Positions 1-39,467 of a DNA stretch of 39,467 nt are shown piece after piece. The notes under the pieces are model-generated. The model was not told the origin of the DNA. It made no database searches and worked only from the letters and a program-made list of their open reading frames with translations. A program made the position numbers and the translations under genes. How positions within the stretch are numbered: the stretch's first letter is position 1; the number at the start of each line of letters is the position of its first letter. Origin of the DNA: Verrucomicrobiota bacterium (GTDB lineage Bacteria > Verrucomicrobiota > Verrucomicrobiia > Chthoniobacterales > UBA10450). Location of the stretch: assembly GCA_003219465.1 (NCBI GenBank), contig QHOX01000127.1, positions 1 to 39,467 of the forward strand, written 5' to 3'.

Positions 1-1352
1 TTCTCATCGCGCTAACGCTCGGCTGCTTAGGGCTTGCGCCGCAAGCGCGAGCGGTTTGCCAAGAAGGTTGCTTAACGAACGACAACACTGTTCTAGGTGA
101 CGATGCACTCGTGAACAACACCGGCAGCAGCAACACGGCGATTGGTTTTAATGCGCTCTTGAACAACACCTTCGGCAACTCCAACACGGCCACCGGTTTT
201 ACTGCGCTCATAAGGAACACAAGCGGCGGCGAAAACACGGCCACCGGTTCCCAAGCGCTCAATAGCAACACAACCGGCAACTTCAACACGGCCACCGGTG
301 TTAATGCGCTCCAGTTCAACAGCGCCGGCAGCGACAACACGGCCACCGGTGCCAGTGCGCTCTGGTTCAACACCACCGGCGGTAACAACACCGCGAATGG
401 TCGGTTTGCGCTCTCTGGCAACGGCACCGGCAGCGACAACACCGCCACCGGTTCTTTGGCGCTCGTTTTCAATTCAACCGGCAGTTTGAACACGGCCACC
501 GGTTTCCAAGCGCTCAATAGGAACACAACCGGCATCGGCAACACGGCTGACGGTACTAATGCGCTCTTTAGCAACACTGTCGGTTTCTCCAACACGGCCA
601 ACGGTGTAGCTGCGCTATATTCCAACACGACCGGCAGCGACAACACGGCCAATGGCGTTAGCGCGCTCCATGACAACACAACGGGCCTCTCCAACACGGC
701 CAACGGATATTTTGCGCTCTTTAGCAATACCACCGGCAACAGCAACATCGCAATTGGTGTTTCAGCCGGTGTAAATCTCACCACGGGGAGTAATAATATC
801 TATATCGGGAATGCTGGTAGTAGCTCCAGCGAGTCCAACAAGATCCGCATCGGCACGACCGGAACTCAGAGGGCTACATTTATCGCCGGCATCAGTGGAG
901 TGACTGTGCCGGCAGGGGTAGGAGTCATCGTTGGGACCGACGGCAAGCTCGGCACGGTCGTCTCCTCTCGACAATTCAAGGATGAGATCCACCCGATGGA
1001 TAAGGCCAGTGAAGCGATTCTCGCGCTTAAACCGGTGACCTTTCGCTACAAAAAAGACCTTGATCCGGAAAGCATCCCGCAATTTGGCCTCGTAGCCGAG
1101 GATGTAGAAAAGGTAAATCCCGATCTAGTGGCCCGTGACGAGCGAGGAAAACCTTACACGGTGCGCTACGAGGCGGTTAACGCGATGTTGCTCAACGAGT
1201 TTCTCAAAGAGCATAAAGCGTTTGTGGAGGAGCGCCGCACTGTTGAAGAACTGAAGAAACAAGTTGCAGCGCTTACTGCAGACCTTCAGAAAATGAGCGC
1301 ACGGTTCGAGCTGAGGAAGCCTGCATTGCAAACGGTTCAGACTGAACGCTAA
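1..1352 (+). CDS. Secreted NTATG-repeat protein with peptidase S74 tail (5' end cut by window edge)
   Basis: The reading frame is open from base 3, and the first codons read LIALTLGC, matching the signal peptide of the paralogue at 1553. The true start is therefore left of the window, and the GTG at 111 is internal. After the signal remnant come 14 tandem 17-residue repeats (consensus NTATG-x3-AL-x2-NTTG-x2; the first is one residue short). A NIYIGNAG cap follows, then a peptidase S74 domain (intramolecular chaperone of endosialidase type) with SSRQFKDEI. In that motif Ser and Lys are five residues apart, as in the known autocleavage dyad. A charged coiled-coil-like tail ends the protein. Known family biology: the S74 domain assists trimerisation of beta-helical fibres and then cuts itself off. 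I infer a trimeric cell-surface or secreted fibre. It could be phage-derived in origin, but no phage genes are nearby. Confidence 0.85.
   Translation, partial: LIALTLGCLGLAPQARAVCQEGCLTNDNTVLGDDALVNNTGSSNTAIGFNALLNNTFGNSNTATGFTALIRNTSGGENTATGSQALNSNTTGNFNTATGVNALQFNSAGSDNTATGASALWFNTTGGNNTANGRFALSGNGTGSDNTATGSLALVFNSTGSLNTATGFQALNRNTTGIGNTADGTNALFSNTVGFSNTANGVAALYSNTTGSDNTANGVSALHDNTTGLSNTANGYFALFSNTTGNSNIAIGVSAGVNLTTGSNNIYIGNAGSSSSESNKIRIGTTGTQRATFIAGISGVTVPAGVGVIVGTDGKLGTVVSSRQFKDEIHPMDKASEAILALKPVTFRYKKDLDPESIPQFGLVAEDVEKVNPDLVARDERGKPYTVRYEAVNAMLLNEFLKEHKAFVEERRTVEELKKQVAALTADLQKMSARFELRKPALQTVQTER
84..794 (+). repeat. Coding tandem repeat array, 14 units of about 51 bp
   Basis: Fourteen in-frame units, each encoding 17 residues around AL and NTTG, make up the shaft of the first fibre protein. 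The array is 711 bp, which equals 14 units of 51 bp minus one codon. Units are diverged, with NTATG, NTANG and NTADG variants. The regular Asn/Thr/Gly spacing suggests stacked beta coils, one coil per unit; this is inference. Confidence 0.9.
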
Positions 1353-1382
1353 CAGGTGCACATTTTGCATAGCTTATGAAAA

Positions 1383-1397
1383 TTAGGCAACGCCTGA
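1383..1397 (+). terminator. Weak hairpin after the first fibre gene
   Basis: TTAGGC and GCCTGA pair across a three-base AAC loop (six pairs, one of them G-U) about 30 bases after the stop, followed by CATTTCTTCTT. The U tract is interrupted, so this is only a possible rho-independent terminator separating the two fibre genes. Confidence 0.3.
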
Positions 1398-1463
1398 CAT
1401 TTCTTCTTGACGAGCTGCCAGGATTTTTTCCAAACTTCACGGTTGCTAAACGGATCTGAATCA

Positions 1464-1534
1464 GGCGGAGGACTTCCCCCGCTAGGTTCTGCGCCCCTTC
1501 CGGACCCGCGAATCGCAGAATCAATGCAGCGGGG
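1464..1534 (+). promoter_or_regulatory. Structured 5' leader RNA with two competing hairpins
   Basis: Two structures can be read directly. Structure A: CCCCGCT at 1477-1483 pairs with AGCGGGG at 1528-1534 (7 bp). Inside it GGTTCTGCG at 1485-1493 pairs with CGCAGAATC at 1514-1522 (9 bp, one G-U), leaving a 20-base apical loop and an asymmetric internal loop (A1484 against 1523-1527). Structure B: 1464-1471 folds back on 1476-1483 (GGCGGAGG with CCCCCGCT, one mismatch, loop ACTT). B uses the same CCCCGCT strand as the outer stem of A, so the two exclude each other. The 3' arm of A ends about 10 bases before the GGAAG ribosome-binding site of the gene at 1553. It resembles a cis-regulatory switch or a stability element. 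I could not match it to a known riboswitch class. Confidence 0.5.
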
Positions 1535-1552
1535 AAAAAGAAAGGAAGAACC

Positions 1553-3205
1553 ATGAATCCACTGCCTCAGTCCCAAAACACAACAATTCTGCCAGTTCTC
1601 ATCGCACTAACGCTAGGCTGCTTTGCGCTTTTGCCGACGGCGCGAGCACAATGTAGTAGTAGAGACGGCTGCGACCTCAGCAACTTCAACACGTTCCTGG
1701 GTGATAACGCGCTCGTGAGCAACACAACCGGCGACAGCAACACGGCAGTCGGTTATGTGGCGCTCTTTAGCAATACAACCGGGTTCCAAAACACGGCCAT
1801 CGGTTCTAATGCGCTCTTTAGCAACACAACCGCCTCTGGTAACACGGCCACCGGCTCCTTCGCGCTTGCGAGCAACACAACCGGCATTGGTAACACGGCC
1901 ACCGGTGATAGTGCGCTCACTTTCAACACCACCGGCATCCAAAACACGGCGATCGGTGATGGTGCGCTCGAACGCAACACAACCGGCAGTAATAACACGG
2001 CCATCGGTAATGTTGCGCTCTTTAGCAACACAACCGGCTTCGATAACGCCGCTGCTGGTCTTGGTGCGCTTTCTAGCAACACAACCGGCAGCAGCAACAC
2101 GGCCAACGGTTATGGAGCGCTCGCCAGCAATACAACCGGCATCCAAAACACAGCCAGCGGTTCTAATGCGCTTTTTAGCAACACAACCGCTTCTGGTAAC
2201 ACGGCCACCGGTGCCTTCGCACTCTCTAGCAACACAACCGGCTTAAATAACACGGCCGCCGGCCTTAGTGCGCTCACTTTCAACACCACCGGCAACGAAA
2301 ACACGGCCACCGGCACGTTAGCGCTCGATGCGAATACAACTGGCGGTGCGAACACGGCGACCGGTGCTTTCGCACTCGAACGCAACACAACCGGCTTCAG
2401 CAACACGGCAATGGGTTCTGAGGCGCTCACTTTCAACACCACCGGCAACAGCAACACGGCCACCGGTCTTCTAGCGCTGTTCAACAACACGACCGGCGTC
2501 GAGAACACGGCCAACGGGGCTAATGCGCTTTTTAACAACACAACGGGCAACAGCAACATCGCTGTGGGTAGCAGTGCCGGTATCAATCTCACCACAGGAA
2601 AGAACAACATCTATATCGGCAATGCCGGCATTAGCTCCGGTGAATCCGCCAAGATCCGCATCGGCACGACCGGCATTCAGAAGGCTACATTTATCGCCGG
2701 CATCAGTGGAGTGACTGTGCCGGCAGGGGTAGGAGTCATCGTTGGGACCGACGGCAAGCTCGGCACGGTCGTTTCCTCGGCTCGTTTCAAGGATGAGATC
2801 AAGCCGATGGACAAGGCTAGCGAAGCGATTCTTGCGCTTAAACCGGTGACCTTTCACTGCAAGCACGAGCTTGACCCCGACGGCATCCCGCAATTCGGGC
2901 TCGTGGCCGAGGAAGTTGAAAAGGTCAATCCGAACCTGGTCGTGCGCGACGCAGAAGGAAAACCCTACACCGTGCGCTATGAAGCGGTGAATGCGATGTT
3001 GCTCAACGAGTTTCTCAAAGAACACCGCACAGTGGAGGAACAAAAGGCGACTATCGCGCAGCTAAAATCTACGGTTGAAAAGCAGGAAGCGACAAACTCC
3101 GAGCAGGAAAAGCAAATTGAAGCGCTTACGGCGGGATTGCAGAAAGTGAGCGCCCAGCTTGAACTGAGCAAACCTGCACGGCAAACGGTTCTGAATGTTC
3201 AGTAA
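1553..3205 (+). CDS. Secreted NTATG-repeat protein with peptidase S74 autoprocessing tail
   Basis: This is the full-length paralogue (550 aa) of the gene to its left. The ATG is preceded by AAAGGAAGAACC, a good ribosome-binding site. Residues 1-33 are a signal peptide ending near ARA. From about residue 46 there are exactly 18 repeats of 17 residues (918 bp), then the NIYIGNAG cap. The S74 domain begins near residue 408 with SSARFKDEI; Ser408 and Lys413 match the known Ser/Lys self-cleavage dyad. The PQFGLVAEEVEKVNP and YEAVNAMLLNEFLKEH motifs are typical of S74. The C terminus is a likely coiled coil (TVEEQKATIAQLKSTVEK). Family knowledge gives trimer assembly followed by release of the S74 part. 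Role at the cell surface (adhesion or matrix) is inference. It has four more repeat units than its neighbour, indicating array length change. Confidence 0.9.
   Translation: MNPLPQSQNTTILPVLIALTLGCFALLPTARAQCSSRDGCDLSNFNTFLGDNALVSNTTGDSNTAVGYVALFSNTTGFQNTAIGSNALFSNTTASGNTATGSFALASNTTGIGNTATGDSALTFNTTGIQNTAIGDGALERNTTGSNNTAIGNVALFSNTTGFDNAAAGLGALSSNTTGSSNTANGYGALASNTTGIQNTASGSNALFSNTTASGNTATGAFALSSNTTGLNNTAAGLSALTFNTTGNENTATGTLALDANTTGGANTATGAFALERNTTGFSNTAMGSEALTFNTTGNSNTATGLLALFNNTTGVENTANGANALFNNTTGNSNIAVGSSAGINLTTGKNNIYIGNAGISSGESAKIRIGTTGIQKATFIAGISGVTVPAGVGVIVGTDGKLGTVVSSARFKDEIKPMDKASEAILALKPVTFHCKHELDPDGIPQFGLVAEEVEKVNPNLVVRDAEGKPYTVRYEAVNAMLLNEFLKEHRTVEEQKATIAQLKSTVEKQEATNSEQEKQIEALTAGLQKVSAQLELSKPARQTVLNVQ
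1688..2605 (+). repeat. Coding tandem repeat array, 18 units of 51 bp
   Basis: Exactly 18 x 51 bp encode the shaft of the second fibre protein. A higher-order period is visible: the units around 1801 and 2158 (offset 357 bp, seven units) share SNALFSNTTASGNTATG with nearly identical DNA. This suggests the array grew by duplication of a multi-unit block. Confidence 0.9.
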
Positions 3206-3310
3206 GCGGCAACACGGGTTTCCGAGAGAGGTGGATCGTTGCCCGCGTCATCGTAAACGCGAATCAGGGCATCATTGCCTTGGAGATCGACCAGCGGAAC
3301 ATTGAGCAAT
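3200..3310 (-). pseudogene. Fragment resembling the C-terminal half of the small MHVYEVRPRKDHRG protein family
   Basis: Read on the minus strand, this stretch gives NDALIRVYDDAGN followed by about a dozen residues and a TGA at 3200-3202. ALIRVYDDAGN is close to the AVIRVYD-x-AGN motif that I recall from a family of about 70-residue hypothetical proteins beginning MHVYEVRPRKDHRG. No start or N-terminal half is present here; upstream codons (VPLVDLQG) do not match the family. The fragment overlaps the stop of the fibre gene on the other strand. It is related to the second fragment at 3607-3840, and both may be debris of one duplicated gene. Confidence 0.4.
3275..3303 (+). promoter_or_regulatory. 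Possible leaderless promoter of the Mth938-like gene
   Basis: TTGCCT, a 17-base spacer and AACATT (3298-3303), then five bases to the ATG at 3309. The -10 box matches TATAAT at only three positions, so this is a weak member of the pattern seen at stronger promoters elsewhere in the window. Confidence 0.35.
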
Positions 3311-3662
3311 GAAAGCACGACTGGTCAAATTTGGCGAGATCGAGGTCGGGGGGAAGCGGTACACGCATGATGTGGTGATCGACGGCGGCAAAGTGCGGAA
3401 ACGGAAGAAAGGACCTTCCAAGCAATTCCGCGAAAAGTTTGGCCACACGCCGCTTTCGGCCGGGGAAGAAATTCCTTGGGGAGGCAAGCGGCTCATCGTT
3501 GGAACCGGCGCCCATGGCGCGCTTCCGGTAATGGACGAAGTCCTAGCGGAGGCAAAACGGCGCGACATCGAGGTCATTGCGGCGCCCACCTTGGAAGCCT
3601 GTCAGCTGCTGGAGGAAGTGAAGAAGGGCCAAGCGTACGCCATCCTGCATTGCACGTGCTGA
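3309..3662 (+). CDS. Mth938-like domain protein
   Basis: This 117-residue protein covers the whole Mth938/DUF498-type fold, close to the family's usual length. Recognisable blocks are the N-terminal beta strand with YTHDVVIDGGKVRKRKKG, the central GKRLIVGTGAHGALPV loop, and the C-terminal helix-strand APTLEACQLLEEVKKG ending AILHCTC. Members of the family are small soluble proteins of unclear biochemical function, related to the AAMDC proteins of animals. No Shine-Dalgarno is obvious. It stands alone on the plus strand between two decayed minus-strand fragments of an unrelated small gene, so its context gives no clue to function. Confidence 0.8.
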   Translation: MKARLVKFGEIEVGGKRYTHDVVIDGGKVRKRKKGPSKQFREKFGHTPLSAGEEIPWGGKRLIVGTGAHGALPVMDEVLAEAKRRDIEVIAAPTLEACQLLEEVKKGQAYAILHCTC

Positions 3663-3840
3663 CTGGGATTTGGAACACCGGCATCGTAAACGCGGATCAC
3701 AGCATTGTGTGAACGGCTGCGAAACTTTGCGTAGCCGATTGCGTCCAGTTCGCCGGAGACAAGCGACCGTATGGCAGCACGTCGGAAATCAAATCAACGC
3801 CGCGATGATCTTTGCGCGGGCGGACTTCGTAAACGTGCAT
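3607..3840 (-). pseudogene. Frameshifted remnant of the small conserved MHVYEVRPRKDHRG protein
   Basis: The minus strand from the ATG at 3840 reads MHVYEVRPRKDHRGVDLISD and on to VLPYGRL (27 codons to 3760). The frame then shifts. In the -1 frame the sequence continues SGELDAIGYAKFRSRSHNAV and IRVYDAG, which I recognise as the continuation of the same family. A single missing base at the GRL junction would restore the frame. After IRVYDAG the similarity is lost, and the frame runs to a stop at 3607-3609, antisense to the end of the Mth938-like gene. So the gene has at least one frameshift and a damaged C terminus. A sequencing error could explain the first shift but not the lost tail. Confidence 0.6.
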
Positions 3841-3849
3841 CGAATGCAA

Positions 3850-3951
3850 TTAGCGACCTACCAATCCTCGTTCAGCTCCGTCAACGTCGAACTCGAACCA
3901 CGCGTGAACCTTCGCGGTAAAAAGAGTGCCGCGGCAAGCGGACGGCGCCAT
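3850..3951 (-). other. Short unassigned reading frame upstream of the decayed gene
   Basis: The minus strand from the ATG at 3951 gives 33 codons containing GTLFTAKVHAWFEFDVDGAE and a stop at 3850-3852, ten bases before the MHVYEV start. The residue pattern looks protein-like but I recognise no family. It may be the tail of another decayed gene in the same former operon. The rest of 3841-4009 shows nothing else I can name. Confidence 0.2.
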
Positions 3952-4009
3952 AGAGAATTTCTGTTCTAATGGGACATTTCGTAGTAAAAGACGGTTGGCC
4001 AAACCCCGA

Positions 4010-5101
4010 ATGCGTTACGATTTCCTTATCAATGGTGTCTGCCTCCTCGGCTGGATCCTCGTGCTGTGGCCAGCGTTCTTCCATTTGATTTCGAAAGCCG
4101 GATGGTTATCGCGGCGTGAAAAAATCTTTACCAATTTCGCAGGGCCCGCGTTGAAGCGCTATTTCACCCTCTACTTTCCCTCGCTTAAAATCGAGGGAGA
4201 ATCCGACGCTAAACTCGCGGAGCGGTTCAAAAAACATTACGGCTGTCACTACGGGCGCCGGCACTTCGTCATTCCTTTGTTTTTGCTCGCGGTGATTACC
4301 GGGCTTGGTATGTGGGGGACGGCGGAGACTTTAAAGACCTGGCAAACGCAGCACGGCGCATTTGCCTGGCCGCCAATTATTCTTAGCGCAGTTCTCGGTG
4401 GATTTACCTGGGTTGTCGCCGATCAGTTGGACCGACTCCGCCGGCGCGATTTAAGTCCAGGCGATATTTACAATGGCGTCTTCCGGTTCTTAATCGCGGC
4501 TCCGTTCGGCGTTGCGCTGGCCGCGGTCGCAAAAGACGCTGTTGGAATTACGATCGCGTTTCTCATTGGTGTTTTCCCGACAACCACCCTTTTTACGATC
4601 GCTCGCCGCATTGCTTCAAAACGCCTTGATGCTGAAGATCCGGCAGCCGGAGAACGCGAACTCGAAACATTGCAAAATGTCGGCAAGCAAAATGCCGAGC
4701 GTTTTTCTGATGAAGGTGTGACGACGATTGCCGAATTGGCGTGGACGGACCCAGTCGATTTGGCGGTGCGAACAAATTTCGACTTCAATTACGTATCCGA
4801 TTGCATGAGCCAGGCGTTGCTCGCGGTCTATGTGGGAGAAAACATCAAAAAGCTGGGGCTCTTTTCTCTCCGCGGCGCTATGGAAGCCTCGGCAATGATC
4901 CAAGACATTGGGGAGGATATCGAAAGCGCGAATCCATCTCCGGAACAAAGAGACGCTAGAACAGCGCTGACTCAGGCAGCAGCGGCGTTGAATATCGATC
5001 CAAAAGCGTTGCGGTACACGCTTACGGCTATCACCGAAGATCCCTACACCGAGTTTATTTACCAAATTTGGGGGAAGGACGTTGAAAAAGTTGCCACGTA
5101 G
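4010..5101 (+). CDS. Multi-pass membrane protein with helix-hairpin-helix-like C-terminal region
   Basis: I chose the ATG at 4010 (MRYDFLINGVCLLGW, 363 aa) because it places the first membrane helix at the N terminus; an upstream ATG at 3926 would add 28 unconvincing residues. Hydrophobic segments lie near residues 4-25, 85-107, 120-140 and 160-200. The C-terminal third is soluble and contains LQNVGKQNAERFSDEGVTT followed by IAELAWTDPVDLAV. This resembles the G-x-G/A helix-hairpin-helix pattern in which a protein or nucleic acid is bound by two short helices. I do not recognise a named family and give no function. The gene stands alone, with a hairpin about 205 bases downstream and a convergent tRNA-Gly. 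Confidence 0.65.
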   Translation: MRYDFLINGVCLLGWILVLWPAFFHLISKAGWLSRREKIFTNFAGPALKRYFTLYFPSLKIEGESDAKLAERFKKHYGCHYGRRHFVIPLFLLAVITGLGMWGTAETLKTWQTQHGAFAWPPIILSAVLGGFTWVVADQLDRLRRRDLSPGDIYNGVFRFLIAAPFGVALAAVAKDAVGITIAFLIGVFPTTTLFTIARRIASKRLDAEDPAAGERELETLQNVGKQNAERFSDEGVTTIAELAWTDPVDLAVRTNFDFNYVSDCMSQALLAVYVGENIKKLGLFSLRGAMEASAMIQDIGEDIESANPSPEQRDARTALTQAAAALNIDPKALRYTLTAITEDPYTEFIYQIWGKDVEKVAT

Positions 5102-5307
5102 GAGGCCGCGAAAACGCTCGGAGTCCCTCACCCGCTGCCTGACCCGCTCCGGTGGGTCAAACGCAATCCTGCGTGAACGTCGCGCGGGGGGATGGGGTCA
5201 TCAGAACCGAAGTCAGACGCCGAATCGGGGCAGACGGGCCGTTTTCTATTGGTAATCGGCGGGGAACTGAGAATCGAACGACAAGAATGGACGATGTCTG
5301 ACTATTC

Positions 5308-5331
5308 GGTCTGACTTTGACTTTTCAGACC
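5308..5331 (+). terminator. Hairpin between the membrane protein gene and tRNA-Gly
   Basis: GGTCTGA and TCAGACC form a perfect 7-bp stem around a 10-base loop, followed on the plus strand by AGCTTTTTC. It could terminate plus-strand transcription from the membrane protein gene. The surrounding 5102-5363 interval has several further short TCAGAC/GTCTGA copies and a TGACCC/GGGTCA hairpin near 5140-5159, but no gene. Confidence 0.4.
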
Positions 5332-5363
5332 AGCTTTTTCAGACTCATTTTCATAGGTAAAAT

Positions 5364-5434
5364 AGCGGGCAACGGGAATCGAACCCGCATGGCCAGCTTG
5401 GAAGGCTGGAACTTTACCATTAAGCTATGCCCGC
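5364..5434 (-). tRNA. tRNA-Gly(UCC)
   Basis: On the minus strand the cloverleaf is complete: acceptor GCGGGCA pairs with TGCCCGC, the D arm contains AGCTTAATGGTAAAGT, the anticodon stem CCAGC/GCTGG holds loop CTTCCAA (anticodon TCC), and the T arm is GCGGGTTCGATTCCCGT. The discriminator base is T and CCA is not encoded. The gene lies downstream of the fabF terminator hairpin, so it is probably transcribed separately. Confidence 0.96.
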
Positions 5435-5480
5435 GTCGGCTGCTTAATCAACAGTGCCAAGTGACGAGTGACTAGTCAAA

Positions 5481-5502
5481 GCGATTGCGCGGTCGCAATC
5501 GC
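5481..5502 (-). terminator. Hairpin terminator after fabF
   Basis: Reading the minus strand after the fabF stop, GCGATTGCG pairs perfectly with CGCAATCGC (9 bp) around the tetraloop ACCG, and TTTGACT follows. It lies 17 bases past the stop of the last gene of the long minus-strand run. The T tract is short, so termination may be partial. Confidence 0.6.
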
Positions 5503-5518
5503 TGTTCAGCCGCAGCTA

Positions 5519-6769
5519 CTAACCTTCAAACGCGCTCGCGACCAAGGTGGCGTTATGGCCGCCAAACCCAAAGGAATTATTGAGTGCGACACGCACTTTC
5601 TTCTCGCGGGCAACGTTGGGCGTGTAATCGAGGTCGCATTCTTCGCCCGGATTTTCCAGGTTGATAGTAGGCGGAATTACAGAGTCGCGGATGGCCAGTG
5701 CGCAGGCGGCCATCTCTATTCCACCGGCGCCGCCTAACAAGTGGCCGGTCATCGATTTCGTTGCGCTGATCGAAACCTTGTCCGCATATTCACCAAAGAT
5801 TTGTTTGATGGCACGAGTTTCGCAGAGATCGCCGATGTCGGTGGAAGTAGCGTGCGCGTTGATATAATCGACCTGCCCCGGCGAGATCCGCGCGTGGTCC
5901 AGGGCCAGCTTCATAGCCCGAGCGGCGCCTTCGCCATCCGCAGGCGGCGCAGTCATATGATAAGCATCGGCGGACACGCCGTATCCCGTGACTTCACAGT
6001 AAATCTTTGCGCCGCGCGCCCTGGCATGTTCCAGCTCCTCCACGACGACGACTCCTGAGCCTTCGCTCATCACAAAACCATCGCGGTCCCGGTCGAATGG
6101 CCGCGAGGCGCGCTCGGGCTCATCATTGCGCGTGCTGAGTGCCTTCATGGCTGAAAATCCTGCAACACCGATCTCAACAATGGAAGCCTCAGCCCCGCCA
6201 GCGAGGAAAACATCGGCGTCGCCGAATTTGATAATTCGCCAAGACTCGCCAATGGCGTTGTTGGAGGTGGCGCAAGCGGTAACGATACAAAGGTTAGGAC
6301 CACGCAGGTCGAAATCCATCGAGATCACACCGCCGGCCATGTTGCTGATCAGCATTGGAATGGTGAAAGGCGAGTTTCGTCCTGGTCCCTTCGTCAACAG
6401 GACCCTCAACTGATCTTGCAACGTTTTCAGACCCCCTTCACCCGTGCCAACGATCACGCCGAATCGGTCGCGTTCTTTCAGATTGTCTATGTCAATTCCG
6501 CTATCCGCCACCGCCATTTTTGCTGCGGCCATTGCCAAATGCGTAAAGCGGTCGGTACGCCGCACGTCTTTTGGATTTTTGAAGAATGGCTTAGGATCGA
6601 AATCGCGGACTTGTCCGCCGATTTTGCAATCGTAGCCAGTGGTATCGAACGCGTCGATCGTATGAATGCCGCTGACGCCGTTCTTCAGATTCGACCAAAA
6701 CGTCTCAAGGTCGTTACCAATTGGTGTGACAACGCCCATACCAGTGATGACTACTCTGCGCTCGGGCAT
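5519..6769 (-). CDS. fabF: 3-oxoacyl-[acyl-carrier-protein] synthase II
   Basis: This 416-residue protein is a full-length KAS II of the thiolase fold. It condenses malonyl-ACP with a growing acyl-ACP during fatty acid elongation in the cytoplasm. Visible active-site elements are the nucleophile Cys166 in TACATSNNAIGE, His306 in NAHATSTDIGD, Lys338 in SATKSMTGH and His343, plus the C-terminal NNSFGFGGHNATLV motif. The N-terminal RRVVITGMGVVTPIG is typical of FabF and distinguishes it from FabH. It is the last gene of the minus-strand run, 33 bases after guaB3, and ends at a hairpin. No acpP or other fab gene is in the window, so its placement with guaB3 and ExbB/ExbD genes is unusual. Confidence 0.95.
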   Translation of the reverse strand: MPERRVVITGMGVVTPIGNDLETFWSNLKNGVSGIHTIDAFDTTGYDCKIGGQVRDFDPKPFFKNPKDVRRTDRFTHLAMAAAKMAVADSGIDIDNLKERDRFGVIVGTGEGGLKTLQDQLRVLLTKGPGRNSPFTIPMLISNMAGGVISMDFDLRGPNLCIVTACATSNNAIGESWRIIKFGDADVFLAGGAEASIVEIGVAGFSAMKALSTRNDEPERASRPFDRDRDGFVMSEGSGVVVVEELEHARARGAKIYCEVTGYGVSADAYHMTAPPADGEGAARAMKLALDHARISPGQVDYINAHATSTDIGDLCETRAIKQIFGEYADKVSISATKSMTGHLLGGAGGIEMAACALAIRDSVIPPTINLENPGEECDLDYTPNVAREKKVRVALNNSFGFGGHNATLVASAFEG

Positions 6770-6802
6770 GACGATATAGAGTAAGGGTGAAACCTGGAAA
6801 CG

Positions 6803-7981
6803 TCAGCTGGTTCCCATGCCGACGTTTTGCACAGTCTGGAAGAGTTTTCCTTCCGTCCTGATCGAAGGCGCAATGATGATTTCAGTTTGCTGGAACTCAG
6901 GAAGATTGCGTGCGCCTACGTTGCCCATGCAAGTGGTGATTGCGCCGACGAGATTTTGGCTGCCGTCGTCCACTTCGGCCGGGCCGAATAGAATTTGCTT
7001 CAACGAACCGGTCGCGCCCACCTTGATGCGCGTGCCACGAGGAAGATTGGCGTGCGGAGTAGCCATGCCCCAATGGTAGCCGCGTCCTGGCGCTTCGAGT
7101 GCTTTCGCAAACGCGCTGCCTACCATGACCGCGTCCGCGCCGCAAGCCAGCGCCTTGCAAACGTCCCCGCCTTTGCTCATCCCGCCGTCGGTGATGATCG
7201 GCACATACCGCGATGTTTTTTTGAAGTAAGCATCGCGCGCTGCCGCGCAATCCACCGTAGCAGTTACCTGCGGAACCCCGAGTCCCAGCACACCCCGCGA
7301 GGTGCAAGCCGCTCCGGGTCCAACACCAACCAAAACCGCAGCAGGCCCGCATTCCATGATCTCGAGAGTTACGTCGTAACCAACGGTGTTTCCGACGATC
7401 ACAGGAATGCGCATCTCGCGACAAAATTTTTCCAGATCGAGCGATTTGTACTCCGACGAAATGTGACGAACGGTGGAAACCGTGCTCTGCACGACGAAAA
7501 CGTCCGCGCCAGCTTCTTGGGCGATCCTGCCAAATTCCGCTGCGCGCTGAGGAATCGAACTCACCGCCACTACAACACCGGCATCCTTGATCTGGCGCAC
7601 ACGCGCCGCAATGAGATCTTGTTGGATGGGTTCCTGATAAATTCGCTGCAGCAGCGCAGTAATTTCCGATTTACTCGCTTCCACGATTTTTTGCAGGACT
7701 TCCTGTGGGTTCTTGTAGCGCGTTTGCACTCCTTCCAGGTTCAAAACGGCAAGCCCGCCCAGTTTGTTCATTGCGATCGCGAAGCCGACATCGACGACTC
7801 CGTCCATCGCGCTGGCGAGGATCGGAATCTTCAATTCAAGCGGTTCCGCTGCTTTGCGGGGCAAACGAAAGGTGATGTCCACCTCGTTCGGGTTGACCGT
7901 CACGCGCCCGGGCACAAGCGCGATCTCGTCGAAACCATAAGTCACGCGCGCCTTTCGGTTTCGGCCTATCCACATTCCCAT
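6803..7981 (-). CDS. guaB3: GuaB3-type IMP dehydrogenase family protein
   Basis: This 392-residue TIM-barrel protein belongs to the IMPDH/GMP reductase superfamily and lacks the paired CBS domains of ordinary GuaB. The opening IGRNRKARVTYGFDEIALVP and the overall length match the GuaB3 subfamily known from actinobacteria and cyanobacteria. The catalytic loop GPGAACTSRG carries Cys226, in the place of the IMPDH nucleophile. IITDGGMSKGGDVCKALACG and MVGSAFAKALEAPG are the phosphate-binding segments. Family knowledge: some GuaB3 proteins have IMPDH activity (IMP to XMP with NAD), others were long unassigned. The start lies one base after the stop of the zinc-ribbon gene, so the two are probably translationally coupled. 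Confidence 0.85.
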   Translation of the reverse strand: MGMWIGRNRKARVTYGFDEIALVPGRVTVNPNEVDITFRLPRKAAEPLELKIPILASAMDGVVDVGFAIAMNKLGGLAVLNLEGVQTRYKNPQEVLQKIVEASKSEITALLQRIYQEPIQQDLIAARVRQIKDAGVVVAVSSIPQRAAEFGRIAQEAGADVFVVQSTVSTVRHISSEYKSLDLEKFCREMRIPVIVGNTVGYDVTLEIMECGPAAVLVGVGPGAACTSRGVLGLGVPQVTATVDCAAARDAYFKKTSRYVPIITDGGMSKGGDVCKALACGADAVMVGSAFAKALEAPGRGYHWGMATPHANLPRGTRIKVGATGSLKQILFGPAEVDDGSQNLVGAITTCMGNVGARNLPEFQQTEIIIAPSIRTEGKLFQTVQNVGMGTS

Positions 7982-7982
7982 T

Positions 7983-8222
7983 TTAAATGTTCTCCATCCT
8001 GAATCGTTCGTTCAAACTTCCGCAGTGCGGGCACCGTGGAAGCAGCGCATCCGAGCGATCCTCAAATTCGAACGCGCAAATCACGCAACGCAACCGGTGC
8101 TGAAGAGACCGTCGCTCTCGCCGCCGGCGGTTCCATTCTCCCACTATCCAGAATAGAAACACCGCCGCAAGAAAAAGCAGCAGATAAATCGTGACAAGAG
8201 CAGCGAGACTGACGCGAATCAC
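7983..8222 (-). CDS. Small membrane protein with zinc-ribbon tail
   Basis: I place the start at the GTG (8220-8222), which overlaps the TGA of the preceding gene as GTGA, giving 79 residues beginning VIRVSLAALVTIYLLLF. A longer in-frame start at 8297 lies inside the preceding gene and is less likely. Residues 3-30 form one membrane helix, followed by an Arg-rich stretch (NRRRRERRSLQHR). A four-cysteine knuckle follows, with CVIC and CPHCG about 17 residues apart, typical of a zinc ribbon. Function unknown. Tight coupling with the TonB-like and guaB3 genes suggests co-expression only. Confidence 0.65.
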   Translation of the reverse strand: MIRVSLAALVTIYLLLFLAAVFLFWIVGEWNRRRRERRSLQHRLRCVICAFEFEDRSDALLPRCPHCGSLNERFRMENI

Positions 8223-9016
8223 GGCGTGACGCTGGCTGCCGGTGCTTGCTGCGGGCGTGCGACGTCGCTGCCCCATTGGATTGTGGCGATACCCCAAACG
8301 AGATCAGACCCTGGTTTGTTGCCGCTTTGTCCGTTCTGCGAGAAACGGCTACGGACGAGCTGCAAGCGCGCTTGTTCGTCCAGTGCTGGATCACCCGAGG
8401 AGTTGATCGGAAAGCAGTAGCGAATTTCACCCAAATCGTTTACTGCCACGCGAAACCGAAGTGTTTCAGGTGTTTCTTCGTTGGACGCTGCGAAGCCGGA
8501 TTGTGGCAAGGTCGGAGCCCCAAATTGATCGAGTTCTTTGGAAAAAAAAATGTATGTCCTGGCGATGCCTCTGGCGGAAGCAGTCTTCCGGGTGACAGAA
8601 TGTACGGCACCTGGCGGCCGGGAACTGGGAATCCTGAGATCCGGCTTCAACGGTGGAAGTTCCTTGAGAAGTGGTTTTACCGTAGAATAGAATGGCACAT
8701 GCTCAGTCTTTGGGAGGGCGCCAAGCCTTGCCCCCGGTGCCGGATTAGTTGTAAAAGCAACCGCAGGATCTTCTGCGTCAATCCAACGAAGCAGCGTTCG
8801 GCCTTCTTCGGAGTCGGGCGTGATGAACGTGATGCGGGCCGGCGGAGGCAGAACCGATACCGGCGTCGGGTAAACAATTTGGAAGACATAAAAGCACAGG
8901 GCGTGGGCTACCAGCGACAGCACCAAGAAAACCGCGAGCATAGTCTTTTGCCGCTGAGGGGAATCCCAGGTGAAGAGAAGCGGTTCGGCGGCAATCTCGG
9001 AGCCAACCCTGTTCAT
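8219..9016 (-). CDS. TonB-like energy-transducing protein
   Basis: The 265-residue protein has the TonB layout: a cytoplasmic N terminus, one membrane helix at about residues 27-49 (MLAVFLVLSLVAHALCFYVF), a Pro-rich periplasmic stretch (PPPAR, KELPPLKPD), and a C-terminal domain with FRVAVNDLGEIRYCFPINSS and a second strand ending WGIATIQWG, resembling TonB-type C-terminal folds. Its ATG overlaps the exbD stop as ATGA, directly after exbB and exbD. Known role of such trios: ExbB/ExbD use proton motive force to drive the TonB partner, which acts on outer-membrane receptors. The C-terminal similarity is weak by eye, so TonB-like is an assignment from architecture plus context. Confidence 0.65.
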   Translation of the reverse strand: MNRVGSEIAAEPLLFTWDSPQRQKTMLAVFLVLSLVAHALCFYVFQIVYPTPVSVLPPPARITFITPDSEEGRTLLRWIDAEDPAVAFTTNPAPGARLGALPKTEHVPFYSTVKPLLKELPPLKPDLRIPSSRPPGAVHSVTRKTASARGIARTYIFFSKELDQFGAPTLPQSGFAASNEETPETLRFRVAVNDLGEIRYCFPINSSGDPALDEQARLQLVRSRFSQNGQSGNKPGSDLVWGIATIQWGSDVARPQQAPAASVTP

Positions 9017-9417
9017 CGTGGCGGAGTGGCAGCGAGTGCGACCGACGTGATGCCGTGTTCAAGCGCAGCGTTCGTCACTTCAGCGACTATTTCGTAAGAA
9101 GCAGAACGGTCAGCCTTGATGATGATGGATTTGTCCTTGCGCTTGGCTGCATCGAGTAATGTCCCAAGCTGCTCCATGGTAACTCGCTGGTCCTGAAAAT
9201 AAATCGCGGGAACCGCCCCGCCGGTGATACTGATGATTTGCTGGTTGCTCTGAGGGCCGAGCGTAAAACGCGAGAAGGGCATCGAGATCGAGATGCCTTG
9301 TTGCAGGATGAAATTCGAACTCAGCAACAGGAAAAAAGCGAGCAGGAAAGCGAGATCCACAAGCCCGATCAGCAAAAGCCACCCGAAGTTATAGTTTGTT
9401 GTTCGGCTGAGTTTCAC
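9013..9417 (-). CDS. exbD: ExbD/TolR family biopolymer transporter subunit
   Basis: 134 residues, the usual ExbD/TolR size. It starts with GTG at 9415-9417, with AAGGTG about eight bases upstream as a possible ribosome-binding site. The single N-terminal membrane helix (residues 13-33) carries Asp21 in GLVDLAFLLAFFLLL, the position of the essential proton-carrying Asp. A small periplasmic domain follows, ending IIIKADRSASYEIVAEVTNA, typical of the family. It works with ExbB as the proton-driven stator of TonB or Tol systems. It lies 57 bases after exbB and overlaps the TonB-like gene by four bases. Confidence 0.88.
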   Translation of the reverse strand: MKLSRTTNYNFGWLLLIGLVDLAFLLAFFLLLSSNFILQQGISISMPFSRFTLGPQSNQQIISITGGAVPAIYFQDQRVTMEQLGTLLDAAKRKDKSIIIKADRSASYEIVAEVTNAALEHGITSVALAATPPR

Positions 9418-9474
9418 AGTTAAACACCTTAGGAATTTCCGGCTAGGGAGCCGACCAGATAAAGCCGTTCGCTC

Positions 9475-10155
9475 TCAAAGGTCCTGCCGTGCTTCAATCT
9501 CACGCATCGTCTCATCAGGTTGTTGGAAACTGATGATGCCGCTGATCGGCCGGCTTTCGGTCAACATGTGGACAATCTCAATACCTGCGCGCTCCATGTC
9601 ATGCATGATGGTATTTACGCGGGACGATAGATAACTGTAAGCGACAAATGTGGGCGTGGCTACAACGAGCCCAGCTGCAGTCGTCAGCAAACTCTTGTAA
9701 ACGCCACCGGAAAGCTCCGTCACCGTCGCATAAGCTCCGCCTGAGGCGATCGTTCCGAAAGCGTCGATCATCCCCGCGACGGTCCCAAGCAACCCGAGCA
9801 ACGGCGTCAGGAAAGCAATTGTAGCAAGCACAGGAAGAAACCGCTCTAGTTTTGGTACTTCCAGCTGCGCCGCTTCCTGCACAATGTCGCGTAATTCCGC
9901 TCGAGGCGCATCGTGGCGAATAATCGCGGCATGAATTACTCGTGCCACCGGGCCCGGTGTGCCGGCGGATTCGTGCAGCGCCTCAGCGAAATTGCGACGA
10001 CGGATTAAGTTCGACAATCCTTTCAAGAACTCGCCCACATGGATTGTCGCGCGATGAAAATAAAAAAGACGCTCCGCAAAAACAGCAATTGAGATAATGC
10101 TGCCGGCCAGAATCGGCCACATCAATAACCCGCCTTTTTGGATGTAATCAATCAC
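9475..10155 (-). CDS. exbB: MotA/TolQ/ExbB family proton channel protein
   Basis: 226 residues with three membrane helices: near residues 10-28 (LLMWPILAGSIISIAVFAE), a second around 105-127 (FLPVLATIAFLTPLLGLLGTV) and a third around 150-172 (LTTAAGLVVATPTFVAYSYL). The GLLGTVAGMIDAF and TTAAGLVVATP motifs are signatures of the MotA/TolQ/ExbB family. The start is GTG at 10153-10155. A promoter-like TTGCCA/TACAAA pair ends six bases before it, so the gene may also be expressed on its own leaderless transcript in addition to read-through from ubiE 69 bases upstream. The context with exbD and a TonB-like gene favours ExbB over TolQ. Confidence 0.88.
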   Translation of the reverse strand: MIDYIQKGGLLMWPILAGSIISIAVFAERLFYFHRATIHVGEFLKGLSNLIRRRNFAEALHESAGTPGPVARVIHAAIIRHDAPRAELRDIVQEAAQLEVPKLERFLPVLATIAFLTPLLGLLGTVAGMIDAFGTIASGGAYATVTELSGGVYKSLLTTAAGLVVATPTFVAYSYLSSRVNTIMHDMERAGIEIVHMLTESRPISGIISFQQPDETMREIEARQDL

Positions 10156-10161
10156 GCCAAG

Positions 10162-10190
10162 TTTGTACCTCTCTTTGCGCGCTGTGGCAA
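10162..10190 (-). promoter_or_regulatory. Promoter for exbB, likely leaderless
   Basis: On the minus strand: TTGCCA (10190-10185), a 17-base spacer, TACAAA (10167-10162), then only GCCAAG-complement (six bases) to the GTG start. A transcript starting at the usual distance from the -10 would begin at or next to the start codon. Confidence 0.5.
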
Positions 10191-10224
10191 GGGACTTTCC
10201 CCTGTTTGCCTTGTCACCGTGGGC

Positions 10225-10905
10225 CTAGCGTTTTGTAGCGGTATAAATTGTGACGATCCCTCCGGTCAAAGGTTCAAAGCTTGGAGAAACGTACCCGGTT
10301 CCCCGCATCAATTCGCACATTGCGTTGCCACTCGGAAACTCCTCGATTGAATCACCGAGGTAGTCATAGGCTCTTTTCTTTTGTGTTAGAAACGAGCCGA
10401 TCAATGGCAGACAGCGATGCAAATAGAAGCGATACGCCGCACGCAAGATTGGCGTTTTCGGCAATGAGAACTCTAGCACCAGCAGGTGACCCTTGGCGTT
10501 AAGCACGCGCCACATTTCAGTCAGTGCCGCTGAGCAGTTTTCCAGGTTGCGCAAGCCGAAGGCGATAGTGACGCAGTCGAACGAGGCATCGTCAAAGGGG
10601 AGTTTCATCGCATCGGCCAATACCACCCGCCGCACACCTTTGCGCCGCGCAAGCTCCAGCATTTCCGGGAGGAAATCGACGCCGGTTAGTTCGGCGTGCG
10701 GCAATTTCTTTTGCATGGCCAGCGCTAGATCTCCCGTGCCAGTTGCAAGATCAGCGATCGTATGTGGGTGCCAGCCGCCAACGATCTTAGCCGCGCGCGC
10801 TCGCCAGTAGAAATCGATGCCGCAGCTCAGCACATGGTTTGCGAGATCATAGCGCGTCGCAATGGACCCGAACATTTCGCGAACGTGCGCAGGTTTGATA
10901 CTCAT
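10225..10905 (-). CDS. ubiE: Demethylmenaquinone/ubiquinone methyltransferase (UbiE/MenG family)
   Basis: 226-residue class I SAM-dependent methyltransferase. Family signatures visible are VREMFGSIATRYDLANHVLS near residues 8-27, the SAM-binding IADLATGTGDLALAM, LTGVDFLPEMLELARRK, the FDCVTIAFGLRNLENC segment and the LLVLEFSLPKTPILRAAY motif. It methylates the quinone head group in the last step of menaquinone (or a C-methylation of ubiquinone) synthesis, at the cytoplasmic membrane. It begins the minus-strand run that continues with exbB. A UbiD-type decarboxylase lies elsewhere in the window (21584). I infer a menaquinone role from the phylum, not from this sequence alone. Confidence 0.92.
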   Translation of the reverse strand: MSIKPAHVREMFGSIATRYDLANHVLSCGIDFYWRARAAKIVGGWHPHTIADLATGTGDLALAMQKKLPHAELTGVDFLPEMLELARRKGVRRVVLADAMKLPFDDASFDCVTIAFGLRNLENCSAALTEMWRVLNAKGHLLVLEFSLPKTPILRAAYRFYLHRCLPLIGSFLTQKKRAYDYLGDSIEEFPSGNAMCELMRGTGYVSPSFEPLTGGIVTIYTATKR

Positions 10906-11025
10906 GTCAGCATTTCATTGAACGCCAGCGCGCATTTGTTAAGGCGCTCTGTCTTGTGACTCATGGCATAGCTAACGAGCTAACGTTGAGGAACAAGACC
11001 GGGAACTCGCCATAAAAATTACTTA

Positions 11026-11054
11026 TTGCCATACGCGGCAACTACGGCTATCTA
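11026..11054 (+). promoter_or_regulatory. Promoter of the basic repeat protein, likely leaderless
   Basis: TTGCCA (11026-11031), 17-base spacer, TATCTA (11049-11054), then five bases to the ATG at 11060. No Shine-Dalgarno fits in this space, so the mRNA probably starts at the ATG. Upstream, the 8-base direct repeat AGCTAACG AGCTAACG lies near 10971-10986. Confidence 0.55.
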
Positions 11055-11059
11055 CCGTC

Positions 11060-11485
11060 ATGGACATATCTGTTAAAGATCTACAGGAAGCGATCTCAAT
11101 TCGCCAGCAAATCGATAATCTGCAACGACGCCTTTCCTCTCTTTTGCGAGGTGCACCTCAAAGGCCAACCGCTCCCACCGCCCCCGGACGCTACTTCTCG
11201 GCTGCCACGAGAGCGAAGCTTTCGGCAGCCGCTAGAGCTCGTTGGGCAAGGACGCGAGGCACTGGGGGAGCAGCTCCTGCCAGGAGAAAAGGTCAGCTCA
11301 CACCGGCCGGCCGAAGGAGGCTTTCCGAGCTAATGAAAGCTCGTTGGGCGGCAAGAAGGAAAGCAGGAGGAGCAAAGAAGGCTTCGAGTCGGAAAAAAGG
11401 CGCGCTTACACCTGCCGGCCGAAGGAGGCTTTCCGAGCTAATGAAAGCTCGCTGGGCAGCCAGAAGGAAAGCCGGCGCGAAATAA
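11060..11485 (+). CDS. Small very basic repeat protein, putative nucleic-acid binding
   Basis: 141 residues. An N-terminal helix (residues 1-30, IRQQIDNLQRRLSSLL) looks like a coiled coil. Three tandem copies of a basic motif follow: a diverged FSAATRAKLSAAARARWA, then two near-identical copies of LTPAGRRRLSELMKARWAAR, 36 residues apart. Linkers are rich in Lys, Arg, Ala and Gly (GGAKKASSRKKG), as in bacterial histone H1-like proteins. The SEL-MKARWA pattern also resembles NUMOD-type DNA-binding motifs found next to homing endonucleases, but no nuclease domain is present. DNA or RNA binding is inference from composition. It is monocistronic, with its own promoter and a hairpin downstream. Confidence 0.7.
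   Translation: MDISVKDLQEAISIRQQIDNLQRRLSSLLRGAPQRPTAPTAPGRYFSAATRAKLSAAARARWARTRGTGGAAPARRKGQLTPAGRRRLSELMKARWAARRKAGGAKKASSRKKGALTPAGRRRLSELMKARWAARRKAGAK
11297..11482 (+). repeat. 108-bp coding direct repeat
   Basis: Copy 1 runs 11297-11404 and copy 2 11405-11482 (second one truncated by the stop). The first 26 residues of each unit are almost identical, and a run including CCGGCCGAAGGAGGCTTTCC is identical in DNA. The high DNA identity suggests a recent duplication. Confidence 0.85.
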
Positions 11486-11498
11486 GCAACTGCGGTCG

Positions 11499-11522
11499 CT
11501 ACCAGCATCGAGCAGCTGGTAG
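11499..11522 (+). terminator. Perfect 8-bp hairpin after the basic repeat protein
   Basis: CTACCAGC and GCTGGTAG pair around an 8-base loop, 13 bases past the stop. No U tract follows on either strand, so it may be a processing or stability hairpin rather than a true terminator. Confidence 0.35.
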
Positions 11523-11554
11523 ATTGAAAGGGTCGGTTGTACGACGACACCAAC

Positions 11555-11636
11555 TGCTCGCGAGAGGACTCGAACCTCCACGGGTTGCCCCATACGGTCC
11601 TGAGCCGTACGCGTCTGCCAGTTCCGCCACGCGAGC
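11555..11636 (-). tRNA. tRNA-Leu(CAG)
   Basis: On the minus strand the acceptor GCTCGCG pairs with CGCGAGC. The D arm contains TGGCGGAACTGGCAGACGC, the anticodon loop is CTCAGGA (anticodon CAG), a long class II variable arm follows (TGGGGCAACCCGT), and the T arm is GAGGTTCGAGTCCTC. The discriminator is A and CCA is not encoded. 82 bases. Confidence 0.96.
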
Positions 11637-11709
11637 AAAACAGCGCGGCCTTACAATGCGAGGGCGGCAGCGTGCCCGCAAGCTGAATCGAACAGATTCC
11701 CGGCGTAAC

Positions 11710-12588
11710 TCAGCCCGACCGTTTCTTGCGCGCGCGTACCTCTAATTGATGCGCTTTGCGCACCTGTCCAAGGGAACGCAAGAGATCGGCATAATTGGAC
11801 ACGACAATGTCGTAATCTTTCGAGGGCTTATCCTCGACTCGTTCCCAGCTCTTGAGTGACGATTGATAGAGTTCCGCCGCCTTCGCATAGTCACCACGGG
11901 AATGATAGACCACCGCCAGATTGCATTTCGACTGAGCAATGTCGGCGATAGGGCGCGGTTGTAGGTTTTCTCTGATCGCCAAGGCCCGAAGATGTAATTT
12001 CTCAGCTTCGGTGTATCGGCGTTCGTTGGTGTAAAACACCGCCAGATTGTTCAGTACGGATGCCACATCAGCGTGATCAGGGCCGAGTTGCTTCTCATAA
12101 ATCTCCAAGGCACGCAGGTAACACGGTTCGGCCGCCTTTTGCCGGCCCGACTTGCGCAGAATCAGAGCAACATTGTTCAGCATGGTTCCGATATCTGAAT
12201 ACGGGATGTCTTCGACCTCGGTTCCAGCAGCTATTGCTTTCTGGTAAAAATCGATCGCTTCTTCGGACTGACCAAGACTATCGAAGAGTAGGGCCAGTCG
12301 TCGTGCCGAGCGGTAGATCGCGCGTTGATCTGGCGGAGTCCCCCTCTCCAGGATCGCGTGCGCTTTCAGCAAATATGCCTCGGCTCCAGCGTGATCTCCC
12401 TTTTGTTCGAGCAGTTGGCCCAGTTTCTCAAAGCTCGTGGCGAGTGCCGTCTGATTCCCTTTGAATGCGCGCCTGGCAACTTCAAGCGCCGTTTCGGCGA
12501 CCCGAATTGCCTGAGGCAGGCGATTAGTGGCGCGCAGGTTGTCGAGCTTCTCGTTGAGGATGGCCCATAGCTTCTCTTCACCTTTCAT
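11710..12588 (-). CDS. Tetratricopeptide repeat protein
   Basis: 292 residues without a signal peptide or membrane helix, so probably cytoplasmic. It is built of TPR units of the 42-residue kinesin-light-chain spacing: FEKLGQLLEQKGDHAGAEAY, LNNVALILRKSGRQKAAEPC, LNNLAVFYTNERRYTEAEKL and CNLAVVYHSRGDYAKAAELY are clear. Such repeats form helical scaffolds for protein binding; no partner domain is fused. It starts four bases after the lptE stop and so is the third gene of the bamD-lptE run. The context suggests expression with envelope assembly genes; a direct role there is not shown. Confidence 0.82.
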   Translation of the reverse strand: MKGEEKLWAILNEKLDNLRATNRLPQAIRVAETALEVARRAFKGNQTALATSFEKLGQLLEQKGDHAGAEAYLLKAHAILERGTPPDQRAIYRSARRLALLFDSLGQSEEAIDFYQKAIAAGTEVEDIPYSDIGTMLNNVALILRKSGRQKAAEPCYLRALEIYEKQLGPDHADVASVLNNLAVFYTNERRYTEAEKLHLRALAIRENLQPRPIADIAQSKCNLAVVYHSRGDYAKAAELYQSSLKSWERVEDKPSKDYDIVVSNYADLLRSLGQVRKAHQLEVRARKKRSG

Positions 12589-12592
12589 CTGA

Positions 12593-13096
12593 TCACCATC
12601 CCTCGCTTAGTTGGGTAACTAATCGGGTGGCGAGGTCCTCGGTGGCGAGCGGCAAAGCTTGTCGTTCGTCTGTTGTTACGTCGCTGCTGACGAAGAAACT
12701 GGTGGTTCCGGTTACTTCGCCGGGACCGGCCAGCTTTTTGCCGTCTCGTGTAGTGAGCGAGTATTTTACGCTTAGCGCGAGGTTAAATTCCGTTGTGGCG
12801 AGCACATTTCCGCGCACCGAGCGCGCCGGCAAGCGGTTGATGCGAGAAATCTCTCCACTTAAGGTGGCGTCTGCCTTGTCGTCGCTTGTAATCTGAAACG
12901 TACCGTCCTGTTGCAATTGTTTGATCACCGTATCGGTCACCAAAACTTCGACGCGCGGCACGAGCGTGCTATTTTTAAACGTCGGCACCGCAATGGTGTG
13001 AATGTCCCGCAGATAGTACGGCTTTACCGGTCCGACGTGATATCCAAGGCAACCGGAGATCGCGAGGCAAAGGATTGTCGCGAGTGGGGCTTTCAA
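12593..13096 (-). CDS. lptE: LptE-like LPS-assembly lipoprotein
   Basis: 167 residues with a lipoprotein signal peptide: LAISGC gives a lipidated Cys16. The mature part starts GYHVGPVKPYYLRDIHTIAV, then PTFKNSTLVPRVEVLVTDTV. This is the pattern of the LptE family in non-proteobacterial Gram-negatives: GY or GYH after the Cys, then a PxFxN strand. LptE plugs and assembles the LptD barrel that inserts lipopolysaccharide in the outer membrane. The start overlaps the bamD-like stop by four bases (ATGA), so the two are translationally coupled. lptD is not in the window. Confidence 0.8.
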   Translation of the reverse strand: MKAPLATILCLAISGCLGYHVGPVKPYYLRDIHTIAVPTFKNSTLVPRVEVLVTDTVIKQLQQDGTFQITSDDKADATLSGEISRINRLPARSVRGNVLATTEFNLALSVKYSLTTRDGKKLAGPGEVTGTTSFFVSSDVTTDERQALPLATEDLATRLVTQLSEGW

Positions 13097-14349
13097 GGCG
13101 CCGGTGAGGCGGACTCTTCGGGGGAGGCCGATGCTCCGGGAGCGCCGGAAGGATCGGAGCTTGTGCTCGTGCCCGGCAGAGGCAACACGGGTTCAGGCGC
13201 AGTAGTGGTATCCGGCGCGAGCGAAGCCGGCGGCGGAAGCGAGCTATCGCCTTCCGATGCAGGCAGGGGCGCTTCGTTATTCGGTGCACCTGGCCTGGCG
13301 GCTCCAATGCCGGCGGTTCCACCTCGCTGCGCTTCGGCTTTTTTCTTTGCGTTCTGTGAAACCGCTATGGCCGGCTGCAGCGCCGCATCGCCGAATTTGG
13401 CGCGTAATTGGTCGATCCGCTTCTTCGCCTCGTTGCTTTCCTCTGATCCCGGCTGCTGCCGAATCACTTCGTTGTAGTATATGACGGCAGCGCGATAATA
13501 CTTTTGCTTATCGTAAAATTTCGCAACCTTGAATGAATTGTTTGTCTGTTTGTGCTCAAGAATGTCGAGATTCTTGCGCGCCTGCGGTGTTTTCTCGCTC
13601 TTGGGATAGTGGAAAAGAAAATCCTGGAAAGCCGTTTTCGCGTTTGCTGTGGCAGCAGCGTCGTTTGTGCCTAACCGCGCCGCCGTAAACCAGATGTAGC
13701 CGATTTGATACTGCGCATCGGCAGCGATCGGCTCGTTGGGGAACTTGTCCACGACCGCCTGGTAAGCCTGGATGGCGGCATCGTTCGCTCCCTGCTTCTC
13801 ACGCGCAAGGCCAATATTAAACTGTGCTCGCGCCGTGTATCTTCCATATGGCGCGGTGCGAACAACATTAGCGAAAATAGTCACCGCACGATCCAACGCC
13901 GACGCGACGGGAATCCCCAACAGCTTCAACTTCTTGCCGTTCAGATAAATCTCACCAACTCGGAACTGCCCCTCGATCGCGTCGTCAAAATGTGCGCTGC
14001 TCGGATATCTTTCGACCAACTGAAGATAAGAATCGGCTGCCGGTGTGTATTGGCGGGTCTGTTCCTGTAATTGAGCGGCGCGATAAAGAGCGGCGGGAGC
14101 CAGCGCGTCTTTGGGGTGCCGTTTAACAATGGTCTTGTACGCTCTGATCGCGCGTTTGAGATTGCCTTCTTTTTCGGCAGTCTGCGCGATCTGATAGACC
14201 TCGGCCGCATTGCCGCTTATCGCTTCCTCGCCCGGCGGCACGTACTCCGCCTTTTGGCCCGGTCGGAAAATGATCGAGGCCCCGCTAGGTTCGGGTACAA
14301 GAAACACTGCAGCAATGAGGACAAAAACGACTCGAATAAGGAATTGCAT
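13093..14349 (-). CDS. bamD: BamD-like TPR outer-membrane assembly protein
   Basis: 418 residues. A signal peptide occupies residues 1-24. TPR-like helical repeats follow: VYQIAQTAEKEGNLKRAIRA, AALYRAAQLQEQTRQYTPAA and FNIGLAREKQGANDAAIQAY, then YHYPKSEKTPQARKNLDIL and VAKFYDKQKYYRAAVIYYNE. This is the BamD/ComL arrangement, in which the protein supports BamA during outer-membrane protein insertion. Two features differ from classic BamD: no Cys follows the signal peptide, so it is not an obvious lipoprotein, and there is a low-complexity Pro/Ala/Ser tail after residue 350. The gene leads the bamD-lptE-TPR operon behind a TTGACG promoter. Confidence 0.75.
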   Translation of the reverse strand: MQFLIRVVFVLIAAVFLVPEPSGASIIFRPGQKAEYVPPGEEAISGNAAEVYQIAQTAEKEGNLKRAIRAYKTIVKRHPKDALAPAALYRAAQLQEQTRQYTPAADSYLQLVERYPSSAHFDDAIEGQFRVGEIYLNGKKLKLLGIPVASALDRAVTIFANVVRTAPYGRYTARAQFNIGLAREKQGANDAAIQAYQAVVDKFPNEPIAADAQYQIGYIWFTAARLGTNDAAATANAKTAFQDFLFHYPKSEKTPQARKNLDILEHKQTNNSFKVAKFYDKQKYYRAAVIYYNEVIRQQPGSEESNEAKKRIDQLRAKFGDAALQPAIAVSQNAKKKAEAQRGGTAGIGAARPGAPNNEAPLPASEGDSSLPPPASLAPDTTTAPEPVLPLPGTSTSSDPSGAPGASASPEESASPAP

Positions 14350-14360
14350 TCGGGTGTGGC

Positions 14361-14388
14361 AGGGTAGTTAACTTATCCAGCCCGTCAA
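14361..14388 (-). promoter_or_regulatory. Promoter of the bamD-lptE-TPR operon
   Basis: Minus strand: TTGACG (14388-14383), 16-base spacer, TACCCT (14366-14361), then 11 bases to the ATG at 14349. The -35 is strong and the -10 weak. No Shine-Dalgarno lies in the 11 bases. Confidence 0.45.
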
Positions 14389-14463
14389 GTTTTCAGCGCA
14401 CTCTTCTCTCTCGATGTGACATCTTTTCCGACGGACAAAACCGAATAATCTCTCGATTCCCAT

Positions 14464-15342
14464 TTGAATCTAATAGACCAGCAAAAAATCCGCATCGGCT
14501 CGTGCGCCTGGAGCTTCGAAGACTGGCGCCGTGTCTTTTATCCACACGATTTACCAGAGTCTCACTGGCTGGAATTCTACGCTAACTATTTCCCGACGGT
14601 TGAGGTGGACTCGACGTTTCACGCTGCTCCGGCGGAAAACAGCGTTCGTCGCTGGGCCGATATGACTCCAGCGAGTTTTCGGTTTACCTGCAAGCTTCCC
14701 CGTCAGATCACGCACATCTGCCGTCTGCGCGATTGCGCAGCGGAGCTAAATTCGTTTCTCCACGCAATCGAGCCACTCGGATCAAAGCTCCAGGTGATTC
14801 TCATTCAGCTCCCGCCTTCTCTGACCCCGACCGGCGGCAAGCACGCGCTGCGCAAATTCCTCGTTCAACTGCCGCGGGATTTCCGGTTTGCCGTTGAGTT
14901 TCGCCACGCGGGCTGGCACCGGCCGCAGTTTATCCGGCTAGTGGAAAAGTACCGTATCTCCTGGGTCTGGGCCGATACCACTCCACTCAACGAGCGAAAC
15001 CTTGCACCCTTCGAATTTCTGCCGTGCACCACTGATTTTCTTTATCTGCGTTTGCTTGGCGATTACGCAACCAAATATGACGTCGGCGGCGGCCACATCC
15101 ATCGTTACGAAAAATTACTCTGGAAACGCCAGGCCGCGCTGGATAGCTGGTCGCTGAAAATTCAGCGGCATCTTGCAGACGTGCGCAGTGTCTGGGCATT
15201 TGCGGGCAATCATTTCGAAGGGTTTGCACCCGAGACGTGCCAACGTCTCGCCCAGCGTTTGGGCTTCGATTTGCCGCTACCGCCGGAAACACAAAAGGCG
15301 TTTTCTCCAGGGAGACAGTCGCAGCTCGATCTACAGTTGTAG
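14464..15342 (+). CDS. DUF72 family protein
   Basis: 292 residues starting with TTG; no ATG or GTG lies nearby in frame, and IRIGSCAWSFEDWRRVFYP is the expected DUF72 N terminus. Other family blocks are FPTVEVDSTFHAAPAENSVR, FRFTCKLPRQITH, FAVEFRHAGWH, the WVWADTTPLN segment and FLYLRLLGDY. DUF72 (YecE) proteins form a TIM-barrel-like fold; their biochemical role is not established. The last 12 bases overlap the 3' end of the convergent PHP gene. Length is slightly above the family's usual 240-280 residues. Confidence 0.88.
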   Translation: MNLIDQQKIRIGSCAWSFEDWRRVFYPHDLPESHWLEFYANYFPTVEVDSTFHAAPAENSVRRWADMTPASFRFTCKLPRQITHICRLRDCAAELNSFLHAIEPLGSKLQVILIQLPPSLTPTGGKHALRKFLVQLPRDFRFAVEFRHAGWHRPQFIRLVEKYRISWVWADTTPLNERNLAPFEFLPCTTDFLYLRLLGDYATKYDVGGGHIHRYEKLLWKRQAALDSWSLKIQRHLADVRSVWAFAGNHFEGFAPETCQRLAQRLGFDLPLPPETQKAFSPGRQSQLDLQL

Positions 15343-16149
15343 CGGCACCTCGGCACGTTTGTGCTTTTTAAAAATGCAAACCTGGCGAACGCCGAGTTCA
15401 GCCATCTTGTGCGCGAGGTTCACAAAATTTTCGCCAAGTTGGACGTGTGAGTGCGCGTCGGAGGCGGTCGTAAATGGAATCCCCCTCTCCATCGCCAACT
15501 CGATGATTGAATCGCTAGGATAAAGTTCGTTCACCGGTTTGCGCCAACCGGCGGTGGAAAGCTCAATCGCAAGATTGCGCGCACGAATAAATTCAAGTGT
15601 CTTATTGACCAGCGTACGGATGTCTGCCGTCGGGCGATGTCCATGGATTTTGATCAGATCCAAGTGGGCAAGACAGTCAACCAGCCCAGTCGCAATCAGT
15701 TCGCGGAGACGGCGAAAGTACTCGGAGTACATCGCGTCAATGTTCCTGCCCTCCAATTGCGCTGCACCATCCGGTACGCTATCGAACATCTGATCGGCGC
15801 GTTCCAGGAAATGCACCGAGCCGAGAACGAAATCCAGCTTGTCCCAATTCTTTTCGATCCATTTGCGGCCAGCCGGTGAATGGACAGGATCGTTATCCAG
15901 CTCGATGCCCGCGCGGATCTGCAAATCGGGATTTCGTTCCCGCAACCGATCGATTTCATGAAAATCGATTCCGGCGTGGTAACGATCGTGATCGGTGAAA
16001 GCGATATCCTTTAACCCCAATCTCCGCGCCGAATCGACCCAGGGCTGGAGCAACTCCGGAGTGTATCGCTGCACTCGATGTCCCTGCGGGTGCATGTGGT
16101 AGTCGGAAAAGAGTCGATAGTGTGTAGTTGAAAGTCGATCGACGCCCAC
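15331..16149 (-). CDS. PHP-domain histidinol-phosphatase-like phosphoesterase
   Basis: 272 residues from a GTG start. The four PHP metal-binding motifs are intact: DYHMH (His18, His20), FTDHD around residue 55, GSVHFLE around 110, and SDAHSHVQ around 235, with an additional LAHLDLIKIHG block. This matches the PHP-type histidinol phosphatase family (HisJ/HisK-like), which removes phosphate from L-histidinol phosphate in histidine synthesis using bound metal ions. No other his gene is near, and some relatives act on other phosphates, so the substrate is uncertain. It converges on the DUF72 gene with a 12-base overlap. Confidence 0.82.
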   Translation of the reverse strand: MGVDRLSTTHYRLFSDYHMHPQGHRVQRYTPELLQPWVDSARRLGLKDIAFTDHDRYHAGIDFHEIDRLRERNPDLQIRAGIELDNDPVHSPAGRKWIEKNWDKLDFVLGSVHFLERADQMFDSVPDGAAQLEGRNIDAMYSEYFRRLRELIATGLVDCLAHLDLIKIHGHRPTADIRTLVNKTLEFIRARNLAIELSTAGWRKPVNELYPSDSIIELAMERGIPFTTASDAHSHVQLGENFVNLAHKMAELGVRQVCIFKKHKRAEVPLQL

Positions 16150-16187
16150 GTTCAGCTCTATCAGTTATTAAATATCACCTCTCCAGC

Positions 16188-16718
16188 TCAAGGCACCGCT
16201 AGGAACTTTTCGCGAATGCGCAGCTCCAGAAATTGAGGAAAGAAAACCTCGGCGACAAAAACCTTGTTGGGCGTTAGCTCACGTGTCGAGATCGTTTCGT
16301 TGTACTCGATCCGCTCGGACGGGTTAATTAAAATTGTCGCAGGTTTTTCAGCGATCGCGTGGTTCTCGGACCACTTTGTCAGGATCCCGCCCGCAGAATC
16401 CATGAGATAGATTTCGATGCGCTGACTCGTCGGAAAGTCGAGTGTAACGGGGCGTTTGGACAGATTTGCCAGCGTCACTTTCACGCTGAGCTGACGGACT
16501 TCAGATAGCTTGACGGTTTGGGGAGTGATTTGCAGATCGAGAGCGAGCCCACGTAGCCGTGGATCTTTGTATTGCGGAACGACGTTTGGAGAAAACGGAT
16601 GCAGAATGCGGCTCAACCAACCCCGTTTTCGCCCCGGCGTGGGCGTGGGCGTAACGTCCTGGCCGAACATCGCGCCAGCCACAACTGTCAGAACGAGCAA
16701 AAGAAGGCAGCGCTTCAT
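16188..16718 (-). CDS. Secreted BsuPI-like (intracellular proteinase inhibitor) domain protein
   Basis: 176 residues. Residues 1-19 form a signal peptide (MKRCLLLLVLTVVAGAMFGQ). A Pro/Arg-rich linker with TPTPTPGRKRG follows, then a beta-rich domain from about residue 60: VKLSEVRQLSVKVTLANLSK with RPVTLDFPTSQRIEIYLMDS. This is the pattern of the BsuPI domain: conserved N-x-S, F-x-TSQ, and the WSENHA segment in place of the usual WS. In Bacillus the domain inhibits a protease; in secreted proteins like this the function is unknown. It is divergent from the gene at 16788. Confidence 0.7.
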   Translation of the reverse strand: MKRCLLLLVLTVVAGAMFGQDVTPTPTPGRKRGWLSRILHPFSPNVVPQYKDPRLRGLALDLQITPQTVKLSEVRQLSVKVTLANLSKRPVTLDFPTSQRIEIYLMDSAGGILTKWSENHAIAEKPATILINPSERIEYNETISTRELTPNKVFVAEVFFPQFLELRIREKFLAVP

Positions 16719-16750
16719 GGGCCCCTAAACAGCGCCGAAACTTTTCGGGG

Positions 16751-16780
16751 TTGCAAAATTGCTGTCAAACCCTTTATGAA
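16751..16780 (+). promoter_or_regulatory. Promoter of the secreted protein at 16788, likely leaderless
   Basis: TTGCAA (16751-16756), 18-base spacer, TATGAA (16775-16780), then seven bases to the ATG at 16788. The ATG at 16776 lies inside the -10 box, which argues for 16788 as the start. Just upstream is the palindrome CCGAAACTTTTCGG, a possible operator in this divergent intergenic region. Confidence 0.5.
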
Positions 16781-16787
16781 CTCGCGA

Positions 16788-17276
16788 ATGTTTTCGCAGT
16801 CAATCGGCATAAGAACCGTCTATGTATTCGTGTTTTGTCTGGCTTTTGCGCTGACTGATGCACCAGCGAAGCAACGACACTGCACGTTTCGCGTACATGC
16901 GCAAGCGAACCCTCAAGATACGGATGTGTTCTCAATGTCCGCGCACGCGACGTCTTCCGGCAAAGACATTACCATCCAAAAACTGCCGTGGATTACCGAA
17001 CGCGATGTGATGGCCTTTGCTCCATACCCCGCCCAAGGCGGGACCTTTGGCGCATTGTTTCAGCTGGACGAGCACGGGCGCGTCGTGCTCGATACCCTGA
17101 GTGTCGAGCGCCGGGGCGGCTTTCTGTTTGTATTCATCAATGGCCGAATGATCACCGAACTGCAGATCGACAAGCGAGTGTCGGACGGCAAGATTTACAT
17201 TCCGTCCGGACTAACTGCCGCGGACATTGAGCTAATGAAGAAGCAGTGGCGCTTGATCGGGCAGCGAAAGCATTAA
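16788..17276 (+). CDS. Secreted protein of unknown function
   Basis: 162 residues from the ATG at 16788 (MFSQSIGIRTVYVFVF). A start at 16776 adds four residues but falls in the promoter. The N terminus is a signal peptide ending around DAPA. The mature part begins KQRHCTFRVHAQANPQDTDV, then PWITERDVMAFAPYPAQGG, LDEHGRVVLDTLSVERRGG and a C-terminal KIYIPSGLTAADIELM. I recognise no family with confidence. It lies 14 bases ahead of the M23 endopeptidase gene, so both are probably one transcript and the product may work in the periplasm on or near the cell wall; that is inference. Confidence 0.6.
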   Translation: MFSQSIGIRTVYVFVFCLAFALTDAPAKQRHCTFRVHAQANPQDTDVFSMSAHATSSGKDITIQKLPWITERDVMAFAPYPAQGGTFGALFQLDEHGRVVLDTLSVERRGGFLFVFINGRMITELQIDKRVSDGKIYIPSGLTAADIELMKKQWRLIGQRKH

Positions 17277-17290
17277 GCGGTTCATCGTCC

Positions 17291-18331
17291 ATGCGACTAT
17301 TGTTCGCCGGAGTTGTTTTCGTCCTCATTTTCTCTGTTCCGATGACAATTCAGCCGGCACAAAATCAGGGTCTCGATCTTGTTCTGCCCACGGACAATGA
17401 TGCCCTTTTTTCGGGAGACGGCCCTGCTTTTTACCAATATGTCGACCGAGACTACAACGGCGTGAAATCGACACCATGGGAGGGCGGCCAATATGGCTTT
17501 GTCCGTGATCCGAAAAGCACCCGGGGAGGCGTGGTTTACACCCGGTTTCACGAAGGAATTGATATTCGCTCCGTGCACCGCGATGCAAATGGCGAGCCGC
17601 TCGACGAAGTGCGAGCCATTGCCGATGGCGAGGTCGTGCACGTCAATCTCGTACCTGGCTACTCAAATTATGGCAAATACATCGTAATCGAGCATCGGTG
17701 GGACGGCTCGAACTACTATAGTTTGTACGGACATCTCAGCTCAATCTCAGTGCAGCCTGGGGAGACGGTGAGGCGCGGTCAGCCTATCGCCGTGATGGGT
17801 TACACCGGAACGGGCATAAACCGCGGACGCGCACATCTGCATCTGGAATTGTGCCTGATGTTCAATCGCCAATTCGAAGTCTGGTACGACACATTTTTTA
17901 GGAACGATCCCAATCGCCATGGCCTCTACAACGGGATGAACCTCGCCGGTCTCGATGTGGCGCGCCTGTATTTGGCGCTTCGAAAGAATCCGGCACTCAC
18001 CATTCCCGAATTTCTCACCGCGGAAGAGGCGTTCTACAAGGTCACCTTGCCGAAGGCGCGGCATTTCGATTTGCCAACACTCTATCCATGGATGCTTGCA
18101 GCAGGAAAACGAGGTGGATCATCATGGGAAGTCTCATTCGCCCGTTCCGGTGTCCCATTGAGAATTGAACCAACCGACAAACGCGTAGCGCAGCCCGAAG
18201 TAAGCTACATAAAAAACAGCGCGGCGGAGTGCTCCTACCTCACCCGCGACGTAGTTTCCGGCCGCGGAGCAAACGCGCATCTCACGAACTATGGCGTGCA
18301 GTTGATGCGCCTGCTGATCTGGCCGAATTAA
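17291..18331 (+). CDS. M23 family metallopeptidase (LytM-type)
   Basis: 346 residues from the ATG at 17291, which gives a clean signal peptide (MRLLFAGVVFVLIFSV). The M23 domain spans about residues 80-190. The zinc site is seen as FHEGID (His87, Asp91) and HLHLE (His182, His184), with YYSLYGHLSSISVQPGETVR and GQPIAVMGYTGTG between them. Enzymes of this family cut peptide cross-links in peptidoglycan. All ligands are present, so it is predicted active, not an LytM-type activator lacking the site. A C-terminal region of about 150 residues has no recognised domain. It is preceded by a small secreted protein gene and converges with mogA. Confidence 0.88.
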   Translation: MRLLFAGVVFVLIFSVPMTIQPAQNQGLDLVLPTDNDALFSGDGPAFYQYVDRDYNGVKSTPWEGGQYGFVRDPKSTRGGVVYTRFHEGIDIRSVHRDANGEPLDEVRAIADGEVVHVNLVPGYSNYGKYIVIEHRWDGSNYYSLYGHLSSISVQPGETVRRGQPIAVMGYTGTGINRGRAHLHLELCLMFNRQFEVWYDTFFRNDPNRHGLYNGMNLAGLDVARLYLALRKNPALTIPEFLTAEEAFYKVTLPKARHFDLPTLYPWMLAAGKRGGSSWEVSFARSGVPLRIEPTDKRVAQPEVSYIKNSAAECSYLTRDVVSGRGANAHLTNYGVQLMRLLIWPN

Positions 18332-18346
18332 TACGTGCCGAAAGTT

Positions 18347-18829
18347 TCAGCAGGACGTCGGTGTGCCTTGCGCAAGCGCGACTCCATGTGGGATTGCGCC
18401 TTGCACAAAGCTGAGACATTCCACAGCGCCGCTCGGCTTGCCTGGCAGCGCGATCACCAGAGCCTGATCGACGACCGCGGCGAGGTTGCGTGACAGAATG
18501 GCGTCGGGCGTAATCTTCATCGATTCGGCGCGCATCACTTCTCCGAATCCTGGCAATTCTACTCGCATCACGGCACGAATCGCTTCCGGCGTGACATCAC
18601 GCGGGCCGATACCCGTGCCGCCCGTCGTCAGAACCAAGCCGCAGCCTTGCCTGGCAAACGATCGGATCGTTTCTTGAATCCGGACCATTTCGTCTGGCAC
18701 GATCGCTTCCGCTAGAACGTGCCAGCCAATCTTTTGCGCGATTTGTTTTAAGGCTGGCCCGCCGAGGTCGTCGTAATCGCCCGCGCTGGCGCGATCAGAA
18801 ATCGTGATGATACCAACTTGTATTTGCAT
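18347..18829 (-). CDS. mogA: Molybdopterin adenylyltransferase
   Basis: 160 residues from the ATG at 18829 (MQIQVGIITISDRASAGDYD); the in-frame ATG at 18913 would overlap moaC and add 28 residues not found in the family. Signatures are ISDRAS, the LTTGGTGIGPRDVTPEAI loop and ALPGKPSGAVECL. MogA adenylates molybdopterin before molybdenum insertion. MoaB proteins share the motifs, so the name could be either; the moaC-adjacent position fits both. It is the third gene of the moaA-moaC-mogA group and begins 16 bases after moaC. Confidence 0.9.
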   Translation of the reverse strand: MQIQVGIITISDRASAGDYDDLGGPALKQIAQKIGWHVLAEAIVPDEMVRIQETIRSFARQGCGLVLTTGGTGIGPRDVTPEAIRAVMRVELPGFGEVMRAESMKITPDAILSRNLAAVVDQALVIALPGKPSGAVECLSFVQGAIPHGVALAQGTPTSC

Positions 18830-18845
18830 GCTTGTACCGGCGTTT

Positions 18846-19340
18846 CTATGAGCGCCGCGTTTTTTCGCTCCGGCGATCACAGGCCGCCGCCACACGGGTT
18901 TTCGTCTTCTCAAACAATTGTACGTTGGAGATGATCATCTCTTTGTCCACTGCCTTGCACATGTCGTAGATGGTCAGCAACGCGACGGTGACGCCGACCA
19001 GTGCTTCCATCTCGACTCCGGTTTGCGCAATTGTCTGCGCAATGCATTTCACCTCCGCACCATCCTTTGAAGCAATAATCTCGATATTTACCTGGCCGAG
19101 CGGCAAAGTATGGCAAAGCGGAATGAGCTGCGCAGTTTGCTTGGCGGCCTGAATCCCGGCAATGCGCGCGGTCGCGAACACATTGCCTTTGGCGATTTGA
19201 TCACTTGCGATCAGCTCGAGCGTTTCCCGTTGGAGCCGAATCCTTCCGGATGCAACGGCTCTTCGCTTGCTCAGCGGCTTCGCCGAAACATCAACCATTT
19301 GCGCGCGTCCATCAGTGCCGACGTGAGTGAGTCTCTTCAT
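18846..19340 (-). CDS. moaC: Cyclic pyranopterin monophosphate synthase
   Basis: 164 residues. I chose the ATG at 19340 (MKRLTHVGTDGRAQMVDVSA), the usual MoaC start; the ATG at 19358 lies inside a dispersed repeat. Family blocks are KGNVFATARIAGIQAAKQTA, the LIPLCHTLPL motif with the active-site His, and GVEMEALVGVTVALLTIYDM followed by CKAVDKEM. MoaC converts the MoaA product to cyclic pyranopterin monophosphate in molybdenum cofactor synthesis. It is separated from moaA by 128 bases that hold the palindromic repeat. Confidence 0.94.
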   Translation of the reverse strand: MKRLTHVGTDGRAQMVDVSAKPLSKRRAVASGRIRLQRETLELIASDQIAKGNVFATARIAGIQAAKQTAQLIPLCHTLPLGQVNIEIIASKDGAEVKCIAQTIAQTGVEMEALVGVTVALLTIYDMCKAVDKEMIISNVQLFEKTKTRVAAACDRRSEKTRRS

Positions 19341-19352
19341 TTTTGGTCTGCT

Positions 19353-19444
19353 TGTCATTCTGAGCTTAGCGGAGAATCTCCGATCGGTTTTTGCACCAAC
19401 GCAGGGTGAAATTCAGAGATGTTTCGCTTCGCTCAACATGACAG
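19353..19444. repeat. Dispersed palindromic element, copy A (between moaA and moaC)
   Basis: Left end TGTCATTCTGAGC-TTAGCGGAGAATCTC and right end, read on the opposite strand, CTGTCATGTTGAGCGAAGCG followed by AAACATCTC form an imperfect inverted repeat around a short centre. In RNA it would fold to a long hairpin between moaA and moaC. Confidence 0.75.
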
Positions 19445-19468
19445 GCAAAAACGAGCCCATGCTCGAGG

Positions 19469-20470
19469 TCATCCGCCAATCGCAATCATTTTGCGATTGG
19501 GCTGGTAATTGTTTCGAAAATCGTGTTCCCGCGGCTTTCGATCGACCACGTTAACAAAAAACTGCTTGAGCTCTTCATCGCTCGCGCCCGCCCGCAGCGG
19601 TCCCATGATGTCGAACTCCAAATAACTGCCAAGACATGGGCGCAACTTTCCATCGCACGTGAGCCGAAGCTTGTTGCAGTTCTCGCAGAAATGCATGTTC
19701 GTCATCGCCCCGATGAACCCTATCCGCTGTGCCCGTCCCGGAATCTGATAGTAGGTGGCTGGACCATTCGTTCGAAACTCCGTCTCAGGAATCAGACTCC
19801 CGTAAGCCGATTGGATTGACCGTTTCGCCGCCATCACCGACATAAAATTACTCTCGTTTAGAACTTCTGTGGTGCTCACCGGCATCAATTCGATAAAACG
19901 AACCAGAAGGTTTCGCTCTGCAGCGAATTCGATTAGCGGCAGCAGTTGATCTTCATTACGGCCCCGCATGAGGACTGCGTTGAGTTTGATTTGGTCGAAT
20001 CCTGCGGCGATGGCCGCGTCAATTCCATCAAGCACCTGTGCAAGGAAATCCCGACCGGTGATCTGTGAATAAACTGCGGCATCAAGCGTATCGAGTGAAA
20101 TATTCACCGATTGCACACCGGCATCGCGCAGCGCTTCCGCCATTGTCTTGGTGGGCGTAATCTCGCGTGCGAGCAGGGTCCCGTTTGTCGAAAGACCAAT
20201 GCTCGTGATCCGGGGGATCTCAGGAATTGGCCTAACAAAATCGAGTATGCCCCGACGTGTCAGCGGTTCACCACCAGTAATTCGCACTTTCGAGACGCCG
20301 AGCTCCGCCGCGATGCGAATCAGCCGCAGGGTCTCTTCGTACGTCAAGATTTCGTGGCGCGGCAACCACTCCTGTAATTCCTGCGGCATGCAATAGCTGC
20401 AGCGCTCATTGCAACGGTCCGTAATCGAGACGCGCAGATAGGAAATCCGATGGCCGTAACGATCCTGCAT
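19469..20470 (-). CDS. moaA: GTP 3',8-cyclase
   Basis: 333 residues from the ATG at 20470 (MQDRYGHRISYLRVSITDRC). This start matches the family, where a short (F/Y)GR-x3-YLR-S-TD-RCN opening is universal. The ATG at 20506 lies in the promoter -35 and is rejected. The radical SAM cluster ligands are Cys20, Cys24 and Cys27 (CNERCSYC). KVRITGGEPLTR binds SAM, and the C-terminal cluster is CENCNKLRLTCDGKLRPCL. The protein ends in Gly-Gly, as required in MoaA for catalysis. It makes the first intermediate of molybdenum cofactor from GTP. It is the first gene of the mo- group. Confidence 0.96.
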   Translation of the reverse strand: MQDRYGHRISYLRVSITDRCNERCSYCMPQELQEWLPRHEILTYEETLRLIRIAAELGVSKVRITGGEPLTRRGILDFVRPIPEIPRITSIGLSTNGTLLAREITPTKTMAEALRDAGVQSVNISLDTLDAAVYSQITGRDFLAQVLDGIDAAIAAGFDQIKLNAVLMRGRNEDQLLPLIEFAAERNLLVRFIELMPVSTTEVLNESNFMSVMAAKRSIQSAYGSLIPETEFRTNGPATYYQIPGRAQRIGFIGAMTNMHFCENCNKLRLTCDGKLRPCLGSYLEFDIMGPLRAGASDEELKQFFVNVVDRKPREHDFRNNYQPNRKMIAIGG

Positions 20471-20478
20471 CAGTCGAG

Positions 20479-20506
20479 ACGTTACGAGGAACGCGTGGTG
20501 AATCAA
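20479..20506 (-). promoter_or_regulatory. Promoter of moaA, likely leaderless
   Basis: Minus strand: TTGATT (20506-20501), 16-base spacer, TAACGT (20484-20479), then eight bases to the ATG at 20470. It stands back to back with the promoter of the lipoprotein at 20557, with 13 bases between the two -35 boxes. Confidence 0.45.
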
Positions 20507-20519
20507 CCAGTCGCATCAA

Positions 20520-20547
20520 TTGACTCGATGTAGCTAAGCCGTATGAT
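20520..20547 (+). promoter_or_regulatory. Promoter of the first BamE-like lipoprotein, leaderless
   Basis: TTGACT (20520-20525), 16-base spacer, TATGAT (20542-20547), then nine bases to the ATG at 20557. Both boxes are near consensus. No Shine-Dalgarno is possible in the nine bases CGTCCCACT, so the mRNA should begin within a few bases of the ATG. Confidence 0.65.
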
Positions 20548-20556
20548 CGTCCCACT

Positions 20557-20982
20557 ATGCAGCGTCGAGTTTTATTCTTCGCGCTGACATTCGGGATAAC
20601 GGCCGCGACACTGATTCTTGTGGGTTGTGCAACCACGGAGACGCGCATTTCGCAACATCCGGAAATGTATCAACGCCTCTCGGCGAGAGACCAGGCATTG
20701 GTAAGTCAGGGACAGATTCGCGCAGGCATGACGATGGACGCGGTGTGGCTGGCCTGGGGCACACCCGATCAAAAGATTCCTGACAACATGGGGGATCGTC
20801 CCACCGAAACGTGGCTGTATTTACGTTATCAAACGCCTCCCAGCTACGGCGGCCCCTATTATTACGGACCATTCGATTGGTCGTATCTCCCGCCAAAGTT
20901 CTCGTATGCCTCCAAAGGCGCCACTTTTTCAAAAGGCAGAGTTGTATTCTTCCAATACGTGCCGCCGCCACCGCCGCTGTAA
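20557..20982 (+). CDS. BamE/SmpA-like small lipoprotein, copy 1
   Basis: 141 residues with a lipoprotein signal peptide and lipobox LILVGC (Cys24). The mature protein has TRISQHPEMYQRLSARDQAL, then GQIRAGMTMDAVWLAWGTPD, then an ETWLYLRY strand. The sequence G-x-I-x-GM-x4-V-x3-WG-x-PD is the BamE/OmlA motif: a helix-turn before a Gly-Pro-Asp turn. The C terminus is Tyr/Pro-rich, ending in a polyproline run. BamE proteins stabilise the outer-membrane assembly machine, but many stand-alone lipoproteins share the fold and are unassigned. A paralogue follows 95 bases downstream; each has its own promoter. Confidence 0.75.
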   Translation: MQRRVLFFALTFGITAATLILVGCATTETRISQHPEMYQRLSARDQALVSQGQIRAGMTMDAVWLAWGTPDQKIPDNMGDRPTETWLYLRYQTPPSYGGPYYYGPFDWSYLPPKFSYASKGATFSKGRVVFFQYVPPPPPL

Positions 20983-21036
20983 TGCCATTCTGCTCGTTAG
21001 TTCGATTCGCCGCTGCCGTGAGGTTCAATGCACGGT

Positions 21037-21066
21037 TTGACTTGCCAAATTGCTGGTCGGTATGAT
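21037..21066 (+). promoter_or_regulatory. Promoter of the second BamE-like lipoprotein, leaderless
   Basis: TTGACT (21037-21042), 18-base spacer, TATGAT (21061-21066), then 11 bases to the ATG at 21078. It has the same two hexamers as the promoter of the paralogue at 20557, so the promoter was duplicated with the gene or conserved by selection. Confidence 0.65.
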
Positions 21067-21077
21067 TTCCTCAAGGC

Positions 21078-21521
21078 ATGAAGCGTCGGTTTATTGTTCG
21101 CACATCGACGCTTGCCCTTGCGACCGCCGCCATCGTTCTGACCAGTTGCTCCACGCCGCAAACGCGAATTTCTGAGCATCCAGACCTTTACCAGAGTCTT
21201 TCAAATCGAGACCAAACGCTAGCAAATCAGGGGCAAATTCGCATCGGCATGTCACGAACCCCGGTGTGGCTGGCGTGGGGTTCGCCTGATCGAAAAATCG
21301 TGGGCAACATGGGCGGCGGCCCGACGGAGACATGGATTTACACTTATTACGCTAGTTACCCATACTATCCGTCTTACGCCCCGTGGGACATCTATTTCGG
21401 AGCTCCTTTGTACGATCCGTTTTGTTATTCCTGGTTCCCGCAAAGTATTCCTTATCCTGGCAAGCTGGTCACTTTCGCCAACGGCAGAGTTGCGTCTTTC
21501 CAGTACGTGACGCCGCCCTAG
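21078..21521 (+). CDS. BamE/SmpA-like small lipoprotein, copy 2
   Basis: 147 residues; lipobox IVLTSC puts the lipidated Cys also at residue 24. It aligns along its length with the neighbour: TRISEHPDLYQSLSNRDQTL, GQIRIGMSRTPVWLAWGSPD and PTETWIYTYY. The region after this is Tyr- and Pro-rich (YASYPYYPSYAPWD) and has diverged from copy 1, while the C-terminal GKLVTFANGRVASFQYV matches again. A tandem duplication is clear. Function as for the BamE-like family is inferred only from the central motif. It is followed 62 bases later by the UbiD gene. Confidence 0.75.
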   Translation: MKRRFIVRTSTLALATAAIVLTSCSTPQTRISEHPDLYQSLSNRDQTLANQGQIRIGMSRTPVWLAWGSPDRKIVGNMGGGPTETWIYTYYASYPYYPSYAPWDIYFGAPLYDPFCYSWFPQSIPYPGKLVTFANGRVASFQYVTPP

Positions 21522-21583
21522 CCGATCAAAAATTCTGTCGCGTTATGGCACGCGACGGATGAATATTCCGGCGGGTCTCATCC

Positions 21584-23053
21584 ATGGCTTACCGCTCATT
21601 TCGACAGTTCCTCGATACTCTGGAACAAGCGGGCGAATTGAAACGCGTTGCAATCCCGGTCGATACCGACCTGATCATTGCCGAATGGGCGGATCGCGAG
21701 ATGAAATCGCCCGCCGGCGGAAAAGCTCTACTGTTCGAGCAACCGATTGTGAATGGTAAAAAATCGGAATTCCCGGTCGCTATCAACACGATGGGATCGC
21801 GCCGCCGCATGGCCATAGCGTTACAGGTTTCCGACATTGAAGATGTCGCGCGGGAAATTCAGCTCATCCTGAAAGCAAAACCGCCGACAGATCTCCGTGA
21901 AGGCTGGAGTTTACTTAAACAAGGAATTCATCTGCTGCATGCGCGGCCGAAATCCGTGCGCGACGCGCCGTGCCACGAAGTGGTGCATGAAATCGAGCGT
22001 TGCGGCGATTTTTTCCTGCGCGATCTGCCCATTCTCAAATGCTGGCCGAAAGACGGCGGGCGTTTCATCACTTTGCCAAATGTGCATACGCACGACCCGG
22101 AAACCGGTGCGCGCAACGTGGGCATTTACCGAATGCAAGTGTACGACGAGCGCACGACCGGGATGCATTGGCAACTTCACAAGGTCGGCGCGCGCCACGG
22201 AAAACGCTACTACGAACGGGGTGAGCGCATGCCAGTGGCTGTCACGCTGGGCGGCGATCCGGTTTACACATTCGCGGCAACCGCACCGTTGCCGGATGGT
22301 TTGGACGAATTGTTATTCGCCGGGTTCCTGCGAAGGAAATCAATTGAGCTGGTTCGCTGCAAAACCATTGACCTGGAGGTGCCCGCAGACGTCGATCTTG
22401 TTCTAGAAGGCTATGTGCAGCCTGGCGACATGCGCCCGGAAGGGCCCTTTGGCGACCATACCGGATTTTACACTGCAGCTGAAAACTACCCCGTTTTTCA
22501 TCTGACCGCGATCACGCACCGGCGGGATGCGATTTACCCGACAACGATCGTCGGCAAACCACCAATGGAAGATTTCTACATCGGCGACGCTTCCGTTCGA
22601 ATTCTTCTGCCGGTGTTCAAGATGAATTTTCCGGAAATTGTGGACATGACGCTGCCGCCCGAAGGCGTATTCCATAATCTGGTTTTTGTAAGCATTCGGA
22701 AGCAATACCCGTATCAGGCTTTCAAAGTGATGCATGGACTCTGGGGGATGGGACAAATGATGTTTAGCAAGTACATAATCGCAGTGGACGAAGATTGCGA
22801 CGTGCATAATACGAGCGAGGTGCTTTTTCGATTATGCGCGAACACCGATCCCGCCCGGGACACAACCGTCATTAAAAATCCAAGCGACTCGCTCGATCAC
22901 GCACCGAGTGAACAGAACATCGGTTCCCACATGGGATTTGATGCGACGCGCAAATTACCGGGCGAAAACTATCACCGGCCGTGGCCGGAATTACTGAAAA
23001 TGACCGACGGAGCGCGAGCACTCGTGGATGAACTACAGCGCAAGCTCCGATGA
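21584..23053 (+). CDS. ubiD: UbiD family decarboxylase
   Basis: 489 residues, the normal length of UbiD-type, prenylated-FMN-dependent (de)carboxylases. The N terminus MAYRSFRQFLDTLEQAGELK is typical. Central markers are TWPKDGG-like LKCWPKDGGRFITLP, GMHWQLHKVGARHGKRYYER, and the signature PEGPFGDHTGFYT with Glu286 near the active site; VGKPPMEDFYIGDASVRILL lies downstream. These enzymes act on aromatic carboxylates such as quinone precursors. A role in menaquinone synthesis with the UbiE enzyme at 10225 is possible but not shown by context. No ubiX is in the window. It is followed by a palindromic repeat. Confidence 0.9.
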   Translation: MAYRSFRQFLDTLEQAGELKRVAIPVDTDLIIAEWADREMKSPAGGKALLFEQPIVNGKKSEFPVAINTMGSRRRMAIALQVSDIEDVAREIQLILKAKPPTDLREGWSLLKQGIHLLHARPKSVRDAPCHEVVHEIERCGDFFLRDLPILKCWPKDGGRFITLPNVHTHDPETGARNVGIYRMQVYDERTTGMHWQLHKVGARHGKRYYERGERMPVAVTLGGDPVYTFAATAPLPDGLDELLFAGFLRRKSIELVRCKTIDLEVPADVDLVLEGYVQPGDMRPEGPFGDHTGFYTAAENYPVFHLTAITHRRDAIYPTTIVGKPPMEDFYIGDASVRILLPVFKMNFPEIVDMTLPPEGVFHNLVFVSIRKQYPYQAFKVMHGLWGMGQMMFSKYIIAVDEDCDVHNTSEVLFRLCANTDPARDTTVIKNPSDSLDHAPSEQNIGSHMGFDATRKLPGENYHRPWPELLKMTDGARALVDELQRKLR

Positions 23054-23054
23054 A

Positions 23055-23168
23055 TGTCATTCCTGGCGAAGCGCACCGAAGTCGAGGAATCCCGCGGCAG
23101 CGACTTTAGGCAATGCACTGGGATTCTTCGTCGTCATTCCGCTGTCGCTTCACTCCGCTCAGAATGAG
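23055..23168. repeat. Dispersed palindromic element, copy B (after ubiD)
   Basis: Starts TGTCATTCCTGGCGAAGCG two bases after the ubiD stop and ends with CGCTTCACTCCGCTCAGAAT-GAG. The ends are inverted copies of the TCATTCTGAGCGAAGCG family, and an inner GAGGAATCCC / GGGATTCTTC pair also inverts. It lies between two convergent genes. Confidence 0.7.
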
Positions 23169-23177
23169 AAGTATTGC

Positions 23178-23564
23178 CTATGGTTTGCGGAAAAGCCGGC
23201 CTGTATCAACGTCGCGAGTCAGGCCGCCTGGTGGGACTCCGCGAAGATTGTACACGCGTCCGGTGTAAGGGCTGTAGTAAAGGCCGGGTGTTCCCGCCCA
23301 CCGCGCAAAAGGATAATCGCCCGGTGGCGGCGGACCATATCGCGCAGCTTGATTCTCTTGGATAATCTTTCCGGTTAAAGCGCCGGCGGCGGCTCCTGCT
23401 GCTGCGCCAATCGCCGCATACCGAGCCCGCCCAGTTGCGGCTCCACCGATAATCGCGCCGGTTGCAGCGCCCCAGCCCGCGCCCTGGCCCACGGGGGTGT
23501 CACACGAACTCAGAATGCAAGAAGCCAAAGCGCCAAGCCAGGCGGCGAAAACAGTCGTTCTCAT
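23178..23564 (-). CDS. Glycine-zipper lipoprotein
   Basis: 128 residues with a lipoprotein-type signal; two candidate lipobox cysteines exist, Cys16 (GALASC) and Cys21 (ILSSC). The segment at about 29-65, GWGAATGAIIGGAATGRARY then AAIGAAAGAAAGALTGKI, is a G-x3-G glycine zipper as in YmgG/SlyB-like outer-membrane lipoproteins. The C-terminal part ends SPYTGRVYNLRGVPPGGLTRDVD-like, with a final RLFRKP. AAGGG about eight bases before the ATG is a fair ribosome-binding site. Function in envelope integrity is inferred from the fold only. Confidence 0.75.
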   Translation of the reverse strand: MRTTVFAAWLGALASCILSSCDTPVGQGAGWGAATGAIIGGAATGRARYAAIGAAAGAAAGALTGKIIQENQAARYGPPPPGDYPFARWAGTPGLYYSPYTGRVYNLRGVPPGGLTRDVDTGRLFRKP

Positions 23565-23656
23565 AGTGTATTTCCCTTCGATCCTTAAACCGCACGCCCT
23601 CGCAGATGTTGCACGCAGGCGGCTTCAACCCACTGCTTTTCTAGCCGACGAGTCTT

Positions 23657-23974
23657 TTAGGGATAGACAAACACCTTCTTTGCACGCACGTCCACGACTA
23701 GCCCGCCGTGATTAACCTTCGAGCAGTCATACTTTTGATAAGGCGGATACGGGCTGGCAACAACTCCCGAAGGATCATGCGGGTCCCGGTTGCCACGCGG
23801 ATATCCCGAACTGGGCGCCGGATATTTCTTTTGAGCATCTTCTTTCGTGATCCCTTCCGCTGTCATGACCGGATGGCTCGTCCGGGTGTCGATCCCTTGC
23901 GCATAAAGCGTTGTGCCGAGCACAAACAGACCGAACACTAATGCCGAAACGATTTTCAGAGATTTCATTTTCAT
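23657..23974 (-). CDS. Small secreted protein of unknown function
   Basis: 105 residues: signal peptide (MKMKSLKIVSALVFGLFVLG) cut near YAQG, then a Pro-rich mature part with YPAPSSGYPRGNRDPHDPSG and ASPYPPYQKYDCSKVNHGGL, ending VDVRAKKVFVYP. The C-terminal NHGGLVVDVRAKKVFVYP resembles the end of the neighbouring glycine-zipper protein (DVDTGRLFRKP) in being a short Val-Asp-Val strand, but the match is too short to claim homology. No SD is seen. No family recognised. Confidence 0.6.
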   Translation of the reverse strand: MKMKSLKIVSALVFGLFVLGTTLYAQGIDTRTSHPVMTAEGITKEDAQKKYPAPSSGYPRGNRDPHDPSGVVASPYPPYQKYDCSKVNHGGLVVDVRAKKVFVYP

Positions 23975-24010
23975 ATTTTTATTGTTCGTAAGATTTTCGA
24001 AGCCAGGAAC

Positions 24011-24859
24011 TCAGACGGATGCCCGACGCGGCAAATTCAAAAAAGAATTGAACAACTGCGCCGTGATCCAGACTGCCTTCTCCAGCTTGCTTAGCCGATA
24101 TTCTTTTTCGAAAACACGAAAGTTGTCCAGTTCAATTCGTCGAAGCAGCGCGCGGTAAATGGAGCGCATGATCTCTGCCGGCGCCATCGCGCGGCGATCT
24201 TCGGGCGGGAGCTCAGCTACCGCGCGGCTGAAGAATTCACGCGCGCGCGACGCTTCGAAGTGCATCAACTGTAGGAAGTGCTCGTTGTATTGTCGTTCCG
24301 CCAGGTCAGCTTCCGAATAGTGGAACCGGGCCAGATCTTCCTGCGGCAGGTAAATACGCCCGGCCTGAAAATCCTTCCAGACGTCGCGAATAATGTTCGT
24401 CATTTGCAACGCAAGTCCGAGGTCAATCGCGTATTCCCGGCAACGCGGATTGCGATAACCAAAGACCTCGATGCTGACCAGGCCGACTGCGCTTGCAACC
24501 CTGTGGCAGTAAACACGAAGCTCTTCAAAGGTTGGATATCGCACGGTGCTCAAATCCATTTCCACTCCGGCAATAATTTCCTCAAGCATGTTGGGTGAAA
24601 GCGAATATTTGTGCATCAATTGCCGCAGATCCCGCGCAAGCAGGGGCTCCTCCGGAGCGCCGGCGCGAAGCATCTGGCGCCATTTCGCCAGACGCACTCG
24701 TTTCTCGATGACGCTCAGGTCCGACGAATCTGCTATGTCGTCGACGACACGGCAGAATGCATAGAAAATCGTGATGTCGCGTTTGCGCTCACGGCCCAGG
24801 GAAACAAAAGCCAGGGCAAGATTCGATTTGCTCTGACGCGTGATCGTTGCCGCATTCAC
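24011..24859 (-). CDS. Squalene/phytoene synthase family protein
   Basis: 282 residues, matching the HpnC/HpnD/CrtB size class. The two Asp-rich metal-binding motifs are present: DDIAD at residues 40-44 and RDVWKDFQAGRIYLPQEDL with Asp159 and Asp163. The conserved YCHRVASAVGL segment (118-127) and LALQMTNIIRDV (149-160) are typical. The family joins two prenyl diphosphates head to head, giving squalene, presqualene diphosphate or phytoene. The exact product cannot be told; no hopanoid or carotenoid gene is adjacent. It is the last gene of the lepA-lepB-membrane protein run, 25 bases after its neighbour. Confidence 0.88.
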   Translation of the reverse strand: MNAATITRQSKSNLALAFVSLGRERKRDITIFYAFCRVVDDIADSSDLSVIEKRVRLAKWRQMLRAGAPEEPLLARDLRQLMHKYSLSPNMLEEIIAGVEMDLSTVRYPTFEELRVYCHRVASAVGLVSIEVFGYRNPRCREYAIDLGLALQMTNIIRDVWKDFQAGRIYLPQEDLARFHYSEADLAERQYNEHFLQLMHFEASRAREFFSRAVAELPPEDRRAMAPAEIMRSIYRALLRRIELDNFRVFEKEYRLSKLEKAVWITAQLFNSFLNLPRRASV

Positions 24860-24884
24860 ATTCGCCTTCTCGGAGAGTGCCGAA

Positions 24885-26120
24885 TCAGTATTGAATCCAT
24901 TTCTCCTGGTGAATTCTGCCTGTTTCGCATTGCCGAAACAGGCACACCCATGAAGCCAAAAGCCAGCCGGTCACCACTCCTCGCAGACACGCAAAAGCTA
25001 ATTTCCACAGCAAGAGCGCCCCCAACCGATCGGCAATCGCGCCACGCAGAATCGCGTCGCAAACGATGATGCCATAAAAATGGATCCCGCAAATCACCAG
25101 AAACCAAGCGAGCCGGCCGACATTTGTTTGGACGAAATGAACGTGCGCGCGCATCGCTTCGATCAACGTTTCGTTGTGCAACGCCAGCGAGATTTGAACG
25201 GAACAAAACGCGATAATCAATCCGCTCATGAGAACTCGCGCAATCGGAAGGTAATCGAGCACTCCGGGAATGTTCGTGAAGTACGCGAGCAGCAGCGGCA
25301 GGCGGACGATCAACGTGCTGACTGCAACCACAATTCCCGCCCATTCCAACACGTAACTGAACCGCCGCATCGCGAACCGGAACAGTTCGCCCTCTTCAAA
25401 GCTGACGCCTTTTGTCCAGGCGAGGCAGACAGTGATGAGATAGACCTGAATATAAACTCCCAGGAGGTATTCGAAGATAAATGCCGTCGCATCCACGGTA
25501 GCCGAGATGCGCAGCAGGCCGGCTGCGGGCATAAGGCCACTCCATTCCGGCAATCGCCAGAAAACGATCGGCTTCAGCAGCGACGCCAGCGCGCTCAGCA
25601 ACAGAATCAAGTAAACGAGGTAACCCCAAAAGCCGTACCGTTTACGCAGTGCGCGCAGCAACGCGGCGTGCAATCCGCGCCAGTTCAGAATCATCAGGAC
25701 TGCGGCGATTACGGAGAGCGGATACGTGGTCGTGGCGTTATCGAAAATTCCCGCCACGCCTTCTAGCGCAGGCAATAGAGTCTCCCTCCATATCTCACTC
25801 AACGTTGGCCAAGCCCATTGCGGCAACGAAGTGATCTGGCTCAGCTCCAAGTCCGCCCAGTTCCGGATTGGCGTGAAAGTGACAAACTGAAAGACGAAAT
25901 AGCCAAACCCAAGGACCGCGAAGGTGATCCAGATCCGCTGGTAACGCCGTAGGCAGTGAAGACCGTCAACGAGCGCTCGCCGGACCGGCGCAAAAAGCAT
26001 CATCAGCGCGTAACCACCGCAAAGCCCCAGCCAGCCGTAAACACCGGGCACGGCTTGCCCCACCTCAGCAACAATTCGTATTGGAGGAATGCGAGTCAGA
26101 ACATCAGACCAGCACTCCAT
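24885..26120 (-). CDS. Large multi-pass membrane protein of unknown function
   Basis: 411 residues with about eight hydrophobic segments, for example IWITFAVLGFGYFVFQFVTF, YPLSVIAAVLMILNW, YGFWGYLVYLILLLSALASL, FIFEYLLGVYIQVYLITVCL and LAWFLVICGIHFYGIIVCDA. A GGAG about five bases before the ATG serves as ribosome-binding site. I recognise no family. The pattern of paired long helices with Trp and Arg between them resembles integral membrane proteins that lack catalytic motifs. Its place between signal peptidase and squalene/phytoene synthase, with gaps of 23 and 25 bases, indicates co-transcription. Confidence 0.65.
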   Translation of the reverse strand: MECWSDVLTRIPPIRIVAEVGQAVPGVYGWLGLCGGYALMMLFAPVRRALVDGLHCLRRYQRIWITFAVLGFGYFVFQFVTFTPIRNWADLELSQITSLPQWAWPTLSEIWRETLLPALEGVAGIFDNATTTYPLSVIAAVLMILNWRGLHAALLRALRKRYGFWGYLVYLILLLSALASLLKPIVFWRLPEWSGLMPAAGLLRISATVDATAFIFEYLLGVYIQVYLITVCLAWTKGVSFEEGELFRFAMRRFSYVLEWAGIVVAVSTLIVRLPLLLAYFTNIPGVLDYLPIARVLMSGLIIAFCSVQISLALHNETLIEAMRAHVHFVQTNVGRLAWFLVICGIHFYGIIVCDAILRGAIADRLGALLLWKLAFACLRGVVTGWLLASWVCLFRQCETGRIHQEKWIQY

Positions 26121-26143
26121 TACTCCATCACTCCGTCATCGGC

Positions 26144-27235
26144 CTAACGAATAAGTCCCCAATGCGGGTAAAAGGGCCAGTAAACAAACAACCCTCGGCC
26201 GACCAGGTTCTCCACGGGGACTGGTCCCCAATAGCGGCTGTCGTAGCTGTTATAACTGTTATCACCCAGGGCGAAATAACCGTCGCGCGGCACAGTGTAC
26301 CTCTGATCAGGCTTTGAAAGATATTGCTGGCCGAGCGCATATCCGCGATAAGGCGGTCTCGCCGACATCACCCGCTCGAACCCGTAACCCTCGGCCTTTT
26401 TGCCGTTGATGTAGAGAAACGGCGGATCGACACGCAACTGGTCGCCAGGCAGACCTGCCAACCGCTTGATATAAAACGGCGGGCCTGAGACCGGGTCCTC
26501 GCGAATCCCCGGGATACCATTTGTCCTGAAAACAAAGACATCCCCGTTATGCGGCTTAACAAAGTTGTAACTGCATTTATCGACAAACACCTGGTCGCCG
26601 GTGTCGATTGCACCTGTGGCGATAACTTCGCCCCGATGACAAAGCCGACCTGGAAAGACATTGAAATCCTGACGAAGCGTGTCGGGCGGAGCGTATACGA
26701 GAAAGCTTTGCCGCTCACACACCAATCGCGAAAAGGTGAAAAAGAAGGCTACTTTCCTCGGCACGATCTCGAAAATCTGATCGTCCTCACGCGACACCAC
26801 GTTGATGTAATTGCGACCCAGAACGACGAATTCGACGATCTGTCGCAAAATATTTGGCGGCGGCTCGGTGCTGGGATGACCGATAATCCCGTTTAACGTC
26901 GGCTGCATCGAGCCGGTCGGAATTTTGAAGGGCTGCAGAAAATAGGAGCGAATCCCCACCGCGATCACGATCGCAACCAAAATCACTTCGCAATTTTCTC
27001 GCCAATGCGATTCCCACGTTACCGGGGTTAGTTTGTGCAGCGTCTTATCGAGTGTTTCTGCTGCGCTGTGAATCTTCTGCCGGTCTCTCGAGCGCAAAGC
27101 TTCGCGAAGCAATTGTATTTCAGCGACGATTTGTTGCCGGTCGGCGTCGCCGAGCTTATCGTGCTTGTAACGAAGGTACTTCCGGGCGTGCCGCAGGAGC
27201 AGCCGGCTGTGTTTAATGTGACGCGGCGTGAACAT
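26144..27235 (-). CDS. lepB: Signal peptidase I with enlarged insert
   Basis: 363 residues. A charged, helical N-terminal region of about 80 residues precedes the single membrane helix (83-100). The catalytic Ser109 is in FKIPTGSMQPTL (box B) and Lys257 in FYIKRLAGLPGD (box D); box E is GYFALGDNSYNSYDSRYWGP. All catalytic elements are intact, so it should cleave Sec signal peptides at the periplasmic face. Ser and Lys are about 148 residues apart against about 55 in E. coli LepB, so an insertion of about 90 residues sits between boxes B and D. The gene follows lepA, separated by a palindromic repeat. Confidence 0.92.
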   Translation of the reverse strand: MFTPRHIKHSRLLLRHARKYLRYKHDKLGDADRQQIVAEIQLLREALRSRDRQKIHSAAETLDKTLHKLTPVTWESHWRENCEVILVAIVIAVGIRSYFLQPFKIPTGSMQPTLNGIIGHPSTEPPPNILRQIVEFVVLGRNYINVVSREDDQIFEIVPRKVAFFFTFSRLVCERQSFLVYAPPDTLRQDFNVFPGRLCHRGEVIATGAIDTGDQVFVDKCSYNFVKPHNGDVFVFRTNGIPGIREDPVSGPPFYIKRLAGLPGDQLRVDPPFLYINGKKAEGYGFERVMSARPPYRGYALGQQYLSKPDQRYTVPRDGYFALGDNSYNSYDSRYWGPVPVENLVGRGLFVYWPFYPHWGLIR

Positions 27236-27257
27236 GGATTGAATCGACTACCGTTCA

Positions 27258-27336
27258 GTCATTCCGAGCAAGTCGAAGAATCTCTTGCTAATTTTGGAGA
27301 GGAATCCCGAGATCTCTCCACTTCGGTCGACATGAC
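27258..27336. repeat. Dispersed palindromic element, copy C (between lepA and lepB)
   Basis: Left end GTCATTCCGAGCAAGTCGAA-GAATCTC and right end GAGATCTCTCCACTTCGG-TCGACATGAC are inverted copies of the same family, with a short centre. It ends eight bases from the lepA stop and starts 22 bases from the lepB start. Confidence 0.75.
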
Positions 27337-27344
27337 AAAGAGGT

Positions 27345-29141
27345 TCATTGCGCTTTTAACACTTCGATGAATGCCTCCTGCGGAATATTGATTTTTCCGA
27401 TGCTTTTCATCCGTTTTTTTCCTTCTTTTTGTTTCTCGAGTAATTTCCGTTTGCGGGTGATATCGCCGCCGTAGCATTTCGCGGTCACGTTTTTTCGTAA
27501 AGCGGAAACGGTCTCGCGCGCAATGATTTTCCCGCCAATCGCTGCCTGAATCGCCACCGCGTAAAGCTGGCGGGGGATCACTTCCTTCAGCTTGGCAGCC
27601 AACTGGCGGCCGCGCGCCTCGGCACGGTCGTTGTGCACAATGGTTGAGAACGCATCGACGGGTTCGCCATTCACGAGCAGATCGAGCTTCACCAATTTCG
27701 CCGGCCGGTAACCGGCGTGCTCGTAATCCATCGAACCATAGCCGCGCGTGATGCTCTTAATCTTGTCGTTGAAGTCGACGAGAATTTCGTTGAGCGGCAA
27801 TTCGCAATGCAACATCACCCGACGCGTGTCGAGTGATTCGGTGCGTTCCATTTGGCCGCGCTTCTCCAAAATCAATTGGAGGATGTCACCAATATTTTCA
27901 TTCGGACAGAGCACGTACGCCCTGACAATCGGCTCCCGGATTTCGGCGATCATGCTGGGGTTGGGAAGGTGCGCTGGATTATCGATCAGGAGCTTCTCGC
28001 CGCGTGTTGTTAAAACTTCGTACACCACGCTGGGGCTCGTCGCGATGATGTCCATGTTGTACTCGCGCCGGAGCCTCTCCTGAATGATCTCCATGTGAAG
28101 CAACCCGAGGAACCCGCACCGAAATCCGAAACCTAGAGCAACCGAGCTTTCCGGTTGATAAACAAACGCAGGATCGTTCAGGCGCAGCTTGCCAATCGCA
28201 GTCTTCAAATGTTCGAAATCCCCGGTGTTAATCGGGTAGATCCCGCTGAACACCATCGGATGAATTTCTTGAAAACCCGGCAGCGGCTCTCGCGCGGAAT
28301 GCCGCTGATCAGTGATCGTGTCGCCGATCTTTATGTCGGCAGTTGATTTGATATTCGCAATGAAATAACCGACGTCGCCCGGGTTCAGCCGTTCCTGGAC
28401 GCGCATCTTCGGGGTAAACACGCCTACCTCCTTGATCTCGTATCGCGCGCTGTTGCTCATAAACATAATGCCGCGGCCCGCTTCCATTGTTCCCGAGACC
28501 ACGCGCACATAGCCGACTACGCCGCGATAAACGTCAAACACCGAATCAAACACCAGCGCGCGCAGCGTTTCGTCTGGCGGCGATTGCGGTGGCGGAATCC
28601 GGTGCAGGATCGCTTCGAGAATTTCATCAATGCCCATGCCCATTTTTGCGCTCGCCTGGATCGCTTCCTCGGCAGGAATCGCCAGAATTTCCTCTAACTG
28701 TCGCTGGACTGACGCAATGTCGGCATTCGGCAGATCAATCTTGTTAATGATCGGAACAATCGTTAGGCCCTGTTTGTGCGCGAGGTGAACGTTCGCCACA
28801 GTTTGCGCTTCCACGCCCTGCGCAGCATCAATCACCAACAACGCGCCTTCGCACGCCGCGAGACTGCGTGAAACTTCATAGGCGAAATCCACGTGCCCCG
28901 GCGTGTCGAGCAGATTCAGCCGATACGTTTCACCTGACTTGCTCGTGTAACGCATCGCCACTGGATGCGCTTTAATTGTGATCCCCCGCTCCCGCTCCAA
29001 GTCCATTGAATCTAAAAGCTGATCCTGCCTCTCGCGCTCCTGGATCGTACCCGTGCGCTCCAGCAATCGGTCCGACAACGTCGTCTTGCCGTGATCGATG
29101 TGCGCGATGATGCAAAAATTGCGCGTCAACTCAATAGCCAT
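27345..29141 (-). CDS. lepA: Elongation factor 4 (LepA)
   Basis: 598 residues from the ATG at 29141 ([20 protein letters not shown]), which is the family's usual start. An in-frame start at 29192 would add 17 residues and fall over the promoter. GTPase motifs are [11 protein letters not shown] (G1), [11 protein letters not shown] (G2), [10 protein letters not shown] (G3) and [12 protein letters not shown] (G4). The LepA-specific C-terminal domain is seen in [20 protein letters not shown] followed by [19 protein letters not shown]. LepA acts on the ribosome, in translation or ribosome assembly. It is divergent from the FHA gene and first of the lepA-lepB run. Confidence 0.97.
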
Positions 29142-29150
29142 GGAAGCGCC

Positions 29151-29179
29151 ACTATCCGAGTCTGGTTGTGCGCGGTCAA
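29151..29179 (-). promoter_or_regulatory. Promoter of lepA, likely leaderless
   Basis: Minus strand: TTGACC (29179-29174), 17-base spacer, GATAGT (29156-29151), then nine bases to the ATG at 29141. It stands back to back with the FHA promoter. Confidence 0.5.
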
Positions 29180-29197
29180 TCGCCGTGGCCACGCTAT

Positions 29198-29225
29198 TTG
29201 TCCCGCTCTCCTCATTCGGTTAAAG
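29198..29225 (+). promoter_or_regulatory. Possible promoter of the FHA gene, leaderless
   Basis: TTGTCC (29198-29203), 16-base spacer, TTAAAG (29220-29225), then eight bases to the ATG at 29234. The -10 is a moderate match. Confidence 0.38.
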
Positions 29226-29233
29226 TCAGCGGC

Positions 29234-29728
29234 ATGCCAAAGCTGATCATTTCGGGCGTTACACATGAACTGGTGGACGAGGCGATCACGATCGGACGCG
29301 GAGCGGATAACACGATCGTGGTCAACGATCCGTCAATCTCGACGCATCACGCGCAGCTGTTACTGGAAGGCGACACGTATCGCCTGAAAGATCTCGATTC
29401 GACAAACGGCACACGCGTCAACGGTAAGCCTGTAACGGAAACCGTGCTTCGGTTTGATGATCGAATTCGTTTTGGCGCAGCCGAAGCGAGATACGAGTCG
29501 TCGGAAGTCGGCGGTTCAAAGCCGTTGCCGAAGCCTGAGGAAATTAAGGCTCAATTTGCGGAAGCTGGCGCAGAGTTGCCCCATCTGACTAGCGGATCTC
29601 CATTCCGCCGCCAGCAGGAGCAGAACGACCCGGTTCGCACTGGAATTATAATCGGACTCGGGATTGTGCTTCTCGTGTTTCTCGCGAGCATGGTTGCGAT
29701 GCTGATGATGCACGCGCCGAGCCTTTAA
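29234..29728 (+). CDS. FHA domain protein with C-terminal membrane anchor
   Basis: 164 residues from the ATG at 29234. The FHA domain fills residues 1-90: ITIGRGADNTIVVNDPSIST holds the conserved Gly-Arg and the Ser-x2-His with HHAQL, and LKDLDSTNGTRVNGKPV the Asn-Gly pair. FHA domains bind phosphothreonine peptides. A linker (KPLPKPEEIKAQFAEAGAEL) leads to a membrane helix near residues 136-160 (GIIIGLGIVLLVFLASMVAM), so the domain is tethered on the cytoplasmic side. It is followed by HAD and STAS genes. No Ser/Thr kinase is in the window. Confidence 0.88.
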   Translation: MPKLIISGVTHELVDEAITIGRGADNTIVVNDPSISTHHAQLLLEGDTYRLKDLDSTNGTRVNGKPVTETVLRFDDRIRFGAAEARYESSEVGGSKPLPKPEEIKAQFAEAGAELPHLTSGSPFRRQQEQNDPVRTGIIIGLGIVLLVFLASMVAMLMMHAPSL

Positions 29729-29743
29729 GGCGCACGAGTCCCG

Positions 29744-29795
29744 TGGCAAAATCGGTGGATGATTCAGCGGATCGCTCGACTTCACTCGCGATGAC
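29744..29795. repeat. Half copy of the dispersed palindromic element, copy D
   Basis: Read on the minus strand, GTCATCGCGAGTGAAGTCGA followed by GCGATCCGCTGAATC is one arm of the element. The other arm is not seen. It covers the first codons of the longer reading frame of the HAD gene. Confidence 0.5.
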
Positions 29796-30483
29796 AGCAG
29801 AAACAAAACGCCTGCTACTTTTCGACATCGACGGCACGTTGATCCACTCGGGCGGCGCGGGCGTCCAGGCGCTGAAATCGGCTTTCAAAGAACGCTTCGG
29901 CATTCATGATGATCTGCACGACGTCGAGATCGCGGGCATGACGGATTCGGGCATCGTCCTGAGCATCCTGAACAAGCACAAAATTCCTGCGATTAACGAA
30001 AACGTGAGCGCGTTCCTGGACAGCTACGTGCATTTCCTTTCGCTGGAACTACCGCGCCGAAAAGGCAAACTGCTTCCCGGAGTGCTGGAGTTACTCGAAC
30101 GGCTCAAATCGCGCCAGCACGTGGTGCTGGCACTTCTCACAGGGAATGTATCTCGCGGCGCGCGACTCAAACTGGAGCATTACGGCGTCTGGCATTTCTT
30201 CGAATTCGGCGCGTTTGCAGATGATCACCGCGACCGAAACGAGCTCGGCCGATTTGCTCGCGCCCGCGCAAAAGAAAAGCACGGACGGGAGTTCGCTGCG
30301 TCCGAGATCGACGTCATTGGCGACACGCCGCGCGACATCGCGTGCGGCAAAGCTCTCGGCGCGCGGACGATCGCGGTGGCAACCGGCAGATGGGGCCGGG
30401 ATGAGCTTGCAAAGCATCAGCCGGATTTTCTGATTGATGATCTCTCGAACGTGGAAACAATTATGGACACACTCGGATGGTGA
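29791..30483 (+). CDS. HAD family hydrolase (phosphoglycolate phosphatase-like)
   Basis: 230 residues from the ATG at 29791 (MTAETKRLLLFDIDGTL). A GTG at 29743 would add 16 residues encoded by a dispersed repeat and is less likely. HAD motifs are I, DIDGT (Asp12 nucleophile, Asp14); II, LLTGN; III, a Lys near ARAKEKHGRE; and IV, GDTPRDI. The helical cap between residues 20 and 90 is of the C1 type, as in phosphoglycolate phosphatases and nucleotidases. The substrate cannot be told. It lies 24 bases before a STAS-domain gene. Confidence 0.85.
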   Translation: MTAETKRLLLFDIDGTLIHSGGAGVQALKSAFKERFGIHDDLHDVEIAGMTDSGIVLSILNKHKIPAINENVSAFLDSYVHFLSLELPRRKGKLLPGVLELLERLKSRQHVVLALLTGNVSRGARLKLEHYGVWHFFEFGAFADDHRDRNELGRFARARAKEKHGREFAASEIDVIGDTPRDIACGKALGARTIAVATGRWGRDELAKHQPDFLIDDLSNVETIMDTLGW

Positions 30484-30507
30484 TCCATTCACGAATTGCA
30501 CGGTGAA

Positions 30508-30855
30508 ATGAAAAAAGAGCCAGCCCCATCAAATACCAGGCCGCGTGAGAACCGTTCCAACGTTGTGCCCCTCAAGGGCGAAATCGATTTGCACGTGTCC
30601 CCGACGGTCACGGCGGCGCTCAACGACGTGATCGACAAGAAACCCGAGCGGTTGGTGGTCGATCTTTCCGATGTGAGCTACATCGACAGCGCGGGACTCG
30701 CGACCTTGATTCAAGCGATGCAGAAGGTGGAAGGCTACGGAGGCAAATTCATGCTGGCCGGGTTGCAGGAAACCGTGCGCTCGATCTTCGAAATCTCGCG
30801 ACTCGATCAGGTCTTTCAGATTTTCCCGGACGCGGATGCCGCGCTGGCAGGCTAA
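30508..30855 (+). CDS. STAS-domain anti-sigma factor antagonist
   Basis: 115 residues from the ATG at 30508 (MKKEPAPSNTRPRENRSNVV). The STAS fold is clear: VVPLKGEIDLHVSPTVTAAL, LVVDLSDVSYIDSAGLATLI, KFMLAGLQETVRSIFEISRL. The Ser in YIDSAGLATL is the residue phosphorylated by the anti-sigma kinase in SpoIIAA/RsbV-type partner switching. No kinase or sigma factor is beside it, so its partner is elsewhere in the genome. It converges with the GT4 gene at 30889. Confidence 0.88.
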   Translation: MKKEPAPSNTRPRENRSNVVPLKGEIDLHVSPTVTAALNDVIDKKPERLVVDLSDVSYIDSAGLATLIQAMQKVEGYGGKFMLAGLQETVRSIFEISRLDQVFQIFPDADAALAG

Positions 30856-30888
30856 TCCGATCGGCAAAATTCACTTAGGACAGCGACA

Positions 30889-32010
30889 CTACAGCGCGAC
30901 GCGCGTCAGAATCTCAAGCGTTTGCGCAACATTCTTCGAAATGTCGAACTGCGATGCGCGCTCAATATTGACCGACCGGACGCTGTCGCGCCGCGAACGA
31001 TCGGACCAGAAGCGAATAGCGTCACGCAAAGCAATCAGATTGCCAGCATCTTCGACAATCGATCCGTGGACTCCGTCCTCCATGATTTCGCCGAACCCAT
31101 TGGAACGCGTTGTGATCACCGGCAACCCGCTGGCCAGCGCTTCGAGGCATGCATTGGAGAAGGGGTCGTAAATTGTGGGCAAAATGAAGATGTCCGCAGC
31201 CGCGTACACCGGCACAAGGTCTGTAACTTCGCCGAGAAATTGCACGGGATCATCGCGCCAGAAACGCAAGCGCGTCGTTTTATATGGCCTTGCGTCTCCT
31301 CGCCCGGCCACCAGCAGGCGCATTTTTCGATTCTTGCAGAGCGCTATCGCTTCGATTGCGAACAGCAAGCCTTTGCGTTCCCAACCGGAGCCTGCGAACA
31401 ACAACGCAATTTGGTCGGGCTTCAATTTGAGCTGCACGCGCGATGTTTCGCGAAGCTCAGGATCGAATCGGAATCGATCGAGCGGAACGCCGTTGCGCAC
31501 TAGGTCGATCTTGTCGGCAGGATAGCCGTGAACATTGGCGATCTCGTCGGCCACCATTTGCGAAGCCGCGATCACGCGCCCGGCGTTGCGCCTCTGAAAG
31601 AGCGATTCCTCCAGCCGCGACAAATCGCCATGTTTCCGACTAACCGCGCGGACAAATTGCTTGAGCGGAAGCTCGAATTTTCTTCTGCGGCTGAGCCAGG
31701 CGCGATGGACACCATCGCCGGCGCGATAAACATCGCAGCCCCAGACGCGCTCGAGGCTGAACAAGACATCGCAGTCAAGCTGCGGCCGAATTTGTTCTAA
31801 CTCATCGGCAAAGCCAGTTACGGTTTTCGCGCGCAGGCGCTTCACCAACCCAAATGTCCATTGGTCATCCGGCCAATCTTCGCCGGTGATAAGTTGCACC
31901 CCATGTCCCGCTCCCGCGATCCCACGCCCAAGTCGCTGCAAGTAAGCTTCTGCACCGCCGGTTCGCGAATAGCCGCGGCGAACGAAAGCAATCCTTAGTC
32001 TCTTCACCAC
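30889..32010 (-). CDS. GT4 family glycosyltransferase, WaaG-like
   Basis: 373 residues from a GTG start. It has two Rossmann-like halves: RLRIAFVRRGYSRTGGAEAY at the N terminus and, in the C-terminal half, LLFAGSGWERKGLLFAIEAI, the VAGRGDARPYK turn, VQFLGEVTDLVPVYAAADIF and DPFSNACLEALASGLPVITT. The last contains the E-x7-E-type nucleotide-sugar site. The opening is like WaaG, which adds glucose to the heptose of LPS core. With a heptosyltransferase nearby, an LPS-core role is likely but the sugar is not shown. It is divergent from the GT4 at 32120. Confidence 0.82.
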   Translation of the reverse strand: MVKRLRIAFVRRGYSRTGGAEAYLQRLGRGIAGAGHGVQLITGEDWPDDQWTFGLVKRLRAKTVTGFADELEQIRPQLDCDVLFSLERVWGCDVYRAGDGVHRAWLSRRRKFELPLKQFVRAVSRKHGDLSRLEESLFQRRNAGRVIAASQMVADEIANVHGYPADKIDLVRNGVPLDRFRFDPELRETSRVQLKLKPDQIALLFAGSGWERKGLLFAIEAIALCKNRKMRLLVAGRGDARPYKTTRLRFWRDDPVQFLGEVTDLVPVYAAADIFILPTIYDPFSNACLEALASGLPVITTRSNGFGEIMEDGVHGSIVEDAGNLIALRDAIRFWSDRSRRDSVRSVNIERASQFDISKNVAQTLEILTRVAL

Positions 32011-32081
32011 CGTAGTTTAGTCGATCTCGTCATTGAATGCGGGATCGTCGTCGGTCGAAGCCGCGATATACACAAGGCCAC

Positions 32082-32110
32082 TTTACACGCTCCACGTTCG
32101 CCAGAATACT
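32082..32110 (+). promoter_or_regulatory. Promoter of the GT4 gene at 32120, likely leaderless
   Basis: TTTACA (32082-32087), 17-base spacer, AATACT (32105-32110), then nine bases to the ATG at 32120. It supports 32120 over 32033 as start, which lies upstream of this promoter. Confidence 0.5.
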
Positions 32111-32119
32111 TGTAGGCCA

Positions 32120-33343
32120 ATGCTGGGAGAAACCCTAAATCCTCCTGCGCCCGTGGTCTGTCCTGCGCCTGTGGCCCGGACCTTGCCGAGGCGTTTGCTC
32201 TATTCGATCTTTGCTCGCGTCGGCGGTTCCGGCTTGGACACGGATGCTTTTGAAACGTTGCGCGCGTCGTATCGCGGAGGCTTTCTCGGCAAGGCAATCG
32301 CGTATGATAACCGGCAAAAGGAAATTCCTTCTTCGTTGATCCATTCCCTGCGGTGGCATCCAGTGCGCCTGATCTCGTTCCTCGATCGGCCGTACTACTA
32401 TGGGGCGAAAAAGAAATATCTCGACTGGATCGCCTCCCGGCACCTGGCAACCGGTCGCTACGATCTCTTTCACAGCTGGTCAGGCGATTGCTTGCGTTCG
32501 CTGAAAGTTGCAAAACAACGCGGCATTCCCTCAATCGTTGAGATCCCGACCTGGCACCGCGACGGTGGCAAGGAGAAGATATTGCGGCCGAAAATGCCTG
32601 CACCAACTGAGCATCGTTCGCTCTTTGAAAAGTGGAAAAATCGACTATTGCTCGAGCGGAAGCGGTTCATACGGGAATATGAACTTGCTGATCTTTTGCT
32701 GGTCTTATCCGAAAAGGCGGCGAAGACGTTTCGTGTGCGAGGGTTTCCAGAGGAAAAGCTGTTCTATCTGCCGCGCGGAGTGGACGTGGAGCGCTTCAAG
32801 CCAGGCGCGCGTCCCGCAAAATTTCGCGCCGTGTTTGCAGGGGCATTGATTAAGCGAAAAGGAATTCAACATGTTCTCGAAGCATGGCACCGCCTCAATC
32901 TGCCAGATGGCGAGTTGTGGCTAATCGGGTTTGTGCATGACGAAGCGAAACCATTTCTAAACCAGTTCTGGCGCGATAGCATTCGCGTCGTTGGCTTCGT
33001 GCGTGACCCCGAGAATTATCTCAGTCAGGCAACGATCCACGTTTTTCCCTCGCAATGGGAAGGGAGCGCGAAAGTCAGCTATGAAGCGGCGGCGTGCGGA
33101 TTGCCGCAGATCACCACGCGCGAGGCGGGCGATGTGGTTCGCAATGGAATTGAGGGAATCATCGTGAAGCCGGGAGATGTGAACGCAATTGCGGCAGCGC
33201 TGGAGCATTTGTATCGACATCCTGAAATCGTGCAGGAAATGGGCACCGCCGCCAGACGTCGCGTAGTCGACAATTTTACCTGGGACCATTTTCGAACGCG
33301 ATTGCTGGACGCATACGAAACCGCGATGCGCATGGTGCGATAA
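32120..33343 (+). CDS. GT4 family glycosyltransferase
   Basis: 407 residues from the ATG at 32120. C-terminal GT4 signatures: GVDVERFKPGARPAKFRAVF, AGALIKRKGIQHVLEAWHRL, RVVGFVRDPENYLSQATIHV and EGSAKVSYEAAACGLPQITT, with Glu-x7-Glu in the donor site. The N-terminal half (LFHSWSGDCLRSLKVAKQRG) is the acceptor domain. Donor and acceptor are unknown. It is followed 51 bases later by the heptosyltransferase gene, so the two, and the flippase gene after them, form a plus-strand surface-glycan operon. Confidence 0.85.
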   Translation: MLGETLNPPAPVVCPAPVARTLPRRLLYSIFARVGGSGLDTDAFETLRASYRGGFLGKAIAYDNRQKEIPSSLIHSLRWHPVRLISFLDRPYYYGAKKKYLDWIASRHLATGRYDLFHSWSGDCLRSLKVAKQRGIPSIVEIPTWHRDGGKEKILRPKMPAPTEHRSLFEKWKNRLLLERKRFIREYELADLLLVLSEKAAKTFRVRGFPEEKLFYLPRGVDVERFKPGARPAKFRAVFAGALIKRKGIQHVLEAWHRLNLPDGELWLIGFVHDEAKPFLNQFWRDSIRVVGFVRDPENYLSQATIHVFPSQWEGSAKVSYEAAACGLPQITTREAGDVVRNGIEGIIVKPGDVNAIAAALEHLYRHPEIVQEMGTAARRRVVDNFTWDHFRTRLLDAYETAMRMVR

Positions 33344-33394
33344 CCGTCGCATAAGAGTGAGCCTGCCTGTCGCGCCGGAGTGAAACGAAGCCGG

Positions 33395-34417
33395 ATGAAA
33401 ATTCTTCTCCTGCAACTCAAGCGAATCGGCGATTTGATCTTGACCACGCCCGCGATTGCTGCCTTGCGTAAGAATTATCCGGACGCGCACATCACCCTCG
33501 TCGTTTCGAACGAATGCGCCGAACTGCTTCCGGCCATCTCGAACGTCGATCGCGTTCTAATCGCGCGACGCAATCTGCGGGACGTCGCGATGGTTTCTTC
33601 TGTCGCCGGCGAGAGATTTGATTATTGCATCGACTTTACGCGAAACGATCGTTCGGCTTTTTTGACCCTCCTGTCACGCGCGCGAAGACGGGTTGCCTCT
33701 TACCGCGTGCGCGAGCAGTCCAAGACGCGTGCCCGCGTTTACACCGATCTCGTTGGAGTTCGTGTCCGCGATATGCACACGATCGACTACCATCTGGCTT
33801 TGCTTGACCCGCTCGGCGTGCGTGCTGCTTCTTCCGGTCCGCAACTTGATCTTCCGCGAAGGGCGCGCGAAAAAGCCGATGCGCTTCGGCGTGATTGGGA
33901 AATCAGGCGACCTTACGTGATTTTGCATCCCGGCTCGGCTCGCCGGGAAAAGCTGTGGGACCCTGCGCGATGGGCGGAGGTCATTGACCACTTCCGTCAA
34001 AACAACGAATTCAAGCTTGTTCTGACGAGTGGGCCATCCGCCGACGAGCGAGCGCACATCACGGCAATTATGAAGCGCTTGCGGCGAAAAATTACCGATC
34101 TGACTGGAAAGACAGATCTGCTTACTCTGGCGGCGTTGATTGGGCAGGCGCAACTGCTCGTGACCGTCGATTCGGCTCCGGTGCATTTCGCGGCGGCCAC
34201 ACATACGCCGCAAGTGATTCTGTTCGGGCCGACGAATCCGTTTCATTGGCGGCCCACGGATAGTCCGGCACTGATTTTACACGGAAAATCGGGCGCGCCT
34301 GTGACCGAGTTTGCGCCGGTTCGCCCGCGCTTTCCGATGAGCGAAATCTCGACGGAAGCCGTGATAGATGCTATGGATTCGCTGCTGCCGCGTCCTACGG
34401 CGGCGCACAATTCATGA
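33395..34417 (+). CDS. GT9 family heptosyltransferase
   Basis: 340 residues from the ATG at 33395 (MKILLLQLKRIGDLILTTPA), the classic RfaF/WaaF opening; a GTG at 33380 would add five residues. Further GT9 marks are FDYCIDFTRNDRSAFLTLLS, VILHPGSARREKLWDPARWA with the ADP-heptose phosphate site, LVTVDSAPVHFAAATHTPQV and LFGPTNPFHWRPT. These enzymes add heptose from ADP-heptose to the LPS inner core at the inner face of the membrane. The stop overlaps the ATG of the MsbA-like gene as ATGA. Confidence 0.9.
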   Translation: MKILLLQLKRIGDLILTTPAIAALRKNYPDAHITLVVSNECAELLPAISNVDRVLIARRNLRDVAMVSSVAGERFDYCIDFTRNDRSAFLTLLSRARRRVASYRVREQSKTRARVYTDLVGVRVRDMHTIDYHLALLDPLGVRAASSGPQLDLPRRAREKADALRRDWEIRRPYVILHPGSARREKLWDPARWAEVIDHFRQNNEFKLVLTSGPSADERAHITAIMKRLRRKITDLTGKTDLLTLAALIGQAQLLVTVDSAPVHFAAATHTPQVILFGPTNPFHWRPTDSPALILHGKSGAPVTEFAPVRPRFPMSEISTEAVIDAMDSLLPRPTAAHNS

Positions 34418-36297
34418 GCGGCGCAAAACGGGCTAAGAAAAAGCAGTCCCTCTGGCAAACGTTACACGAAGCTTCCGGTTCGTACCGGCGGCTTTACGGT
34501 TACGTCAAGCCTTACAAGGTGCGATTTATCTTCGGGCTGGCGTTGGGTCTGGCCTATGGCGGAGTTAATTCACTTCTCCCGTTGGCACTTGCCCGGGTCA
34601 CCACCACGATTTTCCACGGTGCCGCTCCGAATCCGGCGGCAGTACGCTCAAATCTTCAGGTGCTCGAGAACAATGCCGGGCCAAAGATCAATTCGATCGT
34701 TCTGATTTGTCTGGCTATCCCGGCGATCATGACTGTGCGCGCCCTTTGCTCCTACGGGAGCACCTACTGCATGCAGTGGGTGAGCAGCAAGGTCGTCTCC
34801 GATATCCGTGTCCAGCTTTTCAGCAAAATGGTCCGCCATTCCATGGATTTCTTTAACAAGATGCGATCTGGCTTTTTGATGTCGCGCATCACCAACGATA
34901 CCCGCATCATGCAGATGGCTTTGACCAGCGTCAGCAGCGACGTCTTCAAACAACCGATCACGATCATCGGCGCGATCACGGTGCTGCTTTTGATGGATTG
35001 GAAATTTACCGTGGTTACACTGATTCTTTTTCCAACCTGTTTGCTACCGCTCCGCATTTACGGGCGGCGCGCCAAAAAAGCGGTGCAAAACGAACAGGAA
35101 GGCATGGCGCAAATGGTTGTGACGATGCAGGAAACATTTGCCGGCATTCGCGTCATCAAATCATTTGCGCGCGAGGCGTACCAGGAAAAGGAATTCAAGC
35201 GCAGTAATCAAATGCAGTTCTCGCAGATGATGCGCATGATCCGGTCGATGGAAGCGGTGGGTCCGTTGGTCGAGATCATCGCCGCCATCGGGGTCGGCAT
35301 GGCGTTGCTGTACGTTTACGCCGCAAACCTGAGCGTCGGTCGTTTCTTCGGACTGTTCTCAGGGATTTTTATTCTCTACGATCCCATTAAAACGCTGAGC
35401 AAGATCCACATTGTGATGCAGCGATCCATCGCTGCGACGGGTGCAATCTTCGCGATCCTTGATTCAAAGCCCACTGTGCAGGACGCGCCCGATGCGGTGG
35501 CGCTGAAATCGTCAGAGGGCCGAATTGATTTTGAAAATGTCACGTTCCGCTACGCCAATACGAACAGAGATGCGATCAGGAATGTGACCCTGCATATTGA
35601 GCCTGGAAAAACGTTCGCGCTGGTCGGGGCCAGCGGCGCAGGCAAGAGCACCATTCTTTCCCTAATCCTGCGCTTATATGATCCGACTTCCGGTGCGGTG
35701 AAGATCGACGGCCGCGAGCTGCGCTCGATCACCCAGAAATCCTTGCGCGACCAGATCGGGCTTGTCACACAGGAGACGTTTTTGTTTCACGACACGATCT
35801 TTAACAACATCCTGTTCGGGCAACTCAATGCGACGCAGGAGCAAATTTACGAAGCCGCGCAGGCCGCTTACGCGCACGAGTTCATCATGGCGCAGCCAAA
35901 AGATTATCAGACTGTGATTGGCGACAAAGGATGTCTCCTTTCCGGCGGACAGCAGCAGCGGCTGGCGATCGCCCGCGCTATTCTGAAGAACGCGCCGATT
36001 CTTTTGCTCGACGAAGCGACGTCATCGCTCGATTCCGAATCGGAACAACAAATTCAAAAGGCCCTCGCGAAACTTGCCGCGGGACGCACTGTGATCGCGA
36101 TCGCGCATCGGCTCTCGACCGTTTTGTCCGCTGATCAAATCATTGTGATGGATTCCGGCCGGATAAAGGAGATTGGCACACATGCCGAATTGCTGAACAA
36201 ATCCGGATACTATCGCCGCTTGTACGATCACCAGTTCAATCGTATTCAGAAAGAAAGCGAAACCGAACCAGGGATTCTTGTCGAAGAGCTTGTGTAG
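34414..36297 (+). CDS. msbA: MsbA-like ABC exporter (fused permease and ATPase)
   Basis: 627 residues in the half-transporter arrangement. An ABC type 1 transmembrane domain covers about residues 30-340 with six helices. An ATPase domain follows: Walker A GASGAGKST from residue 405, Q-loop VTQETFLF, signature LSGGQQQR from about 509, Walker B ILLLDEATSSLD with Glu534, and the His switch AIAHRLS. Such homodimers flip lipid A-core across the inner membrane. The four-base overlap with the heptosyltransferase gene supports an LPS-core flippase role. A loop of about 40 residues between the first two helices is longer than in E. coli MsbA. Confidence 0.87.
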   Translation: MSGAKRAKKKQSLWQTLHEASGSYRRLYGYVKPYKVRFIFGLALGLAYGGVNSLLPLALARVTTTIFHGAAPNPAAVRSNLQVLENNAGPKINSIVLICLAIPAIMTVRALCSYGSTYCMQWVSSKVVSDIRVQLFSKMVRHSMDFFNKMRSGFLMSRITNDTRIMQMALTSVSSDVFKQPITIIGAITVLLLMDWKFTVVTLILFPTCLLPLRIYGRRAKKAVQNEQEGMAQMVVTMQETFAGIRVIKSFAREAYQEKEFKRSNQMQFSQMMRMIRSMEAVGPLVEIIAAIGVGMALLYVYAANLSVGRFFGLFSGIFILYDPIKTLSKIHIVMQRSIAATGAIFAILDSKPTVQDAPDAVALKSSEGRIDFENVTFRYANTNRDAIRNVTLHIEPGKTFALVGASGAGKSTILSLILRLYDPTSGAVKIDGRELRSITQKSLRDQIGLVTQETFLFHDTIFNNILFGQLNATQEQIYEAAQAAYAHEFIMAQPKDYQTVIGDKGCLLSGGQQQRLAIARAILKNAPILLLDEATSSLDSESEQQIQKALAKLAAGRTVIAIAHRLSTVLSADQIIVMDSGRIKEIGTHAELLNKSGYYRRLYDHQFNRIQKESETEPGILVEELV

Positions 36298-36317
36298 CGG
36301 TTTCGAAACCTTTCGCC

Positions 36318-37046
36318 ATGCCGCTTAACATCGATCTGCACACGCATTCGTTTTTTTCCGGTGACGGAATTTCCAGCCCGGAAGATATGATCTCGGCCGC
36401 GCGCGCCAAAGGTTTGAACGGCATCGCCGTCACCGATCACAACACGTGTGACGCCGTCAATTACCTGCTGGAGAAAGGGCTGATGCGTCTGGACGGAATG
36501 CCGGTCAACGAGTTTCTCGTTCTGCCGGGAGTCGAGGTGACTACCGCGGACGGGCATCTGCTTTGTATCGGCGCCGAGTTGCCCTATCTGAAAGGAAAAC
36601 CCGCGCGTGAAGTGTGCGATATCATTCACGAGCGCGGCGGTCTCGCCATTCCGCCGCACCCCTATGATTTGTTCCGCGCTGGAATCCGGTTCGCCACTCT
36701 CGAGACCCTGCCCGTGGACGCGATCGAAGTTTTCAATGCCGCAACCACACTCCGTCGTTACAACCGTTACGCTTTCAAATACGCGCAGATCCGCGGTCTG
36801 CCAATGACCGCAGCGAGTGACGCGCATCATGCCGCTGCTGTTGGCACCGCTTATACGATCGTCAATACGGACGACTTTTCCGTGAAAGGAATTCTGGCGC
36901 AGATCGTAAAGAGCAACGAACTAAACCAGCAATACCAGACCCCGCGCGATAGCCTGCGTAAAACATGGAACAACTGGTTGCGACTGCGGCGGCGAAGGAA
37001 AATTCCGGAGCTTGCTGCAAAAGACCGCAGCCACAACGGCCGCTGA
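36318..37046 (+). CDS. PHP-domain phosphoesterase
   Basis: 242 residues. PHP metal motifs: DLHTHSFFSGDG (His8, His10), VTDHNTCDA around residue 40, PGVEVTTADGHLLCIG, IPPHPYD and SDAHHAAAVG around 170. It belongs to the TrpH/YciV-type PHP group, which cleaves small phosphate esters such as 3',5'-nucleotide bisphosphates or short RNA. It is distinct from the histidinol-phosphatase-like gene at 15331. The C terminus is basic (LRLRRRRKIPELAAKDRSHN). It lies 20 bases after the MsbA-like gene and may share its transcript. Confidence 0.85.
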   Translation: MPLNIDLHTHSFFSGDGISSPEDMISAARAKGLNGIAVTDHNTCDAVNYLLEKGLMRLDGMPVNEFLVLPGVEVTTADGHLLCIGAELPYLKGKPAREVCDIIHERGGLAIPPHPYDLFRAGIRFATLETLPVDAIEVFNAATTLRRYNRYAFKYAQIRGLPMTAASDAHHAAAVGTAYTIVNTDDFSVKGILAQIVKSNELNQQYQTPRDSLRKTWNNWLRLRRRRKIPELAAKDRSHNGR

Positions 37047-37092
37047 GTTTCCCAACTTCAATCCTTCAACGCTTCGACCATTCAACCGAGCC

Positions 37093-37380
37093 ATGCCCGC
37101 TTACATCATCGTCGAAATCGAGATACTCGACCCCGTCGGCTACGAAGAATATAAAAAGCTCGCCGGTGCGAGTGTGCAGAAGTACGGCGGAAAATACATC
37201 ATGCGCGGCGGCAAAACCGAAGTACTCGAAGGCGATTGGCAACCCAAGCGCATTGTTGTGCTTGAGTTTGAATCAGCACAGCGCGCCAAAGAGTGGCTCA
37301 ACTGCGAAGAATATCGCGAGCCGCGTAGGATGCGCCACCGCACGGCAAAAACAAACATGATTCTGGTCGAGGGTATGTAG
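37093..37380 (+). CDS. DUF1330 domain protein
   Basis: 95 residues from the ATG at 37093 (MPAYIIVEIEILDPVGYEEY), the normal DUF1330 opening and length. YGGKYIMRGGKTEVLEGDWQ and the REPRRMRHRTAKTNMILVEG tail complete the ferredoxin-like alpha+beta barrel. Function unknown. An in-frame start at 37012 would overlap the PHP gene and is rejected. Confidence 0.9.
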   Translation: MPAYIIVEIEILDPVGYEEYKKLAGASVQKYGGKYIMRGGKTEVLEGDWQPKRIVVLEFESAQRAKEWLNCEEYREPRRMRHRTAKTNMILVEGM

Positions 37381-37428
37381 CCCGACGGACGCCTCGCAGA
37401 AGTCGGGCTGGCGTCCCACACAGATACC

Positions 37429-38322
37429 CTACAATCCGGCAGTTGGTTTAGCAGTTCGCTTTTTGAATTCGCGCTCCTTCGATACAATCATCCGCTCGTA
37501 CTGCGCAAGCAACCGGCAGAGCACCCAGCCACGATAGCCGTCGCGGAAACCTTGTTTCCAGACGTAATGATAAAGAAATCGCAAACTGGGACGGAACGGA
37601 GCTCGCATCGTAGCTTTCTTCAACCAGCGTTTACGTTCCAGTCCGGTTCCAAAGGGTGTGGATCGCAATGATTTTTCGTCCCCTGAATGCAGCATTCTCG
37701 AAGCGGCCGCTTCCCACGAGGAATAGCGACCATGCTTCTCAACAAACGTAGCAATGTCTGGAAAGGCATAATGCTCCATTGGTGTCGGTAGATATTCGGC
37801 GCGGCCATTCAACAATACGTGCTCGTGGACTTCGTTGTCTCCAGAAGGAATATCGTTGCCAACTTCAATTTGTTCATAACGGCCAAGCCGATGCCGGAAT
37901 AGGCGCAGATTCCAACTCGGAAAATAACCGCAATGATTTATCCAACCGTCCAGAAACCAGAACCGACGGTTGAGATAAAATCCGTCCACGTCGGTGCGTC
38001 GGATGGCCTCGCGAATTTCGCGTTCCAGTTCCACGGTGATGCGCTCATCGGCATCGATGATCAGCACCCATTCGTGTCGCCAGGAAACGTTTTCCAACGC
38101 CCAATTCTTCTTGCGCGGCAGTTTTCCATTCCAAGCAAACTGTATAACCCGAGCCCCACATGCCTCGGCGATCGCTTGAGTGCCGTCTGTGCTGCCCGAA
38201 TCAACAACCACGATCTCTTGCGCGAAGGAGACGCTGGCGAGGCAGTCGCGCAGATTCACCGCTTCGTTCTTAACCGGGACAAGCACGGACAACGGCGCCG
38301 GCGCGTCGGACCGCTCGCTCAT
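37429..38322 (-). CDS. GT2 family glycosyltransferase, WaaE/KdtX-like
   Basis: 297 residues from the ATG at 38322 (MSERSDAPAPLSVLVPVKNE). GT-A fold motifs: VVDSGSTDGTQAIAEACGAR, LIIDADERIT (the metal-binding DxD), and the GYFPSWNLRLFRHRLGRYE segment typical of WaaE/KdtX and related LPS-core enzymes. The C terminus has a Trp/Arg-rich region (YVWKQGFRDGYRGWVLC). Start codon overlaps the stop of the acetyltransferase gene as ATGA. Sugar unknown. Confidence 0.87.
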   Translation of the reverse strand: MSERSDAPAPLSVLVPVKNEAVNLRDCLASVSFAQEIVVVDSGSTDGTQAIAEACGARVIQFAWNGKLPRKKNWALENVSWRHEWVLIIDADERITVELEREIREAIRRTDVDGFYLNRRFWFLDGWINHCGYFPSWNLRLFRHRLGRYEQIEVGNDIPSGDNEVHEHVLLNGRAEYLPTPMEHYAFPDIATFVEKHGRYSSWEAAASRMLHSGDEKSLRSTPFGTGLERKRWLKKATMRAPFRPSLRFLYHYVWKQGFRDGYRGWVLCRLLAQYERMIVSKEREFKKRTAKPTAGL

Positions 38323-38864
38323 TGAGTGATCTCGCGCTTCTTGCTTTCGCGCGCCGGGTTTCCGACCACAATGGTTCGAGGTTTTACGTCCTTCATCGCG
38401 ACCGCTCGTGCACCAACAATTGCTCCCTCGCCAACGGTGACACCCGGGCCCACGAACGCATCCGCACAAATCCACGCGTCGGAGCCAATCACAATCGGCG
38501 GACGCAGCAGCGGAAAATCCGGTTTGGTATGATCGTGTGTTCCCGCGCAGAGATGGGCGCGATGCGAGATCGTGACGCGCGGACCGAGTGTCACGCGACC
38601 GAGATTATACACGAACGCCTGCTCGCCGATTGCGCTCTCATCTCCAGCCTCAAGATTCCACGGAAAATAGATTGTCGCCGATGGATATACATGCACGCTT
38701 CGACCAATCTTTGCGCCGAACCGCCGAAGCAGAAATCTTCTCCAACCAAAACAAGGCCTGGGACTGAATCGGAAAAGCGGCAGCGCCAGCGTCCACAACA
38801 CTCGGCGGATCATCTCGCCCGATGTGTACTTCCTAGCGCGGCGATTTTCTTTAACATCCAGCAT
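38319..38864 (-). CDS. WcaF-like acetyltransferase (left-handed beta-helix)
   Basis: 181 residues of the hexapeptide-repeat family: IGRSVHVYPSATIYFPWNLE, ESAIGEQAFVYNLGRVTLGP, VTISHRAHLCAGTHDHTKPD and IVIGSDAWICADAFVGPGVT, with the likely catalytic His in the CAGTHDHTKPD stretch. The colanic-acid acetyltransferase WcaF has the same plan and size. It would O-acetylate a glycan precursor. It is translationally coupled to the GT2 gene, which suggests both act on the same polysaccharide. Confidence 0.85.
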   Translation of the reverse strand: MLDVKENRRARKYTSGEMIRRVLWTLALPLFRFSPRPCFGWRRFLLRRFGAKIGRSVHVYPSATIYFPWNLEAGDESAIGEQAFVYNLGRVTLGPRVTISHRAHLCAGTHDHTKPDFPLLRPPIVIGSDAWICADAFVGPGVTVGEGAIVGARAVAMKDVKPRTIVVGNPARESKKREITQ

Positions 38865-38943
38865 AGTCTTTCAAGAGTTCAAAGAGGTCCGATGACGGTA
38901 GCTATCACAAAAGCATCTAAGAACCGCATCTTATAAATGCCGC

Positions 38944-39038
38944 TGTCATATTGAGCGAAGCGAAACATCCCTGGTCTATTCAGTGCAAGATCGAATCCAA
39001 AATGTGATCTGAGATTCTTCGCCCGGCTCAGAATGACA
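38944..39038. repeat. Dispersed palindromic element, copy E (glycan cluster)
   Basis: Left end TGTCATATTGAGCGAAGCGA-AACATC and right end GAGATTCTTCGCCCGGCTCAGAATGACA invert on one another with a centre of about 40 bases. It lies between the acetyltransferase start and the end of the next GT4 gene. Confidence 0.75.
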
Positions 39039-39056
39039 TTATCATCCACCGTCTTC

Positions 39057-39467
39057 TCACAATCGCACAGTGTTCGGCATTTCCCCGCCGAGCACCCAGT
39101 CATAAACCGCACGCATCTGTTCGCCAATTCGCGGCCACGAAAAGTCTCTTGTCACGAGATCGCGTCCACGAGCGCCCATTGCAGCGCGATCGTCGGTGCT
39201 CATTTCAACTAGTTGTTTCAGGCCCGCGGCAATTTCCTCTGCACTCGGTCCAATTCGCAATGCCGCGTTGGCTAAGAAACCTTCGGGCAGATTGCACTCA
39301 GGTGTCATCAACACCGGTTTCGCATAGGCCCACGCTTCGAGCACGGTCATCGGCAGGCCTTCGCTCAACGACGGCAGGATGAATGCGTCGCACGTGCGAT
39401 AGCATTCGCTTTTCTCCGCGCCGAATCGTGAGCCGAGGAAAACAACCGAATCGCCAGCTGCGATACG
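39057..39467 (-). CDS. GT4 family glycosyltransferase (5' end cut by window edge)
   Basis: The minus-strand frame is open to the right edge: before the TTG at 39368 it continues upstream with FLGSRFGAEKSECYRTCDAF and ILPS. So the gene starts right of the window, and only about 136 C-terminal residues are seen. They contain the GT4 donor-site block ILPSLSEGLPMTVLEAWAYA with Glu-x7-Glu, then KPVLMTPECNLPEGF, and a final helix (RDFSWPRIGEQMRAVYDWVL). It belongs to the surface-glycan cluster. Confidence 0.8.
   Translation of the reverse strand, partial: RIAAGDSVVFLGSRFGAEKSECYRTCDAFILPSLSEGLPMTVLEAWAYAKPVLMTPECNLPEGFLANAALRIGPSAEEIAAGLKQLVEMSTDDRAAMGARGRDLVTRDFSWPRIGEQMRAVYDWVLGGEMPNTVRL

Follow-up and report, generated by a model that had tools for sequence, protein, structure and literature searches.

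The described systems closest to the element reported here are translational leaders that rely on a pseudoknot. SAM-II and preQ1-II are H-type pseudoknot riboswitches controlling the translation of metabolic genes, in which the Shine-Dalgarno (SD) sequence lies inside a pseudoknot strand, while the E. coli rpsO/S15 and alpha operon/S4 leaders are pseudoknots serving the autogenous control of ribosomal proteins by acting on 30S binding. RNA thermometers, such as FourU and ROSE, are generally known as structured 5' UTRs associated with surface-protein genes downstream. On the protein side, the prey-recognition fibres of Bdellovibrio are S74/endosialidase-chaperone fibres (PMC10769870).

The window, by which we mean the whole analysed stretch of 39,467 nucleotides, encodes an S74-type fibre protein of a bacterium, the kind of protein that the Bdellovibrio study (PMC10769870) is about; what is new here is the RNA leader. 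Comparative sequence analysis indicates that the leader upstream of the secreted-fibre gene is a real and previously uncatalogued folded RNA element, laid out as follows.

1407..1436, plus strand: predicted promoter, TTGACG (1407-1412), an 18-nt spacer and CAAACT (1431-1436), with a predicted transcript start at about 1443
1443..1552, plus strand: leader RNA (5' UTR), member of a new RNA family, from matches of the R1 and R2 covariance models
1451..1460, plus strand: P1 5' strand CGGAUCUGAA, pairs with 1499-1508, with compensatory changes
1464..1473, plus strand: P2 5' strand GGCGGAGGAC, pairs with 1486-1495
1477..1484, plus strand: pseudoknot 5' strand within the P2 loop, CCCCGCUA, pairs with 1527-1534
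1486..1495, plus strand: P2 3' strand GUUCUGCGCC, family consensus GUUCUUCGCC, pairs with 1464-1473
1499..1508, plus strand: P1 3' strand UCCGGACCCG, pairs with 1451-1460
1509..1526, plus strand: loop L3, which crosses from P1 to the pseudoknot, with two near-invariant adenines just before the 3' strand
1527..1534, plus strand: pseudoknot 3' strand (C)AGCGGGG, just 5' of the SD, pairs with 1477-1484
1541..1548, plus strand: Shine-Dalgarno region AAAGGAAG, read from the sequence
1553..3205, plus strand: putative regulated gene, a secreted NTATG-repeat fibre of 550 aa with a C-terminal S74 chaperone domain

Like SAM-II and preQ1-II, this leader places a pseudoknot in the 5' UTR near the ribosome-binding site, with a U-rich loop 1, an A-containing loop 3 and a compact size of about 90 nt. 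Unlike them, it has P1 as a second helix, which includes an internal loop, precedes genes for secreted fibres, and has a 3' pseudoknot strand which stops at 1534 and does not contain the SD. Assignment to the SAM-II/preQ1-II type was rejected on the position of the SD AAAGGAAG, starting 6 nt beyond that strand, and on the corresponding Rfam models, which give no match. With the rpsO/S15 and alpha operon/S4 leaders it shares a 5'-UTR pseudoknot adjoining the ribosome-binding site, whereas the products here are predicted to be exported, which makes autogenous control unlikely. Its organisation suggests that it works like a translational leader, and we do not claim riboswitch membership for it. 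When the window and eight divergent loci were compared with Rfam 15 (4227 models), nothing besides tRNAs matched at the gathering threshold, the best sub-threshold match having an E value of 2.6; this bears out the remark of an earlier note, made from the window alone, that the leader fits none of the known classes. A literature search found no report of such an element, Rfam 15 serving as proxy for the large candidate-RNA paper of 2017 (10.1093/nar/gkx699). What the analysis contributes is a pseudoknotted RNA family that is well supported and not yet catalogued, together with a ready covariance model.

Used as a BLAST query, the leader recovers several diverged copies in its own genome, and 24 of 98 related genomes contain homologues, about 50 leaders altogether, of which 44 were aligned without structure (alignment A1). 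The covariance model made from A1, R1, comprises P1 and P2 only, the pseudoknot being left out, and matches 29 of the 35 genomes examined within the genus and six of the 14 genera of the family. A second model, R2, matches 50 of the 213 genomes of the order, all of them in the same family, and gives no match at 1e-4 in 287 other genomes sampled across the phylum, so that its false-positive rate is low. The two models match the window at 1449-1537 with 102 and 93 bits, respectively. Altogether the covariance model searches yield 138 distinct members, all within one family of soil Verrucomicrobia, with 14-17 confident copies in the genome from which the window derives; a further alignment, A4, contains 111 members and was built blind to the pseudoknot but fitted to P1 and P2. 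An exact pattern search of named genome contigs retrieved four Verrucomicrobia MAGs (AV37, AV_138, AV95 and AV16), and the attribution to soil is our reading of their scaffold names, which carry sampling depths in cm. The core pattern had no match in the viral contigs searched.

The conserved fold of the leader, as read from these alignments, is an H-type pseudoknot in which P1 is stacked on the hairpin P2; it was first recognised by eye and afterwards by count. The P2 loop CCCCGCU pairs with AGCGGGG just 5' of the SD; loop 1 of the pseudoknot is short and rich in U, and its loop 3 contains A. In P1, positions 1454 and 1459 are the sites of two conserved A.C mismatches, and P2 shows double changes at all 10 pairs in A4, its window copy containing a G.G mismatch at 1468/1491. 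Several unpaired bases are near-invariant: the P1/P2 internal loop has a C (0.95), loop 1 has two adjacent U residues (0.92 and 0.87), a G stands before the P2 3' strand (0.92), and L3 has its two adenines (model positions 77-78; 0.95 and 0.91 across A4). These unpaired bases and the two A.C mismatches are kept across divergent subfamilies whose helices change completely, P1 being replaced by GGCUCC/GGAGCC, P2 by CAGACAAAGGAC/GUUCUUUGUCUG and the pseudoknot by CCCGGU/ACCGGG.

Compensatory changes in the leader occur above chance, as is characteristic of a conserved structured RNA family. In the structure-blind A1, 91.2% of cells at the 26 pairs are paired and 11 pairs have double changes, none of 500 shuffles being as good; in A4, double-change cells number 306 against 127 in shuffles, and the signal is destroyed when the partners are slid. 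The pseudoknot, for which every alignment is unbiased, varies at pair 1482/1529 (CG 38, GC 21, AU 12, UA 9 in A4), is at least 6 bp long in 94 of 111 members, and is recovered without any alignment when loop-to-tail complementarity of own and swapped partners is compared (z 11.6). Because P1 and P2 guided the fitting of A4, it is the blind alignments that bear weight for these two helices. To handle relatedness among the sequences, which this and the swapping controls do in part only, we used a home-made tree-based null redistributing the changes of each column over the tree. P1, P2 and the pseudoknot exceeded it in percent paired and in double changes in every replicate, both in A4 and with one member per 80% cluster, and likewise in summed covariation in all replicates bar one for the pseudoknot. 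A1 is weaker on double changes alone (nulls as high in 7, 26 and 2 of 100 for P1, P2 and pseudoknot), the corresponding figures for percent paired being 0, 0 and 1 of 100. In a blind alignment of all 138 members, four of 100 nulls reach the pseudoknot in percent paired and summed covariation and none in double changes. Against a strict tree null no single pair is significant in a pairwise covariation test, although its five top-ranked pairs all fall within P1, P2 or the pseudoknot; the helix-level tests replaced it.

Folding energies contribute little in this context. The single-sequence fold is unremarkable at -45.3 kcal/mol (z -1.68), a stability that 13 of 200 shuffles equal or exceed, and RNAalifold returns P2 alone from A4; as the pseudoknot cannot be drawn by such programs, single-sequence and nested folding are uninformative. 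P1 and P2 (-20.9 kcal/mol) plus the pseudoknot duplex (-13.9 kcal/mol) roughly equal the best nested fold (-34.9 kcal/mol), the pseudoknot penalty not being counted.

The leader occupies the position of a cis-regulatory mRNA leader, that is, a 5' UTR on the same strand as the gene and at a short, fixed distance from the ATG. The latter is found on the same strand 8-20 nt past the model end in 102 of 138 members, and the start codon mostly lies at 13-17 nt, with a mode of 16. A TTGACA sequence with at most one mismatch is present in 122 of 136 upstream regions, where about 31 are expected from shuffled sequence, mostly 34-43 nt 5' of the model start (aligned positions T.96 T.90 G.98 A.92 C.98 A.77), the -10 box being less conserved. 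Given this placement of the -35 box, transcription probably starts at P1, in which case the leader would constitute the whole 5' UTR. A plain sigma-70 scan did not call the promoter at 1407-1436, and the search for a terminator inside the leader found none. Two loci are natural leader deletions (L082, G007:C138:12340-12375, and L024, G000:C374), in which the promoter and start region are kept and P1/P2 are gone; L082 retains the part from GCGGGGAAAAAG to the SD.

Because the conserved pseudoknot ends beside the ribosome-binding site, the leader probably controls the amount of secreted proteins made, and we put at roughly 60% the probability that it is a cis-regulatory RNA through which translation initiation is controlled for a group of secreted surface proteins. 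Genes belonging to unrelated families are preceded by this same promoter and leader. Forming or melting of the pseudoknot would change the access of 30S to the adjacent SD, and a cellular signal, either a small molecule or an RNA-binding protein, may set the balance by recognising the unpaired bases that are conserved in loop 1, in loop 3 and in the internal loop of P1/P2. As to direction, a folded state that is OFF by steric block, though itself below even odds, seems to us somewhat more likely than a folded state that is ON in that the P2 3' strand is kept from pairing with the SD, which we consider rather doubtful. Several observations count against this reading: no conserved alternative fold was demonstrated, the SD lies outside every conserved helix, many S74 genes have no recognisable leader, and the downstream genes reveal no metabolic theme hinting at a ligand. 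More speculative still is the possibility of an orphan riboswitch or other signal-binding leader of new architecture, coordinating an entire set of fibres and propellers secreted by uncultivated soil Verrucomicrobia and spread as a cassette of promoter, leader and signal peptide attached to unrelated genes; the conserved unpaired bases are compatible with the binding of a riboswitch ligand, which is not proof.

The alternative that fares best is a constitutive 5' element devoid of switching, whereby the pseudoknot at the very 5' end shields the mRNA against 5'-end-dependent decay or leaves the SD free of structure as a standby or enhancer. With the predicted transcript start at P1 the fold would cap the mRNA, no conserved alternative fold has been demonstrated among the leader homologues, and the gene set encodes secreted, possibly abundant proteins; yet the conserved unpaired bases and the two A.C mismatches exceed the needs of simple stability, and we regard this explanation as unlikely, if a serious one.

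A sub-model of translational control, and thus not exclusive of it, has the pseudoknot-P2 fold compete with an anti-SD helix (1485-1492/1545-1552), such that the folded state is ON. The consensus GGUUCUUC and the GAAGAACC that lies 5' of the start codon are exactly complementary, the L132/L139 subfamily pairs GUUCUUU with AAAGAAC, and in the window the complementarity of 1485-1490 to 1547-1552 beside the start codon lends it weak support. The helix does not stand out clearly from controls, however, with z values of 2.3 and, on unique pairs, 1.6 against swapped partners, and a length of at least 6 bp in 44 of 86 members compared with 33 of 86 reversed strands; it is also missing from several subfamilies, so that competition of this kind seems improbable to us.

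An RNA thermometer, in which melting exposes the SD, was one of the possibilities raised by the earlier note and would suit a 5' UTR structure close to the SD with surface-protein genes downstream, as in FourU and ROSE. Unlike in those, no conserved helix sequesters the SD at 1541-1548, and the helix nearest to it is the G+C-rich pseudoknot, a duplex of seven mostly G-C pairs at about -13.9 kcal/mol; a thermosensor is thus very unlikely.

The same note had rightly placed a cis-acting structured leader just 5' of the ribosome-binding site, and had envisaged a switch between a long two-part hairpin and an upstream hairpin. All three of its helices can form at the given positions in the window: 1477-1483 (CCCCGCU) pairs with 1528-1534 (AGCGGGG), 1485-1493 (GGUUCUGCG) pairs with 1514-1522 (CGCAGAAUC), and the upstream hairpin 1464-1471/1476-1483, with one A.C mismatch, uses a strand common to the first. 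The long hairpin moreover appears in the minimum-free-energy fold of a 141-nt leader, partly since pseudoknots cannot be drawn. As a whole the element passes the covariation test on homologous leaders, but two of the three helices fail it. The first does covary; given that P1 and P2, which were absent from that reading, are strongly supported, it is a pseudoknot and not the base of a long hairpin. The second shows no covariation above the phylogeny-aware null, its summed value being lower than the mean of the nulls and exceeded by 143 of 200 of them, with 61-69% of cells paired (61% in that comparison), and the upstream hairpin covaries no better than the null. The mutually exclusive helices not both being conserved, we consider such a switch most improbable. 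Equally improbable is a DNA-level element, either an operator or a mobile repeat, which the multiple copies and the homologous promoter plus leader before unrelated genes would allow, but against which stand the frequent G-U pairs, common in P2, the minus-strand score of 20.7 bits against 92.8, the constant orientation and distance relative to the promoter and the start codon, and the covariation of the pseudoknot.

The genes downstream of the leader, as judged from their translations, nearly all encode products with secretion-like N-termini. The product of 1553..3205 matches Pfam PF13884 (E 1.5e-10, residues 408-463) and begins with a hydrophobic segment. Most are NTATG/S74 fibres, 65 of 113 downstream ORFs being NTATG-like by repeat pattern; Pfam/NCBIfam identify S74 and, in the remainder, GloVer-repeat, Kelch, collagen-like, TolB-like and arylsulfotransferase proteins, among others. 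Within the first 85 residues, 62 of the 65 NTATG-like proteins and 43 of the 48 others have a hydrophobic stretch of 9 aa or more that is free of charged residues. The leader type tracks the N-terminus, such that type B occurs with MYS/MYP starts in 9 of 10 cases and type C with MKTKTS in 9 of 12, these types being our own pattern groups; leader type and signal-peptide type going together, regulation and secretion signal appear to be inherited jointly. The expectation that other S74 genes would carry the leader holds in part: in the genome of the window, by coordinates, about 10 of 29 have a recognisable one while the rest do not, and the leader is hence not obligatory in this family. Three genomes (G023, G000 and G052) show a strong expansion of S74 domains, with 20-30 matches each. 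These data suggest that soil Verrucomicrobia, which have as many as 30 S74 matches per genome, coordinate their large repertoires of secreted surface fibres post-transcriptionally, and if a signal were found, the leaders would help to establish when such fibres are exposed by these uncultivated bacteria.

Some individual loci deserve mention. At L009 (G000:C23:9000-16500) three successive leader copies precede different ORFs, encoding an S74 fibre, a 144-aa protein and a YHYH-like, apparently frameshifted product; the leader of the 144-aa gene is 87% identical to that of the window, and the protein is unrelated. Two genes judged by eye to be vanadium haloperoxidase-like (L014, G000:C238, and L016, G000:C363) have no structured leader and share with the fibre genes the SD and the start MNSLTQLKK or MNPLTQFKK. 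L118, L157 and L174 represent a leader subtype whose P2 loop is enlarged, the L118 copy sitting before a calcineurin-like phosphoesterase that has no obvious signal peptide. Finally, positions 1-1352 of the window hold a second NTATG/S74 gene, which runs into the contig start, its own leader lying off the contig.
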